A DNA stretch of 64,000 bases from Chloroflexota bacterium (GCA_016191395.1 JACPOS010000024.1:23111-87110); one strand, 5' to 3'. Numbered from the stretch's first letter, positions 1-64,000 are shown. The notes: generated by a model from the sequence alone, not told the origin. Numbers and translations are program-made.

Positions 1-1
1 C

Positions 2-1009
2 CTGAAGCTCGACGACGCGGTCGAGGACGAGCTGGAACAGCTCATCTGGCGCTCGGAAGAGCTTGCCGGCGCTGCACCCGACCGGCTGGGGACGATCGTG
101 GATTCGCGCGACCGGATCGCGCTCTACGTCGCGCATCGTCAGGCGCTGGCGCGGACGATCGACGCGTCCCGCCTCCGGATCGTGGTCGACTGCGCGAACG
201 GCTCCGCGTCGGCAGTCGCCGCGACGATCCTCGGGGCGACCGGAGCGCGCGTCGAGGTGATCAACGACCAGCCCGACGGCATGAACATCAACCTCCATTG
301 CGGCGCGACCGATCCGGCCGCGCTCGCGGCGCGGGTGGCGGCGTCCGGGGCCGACCTCGGGTTCGCGCTCGACGGCGACGCGGACCGCCTGGTCGCCGTC
401 GACGGGACGGGGTCGGTGGTCGATGGCGACCGGATCATCGGGGTGCTCGCCCTGGACCGCCTGGCCCGTCCCGGCGCCGATCCGGGCGATCCGGCGACGG
501 GGAAGCTCGTGGTCTCGGTCCTGTCGAATGGCGGACTGCAGCAGGCCGTCGAGTCGGCCGGCGGCTCGGTGGTCCGGACGCCGGTGGGGGACAAGTACAT
601 CCTCGAGGGCATGCAGGTGTCCGGAGCCGGGCTCGGCGGCGAGAAGAGCGGGCACGTGATCGTGCGCGAGCACACCACCTCCGGCGACGGCCTGGTGACG
701 GCGCTGGAGGTCCTCCGCGTCGTGACCTCGAGTGGGGTGCGCCTCGCGGACCTGGCCGGGCGGATCCCGCTCCTGCCGCAGGAGCAGCGGGCGGTCCGCG
801 TCCGGCACAAGGAGCAGTGGGAGGGCGACCCGGTCCTTCGGCGGGCGATCGCCGACGCGGAAGCACGGCTTGGCGGCGGGGGACGCGTGCTCGTCCGGCC
901 CTCCGGCACGGAGCCTTCGCTGCGGGTGATGGTGGAGGGTGCCGATCCCGCGCTCGTCCTCGAGCTGGCCGACGGTTTGTCGGCGCTCGCGGAACAGCGC
1001 CTACACTGA
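2..1009 (+). CDS. glmM: Phosphoglucosamine mutase, 3' part
   Basis: Interconverts glucosamine-6-P and glucosamine-1-P in the cytoplasm for UDP-GlcNAc synthesis. The gene enters from the left edge: the frame is open from base 2, well before the first ATG of the ORF track, so the N-terminal part with the phosphoserine loop is missing. Visible are the metal-binding loop DGDADR, the sugar-binding loop GEKSGH and the C-terminal phosphate-binding loop RPSGTEPSLR, in the order expected for alpha-D-phosphohexomutases. It is followed after 6 bases by glmS, the preceding enzyme of the pathway, and glmU lies 13 kb downstream. The KLDDAVEDELEQLI segment is typical of GlmM rather than phosphomannomutase. 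Confidence 0.93.
   Translation: MKLDDAVEDELEQLIWRSEELAGAAPDRLGTIVDSRDRIALYVAHRQALARTIDASRLRIVVDCANGSASAVAATILGATGARVEVINDQPDGMNINLHCGATDPAALAARVAASGADLGFALDGDADRLVAVDGTGSVVDGDRIIGVLALDRLARPGADPGDPATGKLVVSVLSNGGLQQAVESAGGSVVRTPVGDKYILEGMQVSGAGLGGEKSGHVIVREHTTSGDGLVTALEVLRVVTSSGVRLADLAGRIPLLPQEQRAVRVRHKEQWEGDPVLRRAIADAEARLGGGGRVLVRPSGTEPSLRVMVEGADPALVLELADGLSALAEQRLH
1002..1007 (+). promoter_or_regulatory. Possible -10 element of glmS
   Basis: TACACT lies inside the last codons of glmM and ends 8 bases before the glmS ATG. No Shine-Dalgarno sequence lies between, so glmS could be transcribed as a leaderless mRNA in addition to readthrough from glmM. No convincing -35 box is seen. Confidence 0.4.
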
Positions 1010-1015
1010 CGCGCT

Positions 1016-2848
1016 ATGTGTGGAATCGTCGGGTACACCGGGCCTCGGGAGGCCGGCCCGATCCTCATGGAGGGTCTGCGGCGCCTCGAATACCGGGGCT
1101 ATGACTCGGCCGGCATCGCGCTGGTGGACGACCAGGGCGACCTCTTCGTCGAGAAGCGCGCCGGCAAGCTCGGCAACCTGCGCACCGCCATCGCCGAGCG
1201 GACGCCGCACGCGGCCCTCGGGCTCGCGCACACGCGCTGGGCGACCCACGGCCGCCCGAACGACGTCAACGCGCATCCCCAGGTGGACTGCACGGGGCGG
1301 ATCACGGTGATCCACAACGGCATCATCGAGAACTTCCAGGACCTGCGGGACGGGCTGCAGGCACGCGGCCACCGCCTCGTCTCCGAGACCGACACGGAGG
1401 CGATCGCCCACCTGATCGAGGAGGCGTACGAGGGCGACATCGCGGATGCCGCGCGGGCCGCGTTGCGCCAGCTCGAGGGCGCGTACGCGCTCGCGATCAT
1501 GCATCGCGACGAGAACGACCGGCTGGTCGGTGCGCGCAAGGACGTGCCGCTCGTCGTGGGCCTGGGTGATGGCGAGTCGTTCCTCGCGTCCGATGTCGCG
1601 GCGATCCTCGCCCATACCCGCCGGATCATCTTCATGGAGGAGGGCGACGTCGCCGACCTCACGCCGGATCGGGTGACGATCACGGACGTCGCGGGGCGCC
1701 CGGTGGAGCGTGTCGTCGAGACGATCGACTGGACGATCGAGGCCGCGGAGAAGGGTGGCTTCGACACGTTCATGCTCAAGGAGATCCACGAGCAGCCGGA
1801 GGCGCTGCGGCAGTCGCTCACCGGCCGCATCTCCCGCGCCGGCCGGATCCAGGCCCCGGAGCTGGAGCCGATCGCCGGCGCGGTCCAGGCCGCGACTCGC
1901 GTGGAGCTGGTGGCGTGCGGCACGGCGTCGTACGCCGCGATGGTCGGCGCGCGGGCCATCCAGGAGCTGACCGGCATGCCGGCGCGCGTCACGGTGGGCT
2001 CGGAATTCCGCTACGACCCCCCTCCACTGGATGGCACGACGCTGGTCATCGCGGTGACCCAGTCCGGCGAGACCGCCGACACCATCGCCCCGACGCGGCT
2101 CGCGCGCGAACGTGGCTGCCCCATCGTGGCGGTGACGAACACGCTGGGGTCGGCGATCACGCGCGAGGCGGACGCGGTCTTCTTCCTCCAGGCCGGCCCG
2201 GAGATGGCCGTCGCGGCAAGCAAGACGTTCGTCACCCAGGTGACGACGCTGGTCGTGCTCGCGGCCGGCATCGCCCGACTGCGGGGCACGCTCACGGACG
2301 AGGCCGAGGCGTCACTCGTGGAAGGGCTGCGCGCCCTGCCAGCGGCTGCTGCCCGCGCCCTGGAGCTCAACGTGGGACGGGCGCCCGACCTCGCGCGCCG
2401 GTACGTCAACTCGCGGGGCTTCATGTTCGTGGGGCGTGGCGCGACCTATCCGACCGCGCTGGAGGGGGCGCTCAAGCTCAAGGAGATCAGCTACGTCCAC
2501 GCGGAGGGCTACCCGGCGGGCGAGCTGAAGCACGGCCCCATCTCCCTGCTTGACGCCGAGTGCCCGCTCGTGGCGGTCGCGACGCGCTCGTCGGTCTACG
2601 AGAAGCTGATCAGCAACGTGATGGAGGGCCGTGCCCGCGACGCGAAGGTGATCGCGGTCGCGACCGAGGGCGACCAGCACATCGAGCGCATCGCCGACGA
2701 CGTGTGCTGGGTGCCGGACACCCATGAGATGCTGAGCCCCGTGCTCGCGATCATCCCGCTCCAGCTGTTCGCGTATCACGTCGCGCTGGCGCGCGGCACC
2801 GATGTGGACCAGCCGCGAAACCTCGCGAAGTCGGTCACGGTGGAGTAG
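1016..2848 (+). CDS. glmS: Glutamine-fructose-6-phosphate aminotransferase (isomerizing)
   Basis: Makes glucosamine-6-phosphate from fructose-6-phosphate and glutamine, the entry step to amino sugars and peptidoglycan. The 610-residue length is normal. The N-terminal Ntn glutaminase domain begins MCGIVGYTG, with Cys2 as nucleophile after Met removal, and shows HTRWATHG and HNGIIEN. Two SIS isomerase domains follow, with the TQSGETADT phosphate loop around residue 345 and GRGATYPTALEGALKLKE further on. The C-terminus DQPRNLAKSVTVE is the diagnostic GlmS tail that closes the active site. It sits directly behind glmM. No glmS ribozyme-like leader can fit in the 6-base gap. Confidence 0.97.
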   Translation: MCGIVGYTGPREAGPILMEGLRRLEYRGYDSAGIALVDDQGDLFVEKRAGKLGNLRTAIAERTPHAALGLAHTRWATHGRPNDVNAHPQVDCTGRITVIHNGIIENFQDLRDGLQARGHRLVSETDTEAIAHLIEEAYEGDIADAARAALRQLEGAYALAIMHRDENDRLVGARKDVPLVVGLGDGESFLASDVAAILAHTRRIIFMEEGDVADLTPDRVTITDVAGRPVERVVETIDWTIEAAEKGGFDTFMLKEIHEQPEALRQSLTGRISRAGRIQAPELEPIAGAVQAATRVELVACGTASYAAMVGARAIQELTGMPARVTVGSEFRYDPPPLDGTTLVIAVTQSGETADTIAPTRLARERGCPIVAVTNTLGSAITREADAVFFLQAGPEMAVAASKTFVTQVTTLVVLAAGIARLRGTLTDEAEASLVEGLRALPAAAARALELNVGRAPDLARRYVNSRGFMFVGRGATYPTALEGALKLKEISYVHAEGYPAGELKHGPISLLDAECPLVAVATRSSVYEKLISNVMEGRARDAKVIAVATEGDQHIERIADDVCWVPDTHEMLSPVLAIIPLQLFAYHVALARGTDVDQPRNLAKSVTVE

Positions 2849-2861
2849 AGGCGTCCGCCCC

Positions 2862-3377
2862 ATGGAGGACGCCGACGCGATCGCGCCACCGCCCGGCACG
2901 ACGGAGCTGGGCATCGACATCATCAAGGTGTCCCGGATCCGGGATTCGCTGGCGAGATTCGGCAGGCGGTTTCCACTCCGCGTCCTGACCGAGTCCGAGG
3001 ACCGCTATGTCCGTGACCGCCCGGAGACATTCGCCGGCCGCTGGGCGGCCAAGGAGGCCGTGAGCAAGGTGCTCGGGCTGGGCGTCCGCGGGATCGGCTG
3101 GCGGGACATCGAGATCGAGCGACTGCCCACCGGCCAGCCCCACGTTCGCCTGCATGGTCGTGCGGCCGCCCGCGCAGAGCAGCTCGGGATGGGCAGGATC
3201 GCGGTCTCGATCACGCACGAGGCGGAGTACGCGGTCGCCATCGCGTTCGGCATCCGGACCGCGGGCGGGCGGTTCCTCTTCCCGCCCGACATCGAGGCGC
3301 GCCTGGACGATCGCGAGCGGCGCATCCTTGCGCGGATGGAGCGGATGCGCGCGATGGCCGAGTCCGACGGTGCCTGA
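2862..3377 (+). CDS. acpS: Holo-[acyl-carrier-protein] synthase
   Basis: Transfers 4'-phosphopantetheine from CoA to apo-ACP. The start chosen is ATG 2862, 13 bases after glmS; the longer track ORF overlaps glmS and its extra N-terminus is not AcpS-like. Near the N-terminus GIDIIKVSRI carries the metal-binding Asp, and FAGRWAAKEAVSKVLG carries the second metal ligand Glu and the CoA-binding region. At 171 residues it is longer than the usual ~125: a charged tail of about 35 residues (PPDIEARLDDRERRILARM) follows the conserved core and may be a helical appendage. It overlaps the start of nnrD by 8 bases, so the two are probably translationally coupled. Confidence 0.93.
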   Translation: MEDADAIAPPPGTTELGIDIIKVSRIRDSLARFGRRFPLRVLTESEDRYVRDRPETFAGRWAAKEAVSKVLGLGVRGIGWRDIEIERLPTGQPHVRLHGRAAARAEQLGMGRIAVSITHEAEYAVAIAFGIRTAGGRFLFPPDIEARLDDRERRILARMERMRAMAESDGA

Positions 3378-4467
3378 GCGACGGCCCCTCGGCTTCGGGC
3401 GTCACGATGCGGCCACCGAGGAGAAGGACCCGGCGAAGGACGAGCCCGCGTCGATGGACGACCGGGCCGCCGCGGCCCTCCTCCCGGAACGGCCCGCGCG
3501 CGGGCACAAGGGAACGTTCGGCAAGGTGCTCGCGATCGCGGGATCGCTCGACTACGCCGGAGCAGCCCTGCTCGTCTGCCGGGCGGCCGGCCGGGCCGGA
3601 GCCGGTCTCGTGACGCTCGCCGTGCCCGAATCGCTGCAGCCGCTGTTCGCCGCCAAGGTCGTGGAGGCGACCACGATGGCACTGCCCGAGGACGACGTGG
3701 AGGAGGTGGACCCGGAGCCCGCGATTGCCCGAATCCTTGACCACGAGCACGACGCGATCGTGGTGGGGCCGGGCCTGCGCCCGGGCCTTGCGACGGCAGA
3801 GCTGGTCCGGATGCTCCTCGGGGTTCCGGACGCCGACCCCGCGCCGGTGCCGATGGTCCTCGACGCGGAGGCGCTGCGGTCCATGGCGACGCTCGGGGGA
3901 TGGTGGACCGGGGCGGTCCGCCCGTGCGTGCTGACGCCACATCCCGGCGAGTTCGAGCGACTGCGCGAAGGGGCCGGCATGGAGCCGGCGGATGCCGGCG
4001 ACCTGTCCGCCGATGACGCCGCCCGACGTGCCGCCGCGACCGCTGCGGCGACGGCGTGGCACCAGGTCGTCGTGCTCAAGGGCGCGAAGACGGTCATCGC
4101 GGAGCCTGACGGAACCGTCACCACCGCGCCGTTCGAGAACCCGGCCCTCGCCAGTGGCGGCACGGGCGACGTGCTGGCCGGGATCATCGGTGCGCTCCTT
4201 GCCCAGGGTCTCGCGCCCGGTCCCGCCGCCCGGCTCGGCGTGTACCTCCACGGGACCGCGGGGGACCTCGTGCGCGAGCGCCTCGGCGACGCCGGCCTGC
4301 TCGCCTCCGACCTGCCGGATGTGGTCCCGCTCGTGCGCAAGCGCCTGGCCGCGATCGCCGAGCGCGATCGCTCCGGGAAGCGGCTCGGGTTCACGCTCCG
4401 CGGGGCCGAGGGTCCTGCGGCGGGCGCCGCGCCGACCGACGCAGCGGGCGCCGGGGAACGCGCCTGA
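3370..4467 (+). CDS. nnrD: ADP-dependent (S)-NAD(P)H-hydrate dehydratase
   Basis: Repairs hydrated NAD(P)H. The protein is the carbohydrate-kinase-like YjeF C-terminal domain alone; the epimerase (YjeF_N) half usually fused in bacteria is absent. GHKGTFGKVLAIAGS marks the start of the domain, LTPHPGEFERL the middle, and GGTGDVLAGIIGALLAQG near the C-terminus holds the catalytic Asp. GTG 3370 overlaps the acpS stop by 8 bases and is in frame; ATG 3454, just before the domain, is an alternative that would remove a charged 28-residue leader. It is placed between acpS and alr, a common neighbourhood for yjeF genes. Confidence 0.9.
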   Translation: MPERRPLGFGRHDAATEEKDPAKDEPASMDDRAAAALLPERPARGHKGTFGKVLAIAGSLDYAGAALLVCRAAGRAGAGLVTLAVPESLQPLFAAKVVEATTMALPEDDVEEVDPEPAIARILDHEHDAIVVGPGLRPGLATAELVRMLLGVPDADPAPVPMVLDAEALRSMATLGGWWTGAVRPCVLTPHPGEFERLREGAGMEPADAGDLSADDAARRAAATAAATAWHQVVVLKGAKTVIAEPDGTVTTAPFENPALASGGTGDVLAGIIGALLAQGLAPGPAARLGVYLHGTAGDLVRERLGDAGLLASDLPDVVPLVRKRLAAIAERDRSGKRLGFTLRGAEGPAAGAAPTDAAGAGERA

Positions 4468-4475
4468 GCGCCTCG

Positions 4476-5738
4476 ATGCCGAGGCCCAGCGTCGAGGACC
4501 GGCTCGCGGCCGCCGGCCTGCCGCCGCTCCCGCGGACCGCGTGGGCGGAGATCGACCTGGACGCGCTCGCCTGGAACCTCGGCGTGCTGCGGCGGCTCGC
4601 CCCCGGGACACCCGTGCATCCGGTCGTGAAGGCAGATGCGTACGGTCACGGCGCGATCCCGGTCGCGCGTGCCCTGGAGGCGGCGGGCGCGGAGGGCCTC
4701 TGTGTCGCGGCGCTCGACGAGGCACTGGCGCTGCGTCGAGCGGGCATCACGCTCCCCCTTCTGGTCCTGTACCCGATCCCACCCGCCCTGGCGGGCGCCG
4801 CGGCTCGCGACCGGATCGCGCTCACGGCCGGCGACCGGGCGCTGCTGGACGCGCTGCTCGCCGGGATCCGCGCCGAGCCGCCGGCGATCGCGCTGGAGGT
4901 CCAGCTGGAGGTGGAGACCGGCCTTGGTCGCGGCGGCTTCCCGCTGGAGGGGTTGGTCAGGGCCGCCAGCGACATTGCCGGGACCCCGGGCGTCCGGCTC
5001 GTGAGTGCCTGGACCCATTTCCAGGCGCCCGCGGACCAGGCCCGGACGGCCGCGCAGGTCGCCGCGTTCGAGGCAGCCACGCGTGCGCTTGCCTCGAACG
5101 GCCTGACGGTTGCGTGGCGCCACGCCGCGGCGAGCGGCGGGCTGCTGCTGGAGCACGTCGTGAGCCTCGATGGCGTGCGCCCCGGACTCGCCGTGTACGG
5201 CCTCGTGCCGGACGACATGCTCGGCGACGGGCCCGCGCCCGCGGTCGAGGGCGCGGCCGACCTGCGCCCGGTCCTCTCACTTCACGCGCGGCCGGTGCGC
5301 GTGGCCGACCTGCCGGCCGGGTGGGGGATCAGCTACGGGCCGTCGTTCACGACGAGCCGGCCCTCGCGCATCGCAACGCTGCCGCTCGGCTACGGCGATG
5401 GCTGGACGCGCTCGCTCTCGAATCGCGCCGTCGCGCTCGTCCGGGGGCAGCGGGTCCCGCTCGTGGGCAACGTCGCCATGGACGCGGTAATGGCCGACGT
5501 CACCGACGTGCCCGGGCCACCGGTCGGCGTGAACGACGAGTTCGTCCTCCTCGGGATCCAGGGAGAGGAGCGCATCACCGCTGCCGAGGTTGCCAGGGCC
5601 CGCGGGACCATCTCGTGGGAGGTCGTCACGAGCCTCTCCCGGCGCCTGCCCCGGGTGTACGATGCGGCCTCCGTGCCACTGGAGACGCGAACCCTCGTCG
5701 CCGACGGGGTGGAGACCCGGAGGTCGAAGCGACCGTGA
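4476..5738 (+). CDS. alr: Alanine racemase
   Basis: PLP enzyme that makes D-alanine for peptidoglycan. The 420-residue protein has the PLP-lysine motif VVKADAYGHGA near residue 50, the GLGRGGF region, and the C-terminal beta-domain sequences LPLGYGDGW, GNVAMDAVMADVTD and TISWEVVTSLSRRLPRVY. The catalytic Tyr region is recognisable in SYGPSF. The N-terminus has about 15 residues before the conserved AWAEIDLDAL start. It begins 8 bases after nnrD and its stop overlaps the GTG of the following small gene in a GTGA, so acpS-nnrD-alr-small gene look like one transcript. Confidence 0.95.
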   Translation: MPRPSVEDRLAAAGLPPLPRTAWAEIDLDALAWNLGVLRRLAPGTPVHPVVKADAYGHGAIPVARALEAAGAEGLCVAALDEALALRRAGITLPLLVLYPIPPALAGAAARDRIALTAGDRALLDALLAGIRAEPPAIALEVQLEVETGLGRGGFPLEGLVRAASDIAGTPGVRLVSAWTHFQAPADQARTAAQVAAFEAATRALASNGLTVAWRHAAASGGLLLEHVVSLDGVRPGLAVYGLVPDDMLGDGPAPAVEGAADLRPVLSLHARPVRVADLPAGWGISYGPSFTTSRPSRIATLPLGYGDGWTRSLSNRAVALVRGQRVPLVGNVAMDAVMADVTDVPGPPVGVNDEFVLLGIQGEERITAAEVARARGTISWEVVTSLSRRLPRVYDAASVPLETRTLVADGVETRRSKRP

Positions 5739-6025
5739 GCGAGCTCGGCGGCCTCGGAGACGAGCAGCGCGATGAGCTGGTCGAGGAGGTCGCGCGCGAG
5801 ATCCAGCTGCGCGGCCTGACGACGTCGGCGGTGCACTTCCTGCAGGCGTCGCGGCCCTACCGCCCGCTCGGCTCGAACGCGATGCTCTTCTTCGACCCCG
5901 TGCTGCGCGGGGTCTTCGGCGGCGACATGCCGGGCGCGTCCGCCCTCCTCGCGGACGAGGACGGGATCGAGCAGCTGATCGAGCGGCTCGAAGACCTCTC
6001 CGAAGAGACCGGCTGGGACGCATAA
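5735..6025 (+). CDS. Small conserved-looking protein of unknown function
   Basis: A 96-residue acidic protein, hidden in the track within a longer spurious ORF. GTG 5735 overlaps the alr stop by 4 bases. Predicted character: an N-terminal charged helix (DEQRDELVEEVAREIQ), a central hydrophobic stretch SAVHFLQASRPYRPLGSNAMLFFDPVLRG, and an acidic C-terminal helix (GIEQLIERLEDLSEE). There is no signal peptide and no clear transmembrane segment; the central stretch might associate with a membrane. I do not recognise an assigned function. Coupling to alr and codon choice like its neighbours support a real gene. Confidence 0.7.
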   Translation: MSELGGLGDEQRDELVEEVAREIQLRGLTTSAVHFLQASRPYRPLGSNAMLFFDPVLRGVFGGDMPGASALLADEDGIEQLIERLEDLSEETGWDA

Positions 6026-6163
6026 CCGGGACCGTCGCCCGGCCGGCGTGCCAGGCGAAGGCGCTGCCGAGCACGCGAGCGAGCGCACTCCAAGGTGCGT
6101 GAGCGAACGAGCGGAGGCAGCAACGCACGTATGGCGCCGACGGCCGGTCGACGGCGGAGCCGG

Positions 6164-6169
6164 TAGGAT
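6164..6169 (+). promoter_or_regulatory. Possible leaderless -10 element
   Basis: TAGGAT ends 6 bases before the GTG start at 6176, the spacing expected if transcription begins at or next to the start codon. The preceding 150 bases (6026-6175) contain no gene and no other clear signal. Confidence 0.5.
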
Positions 6170-6175
6170 GGGTCG

Positions 6176-7804
6176 GTGACGACCGTTCCCAGAGCGCTGC
6201 TCGCCATCGATGCCGGCTCGGCGACGACCTCCGTCGCGCTACTCGGCAAGCCCGGTGCCCGCTGGCGCCTGCTCGGCGCCATCTCCGCGCCCGCGGGAAC
6301 GCCGCCGGACGCGCTCGCCGAGATCCTGGCGAGCAGGCTCGTAGCGGCAGACCTCGCGCTTGCGGACCACGTCGGGGTGACTCCGCCGGGCGTCGGCGAC
6401 CTGCCCCGTCTCGAGGCGACGAGCCGGACGCCGGAGACGCTCGCCGTGCTCGGCGCCTCGCGGCGCGCCGTCGGGCTCCTGGAGGCGGTTGCGGCCCGGA
6501 CGTCGTGGCGGGTCCGCGCCGCATCGCCGGAGAGTCACGACCCGCGCGAGATGACCGAGCTGGCCCTGCGTCCAGACGTGTCGGCGGTCCTCGTCGGTGC
6601 CGGCGACCCGCCGGGTCCTGACGAGCGCGGCTGGCTGGACGACCTCGCCGGCCTGGTCGGTGCCGTGGCGCGCCGCCGTCCCGAGCTGCGAGTGGTGCTT
6701 GCCGGTCCCGTCGCGGCACGTGCGGGCTGGGCGGAGGGCTTCGGCGCCTCGTTCGAGAGCGCGGGGGAGCGCGTCTCCCAGGCGCCCGCCCTCGGCGTTC
6801 GGAGCGGACCCGACGAGCCGTTGCGCGAGATCCTCGAGGGGCTGCTGCCGGATTCGACGGACACCCGGCACACCGCCGTCCGCGCCGTCCTCTCGCTCGC
6901 GGACGCCCTCGACCGGCGGATCGAGCTGCTGGAGGTGGGGCTCGACGGCGGCATGCGCGCCATGGCCATGCCGGGCATCGCCGACCAGGGCCCGAACGCG
7001 GTGGCAGTCCGCACCGCGCAGGCCGCGCTCGTGCCGCTGGAGATCGACGACGCGGCCGTGGATGCCGTCCTCGCCTGGACGACGGGCAGCCTGGATCGGC
7101 ACCGCATGGGCGATCGGCTGCTTGACCTGCGCGCGCAGCCGTGGGCGGACGCGTCGGGTGAAGGTGCGCGCCTTCGCCTCGCCGCGGCGCGCGCGGCCCT
7201 CAGCCGGCTGGTTTCGAGCAGCACCGACATCGGCGCGATGGCGAGCCCGGACCTGACGATCATCGCCGGCGGCGCGTTCGCCGTGGCACCTGCGCGCGCA
7301 GTCGCGCTTGCGATCGCCGACACGGTCCGGCGGGCGGGCGCGACGCAGCTCGCCCTGGACCACGCGCGGCTCCTCGGGCCCATCGGCATGATCGACGACC
7401 CGGACGAGCGGCGGGAGCTCATCGCGGACCTCGCCGACGACCTCCTGGCGCCGATCGGGAGCCTGCTCGTGGTCGGCAGTGTGCCGGCCTCGCGGCGTGG
7501 CGGGGCACGGGCGGGGCGCCTCACGCTGGACGGCGACCGCCATGGACGACACGACCTCGCGGGCGGCGAGGTGTCGTTCATCGACCTGGCGCCGGGCGAC
7601 CAGGCAATGGCAACGCTGGAGTTCCGCGACGCCGTGCGGGTCGGGCACCGCGCGAAGCGCGTCGCGGTCCCCGTCTCCGGCGGGGTGGCGGGGCTCGCGG
7701 TGGACATGCGCGACGTGCCGCTCCGGCTCCCGGAGCGTCGCGACCGGCGCCGCGCCGCCCTTGCCGGCTGGGGTGAGCTTGCCTGGCCGGGTGACGAGCG
7801 ATGA
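6176..7804 (+). CDS. MutL-like ASKHA-fold protein (glutamate mutase MutL family)
   Basis: A 542-residue protein of the actin/Hsp70-like fold. The N-terminus ALLAIDAGSATTSVAL is a phosphate-1 loop of the ASKHA type, and TIIAGGAFAVAPARAVALAIADT near residue 360 resembles the later phosphate/adenosine part. The C-terminal third (DHARLLGPIGMIDDPDERR, then DVPLRLPERRDRRRAAL) resembles proteins annotated as glutamate mutase MutL in Chloroflexota. MutL proteins are thought to act on B12-dependent mutases, but no mutase subunit is in the window, so the cellular role here is unknown. It starts at a GTG with no Shine-Dalgarno and overlaps the next gene by ATGA; the two are likely partners. Confidence 0.65.
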   Translation: MTTVPRALLAIDAGSATTSVALLGKPGARWRLLGAISAPAGTPPDALAEILASRLVAADLALADHVGVTPPGVGDLPRLEATSRTPETLAVLGASRRAVGLLEAVAARTSWRVRAASPESHDPREMTELALRPDVSAVLVGAGDPPGPDERGWLDDLAGLVGAVARRRPELRVVLAGPVAARAGWAEGFGASFESAGERVSQAPALGVRSGPDEPLREILEGLLPDSTDTRHTAVRAVLSLADALDRRIELLEVGLDGGMRAMAMPGIADQGPNAVAVRTAQAALVPLEIDDAAVDAVLAWTTGSLDRHRMGDRLLDLRAQPWADASGEGARLRLAAARAALSRLVSSSTDIGAMASPDLTIIAGGAFAVAPARAVALAIADTVRRAGATQLALDHARLLGPIGMIDDPDERRELIADLADDLLAPIGSLLVVGSVPASRRGGARAGRLTLDGDRHGRHDLAGGEVSFIDLAPGDQAMATLEFRDAVRVGHRAKRVAVPVSGGVAGLAVDMRDVPLRLPERRDRRRAALAGWGELAWPGDER

Positions 7805-8856
7805 CCGAGCGCACGGCAACGGCACCCCCTGCCGAGGAGCGAACGGCCGCGCCGCACGCCGGCACGGCCCTGATCGCGACGCGGACGCTGGTCGTCTCGC
7901 CGGTGGATGCGTTCTTCGGCCTGCAGCCCGGCGACCGCGCCCTGGTGAAGGCCGGCGAGGCGGTCGGCCGCGGACAGCCAATCGTCGAGCACTATCGCGA
8001 CCCGCGCACCATCGTCGTCGCCGGTTCCGGGTCGTCGAATGGCACCAGCGCTCCCGGGGATCGGTGGGCCGAGCCCGCCGGCCGGCAGGGGCGCGAGGGT
8101 GATGCGGCGCCCGGTGGCGAGCTGCTGTTCCGAAGCGGCGGCAAGTGGCGTATCGCGGGCGGTGAGCGGCCCGAGCCGATCGAGGCCCCGTTCGAGGGGA
8201 TCGTCCACGAGGTCAGGGCGGGAACCGGGGTCACCGTCCGCACGACCGCCAGCGCGATCGTCGGTCGCCACGTGCTCGCCGGCCCAACCTGGGGGCGGCT
8301 CCAGATCGTCACCGACCCGGACGGCGAGCTGCGCGCCCAGCACGTCGACGTTGGCGCGGCCGGCGCGATCATCGTGGCGGGGGCGCGGATCGACGCCGAG
8401 GCGCTCACCCGCGCCCGCGCCGTGGGCGTCCGCGGCGTGATCGTCGCCGCGCTGGGCATCAAGGAGCAGCGCGACTTCCTGGCATCCGAGCGGCGCGGCC
8501 GTGCGGCAGTCCATGGGTTGCCGCCGTTCGGGATCCTCGTGCTCGATGGTGCTTCGCGGCGCCCGATCGCGTCGCCGCTCATGGCGATGTTCAAGGCCCT
8601 CGAGGGCAGCACGGTCGCGATCGTGGGCAGCCCGCCGACGCTCGTTGTCGACGACGCGACGGTCGAGCTGCCGAAGCCCTCGCCAGACCTGGTCCGCGTA
8701 CGGTCAGGCCCACTTGCCGGCGCGGAGGGCCGGTGGGTCGGCCTCGCCGGGCCGCGCCGCTTTCCTGCAGGCGTCACGCTGGAGGCCGCCTTCGTCCGGT
8801 TCGGTGGCCGCCCGCCGGTCGCCATCCCGATCGGCGATCTCGAGCGCTTTGCCTGA
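7801..8856 (+). CDS. Uncharacterised partner of the MutL-like protein, KOW-like tail
   Basis: A 351-residue protein without signal peptide or membrane segment. The first ~170 residues contain a beta-rich stretch (LQPGDRALVKAGEAVGRGQPI, then EAPFEGIVHEVRAGTGVTV) resembling a lipoyl/biotinyl-like or barrel-sandwich fold. The middle (GAIIVAGARIDAEALTRARAVGVRGVIVAAL) looks like an alpha/beta unit. The C-terminal ~55 residues start VRVRSGPLAGAEGRWVGLAG, which matches the general shape of a KOW motif. A serine/glycine-rich insert separates the first parts. It overlaps the preceding gene by 4 bases. Function is not known; coupling suggests joint action with the MutL-like protein. Confidence 0.6.
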   Translation: MTERTATAPPAEERTAAPHAGTALIATRTLVVSPVDAFFGLQPGDRALVKAGEAVGRGQPIVEHYRDPRTIVVAGSGSSNGTSAPGDRWAEPAGRQGREGDAAPGGELLFRSGGKWRIAGGERPEPIEAPFEGIVHEVRAGTGVTVRTTASAIVGRHVLAGPTWGRLQIVTDPDGELRAQHVDVGAAGAIIVAGARIDAEALTRARAVGVRGVIVAALGIKEQRDFLASERRGRAAVHGLPPFGILVLDGASRRPIASPLMAMFKALEGSTVAIVGSPPTLVVDDATVELPKPSPDLVRVRSGPLAGAEGRWVGLAGPRRFPAGVTLEAAFVRFGGRPPVAIPIGDLERFA

Positions 8857-8863
8857 CGCTCGG

Positions 8864-9361
8864 GTGGCGACCAGGGAAGAGGCGGCGCTGGAGCTCGACA
8901 GCGGGAGTCCCGATGCGACCCGCACGTTCGCGGCTGCGCTCGCCGCGGTCGCGGTGCCCGGCGACGTGCTGTGCCTGTGGGGCGAGCTCGGTGCGGGCAA
9001 GACGGTGTTTGCGAAGGGCTTCGGCGCGGGCCTCGGGGTGCGAGACACGATCAGCTCGCCGACCTTCGTCCTCATGGGCGAGTACGCGGGCCGCCTGCCG
9101 CTGTTCCACATCGACCTGTACCGGCTCGCATCGGCCACGGAGGCGATCGACGGTGGGCTGCTCGACGACCGCGAGGGGACGGGCGTCGTGCTCATCGAGT
9201 GGCCGGACCGCCTTGGGACGGCACTCCCGGACGATCGGCTCGACGTCCGGATCGACGGTGGTGACGACGACCGCCGAACGTTGCGGCTCGCCGCTCACGG
9301 CCGGGGCCACGACCGCTACCTGGCCACGGCGCTGGCGGCCGGCGCACGGCGCGCGACGTGA
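8864..9361 (+). CDS. tsaE: tRNA t6A modification ATPase TsaE
   Basis: P-loop ATPase of the TsaB-TsaD-TsaE complex that makes N6-threonylcarbamoyladenosine at tRNA position 37. The Walker A motif is GELGAGKTVFAKG, followed by the family-specific SSPTFVLMGEY and HIDLYRL, and LIEWPDRL. The start is GTG 8864, 7 bases after the preceding stop; the track ORF begins far upstream in another gene. The protein is 165 residues, usual for the family. The stop overlaps tsaB by GTGA. Confidence 0.95.
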   Translation: MATREEAALELDSGSPDATRTFAAALAAVAVPGDVLCLWGELGAGKTVFAKGFGAGLGVRDTISSPTFVLMGEYAGRLPLFHIDLYRLASATEAIDGGLLDDREGTGVVLIEWPDRLGTALPDDRLDVRIDGGDDDRRTLRLAAHGRGHDRYLATALAAGARRAT

Positions 9362-10044
9362 GCTCCGTCACGCGCGGCCGCGGCTGGCTCCTCGCCCTCG
9401 ATACGGCCACGACCACGATCGTCGTTGCCGCCGGCGACACCGACGGGCGCATCCTGGCCGCCGAGGCGTTCGAGGGGCGGTATCGCCACTCCCAGGAGCT
9501 GCTGCCGGCCGTCGTCCGGGTGCTCGGCAGTGCCGGGCTGAGCCTGCCGGATCTCGCCGGGATCGTCGTCGGGACGGGCCCGGGCGCGTTCACCGGGTTG
9601 CGAGTCGGGATCGCGACGGCGAAGACGCTTGCCCACGAGCTCGGCTGCCCCATCGTGGAGGTGGCATCGTCCTCCGCGCTCCTCGCCGCCGTGCCGGATG
9701 CGACGATCCTCTGGCTGCCGTCCGGACCGAGAGATCGAATCATGGTCGTCCCCGGCTCCGAGCCGGTCGTCGTCCCGGGCGGCAATCCCGGCCCGCGTCC
9801 GCGGCCGCGGTCGGTCGAGATCGCGGTGGACCTCGACGGTCGCGCTCCGGAGGCGGCGCTCGCGCTCGGACGTGCGGCGATCGCCGGGCTGCCCGCGGCC
9901 CTCCTGCAGCTGGGTGCGGCCCGGCTCGCGGCGGGCGAGCACGACGATCAGGAGCAGCTCGTGCCGCGCTACGCGAGCCCGCCGCGTGGCGCGCCGTCGG
10001 GTGAGCAGGAGGGGGGAGTGGCGTGGTCGCGCGACCCCCGGTAG
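9358..10044 (+). CDS. tsaB: tRNA t6A modification protein TsaB
   Basis: Non-catalytic ASKHA-fold partner of TsaD. The N-terminus LLALDTATTTIVVAA and the segment GIVVGTGPGAFTGLRVGIATAKTLA are characteristic. At 228 residues the length is normal. The C-terminus QLVPRYASPP corresponds to the short conserved tail of the family; a proline/glycine-rich extension follows. GTG start overlaps tsaE by 4 bases, and the end overlaps rimI by 22 bases. Confidence 0.93.
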   Translation: MSSVTRGRGWLLALDTATTTIVVAAGDTDGRILAAEAFEGRYRHSQELLPAVVRVLGSAGLSLPDLAGIVVGTGPGAFTGLRVGIATAKTLAHELGCPIVEVASSSALLAAVPDATILWLPSGPRDRIMVVPGSEPVVVPGGNPGPRPRPRSVEIAVDLDGRAPEAALALGRAAIAGLPAALLQLGAARLAAGEHDDQEQLVPRYASPPRGAPSGEQEGGVAWSRDPR

Positions 10045-10601
10045 CCGTGCGCATCGCCCCGATGACCTTCGAGGACCTGCCGGCCGTGCACGCCATCGAA
10101 AAGGCGAGCTTCGCCGTGCCCTGGCCGAGCGATGCGTATCGCAGCGAGCTCACGACGAACCGGCTCGCCAGCTACATCGTGGCCCGGGCGGAGGACGCCA
10201 TCGTCGGGTTCGCGGGCCTGTGGGTGATGGTGGACGAGGCGCACGTCACGACGTTCGCCGTGGATCCACGCTGGCGCCGCCGCGGCGTCGGCGAGCGACT
10301 GCTCCTGGCACTGCTGGATCTGGCCGTGGCCCGCCGCGCCCGAGAGGCGACCCTCGAGGTCCGCCTCTCGAACATGCCCGCGCGCCGGCTCTACGAGAAG
10401 TACGGCTTCCGGCCCGTGGGGATCCGGCCCCGCTACTACTCGGACAACGGCGAGGACGCGCTCATCATGACCACGGAGCCGCTGGAGTCGTCGGCCGTCC
10501 GCGATCGCCTGGCCGCCCTGCGTGCCGCCCTCGACCAGCGCCCGATCGACCCGGACGAGGTGCCCCACGAGCCGCCGCCCGGACCGGAGTACCGCGGATG
10601 A
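10023..10601 (+). CDS. rimI: Ribosomal protein S18-alanine N-acetyltransferase
   Basis: GNAT acetyltransferase for the N-terminus of ribosomal protein S18, almost always encoded with tsaB/tsaD. It shows VTTFAVDPRWRRRGVGERLL (beta4 and the acetyl-CoA pyrophosphate loop R-R-x-G-V-G) and ARRLYEKYGFRPVGIRPRYYSDNGEDALIM, the RimI-type C-terminus. Start GTG 10023 overlaps tsaB by 22 bases; GTG 10047, just before RIAPMTFEDL, is an alternative. A 30-residue acidic/proline-rich tail follows the domain. The stop overlaps tsaD by ATGA. Confidence 0.92.
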   Translation: MVARPPVAVRIAPMTFEDLPAVHAIEKASFAVPWPSDAYRSELTTNRLASYIVARAEDAIVGFAGLWVMVDEAHVTTFAVDPRWRRRGVGERLLLALLDLAVARRAREATLEVRLSNMPARRLYEKYGFRPVGIRPRYYSDNGEDALIMTTEPLESSAVRDRLAALRAALDQRPIDPDEVPHEPPPGPEYRG

Positions 10602-11671
10602 CCGCGTCGAGGGCCGGCGGTCCGCTCGTGCTCGCCGTCGAGTCATCGTGCGACGAGACCGGCATCGCGCTGGTCGAAGGCGGGCGCCGGATCCTCTCGA
10701 ACGTCGTTGCCAGCCAGGTCGCCCTGCACGCGCCGACGGGCGGCATCGTGCCCGAGGTCGCGGCGCGCGCGCACCTGCGCTGGATCCTGCCCGTCCTCGA
10801 CGAGGCGTGGCAGGGCGCCGGGGTGTCGTGGGCGGACGTCGATGCGGTCGCGGTGACGCGCGGTCCGGGCCTCGCCGGCTCGCTGCTGGTGGGGATCAAC
10901 GTCGCGAAGACGCTGGCGTGGATCCACGACAAGCCGTTCGTGGGGGTGAACCACCTCGAGGGGCACCTGTACGCGGCGTGGCTGCGCGACCCGGGCCAGG
11001 CCGACGGCGAGGAGCCGGAGTTCCCCCTCGTGGCGCTGGTCGTGTCCGGTGGCCATACCTTCCTCGTGGAGATGACCGACCACCTGACCTACCGGCTGCT
11101 CGGGCAGACGGTGGACGACGCGGCGGGCGAGGCGTTCGACAAGGTTGGCCGGCTGCTGGGCCTGGACTATCCGGGTGGCCCTGCCATCCAGCGCGCCGCC
11201 GGGGACGCGAGCCGTCGCGACGCTGTCTTCCCGCGTGCGTGGCTCGGTGACTCCTACGACTTCTCCTTCTCCGGGCTGAAGACCGCGGCGCGCCGGACGG
11301 TGGAGGCGGCGCGGGCCGACGCGGGCCTTCGCGAGCCGGAGGAGCACCTGCCCCATGCCGCCGTCGCCGAGCTGGCGTGGGGGTTCCAGGAGGCGGTCGT
11401 TGACGTGCTGGTCACCAAGACGATCCGGGCCGCGGTGGCCGCCGGCGCCCGGTCCATCGTCCTCGGCGGTGGAGTGGCAGCGAATGCAGCGCTGCGGGCG
11501 CGCCTCGCCGGTGAGGCGGAGGCGCTGGGCGTGCCGCTGGTGGTGCCGCGGCCGGGCCTGTGCACGGACAACGGCGCGATGATCGGCGCGGCGGGTGCGC
11601 GCCGCTTCGCCGCCGGCGAGCGATCCGGCCTGGATCTCGAGGCCACGCCGTCGCTCCCGCTCGCGCGATGA
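10598..11671 (+). CDS. tsaD: tRNA threonylcarbamoyladenosine transferase TsaD
   Basis: Catalytic subunit that moves the threonylcarbamoyl group to A37 of ANN-decoding tRNAs. At 357 residues it starts near VLAVESSCDETGIALVEG. The metal-binding motif is NHLEGHLYAAW (HxxxH), followed by LVVSGGHTFLVEM and the Asp of CTDNGAMIG near the C-terminus, all intact. The start ATG 10598 was chosen from the 4-base overlap with rimI; the track ORF extends spuriously upstream. tsaE, tsaB and tsaD are together here; tsaC is not in the window. Confidence 0.97.
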   Translation: MTASRAGGPLVLAVESSCDETGIALVEGGRRILSNVVASQVALHAPTGGIVPEVAARAHLRWILPVLDEAWQGAGVSWADVDAVAVTRGPGLAGSLLVGINVAKTLAWIHDKPFVGVNHLEGHLYAAWLRDPGQADGEEPEFPLVALVVSGGHTFLVEMTDHLTYRLLGQTVDDAAGEAFDKVGRLLGLDYPGGPAIQRAAGDASRRDAVFPRAWLGDSYDFSFSGLKTAARRTVEAARADAGLREPEEHLPHAAVAELAWGFQEAVVDVLVTKTIRAAVAAGARSIVLGGGVAANAALRARLAGEAEALGVPLVVPRPGLCTDNGAMIGAAGARRFAAGERSGLDLEATPSLPLAR

Positions 11672-12540
11672 ACCGGCCGCGCCTGAACGCGCTGGAGGTG
11701 CGCCGGACGCTCCGGGCCGCCGGCGTGCGGGCGAGCCATGCTCGGTCCCAGAACTTCCTCGCGGACCCGGACGTGCTCGAGGCGATCCTGGACCTCGCGG
11801 ACGCGGGCGACGGCACGCGGGTGCTGGAGATCGGGCCCGGGCTCGGGATCCTGACGGGCGGACTCCTCGCCGCGGGCGCCGAGGTGACCGCGGTTGAGCT
11901 GGATCGGAATCTCGCCGCCTACCTCCACGCCCACCTGGCTGCGCCGATCGAGGCGGGCCGCCTCCGGCTGATGGAGGGTGACGCGCTGGACCTGGACCTG
12001 CCGGACCTCGTCCCCGCGCCGTACCGGGTGGTCGCGAACATCCCGTACCACATCACCAGCCCCATCCTGCACCGGCTGCTGGAGCGGGCGCCGCGCCCGG
12101 AGCGGCTCGTGCTGATGGTCCAGGCGGAGGTCGCCGACCGCATCGCCGCCGCGCCGGGGCAGATGAGCTACCTGTCCGTCTTCGTCCAGTTCCATGCGAC
12201 CGTCCGGGTCGCGCTCCGGGTGCCTCCGGAGGCGTTCGAGCCCGCGCCCAAGGTCGCCTCGGCGGTCGTGGTGCTGGAGCCCCATGCCGCCCGCGAGCTC
12301 CCGCCGGAGCGCGAGGAGGCACTCTGGGGCCTGGTCCAGTCCGGCTTCCGGGAGCGACGCAAGATGCTGCGCAACGTCCTGGCGCGCCAGCTCCACGGCG
12401 GCGCGGACGCGGCGACCGGCCCGATGGTGGGCCAGGTGCGCGTGGACGCAGCGCTGGCGACGGCGGGCATCGCGGGCGACCGCCGACCGCAGACCCTGTC
12501 GGTGGGCGACTGGGTGCGGCTCCTGGGGGCATTCGCGTGA
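11668..12540 (+). CDS. rsmA: 16S rRNA (adenine1518/1519-N6)-dimethyltransferase
   Basis: SAM-dependent enzyme (KsgA) that dimethylates two adjacent adenosines of helix 45 of 16S rRNA during 30S maturation. SQNFLADPDVLEAIL at the N-terminus, motif I VLEIGPGLGILTGGLL, and the catalytic motif NIPYHITSPIL are intact; the C-terminal helical domain includes SGFRERRKMLRN. 290 residues from ATG 11668, which overlaps the tsaD stop by 4 bases; the longer track start is inside tsaD. It is followed by ispE through a GTGA overlap, a frequent rsmA-ispE pair. Confidence 0.96.
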   Translation: MNRPRLNALEVRRTLRAAGVRASHARSQNFLADPDVLEAILDLADAGDGTRVLEIGPGLGILTGGLLAAGAEVTAVELDRNLAAYLHAHLAAPIEAGRLRLMEGDALDLDLPDLVPAPYRVVANIPYHITSPILHRLLERAPRPERLVLMVQAEVADRIAAAPGQMSYLSVFVQFHATVRVALRVPPEAFEPAPKVASAVVVLEPHAARELPPEREEALWGLVQSGFRERRKMLRNVLARQLHGGADAATGPMVGQVRVDAALATAGIAGDRRPQTLSVGDWVRLLGAFA

Positions 12541-13547
12541 GCGGCGGCGGCGGTGCGCTGCACCCGGTGATTCGACTCGCTCCCGCGAAGCTGAACCTCA
12601 CGCTGGCCGTCCTCGGGGTGCGCCACGACGGATTCCACGACCTGCATTCCGTCATGGTGCCCCTGGGCCTGGCCGATCGGCTGAGCTTCGCCCGAGCCGC
12701 CGGCTCCGCGGACAGCCTGCACGTCCTTGACGTCGCGAACCCCCGAGCCTCGCTGGACCCCGGCGGGTTCGGCTCGGTCCTCGCCGGCATCGCCGAGGCG
12801 CGGCGCGCGGTCGGGAGGGGTGCAGAGACATTCCCCCTCGCCGTCCGGCTGGAGAAGCACATTCCCGTCGCCGCGGGCCTCGCCGGCGGGAGCAGCGACG
12901 CCGCCGCGGCGATCGACGGCGCGCTGGAGGCCTGGGGTGCCGAGCTGAACCTCGAGGACCGGCGGCGCGCCGCGGCCGCGACCGGCTCGGACGTGCCGTT
13001 CTTCCTGGCCGGTGGCCCGGCGTTGGTCCAGGGCCGAGGTGAGCGGGTGGAGCCCCTCGCCGGGCTCGCCGGCGATCCGCCGGGCGTCCTGCTGGTGACA
13101 CCCGCCGCCGCGTCGTCCACGCGCACTGCCTTCGAGGCCCTCGACACGGACCCGGCGGCGGCACCGGCAAGCCGCGGCTCTACCCGGCTGTCATCCGAGC
13201 ATCTCGCCGCCGAATTGAGCCCCGGCCATCCGCCGATGCGCGCCGCGGGGCTGGTCAGCCGAGCCGGCGTCCTCGCGGTCGCGAACGACCTCGCCGCCGC
13301 CGCGGACATCCTCGTGCCCGGGCTCCGTTCGCTCCGTCGCTCCCTGATGCGCCTCCTTGGGGTCCCGATCGGGCTGTCCGGCTCGGGGCCCACCCTGTGG
13401 GCGCTCTATCCTGCTCTCGACGGCGCGGAGGAAGCCGCCGCCCGCGTGCGCGACGCGCTCCGACTGGGCCTGCTGGACAGTCCTGGATCGGGCCCACCGT
13501 TCGTTGCAGCCACGATCATCGTCGGACCACCTTGGAGGGAACCATGA
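12537..13547 (+). CDS. ispE: 4-diphosphocytidyl-2-C-methyl-D-erythritol kinase
   Basis: GHMP kinase of the MEP isoprenoid pathway. The N-terminus RLAPAKLNLTLAVLG has the substrate-binding Lys, and the ATP loop is PVAAGLAGGSSDAAAAI around residue 110; GSDVPFFLAGG follows. At 336 residues it is somewhat longer than usual, with an insertion around residues 200-230 and a C-terminal GLSGSGPTLWALY motif. It supplies precursors also used by the polyprenyl synthase gene 3 kb away. The GTG start overlaps rsmA by 4 bases and the end overlaps ridA by 4 bases. Confidence 0.94.
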   Translation: MSGGGGALHPVIRLAPAKLNLTLAVLGVRHDGFHDLHSVMVPLGLADRLSFARAAGSADSLHVLDVANPRASLDPGGFGSVLAGIAEARRAVGRGAETFPLAVRLEKHIPVAAGLAGGSSDAAAAIDGALEAWGAELNLEDRRRAAAATGSDVPFFLAGGPALVQGRGERVEPLAGLAGDPPGVLLVTPAAASSTRTAFEALDTDPAAAPASRGSTRLSSEHLAAELSPGHPPMRAAGLVSRAGVLAVANDLAAAADILVPGLRSLRRSLMRLLGVPIGLSGSGPTLWALYPALDGAEEAAARVRDALRLGLLDSPGSGPPFVAATIIVGPPWREP

Positions 13548-13933
13548 CGCGCCGAGCCGTCAGCACTGCCAGCGCCCCCGGAGCGGTGGGGCCGTACAGC
13601 CAGGCCATCGTGACGGAGGACTACGTGTTCTGCTCCGGCCAGGTGGGCCTGGATCCGGCGAGCGGCGTCCTCATCGAAGGCGGCGTCGAGGCCCAGGCGG
13701 AGCGCGCCCTCCGGAACCTCGCCGCCGTGCTCGAGGCGGCTGGCTGCAGCTGGGCGGACGTCGTCAAGACGACCTGCTTCCTCGTCGACATCAACGACTT
13801 CGCGGCGTTCAACGCGGTCTACGGACGGTTCATGCCGGACCCGCCGCCGGCCCGCTCCACGTTCGCCGTTGCCGCGCTCCCAAAGGCCGCCAGCGTCGAG
13901 ATCGAGGCGATCGCCGTTCGTCCCCGGGCGTGA
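13544..13933 (+). CDS. ridA: RidA-family reactive intermediate deaminase
   Basis: Hydrolyses reactive enamine/imine intermediates. The 129-residue protein has the family hallmarks GPYSQAI near the start, FCSGQVGLDP, and PPARSTFAVAALPKAASVEIEAIA, where the Arg is the conserved substrate-binding residue. ATG 13544 is preceded by GGAGGGA at a normal distance and overlaps the ispE stop by 4 bases; the track's longer ORF starts inside ispE. Confidence 0.95.
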   Translation: MTRRAVSTASAPGAVGPYSQAIVTEDYVFCSGQVGLDPASGVLIEGGVEAQAERALRNLAAVLEAAGCSWADVVKTTCFLVDINDFAAFNAVYGRFMPDPPPARSTFAVAALPKAASVEIEAIAVRPRA

Positions 13934-13975
13934 CGCGAGTTTGACGCCCTCGCCGAGCCCCCCGAGAATGCCCGC

Positions 13976-15403
13976 GTGACCCCGTCACGTACCGAGCCGT
14001 CCCCGCGGACGGCCGCGGTCGTCCTCGCCGCGGGCCTCGGCACGCGCATGCGCTCGCGGACGCCCAAGATCCTCCACCCGCTGTGTGGCCGGCCGATGCT
14101 CGCCTACGTGCTGGATGCATGGGAGGACGCGGCGTCGGCGCTGGACGCCGAGGGCGTCAGCACCGCCACGCCGGTCATCGTCTACTCGCCCGCCACCGAG
14201 GCCATCCGCGAGACCGTCGGTCAGCGCGGTCGCCTCGCGCTGCAGGACGTCCCGCGCGGCACCGGTGACGCGGTCCGCGCGGCGCTCGATGCCGTGGCGG
14301 AGGGCGTGGAGGAGGTGCTGGTCCTGTCCGGCGACGTGCCCCTCGTCGTCGGTGAGCAGCTCATCGCCGTGATCGAGCAGCGGCGCCTGGACGACGCGGC
14401 GATCACCCTCGCGTCCATCTTCGCCGCCGACCCTGGCGAGCTGGGCCGCGTCATCCGCAGCGAGTTCGGCTCCGTGGAGCGGATCGTCGAGGTGCGCGAC
14501 GCGTCCGCCGAGGAGCTGGAGACGAACGAGGTGAACGCGGGCATCTACGCGTTCGACGCGGCGTGGCTCCGGCGGCGCATCGATGTCCTGAAGCCCGCGG
14601 CCTCGAACGGCGAGCTGTACCTCACCGACCTCGTCCAGCTTGCCCGCGACGACGGTCGAATCGTCAGCGCTGTCGGGTTCGACGACGACGGCACGCTCGA
14701 TGGCATCAACGACCGGAGCCAGCTCGCGCAGGCGGAGTGGGCGCTCCGCGTCCGGATGAACGAGGCCCACATGCGTGCGGGCGTGACGATGCGCGACCCG
14801 TCGACCGTGTACATCGACTGGGGAGTCACGATCGGCACGGACGTCCACCTGGACCCCGGCGTGCTCCTCAAGGGCGCGACGTCCGTCGGGGAGGGGAGCC
14901 TCATCGGGCCGGAGACCTCGATCGTGGACTCCTCCATCGGCCGGGAATGCGCCGTCCGCCGCAGCGTCGTCGAGCACTCCACGGTGGAGGACGGCGCGAC
15001 CGTCGGGCCGTTCGCGCATCTCCGCCCTGGCAGCCACATTGGCGCGGGTGCGGAGATCGGCAACTTCGCGGAGGTCAAGAACTCGCGCCTCGGCGCGCGG
15101 GTGAAGCAGCACCACGTGAGCTATCTCGGCGACGCGGTGGTTGGCGCCGGCACGAACGTGGGCGCGGGCACGATCACGGCGAACTGGGACGGGCGGACGA
15201 AGCACCGAACCACGATCGGCGAGAACGCGTTCCTGGGCGTGGACACGATGCTCGTCGCGCCGGTGGAGGTCGGCGAGGGAGCGAAGACGGGCGCCGGCGC
15301 CGTGGTCACGAGGGACGTGCCGGCCGGCAAGCTCTCCGTCGGCGTGCCCGCCCGGATCCGCGAGCCGCGAGTCAGGCCGGAGCCGAAGCCGGAGCCCTCA
15401 TGA
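13976..15403 (+). CDS. glmU: Bifunctional N-acetylglucosamine-1-phosphate uridyltransferase / glucosamine-1-phosphate acetyltransferase
   Basis: Completes UDP-GlcNAc synthesis after GlmS and GlmM. The N-terminal pyrophosphorylase begins AAVVLAAGLGTRMRS (G-x-G-T-R-M) with PKILHPLCGRPM. The C-terminal left-handed beta-helix is built of hexapeptide repeats from about residue 265, with the catalytic His region KQHHVSYLGD and the acceptor loop GAGTITANWDG, in which the common CNYDG is replaced by ANWDG. 475 residues is normal; a short Arg/Pro/Glu tail ends the protein. A GTG start 42 bases after ridA follows GAGAAT at 13964-13969, a weak -10 at leaderless spacing. The stop overlaps the next gene by ATGA. 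Confidence 0.95.
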   Translation: MTPSRTEPSPRTAAVVLAAGLGTRMRSRTPKILHPLCGRPMLAYVLDAWEDAASALDAEGVSTATPVIVYSPATEAIRETVGQRGRLALQDVPRGTGDAVRAALDAVAEGVEEVLVLSGDVPLVVGEQLIAVIEQRRLDDAAITLASIFAADPGELGRVIRSEFGSVERIVEVRDASAEELETNEVNAGIYAFDAAWLRRRIDVLKPAASNGELYLTDLVQLARDDGRIVSAVGFDDDGTLDGINDRSQLAQAEWALRVRMNEAHMRAGVTMRDPSTVYIDWGVTIGTDVHLDPGVLLKGATSVGEGSLIGPETSIVDSSIGRECAVRRSVVEHSTVEDGATVGPFAHLRPGSHIGAGAEIGNFAEVKNSRLGARVKQHHVSYLGDAVVGAGTNVGAGTITANWDGRTKHRTTIGENAFLGVDTMLVAPVEVGEGAKTGAGAVVTRDVPAGKLSVGVPARIREPRVRPEPKPEPS

Positions 15404-16824
15404 GCTTCCCGCTCGGCGACATCCTGTTCCTCGTCTTCCTGACCTTCCTGGAGGGCTTCTTCGTCGCCGCGGAGATCGCGCTCGTGTCCGTGCGCCGCAG
15501 CCGCATCGACCAGCTCGTGGAGGAGGGGAGCGCCAGCGCGCGCCGCGTCCGCAGGCTGATCGACGACCCCGGCCGCTTCCTCGCGGTCGCGCAGATCGGC
15601 CTGACGATGATCGGGTTCTTCGCGTCGGCGTTCGCCGCGATCAGCCTCGCCGACGGCCTCCAGAACCTGCTCGAGAGCCTGGGCATGGAAGCCGGCGCCG
15701 CCGGTGGAACGGCGCTGGTCGTGGTCACCGTCATCCTGGCGCTGTTCACGATCGTCTTCGCCGAGTTGATCCCGAAGTCCATCGCACTCGCAAGCCCGGA
15801 GCGATTCGCGCTCGTGCTGTCCCGCCCCATCGACGTCATCGCCCGCCTGCTTGGCCCGGTCGTGACGATCCTCAGCGGCATCACCCGGTGGGTCGCCCGG
15901 TCCATCGGCGTGGACATCAACCAGGAGGCGCAGATCAGCGCGGACGAGCTGCGGCTGATCGTGGAGCGCGGCGGCGAGCAGGGCGTCCTCGAGGCGGAAG
16001 AGGAGCAGATGATCAACGCGGTCATCGAGCTCGGCGAGCGCCGCGTCCACGAGGTGATGATCCCGCGCGTCGCGATCGCGGCCCTGGCCTCCGACGCGAC
16101 CCTGGACGACGCGATCGACCTCGTCATCGAGGTCGGCCACTCGCGGATCCCCGTCTACCACGACTCCATCGACGAGATCGTCGGCATCCTCTACGCGAAG
16201 GACCTGCTGCCGTACCTCAAGCCCGACGCGGGCCCACGGCCGGCGCTCCGCAAGCTCCTCCGGCCGCCCGTGCTCGTGCCCGAGTCGATGACCATCGACG
16301 ACCTGCTCCACGAGCTCCAGCGGCGCAAGGTGCACATCGCGGTGGTGCTCGACGAGTACGGCGGGACCGCCGGCCTGGTCACGATCGAGGACCTCCTGGA
16401 GGAGATCGTCGGCGAGATCCAGGACGAGTACGACGTGGAGGAGCCCATGGTCGTGCGCCTGTCCGACCATGAGGCCCGTGTCGACGGTCGAGCAGACGTC
16501 GACGAGCTCCTGGAGCTGTTCGACCTGGACCTCAAGCTCGAGGACGCCGAGGAGTACGACACGGTGGGTGGCCTGCTGTACCACCGCGTGGGTGGCGTGC
16601 CGGCTCCGGGCGACTCCATCGACGTCGATGGCCTGCGCCTGACCGTCGAGACGACGGACGGCCGGCGCGTCGGCAAGGTGCTCGTCACCCGCAGGATCGG
16701 GGAGCAGGCCGGTGATGGACCGGCCGGCGCAGGTGGCGACGAGAGCCCGCCGACCGTCCCTCGTCGCGGTGAGCGCCGCACGGCGAGCGGCCGGGGCTCG
16801 AAGCGGGGACCGGCTACGCGCTGA
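15400..16824 (+). CDS. CNNM/CorC-type membrane protein (DUF21-CBS-CorC_HlyC)
   Basis: Membrane protein of the hemolysin C/CorC/MpfA class, implicated in Mg2+ (and other cation) homeostasis. Residues ~1-190 are the DUF21 domain with hydrophobic segments such as DILFLVFLTFLEGFFVAAE and TIVFAELIPKSIAL; the A-E and P-K-S motifs are typical. Two CBS modules follow (MIPRVAIAALASDATLDDAI; GILYAKDLLPYL), then a C-terminal CorC_HlyC domain with EYDTVGGLLYHRVGGVPAPGD. 474 residues. ATG 15400 overlaps the glmU stop; the longer track ORF is a shadow of glmU. It converges on and overlaps the polyprenyl synthase gene by 11 bases. Confidence 0.92.
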   Translation: MSFPLGDILFLVFLTFLEGFFVAAEIALVSVRRSRIDQLVEEGSASARRVRRLIDDPGRFLAVAQIGLTMIGFFASAFAAISLADGLQNLLESLGMEAGAAGGTALVVVTVILALFTIVFAELIPKSIALASPERFALVLSRPIDVIARLLGPVVTILSGITRWVARSIGVDINQEAQISADELRLIVERGGEQGVLEAEEEQMINAVIELGERRVHEVMIPRVAIAALASDATLDDAIDLVIEVGHSRIPVYHDSIDEIVGILYAKDLLPYLKPDAGPRPALRKLLRPPVLVPESMTIDDLLHELQRRKVHIAVVLDEYGGTAGLVTIEDLLEEIVGEIQDEYDVEEPMVVRLSDHEARVDGRADVDELLELFDLDLKLEDAEEYDTVGGLLYHRVGGVPAPGDSIDVDGLRLTVETTDGRRVGKVLVTRRIGEQAGDGPAGAGGDESPPTVPRRGERRTASGRGSKRGPATR

Positions 16825-17833
16825 TCACCGAGCGGACGATCTCCTCGAGGCGTTCGCGAGGCTCGCGCTCCAGCGTCCCGGCGGAATCCAGTGCCGCGAG
16901 CGCGCGATCACGATGCAGGCGAGCCTGGTCGCGGGTGTAGTCGCGAGCCCCGGTTCGCTCCAGGATCGCGACGATCTCGGCGACGTGCTCCGGGATGAGC
17001 CGGCCATTCGCGTAGAGCTCGGTCAGCCGCTCCCGGTCCGCCGGCGACGCGTGCTCGAACGCGTAGATCACCGGCAGGGTCTTCTTCTTGCGCGGGACGT
17101 CGGTCGGCTCCTTGCCCGTCGCCACCTCCGGGCCCCAGATGCCGAGCAGGTCGTCGTTGAGCTGGAACGCGATGCCCAGGTCCCAGCCGAAGGCTCGGTA
17201 GCTGGCGATGATCGCCTCGTCCTCGGTCGCGAGGACGGCGCCCGCCTCGATCGAGGCGGAGATGAGGGCCGCCGTCTTGCGGCCGATCATGTCGAAGTAG
17301 AGCGCGACCGACAGGCCGTCGTCGTGCTCCGCCATCCAGATGTCGAGGAACTGGCCCTCGCACAGCGCCACGCACGTATGGTCGTACAGGCGCATGAGCC
17401 GCAGGACGGTGTGGTCGGAGAACCCGAGGTCGGTCAGGCGGTGCAGCGCGACCCGGCTCAGGCTGAACAGCATGTCGCCGGCGTTGATCGCCTGGGGAAC
17501 GCCGTGCAGCGCCCACAGCGTTGGCCGGTGGCGCCGCTCGCGGTCGTCGTCCTCGATGTCGTCGTGGACGAGGCTGAAGTTGTGGCCCAGCTCCACGGCC
17601 GCGGCACCGGGCAGCGCGCCCTCGTGCTGACCGGTGATCGACGAGTACGCGAGGAGGCCGAGCAGCGGCCGCATGCGCTTGCCGGTGGAGCCGGAGCCGT
17701 CCAGCCCCAGGTGGTAGCGGACCATCTCGTACACGCCTGCGGTCGCGGGATCCGTGCTCCCGACCACGCGCATGATCTCCGCCTCCGTATCGGCGATGAG
17801 CTGCGCGACGTCTGGACTGGTGGAGAGGGCCAT
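16814..17833 (-). CDS. Polyprenyl diphosphate synthase
   Basis: trans-Isoprenyl diphosphate synthase that elongates allylic diphosphates (likely GPP/FPP/GGPP range). The first Asp-rich motif is LVHDDIEDDDRERR and the second is FQLNDDLLGIWG; KRMRPLLGLL carries the IPP-binding basic residues, and GDMLFSLS follows. 339 residues from ATG 17833; the longer track start lies in noncoding upstream sequence. Chain length cannot be read with certainty from the residues before the first motif. The -10-like TACACT 7 bases upstream fits leaderless transcription. It converges with the CorC-like gene (11-base overlap). Confidence 0.92.
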   Translation of the reverse strand: MALSTSPDVAQLIADTEAEIMRVVGSTDPATAGVYEMVRYHLGLDGSGSTGKRMRPLLGLLAYSSITGQHEGALPGAAAVELGHNFSLVHDDIEDDDRERRHRPTLWALHGVPQAINAGDMLFSLSRVALHRLTDLGFSDHTVLRLMRLYDHTCVALCEGQFLDIWMAEHDDGLSVALYFDMIGRKTAALISASIEAGAVLATEDEAIIASYRAFGWDLGIAFQLNDDLLGIWGPEVATGKEPTDVPRKKKTLPVIYAFEHASPADRERLTELYANGRLIPEHVAEIVAILERTGARDYTRDQARLHRDRALAALDSAGTLEREPRERLEEIVRSVISA

Positions 17834-17840
17834 CCGGGCG

Positions 17841-17846
17841 AGTGTA
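17841..17846 (-). promoter_or_regulatory. Leaderless -10 element of the polyprenyl synthase gene
   Basis: On the minus strand TACACT is followed by 7 bases and then the ATG at 17833; no Shine-Dalgarno is present. The intergenic stretch 17847-18080 has no other recognisable feature apart from the Shine-Dalgarno of the divergent gene. Confidence 0.5.
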
Positions 17847-18080
17847 CCGGGTGGCCGGGACAAACGTGCTCGGCGAAAGTAGCGGGTTCGCGCCGCATGG
17901 TCCCGGGTACCACTCGCATCCATCGGCCCGTTGTTGGGGACCGTGGCCATCTTGCGCCCCGTGCCGCTCCGGGCGAGAGTGCCCCGATCGCGGGAGGCAT
18001 CGAGGCACGGTTCGTACCGCGGCCGCCAGGACCGTGCCGAGCCACTGGCGGACCCGGCCCGCACGCTGTGGAGGCGAGCC

Positions 18081-18542
18081 ATGACGCTTGTCAGGATGGC
18101 CGAACACCTGGACGTTCCCGTGGAGCGTGTGTTCGAGCTGGTGACCGACTTCAAGCGCTATCCAGAGTGGAACGTCAACTACACCGAGATTCGCGAGGTT
18201 GTCGGACCGCCCCTTGCAGTCGGCACGCGCATTCACGCCGTGATGAGGCTGCTGGGGCGGACCATGGACGGCTGGGGTGAGATCGTCGAGGTCGACCCGC
18301 CCCGCATGCTGAAGTTCAAGGGCACGAGCCCCGAGGGCGGCAGCAACACCATCGTGTATCACTTCACCCGATCGGGGATCGGCACGGACGCCGAGGTCGA
18401 GATCGAGTACGAGCTGCCCTCGGGCATCCTCGGCCAGATCGCGGATCGGCTGTTCATCGAGCGATCGGTGGAGCGCGACATGCGCCATTCCAACGAGAAC
18501 TTCAAGGCGCTCCTGCAGGTCAGGGAGCCTGTGCACGCCTGA
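18081..18542 (+). CDS. SRPBCC (START/PYP-like) family protein
   Basis: A 153-residue protein of the polyketide cyclase/dehydrase-like SRPBCC fold. The pattern VPVERVFELVTDFKRYPEWNVNYTEI is the typical first helix-strand of these lipid/ligand-binding proteins, and IVEVDPPRMLKFKG follows. The ligand is unknown. ATG 18081 is preceded by GGAGG at 8 bases; the track's upstream extension is low-quality. A 9-bp hairpin lies 22 bases after the stop. Two other SRPBCC domains occur at 54-55 kb in a different context. Confidence 0.85.
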   Translation: MTLVRMAEHLDVPVERVFELVTDFKRYPEWNVNYTEIREVVGPPLAVGTRIHAVMRLLGRTMDGWGEIVEVDPPRMLKFKGTSPEGGSNTIVYHFTRSGIGTDAEVEIEYELPSGILGQIADRLFIERSVERDMRHSNENFKALLQVREPVHA

Positions 18543-18564
18543 CCGGCAGTTGACGCCCGGCAGG

Positions 18565-18588
18565 TGGCCCCGGCCTCGTCCGGGGCCA
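18565..18588 (+). terminator. Hairpin, likely terminator
   Basis: Perfect 9-bp stem TGGCCCCGG / CCGGGGCCA with a 6-base loop, between the SRPBCC gene and recO. There is no T-run, as is common at high GC. Confidence 0.6.
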
Positions 18589-18616
18589 TCTCGCATCGTG
18601 CGAGGCGCGGGCGGTG

Positions 18617-18622
18617 TACCGT
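18617..18622 (+). promoter_or_regulatory. Possible leaderless -10 element of recO
   Basis: TACCGT ends 7 bases before the recO GTG; no Shine-Dalgarno lies between. Confidence 0.45.
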
Positions 18623-18629
18623 CGGTACC

Positions 18630-19424
18630 GTGCCCGCGCCCCGCCGCTACGTCACCGAGGCCATCGTCCTGTCACGCTTCGACTACGGCGAGGCAGACCG
18701 GATCCTGACGCTCATCACGCCCGGGGGCGGCAAGATCAAGGCGATCGCCAAGGGGATTCGGCGGCAGAAGTCGCGCATCGGCGGGAGCCTGGAGCCCTTC
18801 GCCGAGCTTCGCCTCGCGCTGGCACAGGGCCGCACATTCGAGGTCGTCACCCAGGTGGAGGTCGTCCACGCCTGGCTGAACCTGCGCGACGACCTCGTGT
18901 CCTTCGGGACGGCGTCGTACATGGCGGAGCTCGCCGACGGGACGCTCGAGGAGCGCCACGCAGCCGAGTCCGTGTACATCCTCCTCAAGCGCGCCTACGA
19001 GATCCTCGACGCCGGGATGACCCCCGGGCGGGTGGCGCGGTGGTTCGAGATGCACCTCGCCGACGAGCTGGGCGTTCGACCCGAGGTCGACCGGTGCGTG
19101 GAGTGCGGGCGGCTGCTCGAGGCCGATGAGCGATACCGCTGGATGCCACCGCTCGGCGGCGTGCTGTGCGACCGATGCCCGGGACCGCCGTTCGAGCGCG
19201 CCGCGCTCTCGCTGGACGCCCTGAAGCTCCTGAAGGCGTACCAGCGCCAGGACGTGGAGGCGCTGGCCGCGTTGCGCGTCCGGCCCGAGGTGGAGCGGGA
19301 GGTGGAGATCGCGATGCGCGAGTTCCTCGCCTACTCGCTGGATCGCAAGCCGCGTTCGCTCGCGTTCCTCGACGAGGTACGCTCGAACGAGGCGGCCCGT
19401 GCCCACGCTGCGCCGCGACCCTGA
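18630..19424 (+). CDS. recO: DNA repair protein RecO
   Basis: Recombination mediator that helps load RecA on SSB-coated DNA in the RecF pathway. The N-terminal OB-fold starts [23 protein letters not shown] with [25 protein letters not shown] four-cysteine zinc motif (CVECGR ... CDRC) sits near residues 155-190, and a helical C-terminal region follows. 264 residues from GTG 18630; an upstream in-frame ATG would add 22 residues and run through the hairpin, so it was not used. glyQS follows in the same direction. Confidence 0.93.
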
Positions 19425-19476
19425 CGCGACGAGGACCGTCTCGACCCACCGTCCGTGTTCGTGGGGCCTCCTCTGC

Positions 19477-19482
19477 TAGCAT
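19477..19482 (+). promoter_or_regulatory. Possible -10 element of glyQS
   Basis: TAGCAT, 64 bases before the glyQS GTG, in the 122-base gap after recO. It would give a leader of about 55-60 nucleotides. No T-box signature is visible in that leader. Confidence 0.35.
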
Positions 19483-19546
19483 CGGCCGGCCTACGCAGCC
19501 CTCGACCGTCCCTTCCACGGCCGGTCCCCAACGGGAGTCCCAGCGC

Positions 19547-20947
19547 GTGACGCACCCCCAGACAACCGACCCTGGTCCGGCCGTGGCCGAGCTCGACACG
19601 ATCGTCTCGCTCGCGAAGCGGCGCGGCTTCGTGTACCCGAGCTCGGAGATCTACGGCGGGATCAACGCCGTCTGGGACTACGGACCGCTCGGGGTGGAGC
19701 TGAAGAACAACGTCAAGCGTGCCTGGTGGCGGGCGATGGTCCAGGAGCGCGACGACATCGTGGGCCTGGACGCGGGCATCCTGATGCACCCGCAGGTGTG
19801 GGTCACCTCCGGCCATGTCGGGTCGTTCAGCGACCCGCTGGTGGAGTGCCAGACAGACCATCGGCGGTTCCGGCTCGATGAGCTGCCGGGCGGCGAGAAC
19901 CTGTCCGCGACCGACCTGCGCGACCCCGGGATCGTGGAGCGCCTCGGGCTCAAGTGCCCGGTAGACGGCGGGCCGCTGTCCGCACCGCGCCAGTTCAACC
20001 TCATGTTCAAGACGCACATGGGGCCGATCGAGGAGGACTCCAACGCGGTCTATCTGCGCCCGGAGACGGCCCAGGGCAGCTACGTCAACTTCAAGAACGT
20101 CCAGCAGTCCTCGCGGAAGAAGCTGCCGTTCGGGATCGCCCAGATCGGCAAGAGCTTCCGGAACGAGATCAGCCCGGGGAACTTCGTCTTCCGGATGCGC
20201 GAGTTCGAGCAGATGGAGATGCAGTACTTCGTCCGCCCGGACGAGGCCGCCCGGATCTTCGAGGAGTGGCTGCCGCGGCGGCTCGACTGGTACACGCGCT
20301 ACGGCGTGAACCCGGAGCGGCTGCGCTTCCGCGAGCACGCGCCCGACGAGCTTGCCCACTACGCGAAGAAGGCGATCGACGTGGAGTACCGCTTCCCGTT
20401 CGGCTGGAAGGAGCTGGAGGGCATCCACAACCGCGGCGACTTCGACCTCTCGCGCCACCAGGCGGAGTCCGGCGAGAACCTGGAGTACTTCGACCCGGCG
20501 ACCGAGGAGCACTTCGTGCCGTTCATCGTCGAGACGGCCGGCGGTCCGGATCGGTCGGCGTTCACCTTCCTGATCGACAGCTACCGGGAGGAGGAGGTCC
20601 GGGGGGAGAAGCGGGTCGTCCTCGGGCTCAACGCGGACCTTGCGCCGTACAAGGTGGCGGTCCTGCCGCTGCTCAAGAAGCGGCCCGAGATCGTCGAGAT
20701 CGCGCACCGCCTCCGGGATGACATCGCCCGCGACACGATGGCCGTCTACGACGACACCGCCGCGATCGGCAAGCTCTACCGGCGCCAGGACGAGATCGGC
20801 ACGCCCTGGTGCGTGTGCATCGACGTGGAGTCGCTGGAGGACGGCGCCGCCACCATCCGCGATCGCGACTCGATGACGCAGGAGCGCCTTCCTATCGAAG
20901 GCATCAAGCGCGCGATCCTCGACAAGCTCTCCGCCGCCCGCGGCTAG
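19547..20947 (+). CDS. glyQS: Glycine-tRNA ligase, dimeric (alpha2) type
   Basis: Class II aminoacyl-tRNA synthetase charging tRNA-Gly. The sequence [17 protein letters not shown] with [13 protein letters not shown] is the eukaryote/archaeal-like single-chain GlyRS start. Motif 2 is [19 protein letters not shown] and motif 3 lies in [17 protein letters not shown], with the anticodon-binding domain at the C-terminus. 466 residues from GTG 19547; the track start runs back into recO. It is the only tRNA synthetase in the window. Confidence 0.96.
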
Positions 20948-20990
20948 CCCTGCCCGTCGCGACGGCTCGGGCCCACCGGCTCTGGGGCCT

Positions 20991-21165
20991 ATACCTGCAC
21001 GGGATAGGTTTCGACCGTTCATTGTCGACGCAATACCGGCAAGGGATACGAGCGACGGCGTTGGTCGGGTTTCGGACCGGTTTCGGGGCTGTCGAGCGTC
21101 GTGCCTATCCCCGGCAGGGATACAGACGGCCGGGACCGCCGAATTCCGATACCAGCGAGGGATAG
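20991..21165. promoter_or_regulatory. Four-copy 17-bp dyad array, candidate operator
   Basis: Four copies of a 17-bp dyad with consensus ATACC-N5-GGGATA(G/C), close to the ideal palindrome TATCCC-N5-GGGATA, at 20991-21007, 21033-21049, 21107-21123 and 21149-21165. Start-to-start distances are 42, 74 and 42 bases, close to whole helical turns (4, 7, 4). The last copy covers the expected -35 position of the -10 element at 21178. Elsewhere in this gap (20948-21189) no gene is visible. Confidence 0.65.
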
Positions 21166-21177
21166 CAGTCGTTCGCG

Positions 21178-21183
21178 TAGGCT
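21178..21183 (+). promoter_or_regulatory. Leaderless -10 element of the HEAT-like gene
   Basis: TAGGCT ends 6 bases before ATG 21190. It lies 12 bases downstream of the last dyad copy, so a protein bound there should interfere with RNA polymerase. Confidence 0.5.
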
Positions 21184-21189
21184 GCGGCG

Positions 21190-21813
21190 ATGGGATCCGA
21201 CGCGTACGCGCGGTTCATGGCGAGCACGAACATCAGCTACGAGCAGTGGCATGACGGCGAGGGCTACGACATCGACGCGCTGCGCTCCCTCGATCCCGAC
21301 GAGGCGTTCAGGGCCGAGCACTGGCTGCTCGCGCGGGCCGGCAACGACTGGCGCGATCTCGAGGGCCTCCTCGCGCTCGGGACGCCCGCGGCGAAGGCGG
21401 CAGTCGTCGACCAGCTCCGGCACGGGAAGCTGGAGCAGCGGCTCTGGGCGGCGAAGTACCTGTCCGACGATGCGAGCCTGGCGGGGGATCGCGAGGCCGC
21501 GGTCATCGCGGGACTCGAGTCCGCCCTCATCTACGGCGGGCTGACCGTCGCGCTGGACATCGCGACGGAGGAGCGAACGCCGGCGATGGTGGCCGCGCTG
21601 TTCCGCGCCGCCCTCCGCGACGAGGGCGAGGCCGCCGTCCACGCTGCCGCCCGACTGGCGTTCATCCACGGCAAGGCCAAGGAGGAGTTCGACTGGGACC
21701 TGCGGCCCCTCTTCCTGCGCTTCAACACGCAGGATCGAGCGGAGCGCGCGGCCGCGTTCCGCGACCTGTGCACGCTCTGCAACGTCGATCCGACCCCGTA
21801 CCTGCAGGCCTGA
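21190..21813 (+). CDS. HEAT-like helical protein of unknown function
   Basis: A 207-residue soluble protein. The first 60 residues (ISYEQWHDGEGYDIDALRSLDPDE) form a lead segment; thereafter repeated helical pairs of ~30-35 residues (RDLEGLLALGTPAAKAAVVDQL; AAVIAGLESALIYGGLTVAL; TPAMVAALFRAALRDEGEAAVHAAARLAF) look like HEAT/Armadillo-type repeats. No catalytic motif is seen. The function is unknown; related lead segments occur, as far as I recall, in uncharacterised bacterial proteins. It is the only gene downstream of the four-dyad array, so it is the probable regulated target. Confidence 0.7.
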   Translation: MGSDAYARFMASTNISYEQWHDGEGYDIDALRSLDPDEAFRAEHWLLARAGNDWRDLEGLLALGTPAAKAAVVDQLRHGKLEQRLWAAKYLSDDASLAGDREAAVIAGLESALIYGGLTVALDIATEERTPAMVAALFRAALRDEGEAAVHAAARLAFIHGKAKEEFDWDLRPLFLRFNTQDRAERAAAFRDLCTLCNVDPTPYLQA

Positions 21814-21886
21814 CGCCCCCCGCCCCTCGGGGCTTCGGCGCACCGCAAACCGCCCCGCCGTCGGCGACGCCTCTTTTCAGCCGGTG

Positions 21887-21892
21887 TAGGCT
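21887..21892 (+). promoter_or_regulatory. Possible -10 element of the secreted zincin-like gene
   Basis: TAGGCT, 66 bases before GTG 21959. The gene has a Shine-Dalgarno (TTGGAGGTG), so here a leadered mRNA is expected. Confidence 0.35.
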
Positions 21893-21958
21893 CACGCGCA
21901 ACTGCAATCGGCCCGAGTTCGCGGGCCGGCCTGCCATCGCCTTGGAGGTGTTCCGCTC

Positions 21959-22726
21959 GTGCGTCCGTCTCATCGCCGCCTCGCCGCCTTCGCGGCCCTG
22001 GTACTCGCGATCGCCGTCCCGAGTCTCGCTTCGGCCAGCAACTCCTGGGGCGGATATCACTGGGCTCGCACGTCGAACCCATTCACGCTGAAGCTCGGGA
22101 ACAACCTGAATCCCACCTGGAGCCCGATTCTGGCTACGACCTCGAACGACTGGTCGACATCTACCGTCCTGGATACGACGATCGTTGCCGGTCAGGCGAG
22201 CACACGAAAGAAATGCAACCCGACCGGCGGCCGGGTCGAGGTCTGCAACAACACGTACGGCAACAATGGCTGGCTCGGCGTCGCCCAGATCTGGGCGAGC
22301 GGCACGCACATCACCCAGGGGACCGTGCGCCTGAACGACAGCTACTTCAACACCTCGGCGTACAACACGTCTGCATGGCGCAACCTCGTCTCGTGCCAGG
22401 AGGTCGGACACACCCTGGGCCTCGACCACCAGGACACGAACTTCAACAACGCCAACCTCGGGTCGTGCATGGACTACACGAACAACCCGAGCACGAACCA
22501 GCACCCGAACCAGCACGACTACGACGAGCTGGGGTTGATCTACAACCACACGGATTCGACGTCCACGATCGGCTCCGCGCTGCCGAACGCGAGCGGCGCC
22601 GACATCGGCAGCTGGAACGCGGAGTTCGGCCGCATGGTTGCCCGATCGAGTGATGGCCGAACCTCCACCTTCGTTCGGGATCTGGGCGCAGGCCAGCGCA
22701 TCATCACGCACGTGATCTGGGCATAG
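21959..22726 (+). CDS. Secreted zincin-like protein with QExxHxxGxxH motif
   Basis: A 255-residue protein with an N-terminal signal peptide (RRLAAFAALVLAIAVPSLASAS). Near residue 150 SCQEVGHTLGLDHQD aligns with the metzincin zinc motif HExxHxxGxxH, but the first zinc-binding His is Gln; the catalytic Glu and the other two His are kept. GSCMDYT, ~20 residues later, fits the Met-turn. Four Cys (KKCN, EVCNN, SCQE, GSCMD) may form two disulfides. It is therefore a metalloprotease-fold protein with either an unusual metal site or no protease activity. GTG 21959 follows TTGGAGGTG. Asn/Ser/Thr-rich composition is typical of secreted proteins. A strong terminator follows. Confidence 0.75.
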   Translation: MRPSHRRLAAFAALVLAIAVPSLASASNSWGGYHWARTSNPFTLKLGNNLNPTWSPILATTSNDWSTSTVLDTTIVAGQASTRKKCNPTGGRVEVCNNTYGNNGWLGVAQIWASGTHITQGTVRLNDSYFNTSAYNTSAWRNLVSCQEVGHTLGLDHQDTNFNNANLGSCMDYTNNPSTNQHPNQHDYDELGLIYNHTDSTSTIGSALPNASGADIGSWNAEFGRMVARSSDGRTSTFVRDLGAGQRIITHVIWA

Positions 22727-22756
22727 ACGACCCGTCACCCAGCACCAACATACCTC

Positions 22757-22788
22757 GGAGCCCGGCGCCAACGCCGGGCTCCTTGATT
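22757..22788 (+). terminator. Rho-independent terminator
   Basis: Perfect 11-bp stem GGAGCCCGGCG / CGCCGGGCTCC with a 4-base loop, followed by TTGATT, 30 bases after the zincin-like gene. Confidence 0.8.
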
Positions 22789-22826
22789 CCCCGGCATGCA
22801 GAGGGCGTCGGGCGGTTGCGCGGCGC

Positions 22827-22832
22827 TAGACT
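22827..22832 (+). promoter_or_regulatory. Likely -10 element of the catabolic cluster
   Basis: TAGACT, 26 bases before the GTG at 22859 and just after a terminator, so it probably starts the transcript of the 22.9-29.6 kb cluster. A strong Shine-Dalgarno GAGGAGGAGG follows at 22841-22850. Confidence 0.45.
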
Positions 22833-22858
22833 CGGCTGATCGAGGAGGAGGTGTCCGC

Positions 22859-23431
22859 GTGGCCGTGACGATCCGCAAGTGGGCGACGTTCATCGAGGAA
22901 CTCCACGAGGAGGGCGGCAAGCCGCTCGCGCGCCCGTTGCGCCGCGTGGCCGTGGCGGCCGTCGTGAAGAACCCGTACGCGGGCAGCAACCCGGACGACC
23001 TTTCGGAGCTCGTCGACTTCGGCGAGTACCTCGGCGGCGAGCTCACGAGGCGCGCCAAGGAGGCGCTCGGGACGACGGTCGAGGCGTACGGCAAGGGCGG
23101 CATCGTCGGCGAGGCGGGCGAGCTCGAGCACGTGGCGGCCTGCCTCCACCCCAAGTTCGGCGCGCCGACACGCGGCGCCGTCGGCGGCGTGTCCATCCTC
23201 CCCTCGGTCAAGAAGCGCGCGGCGATGGGCGCCACCCTGGACATCCCGGTCCACCACATCAAGGCCATGCTCGTCCGCTCGCACTTCGATGCGATGGAGA
23301 TCCGCATCCCCGACGCGCCCGCGGCCGACGAGCTCGTCCTCGCGCTCGCGGTCACGGATGGCGGCCGGCCCCATGCGCGCGTCGGCGGCCTCAAGGCAGA
23401 GGACGCGATCGGCGAGGACGGGCTCCACTAG
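22859..23431 (+). CDS. Amino-acid-synthesis (DUF1185-like) family protein
   Basis: A 190-residue protein resembling the PF06684 'amino acid synthesis' family: VAAVVKNPYAG near the N-terminus, GIVGEAGELEHVAACLHPKFG in the middle, and GATLDIPVHHIKAMLVRSHFDAMEI towards the end. The biochemical role of the family is not well defined; its genes often sit with amidohydrolases and oxidoreductases, as here. GTG 22859 is positioned correctly after GAGGAGGAGG; the track's earlier ATG would place the Shine-Dalgarno inside the gene. The next gene begins 28 bases later. Confidence 0.8.
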   Translation: MAVTIRKWATFIEELHEEGGKPLARPLRRVAVAAVVKNPYAGSNPDDLSELVDFGEYLGGELTRRAKEALGTTVEAYGKGGIVGEAGELEHVAACLHPKFGAPTRGAVGGVSILPSVKKRAAMGATLDIPVHHIKAMLVRSHFDAMEIRIPDAPAADELVLALAVTDGGRPHARVGGLKAEDAIGEDGLH

Positions 23432-23459
23432 GCCGAGCGGCCACGGGAGCTTGGAATCG

Positions 23460-24650
23460 ATGCGGACCCTCATCACCAACGTCGGGGCGATCGTCACCGG
23501 CGACGTCGACGCGCCGATCGCGGACGCCGATTCGATCCTCATCGAGGACGGCCGGATCGCGGCGATCGGCCGAGGGCTCACGCCCGACGCCGGAGCGGGC
23601 GGGGCCGCGCAGCTGATCGACGCCAAGGGGACCACGGCCTTCCCCGGCCTGATCGACTCGCACGCCCACCCGGTCTTCGGGGACTTCACGCCGCGGCAGC
23701 AGACGTCGAACTTCATCGAGTCCGGCCTGCACGGCGGCGTGACGACGGTCATCTCGGCCGGCGAGGTCCACCTCCCCGGTCGGCCCAAGGACATCGTCGG
23801 GCTGAAGGCGCTCGCGATCGTCGCAGCGAAGGCCTATGGCAACTTCCGGCCGGCTGGCGTCAAGGTCCGAGCAGGGGCGCCGATCCTGGAGCTGGGGCTG
23901 GAGGAGCACGACTTCGCCGAGATGGCCGCGGGCGGCGTGACGCTCGTGGGTGAGATCGGCCTCGGGAGCGTCAAGACCGGCGCGCAGGCGGCGCCGATGG
24001 TCGCCTGGGCGAAGCAGTACGGCATGACCGTGACGTTCCACACCGGCGGGCCTTCCATCGCAGGCTCGAACCCCATCGCCGCGGACGCGGTCCTCGAAGC
24101 GCGGCCCCATATCGTCGGCCACGTCAACGGCGGCACGACGCCGATGTCCGATGCGGACATCGAGCGCGTGATCGACACGGACATGGCGATCGAGATCGTC
24201 CACTGCGGCAACGGGCGAGCAGCCCTCGTGGCCGTTCGGCGTGCGGCGGAGCTCAACGCGCTCGGGCGGGTGATCATCGGCAACGACGCGCCGTCCGGAA
24301 CCGGCGTCATCGCGCTCGGCATCCTCCGCGTGGTGGCGCACCTCGCCTCGCTCGGCGGCGTGGCCCCCGAGGTGGCCGTCGCGATGGCGACCGGGAACAC
24401 CGCGCGCGTCCACGGCCTCGACGTGGGGGTCCTGGCGCCGGGTCGAGCGGCGGACATCGTGCTCGTCGACGCACCCGTCGGCTCCCAGGCGACGACCGCG
24501 CTCGATGCGCTCGCGCTGGGTGACCTGCCGGGCGTGTCGATGGTCCTCATCGACGGGGCCGTGATGATCGGCCGCAGTCGCAATACGCCGCCGGCGGCGC
24601 GCGCCGCCGAGGTTGTGGGCGGTGCCGGGCCCGCGGCGGGCGGCCACTGA
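23460..24650 (+). CDS. Enamidase-like metal-dependent amidohydrolase
   Basis: A 396-residue TIM-barrel amidohydrolase. The metal motif GLIDSHAHP is at residue ~65, GEIGLGS in the middle, VTFHTGGPS and HIVGHVNGGTTP supply later His ligands, and IIGNDAPSGTGVIALGI carries the conserved Asp. This combination resembles enamidase, which opens the ring of tetrahydro-6-oxonicotinate in anaerobic nicotinate breakdown; the true substrate here is unknown. The start ATG 23460 follows a weak GGGAGC. The track start overlaps the preceding gene. Molybdenum hydroxylase genes lie downstream, as expected for N-heterocycle breakdown. Confidence 0.82.
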   Translation: MRTLITNVGAIVTGDVDAPIADADSILIEDGRIAAIGRGLTPDAGAGGAAQLIDAKGTTAFPGLIDSHAHPVFGDFTPRQQTSNFIESGLHGGVTTVISAGEVHLPGRPKDIVGLKALAIVAAKAYGNFRPAGVKVRAGAPILELGLEEHDFAEMAAGGVTLVGEIGLGSVKTGAQAAPMVAWAKQYGMTVTFHTGGPSIAGSNPIAADAVLEARPHIVGHVNGGTTPMSDADIERVIDTDMAIEIVHCGNGRAALVAVRRAAELNALGRVIIGNDAPSGTGVIALGILRVVAHLASLGGVAPEVAVAMATGNTARVHGLDVGVLAPGRAADIVLVDAPVGSQATTALDALALGDLPGVSMVLIDGAVMIGRSRNTPPAARAAEVVGGAGPAAGGH

Positions 24651-24952
24651 TGGAGCGCGGGATCGGCGGCGCCGTGATCGAAATGAACGGGTTTCCGTTT
24701 GAAGTGAACGGATTCGCTCAATCGGTTCGGGTTTGGGCCCGGGTCGGCCGCCGGAGTGGCTTCGACGGGGGTCGGATCGGCGTTCGAGTCGGTGGCTCGA
24801 GCAGGAGGAGGGGTGCGGCGACCGGCCCTGGTGGTCTCGATCGGGCCCGCCACCGCTCGAACGGCTCCGAGTTCACCCTTCCCGTTCGGTTCAAACGGAA
24901 TGTCTGCAGCGACGCGCCGAGGCAGCGGTTGAGCGGCGGGGCGCCGCAATGA
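24650..24952 (+). CDS. Doubtful 100-residue ORF filling the gap before the LLM gene
   Basis: This ~300-base stretch has no recognisable gene. An ORF fits exactly between the amidohydrolase stop (TGATG junction) and the LLM start (ATGA junction), which resembles the couplings elsewhere. Against it, the product is Arg/Gly-rich without recognisable motifs, and base composition drops in the middle. It overlaps the repeat elements at 24680-24901, which are a sufficient explanation for conserved sequence here. I keep it only as a low-confidence candidate. Confidence 0.2.
   Translation: MERGIGGAVIEMNGFPFEVNGFAQSVRVWARVGRRSGFDGGRIGVRVGGSSRRRGAATGPGGLDRARHRSNGSEFTLPVRFKRNVCSDAPRQRLSGGAPQ
24680..24901. 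repeat. Direct and inverted repeats upstream of the LLM gene
   Basis: Two direct copies of GAARTGAACGGRTTY at 24680-24694 and 24701-24715, 21 bases apart (two helical turns). A 20-bp element at 24692-24711 recurs inverted at 24882-24901 with 17 of 20 bases matching (centre TTCCGTTTGAA). The layout fits operators for a regulator of the downstream oxidoreductase genes, or the ends of a small nonautonomous element. Confidence 0.55.
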
Positions 24953-25932
24953 AGTTCGGCCTCCGCCTGCCGAGCTTCGCGCTCGGCGAGAGGACCGCGA
25001 GCCTCCAGGAGATGGGCGCCTACCTGCGGCGCGCGGAGGATCTCGGGTTCGAGTCGGCGATGCTCATCGACCACCTGCTGATCGCGCCCCCCGCGTATCG
25101 CGTGGCGTGGCTGGAGCCGATCTCGCTCCTGAGCGCCCTCGCGGGCGTGACCCGCACGATCCGCCTCGGGACCCTCGTGCTGGTGCTCCCGTTCCGCGAT
25201 CCCGTGGCGTTTGCGAAGGAATGGGCGACGCTGGACCAGCTGTCCGGCGGGCGGTCCATCCTGGGCGTGGGCGTGGGCTGGAACAAGGAGGAGTTCGCTG
25301 CGCTCCGGATCCCGATCGAGGAACGCGGCCGGCGGATGAACGAGATGCTCGAGGCGATCACCGCGCTCTGGGCGGGCGACGACGTCTCGTACGACGGCCG
25401 GTACTACCGCTTCGAGCACCTGACGATCGAGCCGAAGCCCGCCCAAAAGCCGCACCCGCCGATCTGGATCGGCGGCGGTACCCAACCCTCGGAGAAGATC
25501 TACGGCCAAGGGGTCGACACGATCCAGCCCGTGCTCCGCCGGATCGCCAAGTACGCCTCGACGTGGGTGCCGCACTCCTCGGCGACGGCGGAGATGGTCG
25601 CCGGCGACTGGGCGAACATCCGCGGTTACATGGTGGAGAACGGCCGGAACCCGGACGACATGCGCCGCGTGTACTCGAACTTCGTGCACATCCTCAAGCC
25701 GGGCGAGAAGCCCGAGACCGCCGCCGCGAAGTTCGGCGTGTACTCCGGCATGGACCTCGCGTACTGGCAGGAGTTCTACCTCCTCGGCGAGGCGGAGGCG
25801 GTCGCGGAGCGGATCCGGGGCAAGATCGAGGCCCTCGGCGGGGTGGACCACCTGATCCTCAACCCCCTCGACTGGGATCCGGGGTCCATCGAGGTCCTGG
25901 CCGAGCGCGTCCTCCCCCTCGTCGTCGCCTGA
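24949..25932 (+). CDS. LLM-class flavin/F420-dependent oxidoreductase
   Basis: A 327-residue luciferase-like TIM-barrel oxidoreductase: MKFGLRLPSF at the start, AEDLGFESAMLIDHLL, TIRLGTLVLVLPFRDPVAFAKEWATLDQLSGGR (the conserved LLM core with L-S-G-G-R), and GVGVGWNKEEF. Cofactor (FMN or F420) cannot be decided from sequence by eye. Start ATG 24949; the longer track ORF runs through the repeat region. It is placed directly before the molybdenum hydroxylase genes with 11 bases between, so it is probably in the same operon and acts on the same substrate class. Confidence 0.9.
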   Translation: MKFGLRLPSFALGERTASLQEMGAYLRRAEDLGFESAMLIDHLLIAPPAYRVAWLEPISLLSALAGVTRTIRLGTLVLVLPFRDPVAFAKEWATLDQLSGGRSILGVGVGWNKEEFAALRIPIEERGRRMNEMLEAITALWAGDDVSYDGRYYRFEHLTIEPKPAQKPHPPIWIGGGTQPSEKIYGQGVDTIQPVLRRIAKYASTWVPHSSATAEMVAGDWANIRGYMVENGRNPDDMRRVYSNFVHILKPGEKPETAAAKFGVYSGMDLAYWQEFYLLGEAEAVAERIRGKIEALGGVDHLILNPLDWDPGSIEVLAERVLPLVVA

Positions 25933-25943
25933 CGGCGTCGCCC

Positions 25944-26798
25944 GTGGCGTTCCTGCGTCCGACCCGCCTCGAGGACGCGATCGGCGCGCTCGGGAGCGGT
26001 GGTCCCAGCGGTGCCGGGTGGGTCGTCGTCGCCGGTGCGACGGACCACTACCCGGCTCGGGTTGGCCGGGCACCGGTCGAGGACGTGCTCGACGTGACGG
26101 CCATCGGCGGCTTGCGTGGCGCGGCGGCGGTCGACGGCGGCTGGCGAATCGGCGCGCTCACCACATGGACGGACCTCGTCGAGGCGGACCTGCCGCCGCT
26201 GTTCGACGCGCTGCGCGCCGCGGCGCTCGCGGTCGGCGGGCAGCAGATCCAGGCGCGCGCGACGGTGGTCGGCAATGTCTGCAACGCCTCTCCGGCCGCG
26301 GACGGCATGCCGAACCTGCTCGCGCTCGACGCGCTGGTGGAGCTCGCTTCGGTTCGGGGCCCGCGGCGCGTCCCGATCGGCGAGTTCGTGACCGGCAATC
26401 GGCGGACCGTGCGGGCTGCCGACGAGCTCGTGACGGGCCTGTTCATCCCCGCGCCCCTCGACGGCGCGACGGTTCGATCGGCGTTCGAGAAGCTCGGCTC
26501 GCGGGCGTATCTCGTGATCTCGATCGCCATGGTTGCCGCGGTCGTCGAGGTCGGGGCCGACGGCCTGATCGCGCGGGCGCGAGTCGCGGTGGGCGCGTGC
26601 TCGGAGGTCGCGCAGCGGCTGACAGCGCTCGAGGCGGACCTCGTGGGGCTGCGGGCACACGCCTCGACGGCCGGCGTCGCCCGCGCGGCGCACGTCGCTG
26701 CCCTTTCGCCGATCGACGACGTCCGCGGCTCCGCCGCCTACCGCCGCGACGCGGCCCTGACGCTTGTCCGGCGCGCGCTGGAGCAGGTGCTCGGGTGA
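25944..26798 (+). CDS. Molybdenum hydroxylase, FAD-binding subunit
   Basis: A 284-residue CoxM/XdhB-type subunit that passes electrons from the iron-sulfur clusters to its FAD. AFLRPTRLEDAIGAL is the typical start; VVVAGATDHYP corresponds to the first FAD phosphate-binding segment, and ATVVGNVCNASPAADGMPNLLALDA matches the second (T-x-G-G/V-N-x-xN-ASPAAD). The C-terminal CO dehydrogenase flavoprotein domain follows, with SEVAQRLTALEADL. GTG 25944 starts at the domain boundary; the track ORF is out-of-gene upstream. It overlaps the next subunit by GTGA. Confidence 0.9.
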   Translation: MAFLRPTRLEDAIGALGSGGPSGAGWVVVAGATDHYPARVGRAPVEDVLDVTAIGGLRGAAAVDGGWRIGALTTWTDLVEADLPPLFDALRAAALAVGGQQIQARATVVGNVCNASPAADGMPNLLALDALVELASVRGPRRVPIGEFVTGNRRTVRAADELVTGLFIPAPLDGATVRSAFEKLGSRAYLVISIAMVAAVVEVGADGLIARARVAVGACSEVAQRLTALEADLVGLRAHASTAGVARAAHVAALSPIDDVRGSAAYRRDAALTLVRRALEQVLG

Positions 26799-29611
26799 CC
26801 GCCGTCGACATCGCGTTCGAGGTCAACGGGCGCCAGACGACCGTCCATGTCGAGCCGATGCGGCGCCTGTCGGACGTGCTGCGGGACGAGCTCGGGCTGT
26901 TCGGGACGAAGGTCGGCTGCGAGGCCGGAGACTGCGGCGCGTGCACGGTGCGGCTCGGCGGACGCCAGGTGGAATCGTGCCTCGTCCCGGCGGCGCAGGC
27001 GAACGGCACGACGATCCAGACGGTGGAGGGACTTGCGGCGCGCGACGGTGTCGCGGGCGACCTGCAGGCCGCGTTCCTGGACCACGGCGCCGCGCAATGC
27101 GGAATCTGCACGCCCGGGATGCTCATGGCCGCCGAGACGCTCCTGGCCGCGGACCCGAACGCCGACGACGCCGCGATCCGCGACGGCATCGGCGGCGTGC
27201 TATGCCGCTGTACCGGCTACGTGAAGATCGTCGAGGCGATCGCGGCCACGAGGGATGCGCGACTCGTCGGCGCCGCGACGGGCGTCGGCAGCCCGGTAGT
27301 TCCCGTCGCCGGCGCGGCGGTGGGGTCCCGCATTGCGAAGGTGGATGGCCTGCCACGCGTGCTCGGCACCGCCCGCTACGGCGCCGACCATCGACCCGAT
27401 GACGTCCTGGCGGTCCGGGCGATCCGGTCGCCGCACGCGCGAGCGAGATTCGAGATCGGCGACCTGGCGCCGTTGCGCAGCCGGCACCCGGGACTTGTCG
27501 ACATCATCACGGCCGCGGACGTCCCCGGGCAGAATCGGTACGGGATCTATGCCACTGGCAAGGACCAGCCGGCGCTCGCGGACGGCGTGGTCCGCCACCC
27601 GGGAGAGGCGATTCTCGCCCTCGTGGCCGACGAGGCGACCCTCGCCGCGATCGCGGATTCCGACCTTCCGATCACCTGGGAGCCACTGCCGCCCGTCCGT
27701 GGCCTCGACGACGCGCTAGCGGCGGAGGCACCCACGCTCCACGACGCCTCGCCGGGCAACGTCCTGATCCGCGGCCGCCTCGCACGCGGCGACGTCGACG
27801 CGGCCCTCGTGGCATCCCACGCGACCGCGACCATCGACGTGGAGACGACGTTCGTGGAGCACGCGTACATCGAGCCCGAGGCCGGCGTGGCAAGGCGCGT
27901 CGGTGATCGGATCGAGCTGACCGTCAGCACCCAGGCCCCGTACATGGATCGCGACGAGGTCGCGCTGATCCTCGGCATCCCGCCGGCCGACGTCCGCATC
28001 ATCCCGACCGCCTGCGGCGGCGGCTTCGGTGGCAAGCTGGACCTGGGCGTGCACGCGCTGATCGCGATCGCGGCGTGGCGGACCGGGCGCCCCGTCCAAG
28101 CGGTCTGGACACGCCCGGAATCGATGGCCGCCAGCCCGAAGCGCCATCCGTCACGAATCCGCGCGACTGCCGGCGTGGACGCGGACGGCCGCCTGACCGC
28201 GTACCGCTTCCACGGTGACTTCGACACCGGCGCGTACGCCTCCTGGGGCCCCACGGTGGCCAACCGGGTACCGGTCCATGCGATGGGGCCGTACGGCTTC
28301 GACGCCGTGCTTGCGACGACCCGCGCCGTCTACACGAACAACCCGCCCGCCGGTGCGTTCCGCGGCTTCGGCGTGCCGCAGGCGTCGATCGCCCACGAGG
28401 CGCTCATGGACGACCTGGCCGCGCAGCTGCAGATCGACGCCCTCGAGTTCCGGCTCACGAATGCCCTTCGCGCGGGATCCACGACCGCCAGCGGCCAGCG
28501 GCTCGACGCGAGCGCCGGCCTGCCTGCCTGCCTGGAGGCGCTCAGGCCGCACTGGCAGCGGCTGCGTGCCGAGGCGGCGGCACACAACGCCGGGGCCGGC
28601 GGATCCGGCGTCCGGGTTCGGCGAGGGGTCGGCATCGGGGCCATGTGGTATGGCATCGGGAACACGTCCATGTCGAACCCGTCCACGATCGAGATGGGCG
28701 TCACCGACGACGCGCGGGTGGTGCTGTTCTGCGGCGCGGTGGACATCGGCCAGGGCGCATCGACGGTGCTCGTCCAGATCGCGGCGGACGCCCTCGGCGT
28801 GCCCGCCGGGGTCGTGGAGCTCGTCTCGGGCGACACCGATCGAACGGCGGACGCCGGCAAGTCGTCCGCCTCGCGCCAGACGTTCGTCTCCGGCAACGCC
28901 GCGCGCTTGGCCGCCGCGGACCTCCGCCGCCAGATCCTGCTGCTCGCCGAGGTCGCCGATCCCACCACGGGGGCCGACGCAGCTGCCATCACGTTCGAGG
29001 AGGGCCGCATCGTCGTGACCGAGCCCGGCGGTCGAACGAGCGAGATCGACCTTGCGGAGCTGCCGCTTGTGCCGGTTCGCGACGTGTCAGCGGCGTGCGT
29101 CATCGCCGGACGCGGCACGTTCGATCCACGGACGACGCCGCTCGATGCGGACGGCCAGGGCGTGCCGTACCAGACCTACGCGTTCGGGGCCCAGCTCGCC
29201 GACGTCGAGGTGGACCCAGAGCTGGGCACGGTGAAGGTGCGCCGGATCGTGGCTGCGCACGACGTGGGGCGTGCGATCAACCCGACCCAGGTGGAGGGCC
29301 AGATCCACGGCGGCATCGCGCAGGGGCTCGGCTTTGCGCTGATGGAGGCGTACGTGCCGGGTCGCACCGAGAACCTGCACGACTACCTGATCCCGACCGT
29401 CGGCGACATGCCGGAGATCGAGTGCCTGCTGATCGAGGACCCGGAGCCGTCCGGCCCGTATGGCGCGAAAGGGGTGGGGGAGCCCGCGCTCATTCCCACC
29501 GCCCCGGCAATCCTCGGCGCCATCCACGATGCCGTCGGCGTGCGGATCACCCAGCTCCCGGCCACGCCGGACCGCGTCCGCGCGGCCATCCTCGCCCGGG
29601 CTGGCGCGTGA
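26795..29611 (+). CDS. Molybdenum hydroxylase, fused 2Fe-2S and Mo-cofactor subunits
   Basis: A 938-residue fusion of the two other subunits of a xanthine-dehydrogenase-family enzyme. Residues 1-160: plant-type 2Fe-2S cluster (Cys42, 47, 50 in CEAGDCGAC and Cys62), then a second cluster (Cys102/105 in QCGICTPG, Cys137/139 in CRCTG). Residues ~180-938: aldehyde oxidase/xanthine dehydrogenase Mo-binding region with ACGGGFGGK, PPAGAFRGFGVPQ, a QGAST segment, and near the C-terminus GAKGVGEPALIPTAPA, whose Glu is the catalytic base. The substrate is not identifiable; context suggests a purine, pyrimidine or pyridine. GTG 26795 overlaps the FAD subunit by 4 bases. Confidence 0.9.
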   Translation: MTAVDIAFEVNGRQTTVHVEPMRRLSDVLRDELGLFGTKVGCEAGDCGACTVRLGGRQVESCLVPAAQANGTTIQTVEGLAARDGVAGDLQAAFLDHGAAQCGICTPGMLMAAETLLAADPNADDAAIRDGIGGVLCRCTGYVKIVEAIAATRDARLVGAATGVGSPVVPVAGAAVGSRIAKVDGLPRVLGTARYGADHRPDDVLAVRAIRSPHARARFEIGDLAPLRSRHPGLVDIITAADVPGQNRYGIYATGKDQPALADGVVRHPGEAILALVADEATLAAIADSDLPITWEPLPPVRGLDDALAAEAPTLHDASPGNVLIRGRLARGDVDAALVASHATATIDVETTFVEHAYIEPEAGVARRVGDRIELTVSTQAPYMDRDEVALILGIPPADVRIIPTACGGGFGGKLDLGVHALIAIAAWRTGRPVQAVWTRPESMAASPKRHPSRIRATAGVDADGRLTAYRFHGDFDTGAYASWGPTVANRVPVHAMGPYGFDAVLATTRAVYTNNPPAGAFRGFGVPQASIAHEALMDDLAAQLQIDALEFRLTNALRAGSTTASGQRLDASAGLPACLEALRPHWQRLRAEAAAHNAGAGGSGVRVRRGVGIGAMWYGIGNTSMSNPSTIEMGVTDDARVVLFCGAVDIGQGASTVLVQIAADALGVPAGVVELVSGDTDRTADAGKSSASRQTFVSGNAARLAAADLRRQILLLAEVADPTTGADAAAITFEEGRIVVTEPGGRTSEIDLAELPLVPVRDVSAACVIAGRGTFDPRTTPLDADGQGVPYQTYAFGAQLADVEVDPELGTVKVRRIVAAHDVGRAINPTQVEGQIHGGIAQGLGFALMEAYVPGRTENLHDYLIPTVGDMPEIECLLIEDPEPSGPYGAKGVGEPALIPTAPAILGAIHDAVGVRITQLPATPDRVRAAILARAGA

Positions 29612-29688
29612 CCGCCTTCGGTGTCGCCGCGGCAGGGGTCGTCTGCCCGCGAGCCCTGGACGTCCGCTGATTCAGGCACACTCCGCGC

Positions 29689-30636
29689 ATGCCAACGAAA
29701 GTCATCCTCGACGTCGACACGGGAACGGACGACGCCGTCGCGCTCATGACCGCGGCGCTCTCGCCCGACATCGAGCTTGTCGGCGCGACCACGGTCAACG
29801 GCAACACCACGATCGACTACACGACCGAGAACACCCTGCGCGTGTTCGACTGGATCGGGATGCCGCAGGTTCCGGTGTACCGGGGCCTGGACCGGCCGAT
29901 CGTCCGCTCCCAGGTCGCTCGCGGCATGGCCACGCGAATCCACGGTGACCTGCTGGACCTGCCGGAGGTGTCCCACGGCGCGACGCTCCAGCCGGGACAT
30001 GCCGTCGACTGGCTGATCGAGACGTATCTCGCGTCGGACGGCGACATCGTCCTCTGCCCGGTCGGGCCGCTGACGAACATCGCGATGGCGATCCAGAAGG
30101 AGCCACGCATCGTCGACGCGATCCCGGAGATCGTGATCATGGGCGGCGCGCACGACCACGGGAACATGACGGCGTCCGCCGAGTTCAACATCTGGCTTGA
30201 CCCGGAGGCGGCCCGGATCGTCGTCAACTGCGGCCGCCCGATCCGGATGGTCCCGCTGGACGCCACCCATCGGGCCCTCGTGTCCACCGAGGATGCCGCG
30301 CGTCTCCGGGCCCTCGGCACGCCCGCCGGCGAGGCCGCCGCGCGCTTCGTCCTGAAGCGCATCGACGGCTACGACGCGACGCAGCCGATGCCGCACCGCC
30401 CGGGCGCCGCGCCGGTCCACGACGCACTGGCGGTCTGCGCGATCATCGATCCGACGATCCTGACCACGGACTTCATCCCGGTCGACGTCGAGGTCCACGC
30501 GGAGCTGTCGCTGGGCCGCACCGTGTGCGACTTCCGGTTCCGGAGCGGCAAGCCCGCGAACGTCCACTTCGCGACGGACGCGGACGAGCCGAAGTTCGTC
30601 CGGATGCTGCTGGAGATCCTCGGCCGGACGGCCTAG
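29689..30636 (+). CDS. Inosine-uridine-preferring nucleoside hydrolase family protein
   Basis: Ca2+-dependent N-ribohydrolase releasing free base and ribose. The 315-residue protein starts with the signature DVDTGTDDA; VNGNT, VCPVGPLTNIAMA, EFNIWLDPEAA and PVHDALAV (Asp Ca2+ ligand) are intact. The base specificity is unclear. CACACT at 29677-29682, 6 bases before the ATG, is a weak leaderless -10. It lies 77 bases after the molybdenum hydroxylase and probably feeds the same catabolic route. Its stop shares a CTAG with the stop of the convergent next gene. Confidence 0.92.
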   Translation: MPTKVILDVDTGTDDAVALMTAALSPDIELVGATTVNGNTTIDYTTENTLRVFDWIGMPQVPVYRGLDRPIVRSQVARGMATRIHGDLLDLPEVSHGATLQPGHAVDWLIETYLASDGDIVLCPVGPLTNIAMAIQKEPRIVDAIPEIVIMGGAHDHGNMTASAEFNIWLDPEAARIVVNCGRPIRMVPLDATHRALVSTEDAARLRALGTPAGEAAARFVLKRIDGYDATQPMPHRPGAAPVHDALAVCAIIDPTILTTDFIPVDVEVHAELSLGRTVCDFRFRSGKPANVHFATDADEPKFVRMLLEILGRTA

Positions 30637-32108
30637 GCGACGGCGGCGGGCTCCGCGCTCGGAAGGGCCGGCAATTCCCCGCGCAGGTAGGCATCGATCG
30701 CGGCCGCCGCGCGCTTGCCGTCACCCATCGCGAGGATGACGGTCGCCGCGCCGCGGACGATGTCTCCGCCGGCGAAGACGCCGGGCATGCTCGTCATGCC
30801 GCTCTCGTCGGTGACGATGTAGCCCCACTTCGTGACCTCGAGGTCCGGCGCCGTCTGGGTGAGCAGCGGGTTGCTGCGCGTCCCGATGGCGACGACGAGC
30901 ATGTCGCACGGGATGTCGAACTCGGACCCCTCGATCGGCTCGGGCCTGCGACGGCCGGACTCGTCCGGCTCGCCGAGCGCCATCCGAACGCAGCGGACGC
31001 TCGTCACCCAGCGCGACTCGTCGCCGAGGACCTCGGTCGGCGCGGCCAGGTACTCGAATTCGACGCCCTCCTGCTCGGCGTGGTGGACCTCCTCCGCCCG
31101 GGCGGGAAGCTCCTCGCGGCCGCGTCGATAGACGATCGTCGCGGACGCTGCCCCGAGCCGGCGCGCGGTGCGGACCGCGTCCATCGCCACGTTGCCGCCG
31201 CCCACGACCACGACGCGCTGGCCGTGGAGCACCGGCGTGTCGGCTCCCTCGGTCCACGCGCCCATCAGGTTGACGCGCGTGAGGTACTCGTTGGCAGAGT
31301 AGACGCCCTTGAGGTTCTCGCCCGGCACGTTCATGAACACCGGCAGGCCGGCCCCGACCGCGATGAACACCGCGTCGAACTTCTCGCGGAGCTCCGGCAG
31401 CGTGTAGGTGGTGCCGATGATCGCGTTGGCCTCGATCGTGACGCCCTGGGCGATGAGCCGATCCACTTCGGCCGCCACGATGTCCTTCGGCAGCCGGAAC
31501 TCGGGAATGCCGTAGATGAGGACCCCGCCCGCGGCATGGAATGCCTCGAACACGGTGACCTCGTGCCCGAGCTTCGCGAGCTCGCCCGCGGCGGTGAGGC
31601 CCGCCGGCCCCGAGCCGACGATGGCGACGGTCTTGCCGGTCCTGACCGCCGGCGAGCCGGCGATCTCCGCCGCGTGCCGCTGGCCCCAGTCGGCGACGAA
31701 CCGCTCCAAATGTCCGATGGCCACGGACTGGCCGGTCTTCGCGCGCAGGCAGACCTTCTCGCACTGGATCTCCTGCGGGCAGACGCGACCGGTGACGCAC
31801 GGCAGCGCGTTGTCGGACAGGAGGCTCTGCGCCGCGGACTTGATGTCGCCGTCGCGCAGGAACCGGATGAACTGCGGGATGTTGACCCGGACCGGGCAGC
31901 CATCGATGCAGTAGGGCTTCGGGCACTGGAGGCAGCGTTCGGCCTCCAGGATCGCGAGCTGCTCCGTCAGCCCCAGGTTGACCTCGCCGAAGTTGGCGGA
32001 ACGTGCCGTGGCGTCCTGCTCGGGCATCGCGACACGCTTGAGGGCCATCCGCTCCTTCGGGGTGAGCGGCACCTTGGGCGTGAGTGGCGCCTCGGGGTCC
32101 AGCGTCAT
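30633..32108 (-). CDS. NADPH-dependent oxidoreductase, GltD/NfnB-like large subunit
   Basis: A 491-residue FAD/NAD(P)-binding iron-sulfur protein like the glutamate synthase small subunit and the large subunit of NADH-dependent ferredoxin:NADP oxidoreductase (NfnB) or sulfide dehydrogenase (SudA). The N-terminal 4Fe-4S region is CLQCPKPYCIDGCPV plus CEKVC; the FAD site is IVGSGPAGLTAAGEL and the NAD(P) site VVGGGNVAMDAVRTA; VFAGGDIVRG is the C-terminal FAD motif. ATG 32108 overlaps the stop of the preceding small subunit by 4 bases. With that partner, Nfn/Sud is more likely than glutamate synthase, and no GltB is nearby. Confidence 0.87.
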   Translation of the reverse strand: MTLDPEAPLTPKVPLTPKERMALKRVAMPEQDATARSANFGEVNLGLTEQLAILEAERCLQCPKPYCIDGCPVRVNIPQFIRFLRDGDIKSAAQSLLSDNALPCVTGRVCPQEIQCEKVCLRAKTGQSVAIGHLERFVADWGQRHAAEIAGSPAVRTGKTVAIVGSGPAGLTAAGELAKLGHEVTVFEAFHAAGGVLIYGIPEFRLPKDIVAAEVDRLIAQGVTIEANAIIGTTYTLPELREKFDAVFIAVGAGLPVFMNVPGENLKGVYSANEYLTRVNLMGAWTEGADTPVLHGQRVVVVGGGNVAMDAVRTARRLGAASATIVYRRGREELPARAEEVHHAEQEGVEFEYLAAPTEVLGDESRWVTSVRCVRMALGEPDESGRRRPEPIEGSEFDIPCDMLVVAIGTRSNPLLTQTAPDLEVTKWGYIVTDESGMTSMPGVFAGGDIVRGAATVILAMGDGKRAAAAIDAYLRGELPALPSAEPAAVA

Positions 32109-32992
32109 GGCCGTGCTCCCGCCCCGGCGCCGACGGGTGGGGCGTCGACCGGGGCACCCGTGCGCAGGCCGATCTTGCAGGCCTCGCGATGCTCCAGCGC
32201 CGCCTTCTCGAACGGTCGATACGTCGACTGGCGGTCGGCGAGCTCGTTGAAGTCGACCCGCAGGCCGTCGAACTCCGGCCCCTCCACGCAGGCATAGCGG
32301 ACGATGCCGTCGACGGTGACGCGACAGCCCCCGCACATCCCGGTGCCGTCGACCATGATCGGGTTGAGGGAGACGGTCGTCTTCACCTCGGCCGGGCCGG
32401 TCAGGCCCACGACCGCGCGCATCATCGGCACGGGCCCGACCGCGAAGACCTCATCCACGCCGCCCCTGGCGAGCTCGTCGGCGAGCGCCGTCGTGACGAA
32501 GCCCGGTCGGCCGTAGCTGCCGTCGTCCGTGCAGGTGACGACCTCGCCGCACGCCTTGAGCTCGTCCTCGAGGATCACCCACTCACGCGACCGGCCGCCG
32601 ATGATGCTGGTCACCGCGACTCCACGGGCGTGCAGCGCCTGGGCGATGGGGAGGATGACCGCGGTGCCGACGCCGCCGCCCACGCACACCGCGTGGCCGT
32701 GCTCGGGCAGCTCCGTGGGGCGGCCCAGCGGACCGGCAATCCCGTCGATCACGTCGCCAGGGACGAGCTCCACCAGGTCCAGGGTGCTCTTGCCGATGCC
32801 CTGGATGACGAGGGAGATGGTGCCGGCCGCCGCATCGACGTCGGCAATCGTCAGGGGAATGCGCTCGGCGCCGGGGCCAAGGTGGACGATCACGAACTGG
32901 CCGGGCCTGCGGATCTCGGCGATCCGGGGCGCCTGGACCACGAGGCGGTACACGTTCGGCGAGAGCTGCTCGTTTGCCAGGACGCGATGCAA
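32105..32992 (-). CDS. Sulfide dehydrogenase/ferredoxin-NADP reductase small subunit (NfnA/SudB-like)
   Basis: A 295-residue FNR-fold flavoprotein with a C-terminal 2Fe-2S cluster. YRLVVQAPRIAEIRRPGQFVIVHL and IPLTIADVD form the FAD domain, AVCVGGGVGTAVILPIAQAL the NAD(P) domain, and GMCGGCRV with ACVEGPEFDG the cysteine cluster. It is the usual partner of the following GltD-like gene in an electron-bifurcating or sulfide dehydrogenase complex. The start codon is TTG at 32992, with GGGAG 9 bases upstream. A C-terminal Gly/Ala/Pro-rich tail is present. Confidence 0.87.
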   Translation of the reverse strand: MHRVLANEQLSPNVYRLVVQAPRIAEIRRPGQFVIVHLGPGAERIPLTIADVDAAAGTISLVIQGIGKSTLDLVELVPGDVIDGIAGPLGRPTELPEHGHAVCVGGGVGTAVILPIAQALHARGVAVTSIIGGRSREWVILEDELKACGEVVTCTDDGSYGRPGFVTTALADELARGGVDEVFAVGPVPMMRAVVGLTGPAEVKTTVSLNPIMVDGTGMCGGCRVTVDGIVRYACVEGPEFDGLRVDFNELADRQSTYRPFEKAALEHREACKIGLRTGAPVDAPPVGAGAGARP

Positions 32993-33066
32993 GGAGGCTC
33001 TCCCGGACTACGGTTTCCTGAGCCTCATGCTGGCGGTTCCGCGAGTCGGGGAGTAACGCCGGAACG

Positions 33067-33080
33067 CCCCGATCTCGGGG
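33067..33080. terminator. Small hairpin between two minus-strand reductase genes
   Basis: Palindrome CCCCGA-TC-TCGGGG in the 150-base gap between the FNR-like gene and the NfnA-like gene. It is short and without a T-run, so only a possible weak terminator or pause site. Confidence 0.3.
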
Positions 33081-33142
33081 GCCGAACGTCACCTCTCCGG
33101 CGTGCCTCGATCGTGCCCGGGCGCGGCGGCGCCCTTGCGAGG

Positions 33143-33967
33143 TCAGCCCGGCTCGGCCCCCTGGCCGACGAGGGCGGCATCCTTGCCCTTCGGCCAGTAC
33201 AGCTCCTTCTTGACGTGGAACTCCGGGAACCCGCGCCCCATCAGCTCGCGCTCCACGTTGAGGATCATCTCGGGGTTGCCGCAGATGTAGACGACGGTCC
33301 TCTCCGGCTTCAGGCCGTACTCGCGGCAGACGTCGGCGACGATCGTCTCGGCACGGCCCCCGCGGCCGGACCAGCCCGCATTCCGCGGGTCGCCGGGGCG
33401 GGAGATGGTCGGTACGTAGCGGAGCGGATAGCCCTTCTCCGCCTCGAGCGCCTCCAGCTCCTCGCGGTAGCCGAGCTCGTCGACGTACGAGCAGCCGTTG
33501 ATGATGACCGTCTTCCGCGGCGCGTCATCGAACATCGACTGGCGGATCATCGAGATGAACGGGGCGATGCCCGTTCCCGTGGACACGTACAGGTGCGTCC
33601 GGGTGTCCGCCGGCTCCAGCAGGAACTTGCCCTTGGGCCCGATCATCCGCATCCGGTGGCCGCCCGGCAGGCGCCACAGCAGCGTCGTGAACCGCATGAT
33701 CGGCACGAGGCGAACGAACAGCTCGTAGCCGTTCATGCCGGCCTCGGCGGGCGCCGAGGCGACCGAGTACGGGCGCTGCCACAGCTTGCCGTCCGCGAAC
33801 ACGCCGGTGGTCATGTACTGCCCGGGCTCGAACGGCGTGGGCTCGCCCTCGAACTTCACCCAGAAGTACGCGAGGTCCTGGTTCAGGTCAACGCGCTTGA
33901 CCAGCGTCGCGTTGTACTGCGGCGCGCTCGGATCGATGACGCGTTCGTCGTCGTGGTGGTGGGGCAT
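33143..33967 (-). CDS. Ferredoxin-NADP+ reductase
   Basis: A 274-residue single-domain FNR: VKFEGEPTPFEPGQYMTTGVF and RPYSVAS bind FAD; LYVSTGTGIAPFISMIRQS and VYICGNPEMI bind NADP. A His-rich start (MPHHHDDE) precedes the domain. ATG 33967 is preceded by GAGGAG and, 25 bases upstream, by TAGACT. The longer track ORF begins in the promoter region. It probably cooperates with the Nfn-like pair in balancing NADPH and ferredoxin. Confidence 0.88.
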   Translation of the reverse strand: MPHHHDDERVIDPSAPQYNATLVKRVDLNQDLAYFWVKFEGEPTPFEPGQYMTTGVFADGKLWQRPYSVASAPAEAGMNGYELFVRLVPIMRFTTLLWRLPGGHRMRMIGPKGKFLLEPADTRTHLYVSTGTGIAPFISMIRQSMFDDAPRKTVIINGCSYVDELGYREELEALEAEKGYPLRYVPTISRPGDPRNAGWSGRGGRAETIVADVCREYGLKPERTVVYICGNPEMILNVERELMGRGFPEFHVKKELYWPKGKDAALVGQGAEPG

Positions 33968-33992
33968 CGGGCTCCTCGGGGCTTGTGGCCCA

Positions 33993-33998
33993 AGTCTA
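33993..33998 (-). promoter_or_regulatory. Likely -10 element of the ferredoxin-NADP reductase gene
   Basis: TAGACT on the minus strand, 25 bases before the ATG, in the divergent region shared with ppdK. A -35 box is not clear. Confidence 0.45.
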
Positions 33999-34053
33999 CT
34001 GGCGGACGGCCGTGACGATCCGCCGCGGGATCTGGCCCGGGAGCGACCGCGGC

Positions 34054-34059
34054 TACAAT
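34054..34059 (+). promoter_or_regulatory. Likely -10 element of ppdK
   Basis: TACAAT, the closest match to the bacterial -10 consensus in this region, 41 bases before the ppdK ATG. AAGGAG follows 12 bases before the start, so the mRNA is leadered. Confidence 0.55.
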
Positions 34060-34100
34060 CCGGGAGCCCGCAAGCACGACCGAAGGAGCCTCGCCTTCTC

Positions 34101-36887
<2,787 letters not shown>

Positions 36888-36895
36888 CCAGACCG

Positions 36896-38092
36896 ATGGC
36901 CGGCCTGAGCGTCACCGAGGCGGCGGAGCGGGCGGGGGTGGACGCCGGCTACGTCGAGGAGCTCGTGCGCGCGGGGATCCTGCACCCCTCCGACGACGGA
37001 TTCTCCACCGGCGACGTCCGGCGCGTGGGCCTCGTCAGGACGATGCGAGAGGTCGGGATCCCGCTCGAGGCCATGACGAAGGGGCTCGAGACCGGCGTGC
37101 TCGCGCTGGACTTCGTCGATGCCCGGGACTACGAGCGCTTCCCGACGCTGACCGGCGAGACCTTCCAGCAGGTCAGCGACCGGACCGGCGTGCCGTTCTC
37201 GCTGCTCGCGGTGCTCCGCGAGACGGTCGGGTTCGGCGGCGCGCGACCCGAGGATCGGATCCGGAGCGACGAGATCCGGGTCGTCCCGTTCCTGGAGCTC
37301 CAGGTCGGCATGGGCTTCGACCCGGTCGCGATCGAACGACTGCTTCGCGTGCTCGGCGACAGCACCCACCGGATCGCCGAGGCCGAGGCCGAATGGTGGC
37401 GGTCCCAGATCGCGAACCCACGGCTGGCCCAGGCCCAGCGGGGCAACGAGATCGCCGCCAGCACGGACTCCAACCTGCTCAATGACACGTCGCGCGAGGC
37501 CCTCCTCGCCATCTGGAACGCCCAGCAGGCGCAGGCGTGGACATCGAACATCATCGACGGGTTCAAGTACCTGCTGGCTCGCGAGGGCATCTACCACGCA
37601 CCAGACCGGCAGCCCGCGATCTGCTTCCTGGACATCACCGGCTACACGAGGCTCACCCAGGAGCACGGCGATCGCGCCGCCGCCGAGCTCGCCGAGTCCC
37701 TGTCCCGGCTCGTGAAGACCACCTCGGGGGACCACGGCGGCCGGCCCGTGAAGTGGCTGGGCGACGGCGTGATGTTCTACTTCCGCGATCCCGGCGGCAG
37801 CGTGGATGCTGCGCTGGACATGGTCGACGGGATCACCGCCGCAGGGCTGCCGCCGGCCCACGTGGGCCTGCACGCCGGCCCGGTCGTCATGCAGGAGGGC
37901 GACTACTACGGCCAGACCGTGAACATGGCGGCGCGCATCGCCGACTACGCCCGCCCGGGCGAGGTCCTCGTGAGCAAGGCGATCGTGGATCTCACGGTGA
38001 GCCCCGCCATCCGGTTCACCGACATCGGCGACGTGGAGTTGAAGGGCGTCGCGGGCACCGTGCGCCTGCACTCGAGCCGGCGGGCTTCGTAG
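36896..38092 (+). CDS. HTH (MerR-like)-class III nucleotidyl cyclase
   Basis: A 398-residue soluble protein joining an N-terminal MerR-like winged-helix region (VTEAAERAGVDAGYVEELVRAGIL, then FSTGDVRRVGLVRTM), a helical regulatory segment (~60-220), and a C-terminal class III cyclase domain. In the cyclase, AICFLDITGYTRLTQ and VKWLGDGVMFYF supply the two metal-binding Asp; the Lys before W-L-G-D-G suits adenine selection, and GQTVNMAARIADYA has the Asn/Arg transition-state residues. It is therefore probably an active adenylate cyclase. The N-terminal part may sense a ligand rather than bind DNA; the middle resembles the regulatory domain of mycobacterial Rv1264-like cyclases only loosely. It follows ppdK closely. 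Confidence 0.85.
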   Translation: MAGLSVTEAAERAGVDAGYVEELVRAGILHPSDDGFSTGDVRRVGLVRTMREVGIPLEAMTKGLETGVLALDFVDARDYERFPTLTGETFQQVSDRTGVPFSLLAVLRETVGFGGARPEDRIRSDEIRVVPFLELQVGMGFDPVAIERLLRVLGDSTHRIAEAEAEWWRSQIANPRLAQAQRGNEIAASTDSNLLNDTSREALLAIWNAQQAQAWTSNIIDGFKYLLAREGIYHAPDRQPAICFLDITGYTRLTQEHGDRAAAELAESLSRLVKTTSGDHGGRPVKWLGDGVMFYFRDPGGSVDAALDMVDGITAAGLPPAHVGLHAGPVVMQEGDYYGQTVNMAARIADYARPGEVLVSKAIVDLTVSPAIRFTDIGDVELKGVAGTVRLHSSRRAS

Positions 38093-38172
38093 CCTCCGGC
38101 GCTATTGGTACCGCCCCGGACCGTACCGGCGGGCCCCTAACGTCCCGACGCCGCGGCAGCCATGCTCCGCCC

Positions 38173-38805
38173 GTGGAGCGATCGCGCCCCGACTACTACC
38201 GAATCCTGCAGGTGGATCCGGCGGCCAACCCGCTGGTGATCCAGGCCGCCTACCGCGTCCTCGCACAGATCTGGCATCCCGACGTGTCGGGCGACGACGC
38301 GGAGATGAAGCGGATCAACGCGGCCTGGGAGGTGCTGGGCGACCCGCGGCGGCGCAAGCAGTACGACACCGAGCGCGCCGGACGGCACCCGGGTGCCACC
38401 GAGCGCCACGGCCACGCGCCCACCGAGGCGCCGATCACCCGACCCACGGCCACGAGCGCCTCCGCGTCGAGCGCGTCCGCGCCGGCGGGCGGCCAGGCCA
38501 GCCAGGCCTCGCCCCGTCGTCCGGACGACCATGCCGGTCCACCGCCCGGGCGCCCGTTCGGGCCGGTGCTGCGGTTCGGGCGGTATGACGGCTGGTCGCT
38601 CGGCGAGATCGCGGGCGTCGACCGGCCGTTCCTGGAGTGGCTGAAGCGCGTCCCGGCCGGGCGCGGCCTCAGTGACGAGATCGATGCCGTGCTCCGCACG
38701 CGCAAGGGACCGGGCGCCGTCGACGCGCGGCGGCATTACGAGACGAACCAGCGGCAGGACCAGGTCCATACCTGGGCACCGGGGGCGCCGACGAAGATCC
38801 GCTGA
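38173..38805 (+). CDS. J-domain protein with C-terminal YG-W-LGEI domain
   Basis: A 210-residue protein. Residues ~5-70 form a DnaJ domain (DYYRILQVDP; HPD in IWHPDVS; GDPRRRKQYD). A Ser/Ala/Pro-rich linker (~75-125) follows. The C-terminal ~60 residues (FGRYDGWSLGEIAGVDRPFLEWLKR) resemble the small domain found at the end of exonuclease X-like and DUF3820 proteins. It lacks the zinc and substrate domains of DnaJ, so it is a co-chaperone of specialised function. Start GTG 38173 lies just before the domain; the track's longer frame is a shadow of the cyclase gene. Confidence 0.85.
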   Translation: MERSRPDYYRILQVDPAANPLVIQAAYRVLAQIWHPDVSGDDAEMKRINAAWEVLGDPRRRKQYDTERAGRHPGATERHGHAPTEAPITRPTATSASASSASAPAGGQASQASPRRPDDHAGPPPGRPFGPVLRFGRYDGWSLGEIAGVDRPFLEWLKRVPAGRGLSDEIDAVLRTRKGPGAVDARRHYETNQRQDQVHTWAPGAPTKIR

Positions 38806-38822
38806 CGCGGCATCATGCAGCG

Positions 38823-40184
38823 GTGTCCATCAGCCAGCGCCCCATCGGACATCGCGTCGCCATCATCGGCGGCGGCTTCGGGGGCCTGTACGCGGCGCGC
38901 CATCTGGGCAAGGACCCGCGCATCGACCTGACCCTGGTCGACCGGCGGAATCACCACCTGTTCCAGCCGCTGCTCTACCAGGTCGCGACCGGCGCGCTCG
39001 CCCCGGGCGAGATCGCGCAGCCGCTTCGGTCGATCGTTCACCGGAACGCCAACACCTCGGTCATCCTCGGCGCGGCGACCGGATTGGACCCGGAGCGGCG
39101 CGAGGTGCAGCTGTCCGACGGCGGCCCGATCGCCTACGACACCCTCGTCGTCGCGACCGGTGCGAAGCACTCGTACTTCGGGCACGACGATTGGGCGAGA
39201 TTCGCGCCGGGCCTGAAGTCGATCGACGACGCGACCGAGATGCGCCGCCGGATCCTGATCGCCTTCGAGGCAGCGGAGCGCGAGCACGTCGCGGAGCGCC
39301 GGCACGAATGGATGACGTTCGTCGTGGTCGGCGGCGGGCCGACGGGCGTGGAGCTCGCGGGCGCGCTCGGCGAGATCGCCCGGGACACGCTGCGGCGCGA
39401 CTTCCGCTCCATCAACTCGCCTGACGCGCGGATCCTCCTGGTGGAGGCGCTGGACCGTGTCCTCCCGAACTACCCGGAGGGGCGGTCACGCTCGGCGAGG
39501 CGCCAGCTGGAGCGCCTGGGCGTCACGGTCCGCACCGGCACCCGGGTCACGAACATCGCCGAGCACGAGGTGACGGTGGAGCCCGCCGCGCCCGGTGACG
39601 TCGTAGATGCAGGCGGCACCACGCGCATCCCTACCCGCACGGTGCTCTGGGCGGCCGGCGTGCAGGCGTCCTCCTTCGCGAAGGCGGTCGCGGCGGCGAC
39701 GGGCGCGGAGACGGATCGCGCTGGGCGAATCAAGGTGGGGCCGGACCTGACGATCCCCGGCCACCCGGAGATCTTCGTCATCGGCGACGCCGCGGTGCAG
39801 CCGTGGAAGGCGGACCGGCCCGTGCCGGGCGTCGCCCAGGGCGGCATCCAGGGTGGGAAGTACGTGTCCAAGGCCATCAGGACGCGCCTCGACGGCGGCA
39901 CGCCCGCGCCGTTCCGGTTCCAGGATCGCGGCGACGTGGCGGTGATCGGGCGCCTGTCGGGCGTCACGAACATCGGCTGGCTGGGGCCGTTCGGCAGGAC
40001 CGGCGGGTTCATCGCCTGGCTGCTCTGGCTCGGCATCCACATCACGTACCTGATCGGCTTTGCGAACCGGCTCGTGGTCCTCACGCGCTGGGCCTGGACC
40101 TTCGTCACCCACGGGCGCGGGTCGCGCCTGATCACCGGTCAGCCGCTGCTGCCCGACATCGAGGAGCCGGAACCGCCCGCATGA
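38823..40184 (+). CDS. ndh: Type II NADH dehydrogenase
   Basis: Single-subunit, non-proton-pumping NADH:quinone oxidoreductase. Two dinucleotide folds: AIIGGGFGGLYAARHL (FAD) and FVVVGGGPTGVELAGALGEI (NADH); YQVATGALAPGEIAQPLR is typical of NDH-2, and IFVIGDAA the second FAD motif. The C-terminal part (GGFIAWLLWLGIHITYLIGFANRLVVLTRWAW) is the membrane-anchoring amphipathic/hydrophobic region. 453 residues. GTG 38823 lies 6 bases after CATCAT, a weak leaderless -10. The stop overlaps the GNAT gene by ATGA. Confidence 0.93.
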   Translation: MSISQRPIGHRVAIIGGGFGGLYAARHLGKDPRIDLTLVDRRNHHLFQPLLYQVATGALAPGEIAQPLRSIVHRNANTSVILGAATGLDPERREVQLSDGGPIAYDTLVVATGAKHSYFGHDDWARFAPGLKSIDDATEMRRRILIAFEAAEREHVAERRHEWMTFVVVGGGPTGVELAGALGEIARDTLRRDFRSINSPDARILLVEALDRVLPNYPEGRSRSARRQLERLGVTVRTGTRVTNIAEHEVTVEPAAPGDVVDAGGTTRIPTRTVLWAAGVQASSFAKAVAAATGAETDRAGRIKVGPDLTIPGHPEIFVIGDAAVQPWKADRPVPGVAQGGIQGGKYVSKAIRTRLDGGTPAPFRFQDRGDVAVIGRLSGVTNIGWLGPFGRTGGFIAWLLWLGIHITYLIGFANRLVVLTRWAWTFVTHGRGSRLITGQPLLPDIEEPEPPA

Positions 40185-40489
40185 CCGACAACGACACCGA
40201 GCTGACGATCATCAACGTGCCCGACGCGCGCCGCTATGAGGCGAGGTACGGAGACCAGCTTGCCGGCTGGGTGGACTACGGCCGCGTCCGAAGCCGCCTC
40301 GTCGCCGTGCACACGGAGGTGCTCCCGGAGTTCGGGGGACGGGGCATCGGCACCGCGCTCGTGCGTCACGTGATCGCCGACGCACGCGCCGACGGCTTCA
40401 CGATCACGCCCCGCTGCCCGCTGTTCCAGGCGCACTTCGCCCGCCACCCGGAGGACGCGGACGTCAACGCCGATCGCTCGAAGGGCTGA
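40181..40489 (+). CDS. Small GNAT-like N-acetyltransferase (YjdJ/Gtn1 type)
   Basis: A 102-residue protein of the minimal GNAT family: DARRYEARYGDQLAGWVDY, then HTEVLPEFGGRGIGTALVRHVIADAR with the acetyl-CoA loop G-G-R-G-I-G, and the family-typical ITPRCPLFQAHFARHPE. Substrate unknown. ATG 40181 overlaps the ndh stop by 4 bases; the track ORF is an extension out of ndh. Confidence 0.9.
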   Translation: MTDNDTELTIINVPDARRYEARYGDQLAGWVDYGRVRSRLVAVHTEVLPEFGGRGIGTALVRHVIADARADGFTITPRCPLFQAHFARHPEDADVNADRSKG

Positions 40490-40522
40490 TCTCGCGGGAT
40501 CCGGCCCGCTCGGCGAGCCCCG

Positions 40523-40528
40523 TACCAT
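40523..40528 (+). promoter_or_regulatory. Leaderless -10 element of the antiporter gene
   Basis: TACCAT ends 6 bases before the GTG at 40535; no Shine-Dalgarno is visible. Confidence 0.5.
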
Positions 40529-40534
40529 GCCGAG

Positions 40535-41698
40535 GTGGAGCACACCGCGGTCACCGTCCTCGAGGTCGGGGCGATCCTGCTCGCCGCGGCGTTCGCGGGC
40601 TGGGTCGCACGGCGGCTGAGCCTGCCGGCGATCGTCGGCTATCTCGCGGTCGGCGTGGCGGTGTCGCCGTTCACGCCGGGCTACGTCGCCGACGGGACGC
40701 AGGTCAGCCTGTTCGCCGAGGTCGGCGCGATCCTGCTCCTGTTCGAGGTCGGCATCGAGGTGGACCTGCGCGAGCTGCAGCGCGAGCACCCGGCCGTGCT
40801 CTGGGCGGCGCCGCTCCAGATGGCCATCACCTTCACGGCTGCGCTCCTGACCTTCTCGTGGCTCGGGCTCGAGCTCACCGCCGCCGCGCTGCTGGGCCTC
40901 GCGATCGCGATGTCGTCCAGCGTCGTGGTCGTCAACATCACCCGGAGCCGCCGCCGCACGACGGACCCCGAGACCGAGCACCTGCTGATCGGCTGGTCCG
41001 TGCTCCAGGACGTCGTCGGCGTGGCCGTTGCCATCGTGCTGCTCGCGGTGATCGGTGCCGGCCAGCCGATCGGGATGACGCTGCTCGGCGGGCTCGGCTT
41101 CGCCGCGCTCGCAATCCTCGGCGCACGCCTCCTGCCCCGCGTCCTCGCAGGCATGCGCCGGGAGCCGGACCTGTTCCTCGCGGTCTCCGTCGCGAGCGGC
41201 CTCGCCATCGCCGGCGCCGGGGCGCTGTTCACGGGCATCCCGCTGGCACTCGCCGCGTTCATCGCCGGTCTGGCGATCAGCGAGGGGCCGGTCTCCAAGG
41301 AGGCCCGGCGCCGCCTGCTGCCGTTCCGCGACCTGTTCGCGATCTTCTTCTTCGTCGCGATCGGGACGCTCATCGACCCTTCGGCGCTCGGCCGGGGGCT
41401 TGGCTGGCTCGTCGCGTGCCTCGCGCTCGTGGCCGTCGCGAAGTCCCTCGTGATCTTAGGCCTCGCCAGGGTCTCGAGGCTGCCGGCGCACCCGGCGCAG
41501 CTCGGAATCGGCCTGGGTCAGGTGGGGGAATTCGGGTTCGTGCTCGCGACCGTCGCCGTCGCCCGAGGCATCCTGCCGAGCGAGGTCTACGCGGCCCTGC
41601 TTGCCTCGGTTGCGATCTCGATCGCTGTCTCGTCGATCGCGGCACGTCTCATCAGGCGGCCGGTGCGCGGCGGCCCCGCAGTAGTACTTCCGGGGTAA
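40535..41698 (+). CDS. CPA2-family cation:proton antiporter (Kef type)
   Basis: A 387-residue membrane protein with about 11 hydrophobic segments. LSLPAIVGYLAVGVAVSPFTPG and LFAEVGAILLLFEVGIEVDLREL are the classic Na+/H+ exchanger starts; IAMSSSVVVVNIT and LLIGWSVLQDVVGVAVAIVLL include the conserved Gln/Asp site region (W-S-V-L-Q-D). There is no C-terminal TrkA_N/RCK domain, unlike KefB/C. The ion (K+ or Na+) is not determinable. The following 113 bases contain the promoter and leader of the first tad-like cassette. Confidence 0.9.
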   Translation: MEHTAVTVLEVGAILLAAAFAGWVARRLSLPAIVGYLAVGVAVSPFTPGYVADGTQVSLFAEVGAILLLFEVGIEVDLRELQREHPAVLWAAPLQMAITFTAALLTFSWLGLELTAAALLGLAIAMSSSVVVVNITRSRRRTTDPETEHLLIGWSVLQDVVGVAVAIVLLAVIGAGQPIGMTLLGGLGFAALAILGARLLPRVLAGMRREPDLFLAVSVASGLAIAGAGALFTGIPLALAAFIAGLAISEGPVSKEARRRLLPFRDLFAIFFFVAIGTLIDPSALGRGLGWLVACLALVAVAKSLVILGLARVSRLPAHPAQLGIGLGQVGEFGFVLATVAVARGILPSEVYAALLASVAISIAVSSIAARLIRRPVRGGPAVVLPG

Positions 41699-41810
41699 GT
41701 CTGCAAGGACTTTTGTAAGGTTCGATCCTCGATAATGCTTGGACCCCTGCGTGGGGGTTGCGCCGACCGAGGCGTGGAGGGATCGGTCACGAGAGGCCGG
41801 GGGGTCTCGT
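41684..41810 (+). promoter_or_regulatory. Promoter and structured leader of tad-like cassette 1
   Basis: GATAAT at 41731-41736 is the probable -10; GCAAGG (41703) and GTACTTC (41684, in the antiporter 3' end) recur upstream of cassette 3. Between -10 and ATG three hairpins follow one another: ACCCC/GGGGT (41743-41758), GACCGA/TCGGTC (41765-41788, 12-base loop) and ACGAGA/TCTCGT (41789-41810, purine-rich loop that may contain the Shine-Dalgarno). The last ends one base before the ATG, so folding could control translation. Confidence 0.5.
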
Positions 41811-41811
41811 C

Positions 41812-42633
41812 ATGGCGTTCCGGGGGGAACGGTTTCAGGGAACGGATTTGGTGCGCCCGCAGCGCGCCGCGCGGCCGCACGAAGCGCCGCTCGCCGGACG
41901 GATCCGTCGCGGGCTCCGCCTCGATCCGCGCGGCCAGAGCGTCGTGGAGTTCGCGATCAGCGCGCCGGTCGTGCTGCTCATGGTGCTGTTCGGCATCGAC
42001 TTCGGCCGGGTCTTCCTCGGCTGGGTGACGCTGAACAACGCGGTCCGCGAGGCGGCCAATTTCGCCGCCATCAACCCGACCGGGTGGACCTCGCCGGGCA
42101 ACCCGGCGGTCCAGGCGGAGTTCCGGCGCCTCATCACGACCGAGGCGGCGAACATCAACTGCACGCTGCCGGGCACCCTGCCCGATCCCACGTTCCCGAA
42201 CGGCGCCGAGATCGGGTCGCCCGCAGTTGTGGCGATCACCTGCCAGTTCTCGCTCATCACGCCGCTCATCAGCGCCATCCTCGGGAGCCCGATCGACGTG
42301 AGCGCCTCGTCGTCGTTCCCGGTGCGCAGCGGGTCCATCGCCGGGACGCCCGCCGGCGGCGTCCTGCCGACGATCGGCGCATCCGGCGGGCCGACATCAA
42401 CGGCGACGCCTGCCCCTCCCGCCTCGCCGACGCCGGAGCCGATGTGCACGGTGCCCAATCTCAAGAACAAGGACAGCTCGGTCGCGGTCGGCTCGTACTG
42501 GGTGCCCGCCGGGTTCACGGCCGGCAACCTGATCTTCAGCCCGCTCGTGCCGCCGCACTACACCATCAAGAAGCAGTCGATCACGTTCAACAGCTCGGTG
42601 CCGTGCACCTCGACGATGACGGTGCAGCCATGA
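41812..42633 (+). CDS. TadE-like pseudopilin with C-terminal PASTA-like domain, cassette 1
   Basis: A 273-residue exported protein. A basic N-terminus (1-40) precedes GQSVVEFAISAPVVLLMVLFGIDFG: Gly41 followed by Glu at +5 and a hydrophobic helix is the TadE/class III prepilin pattern. A central region with conserved Cys (INCTLPG; AITCQFSL) follows, then a Thr/Pro linker (STATPAPPASPTPEP) and a ~62-residue end (CTVPNLKN ... PAGFTAGN ... CTSTMTV) with the V-P and A-G-F pattern of PASTA domains plus a flanking Cys pair. Its closest relative is the first gene of cassette 2. ATG 41812 follows the structured leader. Confidence 0.8.
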   Translation: MAFRGERFQGTDLVRPQRAARPHEAPLAGRIRRGLRLDPRGQSVVEFAISAPVVLLMVLFGIDFGRVFLGWVTLNNAVREAANFAAINPTGWTSPGNPAVQAEFRRLITTEAANINCTLPGTLPDPTFPNGAEIGSPAVVAITCQFSLITPLISAILGSPIDVSASSSFPVRSGSIAGTPAGGVLPTIGASGGPTSTATPAPPASPTPEPMCTVPNLKNKDSSVAVGSYWVPAGFTAGNLIFSPLVPPHYTIKKQSITFNSSVPCTSTMTVQP

Positions 42634-43142
42634 CGCCGCGTCGCGCCGCCCGCTCCCCGCGTGGGGCCAGGTCTGGCGGTCAGGCACTCGTCGAGTTCGC
42701 GTTCATCTTCCCGCTGATCGCCCTCATCGTCTTCGGGTTCATCGACGTCGGGCGGGCGGTGTTCCAGTCGAACACCCTCACGAACGCGGCCCGCCAGGCG
42801 GCACGCGTCGCATCGGTCAACCAGCTGGATCCCGTGGCGGGCCCATGGACGTGCCTGACTGATCATCCGGTGCAGGATCCGGCCAATCCCGGCTGGACCT
42901 TCCGTGGCTGTGCGGTCGCCGCGGGTGCAACCGCCGGGGTGCAGGCGGGGAACGTGTCGGTCGCCTACGCCGCGCCCCCGGGATCCGCCCTCGAGTGCAC
43001 CCTCGAGATCAACATCGGCTGCATCGTCACCATCACCGTCACCGCGAACTACGTGCCCATCACGCCCGTCGCCGGCCAGGTCATCGGGCCGATCGCCATG
43101 AGCGCCACTTCCTCCATGCCAGTGGAAAGGACTTTCCCGTGA
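42630..43142 (+). CDS. TadE-like pseudopilin, cassette 1
   Basis: A 170-residue TadE/TadG-like protein. Basic start, then GGQALVEFAFIFPLIALIVFGFIDVGRAVF with the Gly/Glu+5 pilin signature and TLTNAARQAARVASV, the standard 'N-A-R-x-A-x-R' helix of TadE. Cys residues (TCLTD, FRGCAV, LECTLE, GCIVT) suggest disulfides outside the membrane. It ends in GPIAMSATSSMPVERTFP, a usual TadE tail. ATG 42630 overlaps the preceding stop. The paralogue at 45476 is very similar. Confidence 0.88.
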   Translation: MTPRRAARSPRGARSGGQALVEFAFIFPLIALIVFGFIDVGRAVFQSNTLTNAARQAARVASVNQLDPVAGPWTCLTDHPVQDPANPGWTFRGCAVAAGATAGVQAGNVSVAYAAPPGSALECTLEINIGCIVTITVTANYVPITPVAGQVIGPIAMSATSSMPVERTFP

Positions 43143-44443
43143 GTACACGTCAATCCGGCCAGGCGCTGGTGGTCATGGTCGGCGTGATGTTCCTGTCGAT
43201 TGCCATCCTCGCCGTGATCATCGACGGCGGCAACGTGCTGACCCAGCAGCGGGTGGTCCAGGCGGGCTCGGACAGCACCGCGGAGGCGGGTGCCGTGGTG
43301 CTCGCAACGCGGCTGGCGGGCGTCCCGGAGCCGCTCGCCGGGTGGGACGCAACGATCGCGGCGAAGGTCGCGCAGTCCGCGGCCGCGAACAACATGACGG
43401 TGAAGGCCGCGTACTACACGGACATCTGCGGCATTCCGCTCAGGGCGGACGGAACCGCGGCCCTCAAGGTGGACGGCAGCGAGGATCTCGCGGTCGCGAT
43501 GGGCGTCGGCGGCGGGAGCCTGCCCGGCGGCACGGCCACCACGCCGGACTGCCCCGCCCTCACAGTGGGCCCGGTCGCGGGCGTCATGGTCATCGGCGAG
43601 AAGAACGTCGGCACCTTCGTCGCCCGCGCGATCGGCGTGCCATCCGTGGGGGTCAACACGCGCGCCACCGCGGTCGCCGGCTACCTGCAGGGCTACTGCC
43701 CGGCCGACCAGGGCGAGTGGTGCGCCGTCCTGCCCGTGACCATCCCCGTCAACCAGGTCACCTGCGACGGCCAGAACAACGTGGTCCCCGGCAGCACTGC
43801 CTGGCCATGGAACACGGTCCTCACCGTGCCGCTGTGCAAGAACAGCCCGGGCAACGTGGGCTGGCTGGACTGGACGCCGCCGGGGGGCGGTGCGAAGGAG
43901 CTCGTATGCTCCATCGTCAACCCGGACAACCCGCTGATCACCCTGCCCTCGTGGCAGTGGGTGCCCGCGACCGGCAACACGAACGGCGGCGGCAAGTGCG
44001 CCGATGACGACACGGGTATCAGCTACACGGGCGTCGAGGAGGCCATCCGCAAGTACAACGGCCAGATCGTGCTGATCCCGCAGTTCGACCTGACGTGCCT
44101 GGTGAAGAACGGCGATCCGAACCCGGTCAGCACCAAGCCCACCATCGAGACGCCGCCCTACTACGGCTGCCCGAACCTGCCAGGCGGCGGCAACGGCCAG
44201 AACCTCTGGTACCGGATGCCCAGCTTCGCCTTCTTCCAGCTCTGCGATCCCGGGATGGCGGGGTGCTCCGGCCGCAACGGTGCCTACATCCAGGGCAACG
44301 ACGCCGCGGTGTGCGATACGGGCAACGGCGCGACGTCGTGCCTCGTCGGCACGTTCACCGACGTGATGGGTGACGGCACGGTCGGGCCGGGCAACGGCTC
44401 TGGTACCGGCAGCAAGGCCGTGGGTGTGCAGCTGATCAAGTAG
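43139..44443 (+). CDS. TadG-like protein, cassette 1
   Basis: A 434-residue protein with the N-terminal Tad/TadG-like module: SGQALVVMVGVMFLSIAILAVIIDGGNVLTQQRVVQAGSDSTAEAG. The rest is a large, Cys-, Gly- and Asn-rich extracytoplasmic domain (YTDICGIPL, ATAVAGYLQGYC, VTCDGQNN, LPGGGNGQNLWYRMPSF) that I do not recognise as a known enzyme. GTG 43139 overlaps the preceding stop by 4 bases. It shares most of its length with the protein at 46000, evidence for tandem duplication of the whole cassette. Confidence 0.85.
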   Translation: MSTRQSGQALVVMVGVMFLSIAILAVIIDGGNVLTQQRVVQAGSDSTAEAGAVVLATRLAGVPEPLAGWDATIAAKVAQSAAANNMTVKAAYYTDICGIPLRADGTAALKVDGSEDLAVAMGVGGGSLPGGTATTPDCPALTVGPVAGVMVIGEKNVGTFVARAIGVPSVGVNTRATAVAGYLQGYCPADQGEWCAVLPVTIPVNQVTCDGQNNVVPGSTAWPWNTVLTVPLCKNSPGNVGWLDWTPPGGGAKELVCSIVNPDNPLITLPSWQWVPATGNTNGGGKCADDDTGISYTGVEEAIRKYNGQIVLIPQFDLTCLVKNGDPNPVSTKPTIETPPYYGCPNLPGGGNGQNLWYRMPSFAFFQLCDPGMAGCSGRNGAYIQGNDAAVCDTGNGATSCLVGTFTDVMGDGTVGPGNGSGTGSKAVGVQLIK

Positions 44444-44550
44444 TACCCGCGGCGCACGACGGGGGGCCCTTCGGCGGCGCCTCCGGTACGGAAGACCCAA
44501 GGACTACTAACCCCACCAATCGGGACTTCCGCCGAGCCCCTCGCAATGCC

Positions 44551-44625
44551 GGCCGCAAGGTCCGGATTTCGATACTTCCACAGGCCCAGAAGCGGCCTGA
44601 TGACCGAGGCAGACGGCGCTCGGTC
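44551..44625 (+). promoter_or_regulatory. Structured leader of tad-like cassette 2
   Basis: In the 202-base gap before cassette 2. GACCGA/TCGGTC (44602-44607 / 44620-44625) has the same arms, the same 12-base loop length and the same GGC loop start as the second hairpin of the cassette 1 leader. An outer pairing GGCCGC (44551) / GCGGCC (44592) encloses GATACT, a possible -10. GCAAGG is present at 44555. Confidence 0.45.
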
Positions 44626-44645
44626 GGGGAAGGCGGACCGCGCGG

Positions 44646-45479
44646 ATGGCATCTCCGGGGATCCACGAGACGGCCGAATCGTCGGCGCACGCGCCGGCCG
44701 CGATGGGCACGAAGCGCGCCCGCCGGCGGTTCCGATTCAGCCTGGATCCCCGCGGCCAGAGCCTCGTGGAGTTCGCGATCAGCTTCCCCGTCGTGATGCT
44801 GATGATCCTGTTCGGCATCGACTTCGGCCGCGTCTTCGTCGGCTGGGTGGAGCTCAACAACACGATGCGCGAGGCCGCCAACTTCGCCGCCATCAATCCG
44901 AATGCGTGGGGCACGCCCGGCAACGCCACGGCGCAGGCGGAGTTCGTCCGGCTGGTCACCGCAGAGGCAACGCCGATCAACTGCACGCTGCCGAACCCGC
45001 TGCCGGTCCCAACGTTCCCGAACGGAACGAACATCGGGCAGCCGGCAATCGTCGCGGTGACGTGCCGGTTCTCGCTGATCACCCCGCTCATCGGCAACAT
45101 CCTGGGCAGCCAGATCAACGTCAGCGCCTCCGCATCCTTCCCGATCCGGAGCGGGCTGATCGGTGACGGCACGACGCGCGGCGGACTGGCCACCTTCGTC
45201 CCGGCCGTCCCGACGGCGACACCCCTCTCGACGCCGGTGCCCACCGCGACCCCGTTCCCGACGCCGTCCGCCATCCCCACGGCCGCGCCAACCTGCAAGG
45301 TGCCCGACTTCGTGAACCTGAACACGAGCCAGGCAACCAACAAGTGGACCAGCGCCGGGTTCCAGGCGAGCCACCTGACCTTCAACCCGCTGGTGCCACC
45401 GAACTACAAGATCAAGAGCCAGAGCCTGACCAAGGGCGACACCGTGGCCTGCACCTCGACCATCATCGTGAAGCCATGA
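44646..45479 (+). CDS. TadE-like pseudopilin with C-terminal PASTA-like domain, cassette 2
   Basis: A 277-residue paralogue of the protein at 41812. LDPRGQSLVEFAISFPVVMLMILFGIDFGRVF carries the Gly/Glu+5 signature (Gly37). The central domain keeps INCTLPNPLP and VTCRFSLITPLI. The linker is longer and richer in Thr/Pro (PTATPLSTPVPTATPFPTP), as in wall-spanning proteins. Residues ~217-277 (CKVPDFVNL, A-T-N-K-W, SAGFQAS, IKSQSLTKGDTV, CTSTIIV) fit a PASTA domain. ATG 44646 is used; ATG 44703 is a possible later start. Confidence 0.8.
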   Translation: MASPGIHETAESSAHAPAAMGTKRARRRFRFSLDPRGQSLVEFAISFPVVMLMILFGIDFGRVFVGWVELNNTMREAANFAAINPNAWGTPGNATAQAEFVRLVTAEATPINCTLPNPLPVPTFPNGTNIGQPAIVAVTCRFSLITPLIGNILGSQINVSASASFPIRSGLIGDGTTRGGLATFVPAVPTATPLSTPVPTATPFPTPSAIPTAAPTCKVPDFVNLNTSQATNKWTSAGFQASHLTFNPLVPPNYKIKSQSLTKGDTVACTSTIIVKP

Positions 45480-45973
45480 GGCGCTTCTGGCGAAAGCGGT
45501 CCGCCGGTCAGGCGCTGGTGGAGTTCGCGTTCATCTTCCCGGTGATCGCGCTGCTCGCATTCGGGTTCATCGACATCGGCCGTGCGGTGTTCACGGAGAA
45601 CACGCTGGCAAACGCAGCTCGCGAGGGCTCGCGCGTTGCCGCCGTCAACCAGCTGGACCCGGTGAACGGGCCCTGGCTGTGCCAGTCCAATAAGCCCATC
45701 GAGGACCCGAGCAATCCAGGCTGGACATTCCGCGGCTGCGTGATGACGTCCGGGGCGGCGCTCGGCATCCAGCACGGCGACATCTCGATCAGCTATGCCG
45801 CGCCTCCCGGCACGACCATCACGTGCACGGGCGGGACGCTCACGGTCGGCTGCATCGTGACCGTCACCGTCGTCACGAACTATGTCCCGATCACGCCGGT
45901 CGCAGGGTCCGTCATCGGCCCGATCTCGATGACAGCCACCTCCAGCATGCCGATCGAACGGCTCTTCCCGTAG
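45476..45973 (+). CDS. TadE-like pseudopilin, cassette 2
   Basis: A 165-residue paralogue of the protein at 42630: AGQALVEFAFIFPVIALLAFGFIDIGRAVF, then NTLANAAREGSRVAAV and the same order of Cys-containing segments, ending GPISMTATSSMPIERLFP. ATG overlaps the preceding stop by 4 bases. It is likely to be assembled or anchored with the other proteins of its cassette in the cytoplasmic membrane. Confidence 0.88.
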   Translation: MRRFWRKRSAGQALVEFAFIFPVIALLAFGFIDIGRAVFTENTLANAAREGSRVAAVNQLDPVNGPWLCQSNKPIEDPSNPGWTFRGCVMTSGAALGIQHGDISISYAAPPGTTITCTGGTLTVGCIVTVTVVTNYVPITPVAGSVIGPISMTATSSMPIERLFP

Positions 45974-45999
45974 TGCCCACCAAGGGAGAGGAGATTCGG

Positions 46000-47331
46000 A
46001 TGTTCGCGCCCAAGCGGCTCATGGCGAAGCGTTCCGGCGAGGCCGGGCAGGCGCTCGTCGTCATGGTCGGGGTCATGCTCCTGTCGATCGCCATGCTCGC
46101 GGTCATCGTCGACGGCGGCAACGTCGTGACGCAGCAGCGCGTGGCCCAGACCGGCGCCGACAGCACGGCAGAGGCGGGCGCGATCGTGCTTGCCCAGCGT
46201 CTCGCGGTCACGACGACGCCGTCGGGCGGCTGGGACGCAGAGGTCGTGGCCAAGCTCGCAGCATCCGCGAGTGCCAACAACGTCGTCGTCAAGGCGGCGT
46301 ACTACACCGATATCTGCGGCATCCCGCTCAAGTCGGACGGAACGGCTGCCCTCAGCGTGGATGGGACCGAGAACCTCGGCGTGGCCATGCGCGTCGGGAG
46401 CGGCGGCCTGCCCGGCGGGTCGGCGACGACCCCGGACTGCCCCAGCCTGAAGGTTGGACCAGTGGCGGGCGTCCTGATCATCGGCGAGAAGACGGTCGGG
46501 GCGTACGTCGCCCGTGCGATCGGCATCCCGACGTTCACGGTCACGACGCGGGCGACCGCGGTTGCCGGTTACCTGCAGGGCTACTGCAGCGCGAGCCAGG
46601 GGACGTACTGCGCGGTCCTGCCCGTGGCGATCCCGGTCAACGTCGTGACCTGCGACGGCCAGAACAACGTCCAGCTCGGGGATCGTCCCTGGGACTGGAA
46701 CACGACGATGACGGTCCCGCTGTGCAAGAACTCACCGGGCAACGTGGGCTGGCTGGACTGGGATCCGCCTGCCGGCGGCGCGCAGGAGATCGTCTGCTCG
46801 ATCATCAACCCGGACAACCCGGCGGTCGTGCTGCCCTCGTGGCACTACGTCGCGGCAACCGGCAACACCAACGGCGGCGGCAAGTGCACCGACGCGGAGA
46901 CGGGCAAGGTCTACACGGGCGTCGAGGACGCGATCCGCAAGTACGACGGCCGTGTCGTCCTCATCCCGCAGTTCGACATGACCTGCCTGACGGGCAACAA
47001 CCAGCCGGACCCAATCAGCACCGATCCGGAGGTGAACAAGGCACCGAACTTCGGCTGCCCGAACGCGCCGGGCGGCGGCAACGGCCAGAACATCTGGTAC
47101 CGAATGCCCAGCTTCGCCTATTTCGAGCTGTGCGAGCCGTCGAACCCGGACTGCGGCGGCCGCTACGGCGCCTACATCCAGGGCAGCGACAGCAACATCT
47201 GCGATACCGGCAACGGGGCCACCTCGTGCCTCGTCGGCAAGTTCATCGACATCCTCGCCACCGGAACCGTTGGACCCGGCGTCGGCTCCGGCACCGGCAG
47301 CAAGACCATCGGGGTCCAGCTCATCAAGTAG
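46000..47331 (+). CDS. TadG-like protein, cassette 2
   Basis: A 443-residue paralogue of the protein at 43139, with GQALVVMVGVMLLSIAMLAVIVDGGNVVTQQRVAQTGADSTAEAG and the same large Cys/Gly/Asn-rich outer domain. ATG 46000 has a clear Shine-Dalgarno (GGGAGAGGAG) and lies 26 bases after the preceding gene, whereas the cassette 1 copy starts by overlap; the translation signal therefore changed after the duplication. A strong terminator follows 29 bases after the stop. Confidence 0.85.
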   Translation: MFAPKRLMAKRSGEAGQALVVMVGVMLLSIAMLAVIVDGGNVVTQQRVAQTGADSTAEAGAIVLAQRLAVTTTPSGGWDAEVVAKLAASASANNVVVKAAYYTDICGIPLKSDGTAALSVDGTENLGVAMRVGSGGLPGGSATTPDCPSLKVGPVAGVLIIGEKTVGAYVARAIGIPTFTVTTRATAVAGYLQGYCSASQGTYCAVLPVAIPVNVVTCDGQNNVQLGDRPWDWNTTMTVPLCKNSPGNVGWLDWDPPAGGAQEIVCSIINPDNPAVVLPSWHYVAATGNTNGGGKCTDAETGKVYTGVEDAIRKYDGRVVLIPQFDMTCLTGNNQPDPISTDPEVNKAPNFGCPNAPGGGNGQNIWYRMPSFAYFELCEPSNPDCGGRYGAYIQGSDSNICDTGNGATSCLVGKFIDILATGTVGPGVGSGTGSKTIGVQLIK

Positions 47332-47360
47332 CGAGCTCTCCTGCCGTCTCCCCGCGCACC

Positions 47361-47392
47361 AGAAGCCGCGTCGCCTCCTCGGCGCGGCTTCT
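47361..47392 (+). terminator. Terminator after cassette 2
   Basis: Perfect 10-bp stem AGAAGCCGCG / CGCGGCTTCT with a 12-base loop, directly downstream of the second TadG-like gene. It separates cassette 3 as its own transcription unit. Confidence 0.7.
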
Positions 47393-47463
47393 GCATGTCC
47401 GGCGTGGTGCGGCGTTGTCGGGCGCAGTCCGGTACGGTCCGGGTCGGTGCATCCCTGCCCCTG

Positions 47464-47538
47464 GTACTTCTGGCCCGCAAGGTCCACCGAAAGTTTGGGC
47501 CGGGATAATTCCCCTCGGTCGACGCCCAGTTCGGCGTC
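47464..47538 (+). promoter_or_regulatory. Promoter and hairpin leader of tad-like cassette 3
   Basis: GATAAT at 47504-47509 is the probable -10. GTACTTC (47464) and GCAAGG (47477) repeat elements seen before cassette 1; GCAAGG-to-GATAAT distance is 27 here and 28 there. A hairpin GACGCC/GGCGTC (47521-47538, 6-base loop) lies in the leader before the TTG start. Confidence 0.4.
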
Positions 47539-47559
47539 CGTTCGGCACGGGGAGATCGC

Positions 47560-48087
47560 TTGTTCCGACGCAAGGTGACGAGCGGCGCCGCAGGCGCGAG
47601 CCGAACGAGGGAGTCCGGCCAAGGGCTACTCGAGTTCGCCCTCGTCGCCCCGATCTTGATCCTCCTCGTTATGGCAGTGTTCCAGTTTGCGTACGTGCTT
47701 CAAAGTCAGATGGGCCTTACGAACGCTGTTCGCGAGGCTGCCCGCCGGGCAGCAACAGCGAATGCTGTCGATGAGGCAGGCATGCGCACGTGGGTACTCG
47801 ATCAATTGCAGTACGCGAGCACTGGCCTCTTGGCGACGAATGTGCCGGGCTTCATCTCCAGTCGACTGGGAACTGGGGGTAGCGCCCCATCGGTAACCTT
47901 CTGCACGTACGGCACCAATCAACGGGTCTTGGTGACCGTGACCTATAACCACCCAGTGTTCTTCCCACTCCTGGGTTTTGCCACCGATGCGATCGATGGC
48001 ACACCCGACGGCAGCTGGACGCTCTCTTCGTCAGCCCAGATGCGACTTGAGCATCCATTCTCGACGGCACCTACCTCGACATGTTGA
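47560..48087 (+). CDS. TadE-like pseudopilin, cassette 3 (first)
   Basis: A 175-residue TadE: basic start, GQGLLEFALVAPILILLVMAVFQFAYVL with Gly/Glu+5, then NAVREAARRAATANA. No PASTA-like end and no Thr/Pro linker. It begins at TTG 47560, with GGGGAG 6 bases upstream. The DNA from here to 51139 is visibly less GC-rich than its surroundings. Confidence 0.85.
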   Translation: MFRRKVTSGAAGASRTRESGQGLLEFALVAPILILLVMAVFQFAYVLQSQMGLTNAVREAARRAATANAVDEAGMRTWVLDQLQYASTGLLATNVPGFISSRLGTGGSAPSVTFCTYGTNQRVLVTVTYNHPVFFPLLGFATDAIDGTPDGSWTLSSSAQMRLEHPFSTAPTSTC

Positions 48088-48614
48088 GGAACCGGCACAC
48101 ACCAGCCGGCGGCCAAGCGCTCGTGGAGTTCGCGCTCATCGCTCCTATTCTGTTCTTGTTGCTGTTCGGCATCATTCAGATCGGCCTCGTTATGGCTGCG
48201 CAGAACGGGCTCGTCGACGCCGCGCGTGATGCCGCCCGCCGCGCCGCAACCTACAGAATCAACGCGGACAGCTTTAGCCTCACCGTGTTTCCCTCAATCT
48301 GCGACTCGATCAAGAAGACGTTCGATGATCATCTCAGGCCGTCGATCCCGGGATACTCGAATGCGAACCGGACTCGAACGATCACCTACGAGTGGCAGCA
48401 GGACCCGATCGCCGGACAGTACTTTCTGGTCGCACACGTCGTAGGCACATACAAGAACCCACTGTACGTCCCTCTGGTTAGCCAGTTTCTCGATGGGACG
48501 GACGGCACCAACGATGGCAAGTTGGAGTTGAGGGCAAGCGAGCAGATGCGTGTCGAGAATCCGATCCTTGCGACGCCAACATCGACGGCACCGCAAGTGT
48601 GTACCGGTACATGA
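48081..48614 (+). CDS. TadE-like pseudopilin, cassette 3 (second)
   Basis: A 177-residue TadE: GGQALVEFALIAPILFLLLFGIIQIGLVM, then GLVDAARDAARRAATYR. An outer domain with two Cys follows. ATG 48081 overlaps the previous gene by 7 bases. The order small-small-large equals that of cassettes 1 and 2 although the sequences are only distantly similar. Confidence 0.87.
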   Translation: MLRNRHTPAGGQALVEFALIAPILFLLLFGIIQIGLVMAAQNGLVDAARDAARRAATYRINADSFSLTVFPSICDSIKKTFDDHLRPSIPGYSNANRTRTITYEWQQDPIAGQYFLVAHVVGTYKNPLYVPLVSQFLDGTDGTNDGKLELRASEQMRVENPILATPTSTAPQVCTGT

Positions 48615-48628
48615 CGATGAGGAGTCCA

Positions 48629-51139
48629 ATGAGCGACGTCCGCCCGCCCAAGGGCCAGGCCTTGGTGCTCTTTGCCTTGTTTCTCCTCGTCCTCCTCGGC
48701 GTGTCGGCGCTCGCAATCGACTACGCGAACTGGCTGCTCATCGACCGTCAGCTTCAGAACGTTTCGGACCACGCAGCATTGGCGGGCGCGGCAGAATTCA
48801 GCTCGGACTTCACCGCGGGCAATTGCGGCAGTGGCTCAGGTCCGACACAGTGCCTCAATGCCAGGACGCAGGCATGGACGACTCTGTTTCAGGAACTGAA
48901 TCTCTCCGGAAACGCTGGGGCAAGTGCGGCAATTGCCCAGCTCGCTCAGACAGATAGTCCGGCGGTCGGCGTTCAAGAGGTCACCCCTGTCGGCTTCCCG
49001 AAGATTGTCTTCAACCACACGATCTGGGTATCGACGCCGCCACCGACCAATTCGAACGGACATGTCGAATACACGCAGGTCGGCGGGAAGTACGCCGGGA
49101 GCTTCGGCATCATGTTCGTCCGGGTCGACCGGCCAACCCGATCCTATTTGGGAGGCGTGCTTGGCATTCGACCTGGAGACCGAACGGGATGGGCAACGGC
49201 AGGGATTCTTCCAACGGACTTCGCGTTGGAGGTCTTTTGTCGTGATCAGATTGCGCCAGAGCCCGGCGTATGCTCCACGACGGCAAGCCTCGGAATCGCA
49301 GGTGGCGGAGGGATCAGCCTTGATCGCGGCGACGTCGGGAGCAACAACAGCGTCAAGGTGACGTCGGCGGTTGGGCCGGGCGTTGTCGTTAAGGCTGGAA
49401 ACGTGTTCGTCGTCGAAGGTTCGTGTGGTCAGCTTTGGAACTGCCCACCAGCAACCGCAGGCGGAATCTCGGACGGCAGCGGCACCGCAAAGAACGCGTT
49501 CTACATCCCGCCATTTCCGGTTCCGAACTACGCGCTGCCAACGGGTATTGACAATCAAGATTGCGCGACAGGCCCGTGCGTCCCCGGCACGGGTGCCAAC
49601 GGCGCGACTCCCATCGACTGGAGCTGCTCCGGATCAGCATGTGGAACCCCAACGCGTCCGAACGGAATCAACGACCCAAGCGTTCGGTGCACTGGAGCGT
49701 CTGGAGCAACGCAGCAGCACCTTGTCCCGGTCGCCGACATTACAACCACAAACTTCAAGGGCACTGCAAGTGGGGCAACGAACAACAACATCTACCGAAA
49801 CATCAACACCTCGTCGGTTGACCCAGCAGGAACTGCTATCCCACTCCCGCCGTCCGCCTCGACGCCATTTCCGACGACACCCGGGCCGACTGACCAGGTC
49901 TACAGCACCAACGGGAACAACGCGACATACGTTGTTCAGCTCGCCACGCCCAATGGAACGATTCAGGCTGGATCCCAGATCTACGCACGATTTGTGCTGT
50001 TCCGAACGACTGGCAGCGGTGGGAGCGCGGGATCATACGACTCGGTCGCAAGTGGAACCGCATTCACGCCAACAGTGGTTGCCCAGCTAATGGAAAAGCG
50101 CAGCGGAGTGTGGACCCCGATCGGGTCCGCAACGGCGTCGCTGGACGCAACTACCGTCATGACTGCATACCAGATTCCTCAGGTTAGTTCTGCATCGCTG
50201 CAAAGTGCCAACAATCCCACTCTTGGAATCAAGTTCACTGTTACGTCGGGTGGGTCAGGTGCCAACGCACGAGGGGCAGGTATTAGTTGGGCCGAGGCCT
50301 ACATCGATACACCGCCGGTACCGCCGCCTCCGCCGATGATCCCCCCAGGGATGTATCGATCGATCTCAATCGCGAGCGGCGGGTGCGCGGTGCTGGACCC
50401 CACCGGCCTCTATAGTTCGCCGTCAGGGCTCGCTCACAACCAGATGCCCGGCGTCTATTACTTCAAGGACGGTGGCACCGGCAACCAGAAGCCGACCATC
50501 TTCCTCGATACGGGATCGTATTTGATCGGGGATGGGGTAACTCTTGTCTTCGACCCCAACTGGCCTGATCCATCAGGGCAACAGGGAATCGCAGTCGGCG
50601 CGAACTCCGCTCTGGTCATCAACACGGCACGGAACACGGCACCAAACTGCTCGACTTGGTATGCGACAAACCAGTCGTATCCCCTGTGTCCGCTCCCATG
50701 GGATGCGTTGGCGGCCGCGTGGATGATCGATCCTGCGAACCCGTCGGCTAACGCGAGCTCGCCGTGGGGTGGAGCCTGTGCCGAAGTGACGCCATGCTCG
50801 GTGGCTCGCAGCTCGTATGCACCAACTGCGAACTACCGCGGAGTCAGTTTTTATCTCCGACCGAAGACGAACGGCTCGACCAATCCGGCAGACTACTCCG
50901 TGCTCGGCCGCTTCTCGATCTCCGGCAACGCCGGCTCGGAGCCGGGCATCGCGTTCAGAGGCATCCTCTACGCGCCGTACGACAATGTCACGATCACTGG
51001 TGGGAACGGGTTCAACACCATCGGTATGGTATTGAGCTGGACGGCAAAGTTCGCCGGGCAAGCAACCATCAAGTTGGACTACCCATACACGAGGGTCATT
51101 TCCCCGCCGTACCTGATCGAACCCACCGTCGGCCAGTAG
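48629..51139 (+). CDS. Large TadG-like surface protein, cassette 3
   Basis: An 836-residue protein. The N-terminal Tad module (GQALVLFALFLLVLLGVSALAIDYANWLLIDRQLQNVSDHAALAGAAE) anchors it in the membrane; the remaining ~770 residues are extracytoplasmic, rich in Gly, Ser, Thr, Asn and with scattered Cys. A polyproline stretch (PPVPPPPPMIPPG) near residue 565 divides it. The final part (NYRGVSFYLRPK, GILYAPYDNVTI) looks beta-helical, as in surface adhesin-like proteins; this is inference. ATG 48629 has AGGAG at the right distance; the track's start 30 bases earlier has none. Codon use is less GC-biased than that of neighbours. Convergent with the LCP gene, 19 bases between. Confidence 0.8.
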   Translation: MSDVRPPKGQALVLFALFLLVLLGVSALAIDYANWLLIDRQLQNVSDHAALAGAAEFSSDFTAGNCGSGSGPTQCLNARTQAWTTLFQELNLSGNAGASAAIAQLAQTDSPAVGVQEVTPVGFPKIVFNHTIWVSTPPPTNSNGHVEYTQVGGKYAGSFGIMFVRVDRPTRSYLGGVLGIRPGDRTGWATAGILPTDFALEVFCRDQIAPEPGVCSTTASLGIAGGGGISLDRGDVGSNNSVKVTSAVGPGVVVKAGNVFVVEGSCGQLWNCPPATAGGISDGSGTAKNAFYIPPFPVPNYALPTGIDNQDCATGPCVPGTGANGATPIDWSCSGSACGTPTRPNGINDPSVRCTGASGATQQHLVPVADITTTNFKGTASGATNNNIYRNINTSSVDPAGTAIPLPPSASTPFPTTPGPTDQVYSTNGNNATYVVQLATPNGTIQAGSQIYARFVLFRTTGSGGSAGSYDSVASGTAFTPTVVAQLMEKRSGVWTPIGSATASLDATTVMTAYQIPQVSSASLQSANNPTLGIKFTVTSGGSGANARGAGISWAEAYIDTPPVPPPPPMIPPGMYRSISIASGGCAVLDPTGLYSSPSGLAHNQMPGVYYFKDGGTGNQKPTIFLDTGSYLIGDGVTLVFDPNWPDPSGQQGIAVGANSALVINTARNTAPNCSTWYATNQSYPLCPLPWDALAAAWMIDPANPSANASSPWGGACAEVTPCSVARSSYAPTANYRGVSFYLRPKTNGSTNPADYSVLGRFSISGNAGSEPGIAFRGILYAPYDNVTITGGNGFNTIGMVLSWTAKFAGQATIKLDYPYTRVISPPYLIEPTVGQ

Positions 51140-51158
51140 CCATCCTGGGCCGCTTGCG

Positions 51159-52706
51159 CTACGGGCCCGGCGCGGGAGTTGCCGGGTCGGGGGTGGGCGT
51201 CGGCTTGCCGCCGGGCTTGCTCGTCGGCGACGGCCCGGGGGTTGCCGGGGCCTGGGTCGGTTCGAGCGTGGGCTCGGTGGTCGACTGCGGTGTCGACGTC
51301 GAGGTCGGAACCGGGGTTGGGGTCGGCGGCGGCGCTGAGCAGGTGACGGCGGGGAGCTTCGTCTTCGGCGGGTCGGTGGAGTCCTCGGGGATCGTCTCGA
51401 GGCCCGTCGGGAGCGTGCCGGCGACGGGGAATGCCCGCGCGGCGAGGTCGCGGATTGCTGCCAGGTCCGGGATCAGCACGGAGCCGCGCGGGTCGTTGCT
51501 GGCGCCGTGGACCAGCGGGTACTGGATCACCGCTCGGTAGATGTGATCGCGCCCGATGCCGATCGCAGTGGGCAGGTAGGTGCCGATCGTGCTCGGATCG
51601 AGGCTCGTCTGGACCAGCTCGCCCATGCCTTCGATCAAGGCTGCCGGGTCATTGAGGAAGCCGCCGCGAACGAGCTGGTCGCGCGCCGCGACCACGATGT
51701 CGCCCTGGCGTGCGGCGCGGGTGAAGTCGCTCTCGCCGTAGGAGTGGCGGATGCGCGCGTAGGCGAGGGCGCCCTCGCCGTCGAGGTGGTAACGGCCGGG
51801 GTTGATCGCGAAGCCGTCGAACCCGTACTCGCGGTAGCGGTAGTCGCACAGTCGATCGCGAACGGTGACGTCGACGCCTCCGATCGCATCGATGACCTTG
51901 ACGAAGCCGGGCAGGTTCACCTGGGCCCAGCCATCGATGCGGACGTTCAGCAGCGTGCCGAGCGCCGCCGCGAGCACCGCCTGGCCCGACGTCGCGCCGG
52001 GGAACTTACTCGGGTTTCGATTGGCGTACGACGCGAGCTCGTTGATCTTCGATCGGAACGTTCGACCGTCCGGCAGCGGCACGTCCACGGTGTCACGCGG
52101 CACAGAGACCATCGACACGGTGCCGGCGACGGGGTCCAGTGAGGCGACGATCATCGTGTCGGTGAGCGCGTGGCTGCGATCCGGGCCGGAATCCGTGCCG
52201 ATGAGCAGGACCGTGAACCGGCCGAGCTCGGGGCCCGGTGACGGCGGGTTCGACTCGACCGGGGCGATACCGAAGTCGTCGTCGTGGCTGTCGTTGATGC
52301 CGGTGGGGACCCATGGCTGCTCGACGGGCGCGAAGACGGTCATTGCCGCCTCGCGGGCGACCTCGGTCAGGTAGGCGGCGTAGACGCTCGGGACGAGCAC
52401 GAAGACGAGTGCCACGGCGGTGAGTGCCGCACCTCGCTCCCGCGCCGCGCCCGCGCCGCGCCGGAATGCGTCCGCGACGGCTGCGAGGCGCCACACCAGC
52501 AGGAGGCCCTCCGCGATCAGGAGCGCCGCGATGAAGTCGGGATTGAGCAGCAGCGCGAGCTTGGACACGCGATCGGGCGCGGCGAGGGCCGCGGCGACGA
52601 GGAACAGCAGGAGCAGCGGCGGCGCGGCGAGGAGCCAGCCGGCGCGCCGGGCGCCCTCCGACAGCTGCCCGAGGCCCGGCCACAGGGCAGACAGGAGCGC
52701 GGCCAC
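51159..52706 (-). CDS. LytR-CpsA-Psr (LCP) family protein
   Basis: A 515-residue membrane protein. About three hydrophobic segments occupy the first ~130 residues; the outer LCP domain starts FTVLLIGTDSGPDRSHALTDTMIVASLDP and contains VSVPRDTVDVPLPDG, KINELASYA, GGVDVTV and YARIRHSYGESDFTRAARQ, all conserved for pyrophosphate/polyprenyl-phosphate binding. The C-terminal ~70 residues are Thr/Pro/Ser-rich, a wall-spanning type tail like the linkers of the PASTA-like pilins next door. LCP enzymes transfer lipid-linked glycopolymers to acceptors such as cell wall or protein. GTG 52706. Confidence 0.92.
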   Translation of the reverse strand: MAALLSALWPGLGQLSEGARRAGWLLAAPPLLLLFLVAAALAAPDRVSKLALLLNPDFIAALLIAEGLLLVWRLAAVADAFRRGAGAARERGAALTAVALVFVLVPSVYAAYLTEVAREAAMTVFAPVEQPWVPTGINDSHDDDFGIAPVESNPPSPGPELGRFTVLLIGTDSGPDRSHALTDTMIVASLDPVAGTVSMVSVPRDTVDVPLPDGRTFRSKINELASYANRNPSKFPGATSGQAVLAAALGTLLNVRIDGWAQVNLPGFVKVIDAIGGVDVTVRDRLCDYRYREYGFDGFAINPGRYHLDGEGALAYARIRHSYGESDFTRAARQGDIVVAARDQLVRGGFLNDPAALIEGMGELVQTSLDPSTIGTYLPTAIGIGRDHIYRAVIQYPLVHGASNDPRGSVLIPDLAAIRDLAARAFPVAGTLPTGLETIPEDSTDPPKTKLPAVTCSAPPPTPTPVPTSTSTPQSTTEPTLEPTQAPATPGPSPTSKPGGKPTPTPDPATPAPGP

Positions 52707-52930
52707 ATGCCGGTTGGATCGGAGCGGTCGCTGAATGGTGGCGCCTCGCTGTCACGCTGGGAGCGGCGGCATCACGGCCGCTGCTCGATATCGATGTCCG
52801 ATGACGGCGAGGGCGGGCACGATCTCGCTCGCTGCGGCGCCCGCCCTTTCGGGACTGGCACCGGCGCGGATTGTAATGCCCCGGTGCGCGCGCGCCCCGG
52901 CTCGATGGTCCGGGGCCACCAACCAATCGG

Positions 52931-52946
52931 CTGGTAAGCGGTTACC
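52931..52946. promoter_or_regulatory. Palindrome before the HTH pseudogene
   Basis: TGGTAA-GCGG-TTACCA, a perfect 6+6 dyad 15 bases before the ATG at 52961, likely an operator for the (former) regulator's own gene. The rest of the 254-base gap to the LCP gene (52707-52960) shows nothing else recognisable. Confidence 0.4.
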
Positions 52947-52960
52947 AGGATCATCCGGCG

Positions 52961-53468
52961 ATGGACTTGGTTCGATACGGCCGCGGGATACGCGCGCTCC
53001 GCATGCGGCGTGGATGGCGCCAGAAGGACCTGGCGGTCGAGGCGGGCCTCAGCCCCACGATGATCAGCCGCATAGAACGGGGGATGGGCGGCTCCGTGCC
53101 CGGTCGCGATCTCGATCGAGTCGCCAACGCATTGGGCGCGACCGCGGATCTGCGTCTCAACGAACGGCGAAGCACTCGACCGCCTCCTCGATGGCGCGCA
53201 CGCCAGGATCGTCAACGTGGTCGCGGGCCAACTGCGGGCGCTTGGGTGGGAGGTCGTGCTCGAGGCGACGTTCTTCATTCGCGGCGAGCGGGGTTCGATC
53301 GATGTGCTCGCCTGGCATGCCGCGTCCCGAGTGGTGCTCGTGATCGAGGTCAAGTCCGTCGTTCCGGACATCCAGGCGATGCTCGCTGCGAACCGCCCTC
53401 CCAGGGCTGCGAAATCAGCCGGGACGGTCGTCCGCGACCCCAGGAGGGCTGGAGGCCGCGCGTCCTGA
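52961..53468 (+). pseudogene. Frameshifted XRE-HTH / nuclease-fold protein
   Basis: The first 65 codons read an XRE helix-turn-helix (GIRALRMRRGWRQKDLAVEAGLSPTMISRIERG). After LRLNE near base 53165 the meaningful frame moves by +1: the new frame reads GEALDRLLDGAHARIVNVV and then RGERGSIDVLAWHAASRVVLVIEVKSVVPDIQAML, which carries the E/D...E-x-K pattern of PD-(D/E)XK nucleases. HTH plus this domain in one chain is, as I recall, a frequent uncharacterised family in this type of organism. The second part itself ends early at 53468, and a further shift may exist in 53400-53470. The remnant to 53625 shows no gene. Confidence 0.7.
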
Positions 53469-53625
53469 CCTGTGTGCCCGCACGGGGAATGGTCGAACCT
53501 GTCGCGTTCGCCCCTGGCAGGGCTGGCAAGGACCGTTCGCCGTCAAATCGCAGCCCTGGCAGGTTTGTGGGCACGAGAGTCGCAGCTCGGAGGCCGGGCG
53601 AGACGATCGCGACGCCGACCAGGGT

Positions 53626-54093
53626 TCACACCGAGCAGCAGGCGCAGCCGCCCTCCACGGACCCGACGACGGCGCTTGCCGCGTCGCAGCACGGTGCGGT
53701 TTCCGCGGACAGGCTCTGGAGAACGGCGAGCGTGCGCTTCGGGCGGGCGAGGTGTTGCTCGAGGTCGGCAAGCCTGGCATCGAGCTCCGCGAGGCCGGCA
53801 ATGCGCTGGGCGACGTCAGCGCGACGCGCAGCGATCAGCGACGGAAGAGCCGTCCTCGTGTCGGCGCAATGCCCGGAGTGGCACCACGTGGCGATGCGCG
53901 CGGCGTCATCCAGCGGCAGGTCCAGCCGTCGCAGGTCGATCAGGAGGCGAAGGTGCTCAACGTCTGCCTCGGAGTACTCGCGATAGGCGTTGTCCGAGCG
54001 CGTGGCCCGCGGCAACCAGCCCGAGCGTTCATAGAACCGGACCGTGTCCGTGGACACGGCGACCTGCTGGGCGAGCTCGCCGATCCGCACCAT
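53626..54093 (-). CDS. MerR-family metal-type regulator
   Basis: A 155-residue regulator. The N-terminal winged helix RIGELAQQVAVSTDTVRFYERSGWLP is classic MerR; a coiled dimerisation helix follows. Cys residues at WCHSGHC (position equivalent to the first metal ligand of MerR/CadR) and a C-terminal cluster CCDAASAVVGSVEGGCACC suggest soft-metal sensing (Hg, Cd, Pb or similar). It is last in a minus-strand block, 28 bases after the SRPBCC gene. MerR-type operator sequence lies before this gene and before the DUF2652 gene, so it probably controls both. No metal pump or reductase is nearby. Confidence 0.87.
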   Translation of the reverse strand: MVRIGELAQQVAVSTDTVRFYERSGWLPRATRSDNAYREYSEADVEHLRLLIDLRRLDLPLDDAARIATWCHSGHCADTRTALPSLIAARRADVAQRIAGLAELDARLADLEQHLARPKRTLAVLQSLSAETAPCCDAASAVVGSVEGGCACCSV

Positions 54094-54096
54094 CGG

Positions 54097-54125
54097 AGCA
54101 AACCTTGGAGTGGTTCGGATGTCAA
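54097..54125 (-). promoter_or_regulatory. MerR-type operator/promoter of the merR-like gene
   Basis: On the minus strand TTGACAT-N8-CTCCAAGGT, with TTTGCT as possible -10 (17-base spacer). TTGACAT and CTCCAAGGT are identical and identically spaced in the element at 55670-55700. The -35 overlaps the stop codon of the upstream SRPBCC gene. Confidence 0.5.
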
Positions 54126-54571
54126 GTGGCCTGCGGCTGCGCCCCGGCCTCCAGGACGGCCTTCAGCTTACGGGCCTCCGCGGCTTCCCCGTTGCGCACC
54201 TCGCTGGCCATGAACGGCTCGAGCAGGCGTCGCCAGCCCTTCAGCCCCATCGTCCCGGCGTACGTGAGCCGGGTGCCCGCACCCTCGGGTGCCACGGTCG
54301 AGATCGCGATCCAGTCCAGCGTTGGATGGGTGACGGTGACGACCAGGCGCCTGCCCGGGTCCAGCTCCGAGATGCGCATCTCGAGGATGCCCTTGATCGG
54401 CCCCTCGGCCATGCGAAAGCGACCCGTCGTGCCCACGCCCGGGCGGCCGCTGCCGTCGAACTCGACGTCGACCATCGGCGTCCACTTCGAGTACAGCGCG
54501 GGGTCCAGGAGCGCGTCCAGGACTTCACCGGGCGAGCGGTTGATTGAAACGTCCGACGAATACGTGATCAC
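54122..54571 (-). CDS. SRPBCC family protein
   Basis: A 149-residue START/SRPBCC protein: VSINRSPGEVLDALLDPALYSKWTPMVDVEFDG is the standard first part, with TYAGTMGLKGWRRLLEPFMASEV near the C-terminus. GTG 54571 overlaps the stop of the DUF2652-SRPBCC gene by 4 bases; the long track ORF is an antisense-frame extension. It probably binds a hydrophobic ligand and works with the neighbouring protein, which carries a similar domain. Confidence 0.85.
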   Translation of the reverse strand: MITYSSDVSINRSPGEVLDALLDPALYSKWTPMVDVEFDGSGRPGVGTTGRFRMAEGPIKGILEMRISELDPGRRLVVTVTHPTLDWIAISTVAPEGAGTRLTYAGTMGLKGWRRLLEPFMASEVRNGEAAEARKLKAVLEAGAQPQAT

Positions 54572-55662
54572 GCGGGCACCTCCAATCGGTGACGTTGGCG
54601 GGCGAGCACGGCCGTGAGTCGGTCGAGCGCGACGCGCTTCTCCGTGCCGATCTCCTGCAGCGTCCTGGCATCTGCAGCAGCAAGGTCGGCCGCGGCCCAG
54701 CGCAGGCGAACGGTCGTGCGGTCGCCCTGGGGCGCGAGGTCGTAGGACGCATCGACGGATCCGACGCTCGGCACCACGAGCCGATAGCCGACGTGCTCGA
54801 ACGGCTGCCAGTCGACGATCTCCTCGAGCGTTGCGAGTCGCCCGGTCACGCATTGGGATGTGGTTCCCACGCCACGCCGTCCGTTGACAGCCGCCTCGGA
54901 GATGAGGATCGGGCCCTCCCAGGTTGGTCGCAGCGCCGGGGAGGTGAGGTGCGACCAGACGCTGGCAGGATCAGCGTCGACGATCGCCTCGACGTCCACG
55001 ATGGTCGAGGCATCGTCCACGAGCAATCGGCGCACATCACGCTCGGCCTGCCAGCGGGCTTCCAGGTCCAGGGTGTGCGTCGTCACCGTGCCGAGGTGGT
55101 CGATCGTCTCCGAGCTCCGCACGAGCGACATCGACGTCATGGCGCCGCCGAGCTGGTCGATCGCCTCGCCCGTGAACACCGCGAAGCCCATCGCGCTGCC
55201 GTCCGCGGCGTGCGCGAGATCGGCTGTCACGCCCTTGAGCAGCCGATGGACGACGATGATCGAGCTCCCCGCGAGCTCGTCGCGTCCGGCGATCCGGGTG
55301 CGGACGTACTGGCCATGGTGGACGAAGAACTTCAGGTCCAACCGGGGGGCCCGACTGCATGCGACGCAGTCGCAGTTGGTCGCCTGCGCGATGCTGTGGA
55401 GGCGCCGGCGAAATGCCACGTAGCAGGCCTCGATCGAATCCAGGAGGAGGGATGGCTCGGCGCGTCCGTCCTCGACGAACATGAACGCGGCGTCACCCTC
55501 CAGCTTCGCGAGCCGGAACGGCGGCTCGAGTCGCCCGACGACGGTCTCGAGGAGATCACCGGCAATGGTCGGTGCATGCTCGATTTCACCGCTCGCCAGG
55601 TACGCGGTGTAGCCAGTCAGATCGGCGATGAGGAGGTATCCGGTCTCCGGCGTCGCGGCCAT
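54568..55662 (-). CDS. DUF2652 (cyclase-like)-SRPBCC fusion protein
   Basis: A 364-residue protein. Residues 1-190: DUF2652, related to class III cyclases (GYLLIADLTGYTAYLASGEIEHAPTIAG; FRLAKLEGDAAFMFVEDG), with Asp at the first metal position and at the second (E-G-D-A). Residues ~215-364: SRPBCC domain (VEAIVDADPASVWSHLTSPALRPTWEGPI). Cyclase activity is not certain. ATG 55662 lies 7 bases after the -10 of a MerR-type promoter, giving a leaderless mRNA. It is followed by a free SRPBCC protein in a GTGA overlap. Confidence 0.82.
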   Translation of the reverse strand: MAATPETGYLLIADLTGYTAYLASGEIEHAPTIAGDLLETVVGRLEPPFRLAKLEGDAAFMFVEDGRAEPSLLLDSIEACYVAFRRRLHSIAQATNCDCVACSRAPRLDLKFFVHHGQYVRTRIAGRDELAGSSIIVVHRLLKGVTADLAHAADGSAMGFAVFTGEAIDQLGGAMTSMSLVRSSETIDHLGTVTTHTLDLEARWQAERDVRRLLVDDASTIVDVEAIVDADPASVWSHLTSPALRPTWEGPILISEAAVNGRRGVGTTSQCVTGRLATLEEIVDWQPFEHVGYRLVVPSVGSVDASYDLAPQGDRTTVRLRWAAADLAAADARTLQEIGTEKRVALDRLTAVLARQRHRLEVPA

Positions 55663-55669
55663 GCGCGAG

Positions 55670-55700
55670 AACCTAGACCTTGGAGCCGCTCCAATGTCAA
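55670..55700 (-). promoter_or_regulatory. MerR-type promoter with 19-bp spacer and dyad
   Basis: Reading the minus strand: -35 TTGACA (55700-55695), exactly 19 bases, then -10 TAGGTT (55675-55670). The spacer contains the perfect dyad TTGGAGC-G-GCTCCAA. An overlong 19-base spacer with a central dyad is the hallmark of MerR-activated promoters. The -10 is 7 bases before the DUF2652 ATG, and the -35 overlaps the MFS stop. Confidence 0.75.
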
Positions 55701-57091
55701 GCGGGAAGTTGTGCCCCCGCGTTCGCATTCCGTCCACGCAGGCCGAAGGAGACGAACGTGACGGCGACGCCGACAAGGGCCAGGACGAGGAAGCCGGTCG
55801 CGACGCCGCCAGCGGTGACCTGCGTGCCCAGGATGGCGCCCGCGAGCGACGCGCCCACGACCCCGCCGAGATAGCGGCCGGTGTAGTACGTGCCGGCGGC
55901 CATGCCGACGCGGGACTTCTCCACGGACTCCAGGGCTGCCGCCTGGCGCGGCGACACGAGCCCGTTCCCGAACCCGACCACGCACAGGAGCGCCGCGACA
56001 CTCAGCGCTGTCGCCGCGCCGCTGCCGAGCCACAGGGCCGCGAGGCCGATGGCGGAGATCGTCGAGCCCGCGACGACCACGATCCGCCGACCGCGGCGAT
56101 CGGAGAAGCGGCCGCCGAACGGCGCCACGATCGCGCCGACGCCGGCGAGGCCCAGCAGCACGATCCCGCTCGTGACCGCGCTCTCGTGCAGCAGGATCTC
56201 GACCAACAGGGGAATGATCACGAAGCTGCCGTGCAGGATCACGGTCGCCCCGAACACCCCGGCGACCGCCGCAGCGAATGGGCGTCGAAGGAACAGCCGC
56301 GGGTCCACTGCCGGCCGGTCCGTCCGCAGCTCAACCCAGACGAACAGGACGAGCAGCGGCACCACGGCGAGGGCGGTCACCAACCCCAGCGCACCGCTCG
56401 CGCTGCCGCTCCGGATCGCGACGAGGAATGCCACGATCGCGAGCGCGAGCAGCACGAGGCCAGGCACGTCGATCGGGTTGGCGGCGCGGCGGCTCGCGGC
56501 CGTCTCCTCCGCGGTCTCGGGACGCAGGCGAAGCCCGACGAACGCCGCCGACACGATTCCGAGCGGCACGGCGAGCACGAACAGCGAGCGCCACCCGAAC
56601 CCGCCGACGAGCAGGCCGCCGATGAATGGGCCGACCGCCGCGCTCGTCGATACGAGCAGGTCGAACAGGCCGAACGCCTCGCCCTGCCGTGACGGCGGCG
56701 CCGTCTCGCGAACGAGCGCGGCGGAGCTGGTGGAGATGAGCGCGCCGCTCACCGCCTGGCCGACCCGCGAGACCTCCAGGATCTCGAATGACGTCGCGAG
56801 CGCGGCGAGCGCCGAGGCGACCGCGAAGGCGATCACGCCGATGAGGAACGCCGGTCGATGCCCGTAGCGGTCACCGATGGAGCCGCCCACCGGCAGCGCC
56901 ACCGCGACCGCGCCGAGGTACAGGGTCACCAGCGACGAGACCGCGTTCGCGCCAAGGGTGAAGTCGTCCATCACGCCCGGCAGGGCGACGGCGAGCATCG
57001 TGGAGTTCAGCGGGACCAGGATCGCGCCGCTCGCGACGCCGAGCATCGCGGCGGACATGAGGCGAGGCCCGCGCCCGCCGGGCGCGCTCAC
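55697..57091 (-). CDS. MFS transporter (drug:H+ antiporter type)
   Basis: A ~464-residue membrane protein with 12-14 hydrophobic segments. ILVPLNSTMLAVALPGVMDDF and GGSIGDRYGHRPAFLIGV (motif A, G-x-x-x-D-R-x-G-x-R) and GPFIGGLLVGGFGWRSLFVLAVPLGI (motif C region) identify an EmrB/DHA2-like or DHA1 exporter. GTG 57091 overlaps the stop of the phosphotransferase gene by 4 bases; ATG 57058 is the alternative. Coupling to the split phosphotransferase suggests a joint role in toxic-compound resistance. The track's 998-residue ORF merges this gene with a shadow frame. Confidence 0.88.
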   Translation of the reverse strand: MSAPGGRGPRLMSAAMLGVASGAILVPLNSTMLAVALPGVMDDFTLGANAVSSLVTLYLGAVAVALPVGGSIGDRYGHRPAFLIGVIAFAVASALAALATSFEILEVSRVGQAVSGALISTSSAALVRETAPPSRQGEAFGLFDLLVSTSAAVGPFIGGLLVGGFGWRSLFVLAVPLGIVSAAFVGLRLRPETAEETAASRRAANPIDVPGLVLLALAIVAFLVAIRSGSASGALGLVTALAVVPLLVLFVWVELRTDRPAVDPRLFLRRPFAAAVAGVFGATVILHGSFVIIPLLVEILLHESAVTSGIVLLGLAGVGAIVAPFGGRFSDRRGRRIVVVAGSTISAIGLAALWLGSGAATALSVAALLCVVGFGNGLVSPRQAAALESVEKSRVGMAAGTYYTGRYLGGVVGASLAGAILGTQVTAGGVATGFLVLALVGVAVTFVSFGLRGRNANAGAQLPA

Positions 57092-58743
57092 AGGAGGCGC
57101 ACGATCCCCGCGGTGCCGTCGATCTCCACGAGCCGGCCGTCGGCGATCTTCGTCGTGGCGCCGACGACGCCCACGACGGCCGGCAGCCCGAACTCGCGCG
57201 CCACCACGGCCGCGTGCGACAGCACGCCGCCGGTGTTCGTGATCAAGCCACCGGCGATCGTGAACAAAGGCACCCAGGATGGGTTGGAGGCGGGGCACAC
57301 CACGATGTCGCCCGGCTGCACGCGGCCGAACGCCTCCTGCGACGCGACCACCCGTGCCGGTCCGCGCACGACCCCTGCCGACGCGCCGGTCCCGCGCAGC
57401 TCGTCGGGCTCGGTCGGCTCGATGCGGACCGAGTCGAAGCGGTCTGCCGGCCCGGTGTCCTTCGGAACGGGACCCACGTATCGAGGCGGCGTCATCGCCC
57501 GCTGCTGTTCGTACGTCGCCTTCCGGTCGCGGACGAGGTTGCCGCGAGGCCGGCCGTCCAGGATCGCCTCCGCGACCTCGTCGCGTTCGAGGAAGAAGAT
57601 GTCGCCCGGTCGCTCCAGCACGCCCTCGCGCTCGAGCCGGCGCCCGACGCGCATCGCGAAGGTCCGCAGGCGGGCCTGCGCCATCCGGTCGATCCAGTAG
57701 TTGTGGCCCTCGGTCAGGTAGCCGATGTCGAGGGCATGCGCGAGGGTCTCCTCGAACCTCGCGAGGTCGTCCGGTCGCGCCGCGAGCGCCGCGCGTGCCG
57801 CAGCGGCCCGCTCCGCGGCCACGCGCCGGAGCTCTGCCATCCGGCGGCCCGTGGCAGCCCCCGGCGCGGCGCCGTCCGCCGCGACGCGTCGCACGAGGTT
57901 GGCGAGGAGGAGCGCGGGTGCCTCGGCCCACGAGGCACTGCGCAGGTCGTCGTGGTTCTGGCCCAGGTGCCCGTGCTGCTCCAGGAAGGCGTCCAGCGCA
58001 TCGACGAACGCCATGCCGCCCGGGACGGCCCGAAGTACCGCACGATTCACCGACGGGTCGTCGCCGGCGGCCGCTGCATCTGACGCCGCGGCAGCCTGGG
58101 CGCGGACGAGCGCATCGAGCTCGGGATGCCCGGCGAGCATCGCGGCGAGGCGGTCGATCTGCGCCTCGACATCCTCCAGCTCGTGCTCCTGCCCCCGAAC
58201 GAGCGAGAGCGCCTCGACGTCGCGGCCCGGGCCCAGCGCGGCGCCGTACTGGTCCGCGAGGTCCTCCAGCGCCTGGTACGGGCCCATGATCGAGATGAAG
58301 TGGATCTGCCAGGCGCGCAGCGTCGCCGCCCAGGCTTCCTGCCACGCGGTCGCGAGCTCGGCGGGCGCGAGCTCGTCCACCGGCACCGCCTGGATGGAGC
58401 GGTACAGCCGGTCCAGCTCCGGCATGGCCTCGTCGCGCCAGTACGCGGCGGTGACCGGGACGCGGCCCCGGAGGGTTGCGGTCCAGCGGGCCTTGGTCGC
58501 CTCTTCTTCCTCGTCGGGCACGTTCCAGGAGAAGCCGAAGTAGGCCCAGCCGTGCCAGACGCGCGCCTCGAGCCGCTGCGTGCCGCCGAAGAGCTCGTAG
58601 TGATGGTCGAAGCTCCTGCCCAGCGCCTTCCGGATGTAGTCGGCGGCGAGCGGCGTGAGCGCGAACGGCATGTGCATGTCGTCCAGCTCCCACGTCCGCT
58701 CGAGATCAGCCGGGTCGACGACGTCGAGCGAGAAGTCGGTCAT
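57088..58743 (-). CDS. PEP-utilizing swivelling-domain protein, rifampin phosphotransferase-like C-terminal half
   Basis: A 551-residue protein. The C-terminal ~90 residues are the phosphohistidine swivelling domain: DIVVCPASNPSWVPLF, then NTGGVLSHAAVVAREFGLPAVVG with the catalytic His. The N-terminal ~430 residues are mainly helical (SFDHHYELFGGTQRLEARVWHGW; EQHGHLGQNHDDLRS) and correspond by position and length to the substrate-binding domain of rifampin phosphotransferase (Rph). Together with the upstream ATP-binding protein (303 residues) the sum is ~854, close to single-chain Rph (~865). ATG 58743 overlaps that gene's stop. The substrate is not necessarily rifampin. Confidence 0.8.
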   Translation of the reverse strand: MTDFSLDVVDPADLERTWELDDMHMPFALTPLAADYIRKALGRSFDHHYELFGGTQRLEARVWHGWAYFGFSWNVPDEEEEATKARWTATLRGRVPVTAAYWRDEAMPELDRLYRSIQAVPVDELAPAELATAWQEAWAATLRAWQIHFISIMGPYQALEDLADQYGAALGPGRDVEALSLVRGQEHELEDVEAQIDRLAAMLAGHPELDALVRAQAAAASDAAAAGDDPSVNRAVLRAVPGGMAFVDALDAFLEQHGHLGQNHDDLRSASWAEAPALLLANLVRRVAADGAAPGAATGRRMAELRRVAAERAAAARAALAARPDDLARFEETLAHALDIGYLTEGHNYWIDRMAQARLRTFAMRVGRRLEREGVLERPGDIFFLERDEVAEAILDGRPRGNLVRDRKATYEQQRAMTPPRYVGPVPKDTGPADRFDSVRIEPTEPDELRGTGASAGVVRGPARVVASQEAFGRVQPGDIVVCPASNPSWVPLFTIAGGLITNTGGVLSHAAVVAREFGLPAVVGVVGATTKIADGRLVEIDGTAGIVRLL

Positions 58744-59651
58744 GCGCGCGCCACGACAGGGGCGCCGGTCGTGATGGGCCGCGCCTGGAGGAGGTACCAG
58801 TGCCCGCCCGCGAAGGCGGCCTCCACGTCGACGGCTTGCCCGAACCCGCGCTCCACCTCCAGGCATAGGTCCACGAGGGCGGCAAGGACGTCCGGCGCCA
58901 GCGCCTGCCCCAGCGGATCCTCGCCGGGCTCGAACTGGGCGACGGCCCTCGATGCCTTGTCGATCGTGTACGTGTCCGGGGTGACCGTCCCGGACACCAT
59001 CGCGTCGCCGAGCCCACGCACAGCCGTGATCACCAGCTGGTCGTCGCGGCCGGTCACGGGGTGACGCGTGAACACCACCGAGGCCGCGTCCGCCGGCACC
59101 AGCGCCTGGACGACCACGGCCATCGCCGCATCGGCCGCCGTGAGATCGCGCCGGTGGCGGTAGGCGATCGCCGCCGGGCTCCAGAGCGACGCCCAGCAGC
59201 GGCGCACCGCGCCGGCGATCTCCGCCGGCGGCACGTCCAGCTCCGTCTCGTGCAGGCCGGCATACGAGGCCGCCGAGCCGTCCTCGCCGACGGCCGACGA
59301 CCGAACCGCGAACCGTGGCTCGAAGCCCGCGGCGCCCACCTCCGCGACCAGCCGGTCCACCGCGACCGACAGCGGGCCGGCGACGGCGGCCGTCAGCGGC
59401 ACCGTGGCGAGGCCCTCCGCGACGGCGGCGACGTCGACGGCACCGGTCGCCTCGAGGGCCGTGTCAACCGTCGCCGCGAGCTGCGTGCGGAACGCCGTTG
59501 TCGTCAGGCAGAAGCCGGGCGGAACGCGAAAGCCGAGCTTCCCGAGCTTGTGCAGCGAGGCGGCCTTGCCGCCGAGCATGTCGGACCCATGGGTCGCATC
59601 GGAGGCGCTGCCCCCGAGCCAGGCGATGAGGTCGTCAGCGGCGTGCGGCAC
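58740..59651 (-). CDS. PEP/pyruvate-binding (ATP-grasp) domain protein, Rph-like N-terminal half
   Basis: A 303-residue ATP-binding domain of the PPDK/PEP synthase/Rph type: MLGGKAASLHKLGKLGFRVPPGFCLTTTAF at the start, FAVRSSAVGEDGSAASYAGLHET (the conserved R-S-S-A...D), VVQALVPADAASVVFTRHPVTG, and YLLQARPITT at the end, where a single-chain enzyme would continue into the next domain. It stops there and overlaps the next gene by 4 bases, so the enzyme is encoded in two pieces. GTG 59651 follows TAGACT by 9 bases. Confidence 0.88.
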   Translation of the reverse strand: MPHAADDLIAWLGGSASDATHGSDMLGGKAASLHKLGKLGFRVPPGFCLTTTAFRTQLAATVDTALEATGAVDVAAVAEGLATVPLTAAVAGPLSVAVDRLVAEVGAAGFEPRFAVRSSAVGEDGSAASYAGLHETELDVPPAEIAGAVRRCWASLWSPAAIAYRHRRDLTAADAAMAVVVQALVPADAASVVFTRHPVTGRDDQLVITAVRGLGDAMVSGTVTPDTYTIDKASRAVAQFEPGEDPLGQALAPDVLAALVDLCLEVERGFGQAVDVEAAFAGGHWYLLQARPITTGAPVVARA

Positions 59652-59660
59652 GATCGGCGG

Positions 59661-59666
59661 AGTCTA
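59661..59666 (-). promoter_or_regulatory. Possible -10 element of the split phosphotransferase operon
   Basis: TAGACT on the minus strand, 9 bases before the GTG at 59651. Confidence 0.4.
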
Positions 59667-59706
59667 GCAACGGCGCTCCCGGACGGCCGTAGCGCCGGGC
59701 ATGGAA

Positions 59707-59741
59707 AAGCCCGGCGGCCGAAAGGCTCGGCCGCCGGGCTT
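59707..59741 (-). terminator. Strong terminator after the glycine-zipper gene
   Basis: Perfect 15-bp stem AAGCCCGGCGGCCGA / TCGGCCGCCGGGCTT with a 5-base loop. On the minus strand it is followed by TTTTCC, so it ends the glycine-zipper transcript before the phosphotransferase promoter. Confidence 0.85.
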
Positions 59742-59756
59742 CGGGGAGGGGGGAGA

Positions 59757-60164
59757 CTAGCGGGTGACCGGCTCGTACGGCCGGGGAGCGACGGTGTCGT
59801 CCTCGGCATCTTCCTCGACCTTGTCGCCGACGCCGGCGCCCGCGCCGGCCCCGACTGCGCCACCGACCAGCGCGCCCGGAGGGCCCGCGATCGCGCCGCC
59901 GACGACGGCCCCGGCCACGGCGCCCGCCGCGCCACCGGTGCCGGCCCCGGCCTCTTCGTTGCCCTCGGTGGCCTCACCGGCGACCGCGCCGCCGAGCGCC
60001 CCGATGGCCCCGCCGACCAGCGCGCCCGGAGGGCCCGCGATCGCGCCGCCGAGGAGCGCGCCGCCGATGGCGCCGGCCCCGGCGCCGACGGCCTCGCTGC
60101 CGCCCTCGTCGTGCTTGGTCGTGGTGTCGGTGACGATCTTCGGATCCTGGTTGTCGTAGCTCAT
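59757..60164 (-). CDS. Glycine-zipper protein
   Basis: A 135-residue protein: a polar start (SYDNQDPKIVTDTTTKHDEGGSE), two long Gly/Ala-rich hydrophobic stretches each built around GGAIAGPPGALVGGA, and an acidic end (DKVEEDAEDDTVAPRP). There is no signal peptide. Glycine-zipper segments pack as membrane-inserted helices; members have been linked to stress and envelope functions, but no specific role can be given. ATG 60164 has GAAGGAAGGGA upstream. The two stretches derive from a 40-bp exact DNA duplication. Confidence 0.8.
   Translation of the reverse strand: MSYDNQDPKIVTDTTTKHDEGGSEAVGAGAGAIGGALLGGAIAGPPGALVGGAIGALGGAVAGEATEGNEEAGAGTGGAAGAVAGAVVGGAIAGPPGALVGGAVGAGAGAGVGDKVEEDAEDDTVAPRPYEPVTR
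59863..60052. repeat. 40-bp exact direct repeat inside the glycine-zipper gene
   Basis: The 40 bases at 59863-59902 recur exactly at 60013-60052, 150 bases apart (a multiple of 3, so the reading frame is kept). It encodes the repeated GGAIAGPPGALVGG unit and could recombine to add or lose units. Confidence 0.85.
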
Positions 60165-60371
60165 GGGATTTCCCTTCCTTCGTGGTGGGCTCGTGCCCTG
60201 CCGACACGATGGGCGAGCGGCCCTCGCAGGAGCAGATCGGTCCGGACGCGGCGACCTTGCGAATCCGCGCCAGCCGCGGCCGCCAAGGGGCGCGCACCGG
60301 GTACCAGGACTCGAGGGCACCACTCGGGCGTCCGGCCGCTCGGACGCGTCGGTCGCGACGCGATAGCCCGA

Positions 60372-62885
60372 ATGGGGGATACCAACAGTCCCATGCCGGT
60401 GCGACGGTTTCGCGATCGGCCGGGGTGGCCAGCCATCGTGAGGAGCCCGTTGACGGATCGGGGGCGAGCCGAAGCGCTCCGACGCGCGGTGCGCATGTCG
60501 GCCATGATCGTGCTGCCCTTCGGCCTGTTCTGGGCCACGATCGGCCTCGCGGTCGGTGCGCCATCGCTTGCATGGCAGGGCGTGATCGGCGCGGTCCTTG
60601 CACTCTGGCTCCTGCTCGAGGTCCGGAACGGGACGGACCGCGGCGAGGGCGTCCTCGTGACCCGGATCGCCATCGGCGCCCAGGTCGCCGCGCTGGGCAC
60701 GGTCCTCGCCGAGCCGGTCATCGGCGTGGCGATCGCCCTGAGCTCCCTGATCCCGATCCTGCTCGCGCTGCCATACGTCGGGCGGCAGTCACTGACCAGG
60801 ATCATGGCCGTCAGCGCCGGGGTCGGCGCGTTCGCCCTCACCGCGCCCGTCGTGCTGCCGTGGGGAACGCGCGACACGTCGGTGATCGCGCTGCTCGTCC
60901 CGACCCTCGCGCTCGTGCTGGTGTACGTGCTGTTCCTGCTCTTCCTGTGGAACGCGAGCACTCGCCTGACCGACACGGCGGCCGAGCTCCGCCACGTCAT
61001 CGACATGTCGCACGACCTGGCGGCGACGCTCGACCCGAAGGACGTCGGCCATCGCCTGGCCCGGCATATCGCCCTCGTCGCCCACGCGGACGACTGCGTC
61101 CTGAGCACGTGGGACCGCGCCACGGACCAGGTCGTGACCTTCGGGAGCTACCCGGTGGACCGCGGCTACGACCTCCTGCCCGCCTACGACCTCGCCGAGT
61201 TCCCGGCGACGCGAAAGGTCCTCCAAGGCCGCGAGCCGTACTTCGTCCGCGCCGAGGATCCGAAGGCCGACGCCGCCGAGGCGGACTACATGCGCTCGAT
61301 CGGCCAGCAGACCCTGCTCATGCTTCCGTTCGTCGTCCGGGGAGAATCCATCGGCATCGTGGAGCTCGGCTCGGCGCGCCGGGATGCGTTCTCGTCCCGC
61401 GACGTGGAGCTTGCCCAGCTGCTCGCCCGAGAGGCCGCGGTCACGTTCGACAACGCCCGCCTGTACGACGAGCTGCGGCTCCTCGCCTACCGCGATTCAC
61501 TCACCGGACTGGCGAACCGGGCACGGCTCCAGGACCGCGTCGATCACGCGCTGGAGCGCCTCCGCGGCCGCAGCCTCATGCACGCCGCCGTGCTGTTCAT
61601 CGACCTCGATCACTTCAAGCACCTCAACGACCGCTTCGGGCACGCCAAGGGCGACTGGGCGCTGAAGGTGATCGCGGAGCGGATCAAGACGATCATCCGA
61701 CCGGGCGACACTGCCGGGCGCCTCGGCGGCGACGAGTTCGCCGTGCTGCTGGAGGACGTGGAATCGCCGGAGGCCGTCGCCGCCGTGTGCGAGCGCCTGC
61801 TGGAGGGCCTCGCCCAGCCCGTGGAGCTGGACGACACCGCGCCGATCATCGGCGCGAGCATCGGCTTCGCCATGAGCGGGCCGGACGTGACCTCCAGCGA
61901 CGACCTGCTGCGCAACGCGGACATCGCGATGTACGCCGCGAAGGCCGGCGGCCGCGGCCAGATCGTGGCCTTCCGGCCGGACCTCCTGGAGACGGCATCC
62001 GCTCGAAGCGAGCTCGCGGCCCTGCTCCGTGGCGCCGCATCCCGCAGCGAGCTCCAGCTTGCGTTCCAGCCGCTCGTCACCCTCGATGACGGGTCGCCGG
62101 TGGGCGTCGAGGCCCTCGTTCGCTGGCAGCCGCCCGGGCACCTGCTCCACCTGCCTGCCGAGTTCCTGGAGCTCGCCGAGGAGACCGGCGAGATCCTGCC
62201 GATCGGGCGCTGGGTCATCGGCGAGGGCTGCCGGCGCGTTCGAGCCTGGCAGCTCCGCTACGACAGGCCGGACCTGCGCCTGTACGTGAACCTGTCCGCG
62301 CGCCAGTTCCGCGATCCAGGCCTCGTCCCGATCATCCTCGCGGCCCTGGACGAGACCGGCCTGGACGCCGCGAGCCTGACGCTGGAGATCACCGAGGGCA
62401 CGCTGCTCACGCCGGGCTTCGAGACGGTCTCCCGCATCGGCGAGCTGCGCGCGCTGGGCCTCCGCCTCGCCATCGACGACTTCGGCACCGGCTACTCGTC
62501 ACTCGGCTACCTGCACGCGTTCCAGATCGACGAGCTCAAGATCGACCGCTCGTTCGTGCCCGGGAGCAACGGCGTCGGCGACGCGCACGTGCTGAGCCAG
62601 GCGATCGTGGAGCTGGGCCGCGCCCTCAGCCTGGACATGATCGCCGAGGGCATCGAGACGCAGGCCCAGGCGGACTGGTTCAGCGCCCTCGGCTGCCGGC
62701 TGGGCCAGGGCTTCCTGTACGCCCGCCCGATGGCTGCCCCGGACCTGGATCGCTACCTGCGCCGGCAGGTGGGGCTGCCCAAGGGCTCCCGCCGCACGGA
62801 CGCGTCCAGCCATCGGGTCCCGAGGCTGCAGGCCGGCATCACGGAGGTCCTCGGCGGGCGCCCCGCGACCGGCGAGAGCGCCTAG
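60372..62885 (+). CDS. Membrane GAF-GGDEF-EAL cyclic-di-GMP enzyme
   Basis: An 837-residue protein with about five transmembrane helices (~40-195), a GAF-type sensor (~205-370), a GGDEF domain (~375-535) and an EAL domain (~545-800). The diguanylate cyclase site RLGGDEF is intact and preceded at 5 residues by the inhibitory I-site R-P-G-D. The phosphodiesterase has GVEALVRW, LEITEGTLL, IDDFGTGYSSLGYL and AEGIETQAQ, all needed for catalysis, so both activities are possible. ATG 60372 was chosen because it precedes the basic segment before helix 1; ATG 60393 is close. The track's 1274-residue ORF is mostly shadow. Confidence 0.92.
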   Translation: MGDTNSPMPVRRFRDRPGWPAIVRSPLTDRGRAEALRRAVRMSAMIVLPFGLFWATIGLAVGAPSLAWQGVIGAVLALWLLLEVRNGTDRGEGVLVTRIAIGAQVAALGTVLAEPVIGVAIALSSLIPILLALPYVGRQSLTRIMAVSAGVGAFALTAPVVLPWGTRDTSVIALLVPTLALVLVYVLFLLFLWNASTRLTDTAAELRHVIDMSHDLAATLDPKDVGHRLARHIALVAHADDCVLSTWDRATDQVVTFGSYPVDRGYDLLPAYDLAEFPATRKVLQGREPYFVRAEDPKADAAEADYMRSIGQQTLLMLPFVVRGESIGIVELGSARRDAFSSRDVELAQLLAREAAVTFDNARLYDELRLLAYRDSLTGLANRARLQDRVDHALERLRGRSLMHAAVLFIDLDHFKHLNDRFGHAKGDWALKVIAERIKTIIRPGDTAGRLGGDEFAVLLEDVESPEAVAAVCERLLEGLAQPVELDDTAPIIGASIGFAMSGPDVTSSDDLLRNADIAMYAAKAGGRGQIVAFRPDLLETASARSELAALLRGAASRSELQLAFQPLVTLDDGSPVGVEALVRWQPPGHLLHLPAEFLELAEETGEILPIGRWVIGEGCRRVRAWQLRYDRPDLRLYVNLSARQFRDPGLVPIILAALDETGLDAASLTLEITEGTLLTPGFETVSRIGELRALGLRLAIDDFGTGYSSLGYLHAFQIDELKIDRSFVPGSNGVGDAHVLSQAIVELGRALSLDMIAEGIETQAQADWFSALGCRLGQGFLYARPMAAPDLDRYLRRQVGLPKGSRRTDASSHRVPRLQAGITEVLGGRPATGESA

Positions 62886-63859
62886 AGCCAGTCGATCTTG
62901 CGAAGGAACGCGACGCCGGCAACGGCCGCGAGCGAGGTCACCAGCAGGATGATGTAGAACCCGGGTCCTTCGGCACCGGACAGCGCGGACGCCGCTTCGC
63001 TCATCCCGAACAGGCCACCGACCGCACCGATCCCGGCGAGGATGACCGTGACCCCGGTCAGCCGCTTCATGATCGTCGACAGGTTGTTGTTGATCGTGGA
63101 CAGGTAGATCTCCAGCGCGCCGGCGACGAGCTCGCGGAAGGTGTCCAGCTCGTCGTTGAGCCGGATCAGGTGGTCATAGACGTCACGGAAGTAGAACGAG
63201 TTGGGCTCGCCGATGAGGTCGAACTCACGGCTCGTGAGCTGCGCGAAGACCTCCCGGCTCGGGGCCACGGCGTGGCGGATGTGCAGCAACTCGCGCTTCA
63301 GCTGGAACACCCGCTCGAGGGTGGCTCGCAAGGGCTTCTCCACCGCGGCGTCCTGGACGTCGTCGATCTCGTCGCCCAGCCGGTCGAAGACCGGGAAATA
63401 GCCGTCGACGATCGCGTCGACCAGCGCCCAGAGGACGAAGTCCGGCCCGCGCGCGAGCAGGGGACCTACGCCGAGCCGGAGCTGATGCGCGGCCATGGGA
63501 TCCCAGTCGACCGGATGGGCAGACAGGAGGAATCCACGGCCCAGCACGAAGTCGACCTCGTGCGTGTCGACCTCCGCGTCGCCCTCGCGGTGGAGGACGA
63601 AGGACACCACGTGGATGACCTCGCCCACGAGCTGCACCTTCGCCCGCTCGTTGCTCTCGATGATGTCCTCGGCGATGAGGGGATGCAGCCCGAGCTCTCG
63701 GGCGGTTGACTGCACGAGCGCGGCGCTGGCGCCGGTCAGGTCGATCCACGTCACGCTGCCCTTGGCCTTGACCAGGCGGTGGAGATCGTCCACGTCCTCC
63801 GAGGTCTCGACCTTGCCGGCGCGGAGGCTGTGGATCCGGATCTGGGGGGTGGTCGCCAT
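62882..63859 (-). CDS. CorA-family divalent cation transporter, GMS variant
   Basis: A 325-residue CorA-like channel protein. The N-terminal cytoplasmic domain (VTWIDLTGASAALVQSTARELGLHPLIAEDI; FVLHREGD) and the long helix (LIRLNDELDTFRELVAGALEIYLSTINNNLSTIMKRLTG) are standard. TM1 ends in AVGGLFGMSEAASAL: the family signature Y/F-G-M-N at the pore mouth is F-G-M-S here. TM2 and the basic C-terminus (FLRKIDWL) follow. ATG 63859 has TAGGAG upstream. Its stop shares CTAG with the stop of the convergent GGDEF-EAL gene. Confidence 0.9.
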   Translation of the reverse strand: MATTPQIRIHSLRAGKVETSEDVDDLHRLVKAKGSVTWIDLTGASAALVQSTARELGLHPLIAEDIIESNERAKVQLVGEVIHVVSFVLHREGDAEVDTHEVDFVLGRGFLLSAHPVDWDPMAAHQLRLGVGPLLARGPDFVLWALVDAIVDGYFPVFDRLGDEIDDVQDAAVEKPLRATLERVFQLKRELLHIRHAVAPSREVFAQLTSREFDLIGEPNSFYFRDVYDHLIRLNDELDTFRELVAGALEIYLSTINNNLSTIMKRLTGVTVILAGIGAVGGLFGMSEAASALSGAEGPGFYIILLVTSLAAVAGVAFLRKIDWL

Positions 63860-63873
63860 CGGATGCTCCTATG

Positions 63874-64000
63874 TCAAGCGGCGACCGGCAGGGCCGTTCG
63901 GGCGGCAATCCTGGCGGCGTTGTCGTGGTGCATTCGTCGGAAGACCTCATCGCTCAGGTGGCGACGGAGGGCGCGGATGGCCTCTGGTTTGGTGCTTCCA
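63874..64000 (-). mobile_element. IS110-type transposase, C-terminal fragment at the window edge
   Basis: Not in the ORF track as such. The minus-strand frame from 63999 to the TGA at 63874 reads 41 codons, including STKPEAIRALRRHLSDEVFRRM. The pattern K-x-E-A-I-R-x-L-x-R-x-L-S-D-x-V-F/Y is typical of the last residues of IS110/IS116 transposases, which end shortly after it. The gene continues beyond the window, so intactness is unknown. Its stop lies only 14 bases before the corA ATG. Confidence 0.6.

Follow-up and report, generated by a model that had tools for sequence, protein, structure and literature searches.

Paralogous TadE-TadE-TadG cassettes as probable minor-pilin sets of a single Tad machine in a Chloroflexota genome

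A 64,000 nucleotide stretch of a draft Chloroflexota genome (G000:C26:23111-87110; genome 2.42 Mb, 89.9% complete), referred to here as the window, contains three consecutive TadE-TadE-TadG cassettes, and a fourth is present on another contig of the same genome. The host is presumably a member of the Limnocylindria. The cassettes probably encode the minor pilins, and with them alternative tip sets, of the single Tad/Flp pilus encoded on contig C30, with tip function, interchangeability and ligands being putative. This is the most likely reading because all 8 TadE and all Tad/TadG matches of the genome fall inside the four cassettes and the sole Tad machine is without a TadE or TadG of its own. 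What can be read from the sequence is the anatomy of the cassettes, the one machine lacking these genes, the joint inheritance of the trio, its proximity to the machine in a sister family, and a variable content at two chromosomal sites.

Cassette anatomy

The first-pass annotation of this DNA had described nine genes in three small-small-large cassettes, and these are present exactly where it placed them, as three TadE-TadE-TadG operon-like sets, all on the + strand of the 64-kb window. The features are as follows, with coordinates counted from the first nucleotide of the window.

41812..42633, + strand: cassette 1 (type A) TadE1; PF07811 E 1e-14; motif G|QSVVEF
42448..42630, + strand: cassette 1 TadE1 C-terminal region; aligns with the PASTA-like module of cassette 2
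42630..43142, + strand: cassette 1 TadE2, pilin-sized; PF07811 E 6e-16
43139..44443, + strand: cassette 1 TadG, type A, 434 aa, 14 Cys; PF13400 E 1e-3, slightly below cut-off
44646..45479, + strand: cassette 2 (type A) TadE1, mature start 44754; PF07811 E 5e-12
45297..45470, + strand: C-terminal PASTA-like module of cassette 2 TadE1; PF03793 E 0.0016-0.002, 18.4 bits against a cut-off of 23.2
45476..45973, + strand: cassette 2 TadE2; PF07811 E 1e-14
46000..47331, + strand: cassette 2 TadG, type A, 443 aa; PF13400 E 4e-5
47560..48087, + strand: cassette 3 (type B) TadE1, TTG start; PF07811 E 1e-13
48081..48614, + strand: cassette 3 TadE2; PF07811 E 1e-16
48629..51139, + strand: cassette 3 TadG, type B, 836 aa; PF13400 E 6e-9
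49889..50308, + strand: predicted jelly-roll, carbohydrate-binding-module-like part of cassette 3 TadG, ~residues 421-560; range estimated from predicted strands and the conservation profile

The Pfam TadE family, PF07811, matches all six small proteins (E 5e-12 to 1e-16), and the Gly/Glu+5 prepilin-type signature that had been ascribed to them is present in 6/6, in the form of the prepilin peptidase motif G|Q-x-x-x-E-F with Glu at +5. Both TadE of the fourth cassette have it as well, and the G|xxxxEF motif is retained by both TadE in nearly every cassette. The Tad module (PF13400) that had been assigned to every large protein is over the cut-off in cassettes 2 and 3 and falls just under it in cassette 1. 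Gly-Gln is kept in the TadG proteins of the window, where Glu+5 is absent and a hydrophobic residue is found at +5; Glu+5 was not treated as a requirement for TadG in assigning membership of the Tad minor pilins. The description of the outer domains as Cys- or Asn-rich is fair, but the enrichment is mild, with 14 Cys (3.2%) and 5-6% Asn in type-A TadG and 1.9% Cys and 5.9% Asn in type B.

In the type-A layout, a TadE1 with a proline/threonine linker is followed by a pilin-sized TadE2 and a TadG of 434-443 residues. The prepilin-type TadE1 of cassette 1 has this Pro/Thr linker and a mature start at 41932; at E 0.05 Pfam gives no PASTA match for its C-terminal region. Neighbouring genes inside the cassettes overlap by 4-7 bases in most cases, which suggests coupled translation. 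No promoter-like sites were found in a scan between the cassettes, and a terminator scan of the same intervals gave a count near chance.

The repetition of the cassette is real, but the three are not equals. Cassettes 1 and 2 are type-A paralogues, their TadG proteins being 72% identical, and cassette 3 belongs to a different class, type B, the two classes of TadG being deeply divergent in the TadG tree. A recent tandem duplication giving rise to cassettes 1 and 2 is not supported, as each is closest to a cassette of another species; the forks inside the cassette 1/2 clade of the tree are weak. Six other genomes of the genus encode relatives of the cassette 3 TadG that match it over nearly the full length at 44-50% identity. 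The large proteins are not unrelated fragments: the type-A TadG proteins are full length, with conservation over their whole extent, and type-B TadG is intact and has full-length homologues. Cassette 4, of type A, is on contig C22 (L009:14806-17473).

The Tad machine and its separation from the trio

The C30 locus (L024) carries flp, flp, rcpC, tadZ, tadA, tadB and tadC on one strand, with no TadE or TadG present, and is a complete-looking monoderm-type Flp/Tad locus. Its two flp-like genes are recognised by an Flp_Fap match below the cut-off (E 2e-5), by their short, pilin-like form with a G-x-x-x-x-E-Y motif and by their position. Genome-wide searches found TadA-type ATPase domains on C30 and C9, a single TadB/TadC pair, on C30, and one copy of the A24 prepilin peptidase, alone on C18. 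The second TadA-type ATPase has a RidA-like end, is encoded apart from the tad locus and is conserved in the genus. No match to the secretin family PF00263 was found anywhere in the genome, and the host is likely to be monoderm.

Within the window there is no TadA, TadB/C, prepilin peptidase or secretin, as had been noted before; matches to the first three are on other contigs and the secretin is absent genome-wide. The suggestion of a self-contained repeated unit that is served from elsewhere is borne out by the tad locus on C30 and the peptidase on C18. A complete tad machinery immediately outside the window was looked for and rejected: the 23 kb upstream on the contig contain ribosomal-protein and other housekeeping genes, the downstream end of the window is the end of the contig, and in relatives there is no machinery downstream of the corresponding site. 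Because the genome is 89.9% complete, it is possible that TadE and TadG beside another machine are missing from it. The part of the first-pass annotation that does not stand is its setting of the cassettes against a Flp pilus. They are best read as minor pilins or tips of a Flp pilus, because the C30 locus, with its two flp-like genes, is without TadE and TadG and because the trio is found inside the tad locus of a sister family.

The detachment of TadE and TadG is normal in the genus and not peculiar to this genome. A profile search of relatives for the cassette and its distance to the machine, as had been proposed, found the main TadABC locus without TadE nearby in 15/15 genus genomes, the TadE being on another contig or, in G003, ~165 kb away; these distances are lower bounds for genomes with short contigs. 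Genome G014 has extra ATPase loci, one of them with a TadE ~3 kb away. In sister family f4, of the same class, tadE-tadE-tadG is on the same stretch as rcpC-tadZ-tadA-tadB-tadC in 5/5 loci. The trio is just upstream of the machine in one locus of family f3, and in two further loci, of f3 and f5, the machine is present and the trio is absent from the stretch examined. The simplest history would be that the ancestral trio was linked to the machine and was then detached and multiplied in this lineage.

Across family f1, TadE and T2SSF genes occur together (both in 59 genomes, neither in 6, only one in 8; p 2e-4). The 51 of its genomes with exactly two T2SSF genes, that is one TadB/C pair, have from 0 to 11 TadE, with a median of 4. 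In three family genomes TadE is present and TadB/C was undetected, these MAGs being incomplete.

Joint inheritance and two chromosomal sites

The three members of a cassette have changed together. For 36 E-E-G triplets collected from the genus loci, pairwise identity matrices were made for E1, E2 and G, and these correlate at r 0.93-0.94. Random re-pairing of partners within each genome lowered the mean correlation to ~0.14, and 0 of 2000 shuffles reached the observed value. By this comparison, the E1, E2 and G genes are inherited as a block. Such inheritance is expected for an obligate complex, yet block duplication alone would also give it. An apparent TadE2-TadG fusion in one locus (L098) is spurious, produced by a masked stretch of N.

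The cassettes occupy two sites. Site 1, which is that of the window, is flanked by an NADH-dehydrogenase-like gene, accompanied by a Na/H exchanger in some genomes, and on the other side by a LytR-CpsA-Psr gene. Site 2 is flanked by an OmpR-type response regulator and a HAMP/HisKA histidine kinase, with an HD-domain gene on the opposite side in most genomes that have a type-A cassette there. This genome has A-A-B at site 1, where G006 has two cassettes and G003 three. G012 combines A-B with an additional type-B TadG at that site, and in G014 a degenerate cassette accompanies four complete ones. The two-cassette array of G004 probably belongs to site 1 too, with a less clear flank match. At site 2, this genome, G003, G006, G011, G012 and G014 have a single type-A cassette, whereas G002, G005 and G009 have three that belong to other classes. 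As judged from these loci, the mix of cassettes at the two fixed sites, 1-5 in number, is specific to the species. In the TadG tree the type-A proteins divide by site, with good support for the site 1 group and for the site 2 group, and therefore the two A lineages have been kept apart across the genus.

Proposed tip function and its alternatives

The distal parts of the proteins are modular, with PKD or PASTA-like ends on TadE1 and a carbohydrate-binding-like jelly roll on type-B TadG. Among TadE1 of class A and its relatives (n=19), PKD domains are found in 5, with E down to 7e-36, and a PASTA-like end in 3, the best of which scores 18.8 bits against a curated cut-off of 23.2; PASTA was rejected as a firm assignment because the score is below this cut-off. 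In the AlphaFold model of cassette 2 TadG (mean pLDDT 77) a single long helix at the N terminus leads into beta domains, and the best PDB match of the type-A model by Foldseek is the tip minor pilin CofB, a weak match (E 0.025, probability 0.03). The type-B model (mean pLDDT 60) contains a beta-sandwich that Foldseek matches to CBM4/28/29/61 and similar modules (E ~1e-3, probability up to 1.0). Carbohydrate binding by this predicted jelly roll is only a suggestion, the jelly-roll shape being common. Neither TadG class has sequence similarity to solved structures. Type-A TadG has ~0.72 identity throughout between species, its outer domain being nearly equal to the N-terminal helix part in this respect. 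In type B, conservation drops to 0.22-0.36 identity in the middle of the protein, and the jelly-roll part of cassette 3 TadG overlaps its least conserved stretch.

Under the proposed mechanism, each cassette would produce one heterotrimeric minor-pilin complex of TadE1, TadE2 and TadG. The single prepilin peptidase would cleave the TadE proteins and possibly TadG, for which processing is uncertain because it lacks Glu+5. A bundle of the three helices would then serve as the primer from which the one TadA/B/C machine assembles the Flp pilus, so that the tip would carry the large outer domain of TadG together with the PKD or PASTA-like stalk of TadE1. With four alternative tips, A, A and B from the window site and A from the second site, a single pilus could have several specificities of binding. 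Processing, formation of the trimer, its position at the tip, interchangeability and adhesive function are thus all proposed steps, and it might also be that the four cassettes are expressed under different conditions and not exchanged on one machine.

Other functions for the cassettes can be envisaged. They may be envelope-anchored surface adhesins or wall-binding proteins, in which the TadE/G helix is a membrane anchor only and the Tad machine is not used. The PASTA-like and PKD ends of TadE1, the carbohydrate-binding-like jelly roll of type-B TadG, the location of the cassettes apart from the machine and the LytR-CpsA-Psr wall-ligase gene adjoining the window site would all suit such proteins. 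However, it is difficult to see both TadE retaining the prepilin-type motif so consistently in mere anchors; the presence of cassettes is tied to TadB/C across the family, the trio belongs to the Tad locus in the sister family, and the Tad machine would be left without minor pilins, so that this explanation is unlikely. More improbable again is a division of labour in which one cassette serves the Flp pilus and the orphan TadA-RidA ATPase powers a separate filament or a secretion function for which the other cassettes are specialised. The conservation of that ATPase away from the tad locus and the deep difference between type-A and type-B TadG would be accounted for, but only one TadB/TadC pair and one peptidase were found, which would leave a second filament without a dedicated platform protein, and the gene for the second ATPase adjoins no cassette in the loci examined.

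The first-pass annotation had also considered a set of surface antigens, here taken as antigens that diversify to escape phage or predators. The different cassette content of the same site between species and the highly variable middle of type-B TadG would be expected of them, but the outer domains of type A are conserved at the level given above and form site-specific orthologous clades. The idea is disfavoured for type A, and as an explanation of the cassettes it has very little probability. For the preferred reading, as minor pilins of one Tad/Flp pilus, a broader version is offered tentatively and is rather doubtful as a whole: one Tad machine might draw on a set of exchangeable tip cassettes that differs between species and numbers 1-5 per site, with whole E-E-G units gained, lost and swapped and with the neighbouring response regulator and histidine kinase controlling the tips of site 2. 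If this is true, the two-site repertoire would amount to adhesion by a modular system of 'one shaft, many heads' in bacteria other than predatory diderms.

Interchangeable Tad pilus tips were demonstrated in 2025 in predatory myxobacteria, and a similar customising of other Tad pili was proposed by the authors (PMC12075869). The Kil (Tad) pilus of Myxococcus xanthus has four paralogous KilLMN (TadE/F/G-like) clusters encoding the interchangeable tips Tip1-Tip4, any one of which is enough for polymerisation, and the loss of all four abolishes it (PMC12075869). A sequence search placed the Kil tip genes almost only in the Myxococcales, and Chloroflexota are absent from the text of the paper (PMC12075869). 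Both systems have several paralogous three-gene clusters for one Tad pilus, four with one TadB/C pair in this genome, mostly away from the machinery and with two smaller minor pilins and one large, Cys-containing one with a variable distal domain. They differ in that the cassettes described here are in Chloroflexota without a detected secretin, have the order E-E-G, form tandem arrays at two fixed sites and have PKD or PASTA-like TadE1 stalks. By analogy the cassettes probably work like Kil tips, without membership of the Kil family being claimed. The locus and its relatives would then be an independent case, in a distant and mostly uncultured phylum, of tip exchange on one Tad pilus, and tandem arrays at fixed sites whose content varies between close species make the setting of pilus specificity by the minor pilin trio testable by comparison and cassette swapping.

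The weak and non-significant fold resemblance of type-A TadG to the CofB-type tip minor pilins of type IVb pili extends to the general idea of a tip initiator, in a different class of pilus. For membership of a type IVa/b pilus or type II secretion system a secretin is expected in diderm bacteria, and the genome has no PF00263. Within the phylum, a single tad operon has been mentioned for Chloroflexota (PMC13319060), and the Chloroflexales have tadEEG alongside rcpC-tadZABC and flp (PMC7332563), which is the same gene set with the same E-E-G trio. The available excerpt of the latter source mentions these genes as present only and describes no multiple, tandem or site-specific cassettes. Canonical Tad/Flp loci such as those of the sister family (L114-L118) have the same machine genes, with tadA 78-79% identical, and the same trio, which is linked to the machine in those loci but detached and multiplied in this genus.

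A second TadA-type ATPase and extra T2SSE loci

L027:137-2002 (source genome G000, contig C9), second TadA-type ATPase gene
C3:35803-39060 (G014, same genus), extra T2SSE ATPase locus
C177:29402-32644 (G014), extra T2SSE ATPase locus

The second TadA-type ATPase gene, located apart from the tad locus, encodes a protein with a RidA/L-PSP-like domain as its C-terminal fusion partner. The Walker A motif is intact in the G000 protein and in its counterparts in loci L122-L127. This TadA-RidA-like ATPase is kept in all seven of the genus genomes compared; for the Tad pilus it might act as a second motor or as a regulator. The extra T2SSE ATPase loci of G014, each with one TadE-like gene approximately 3 kb away, are apparently additional Tad-like systems.

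A regulator pair beside the site-2 cassettes

L009:12483-14686 (G000), response regulator and histidine kinase pair

Across the genus, this pair directly adjoins the cassettes at site 2, the second chromosomal cassette place, with the same flank in L100, L101, L103, L105 and L107-L111. In G000 it is approximately 120 bp from the downstream TadE1. It is possible that the pair controls tip expression at this site.

Irregular cassettes and a TadG with an insert

L097:6557-9088 (G012), second type-B TadG
L094:12874-13077 (G014), truncated-looking TadE
L096:8914-11595 (G003), type-B TadG relative, member of alignment A5

The second type-B TadG of G012 follows the first without a TadE pair of its own, and one TadE of G014 is apparently truncated; these may be traces of cassettes arising and decaying. 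One type-B TadG relative, from G003, has carboxypeptidase-regulatory and SdrD-B-like domain matches, and a long insertion in the variable central part of this protein fits them.
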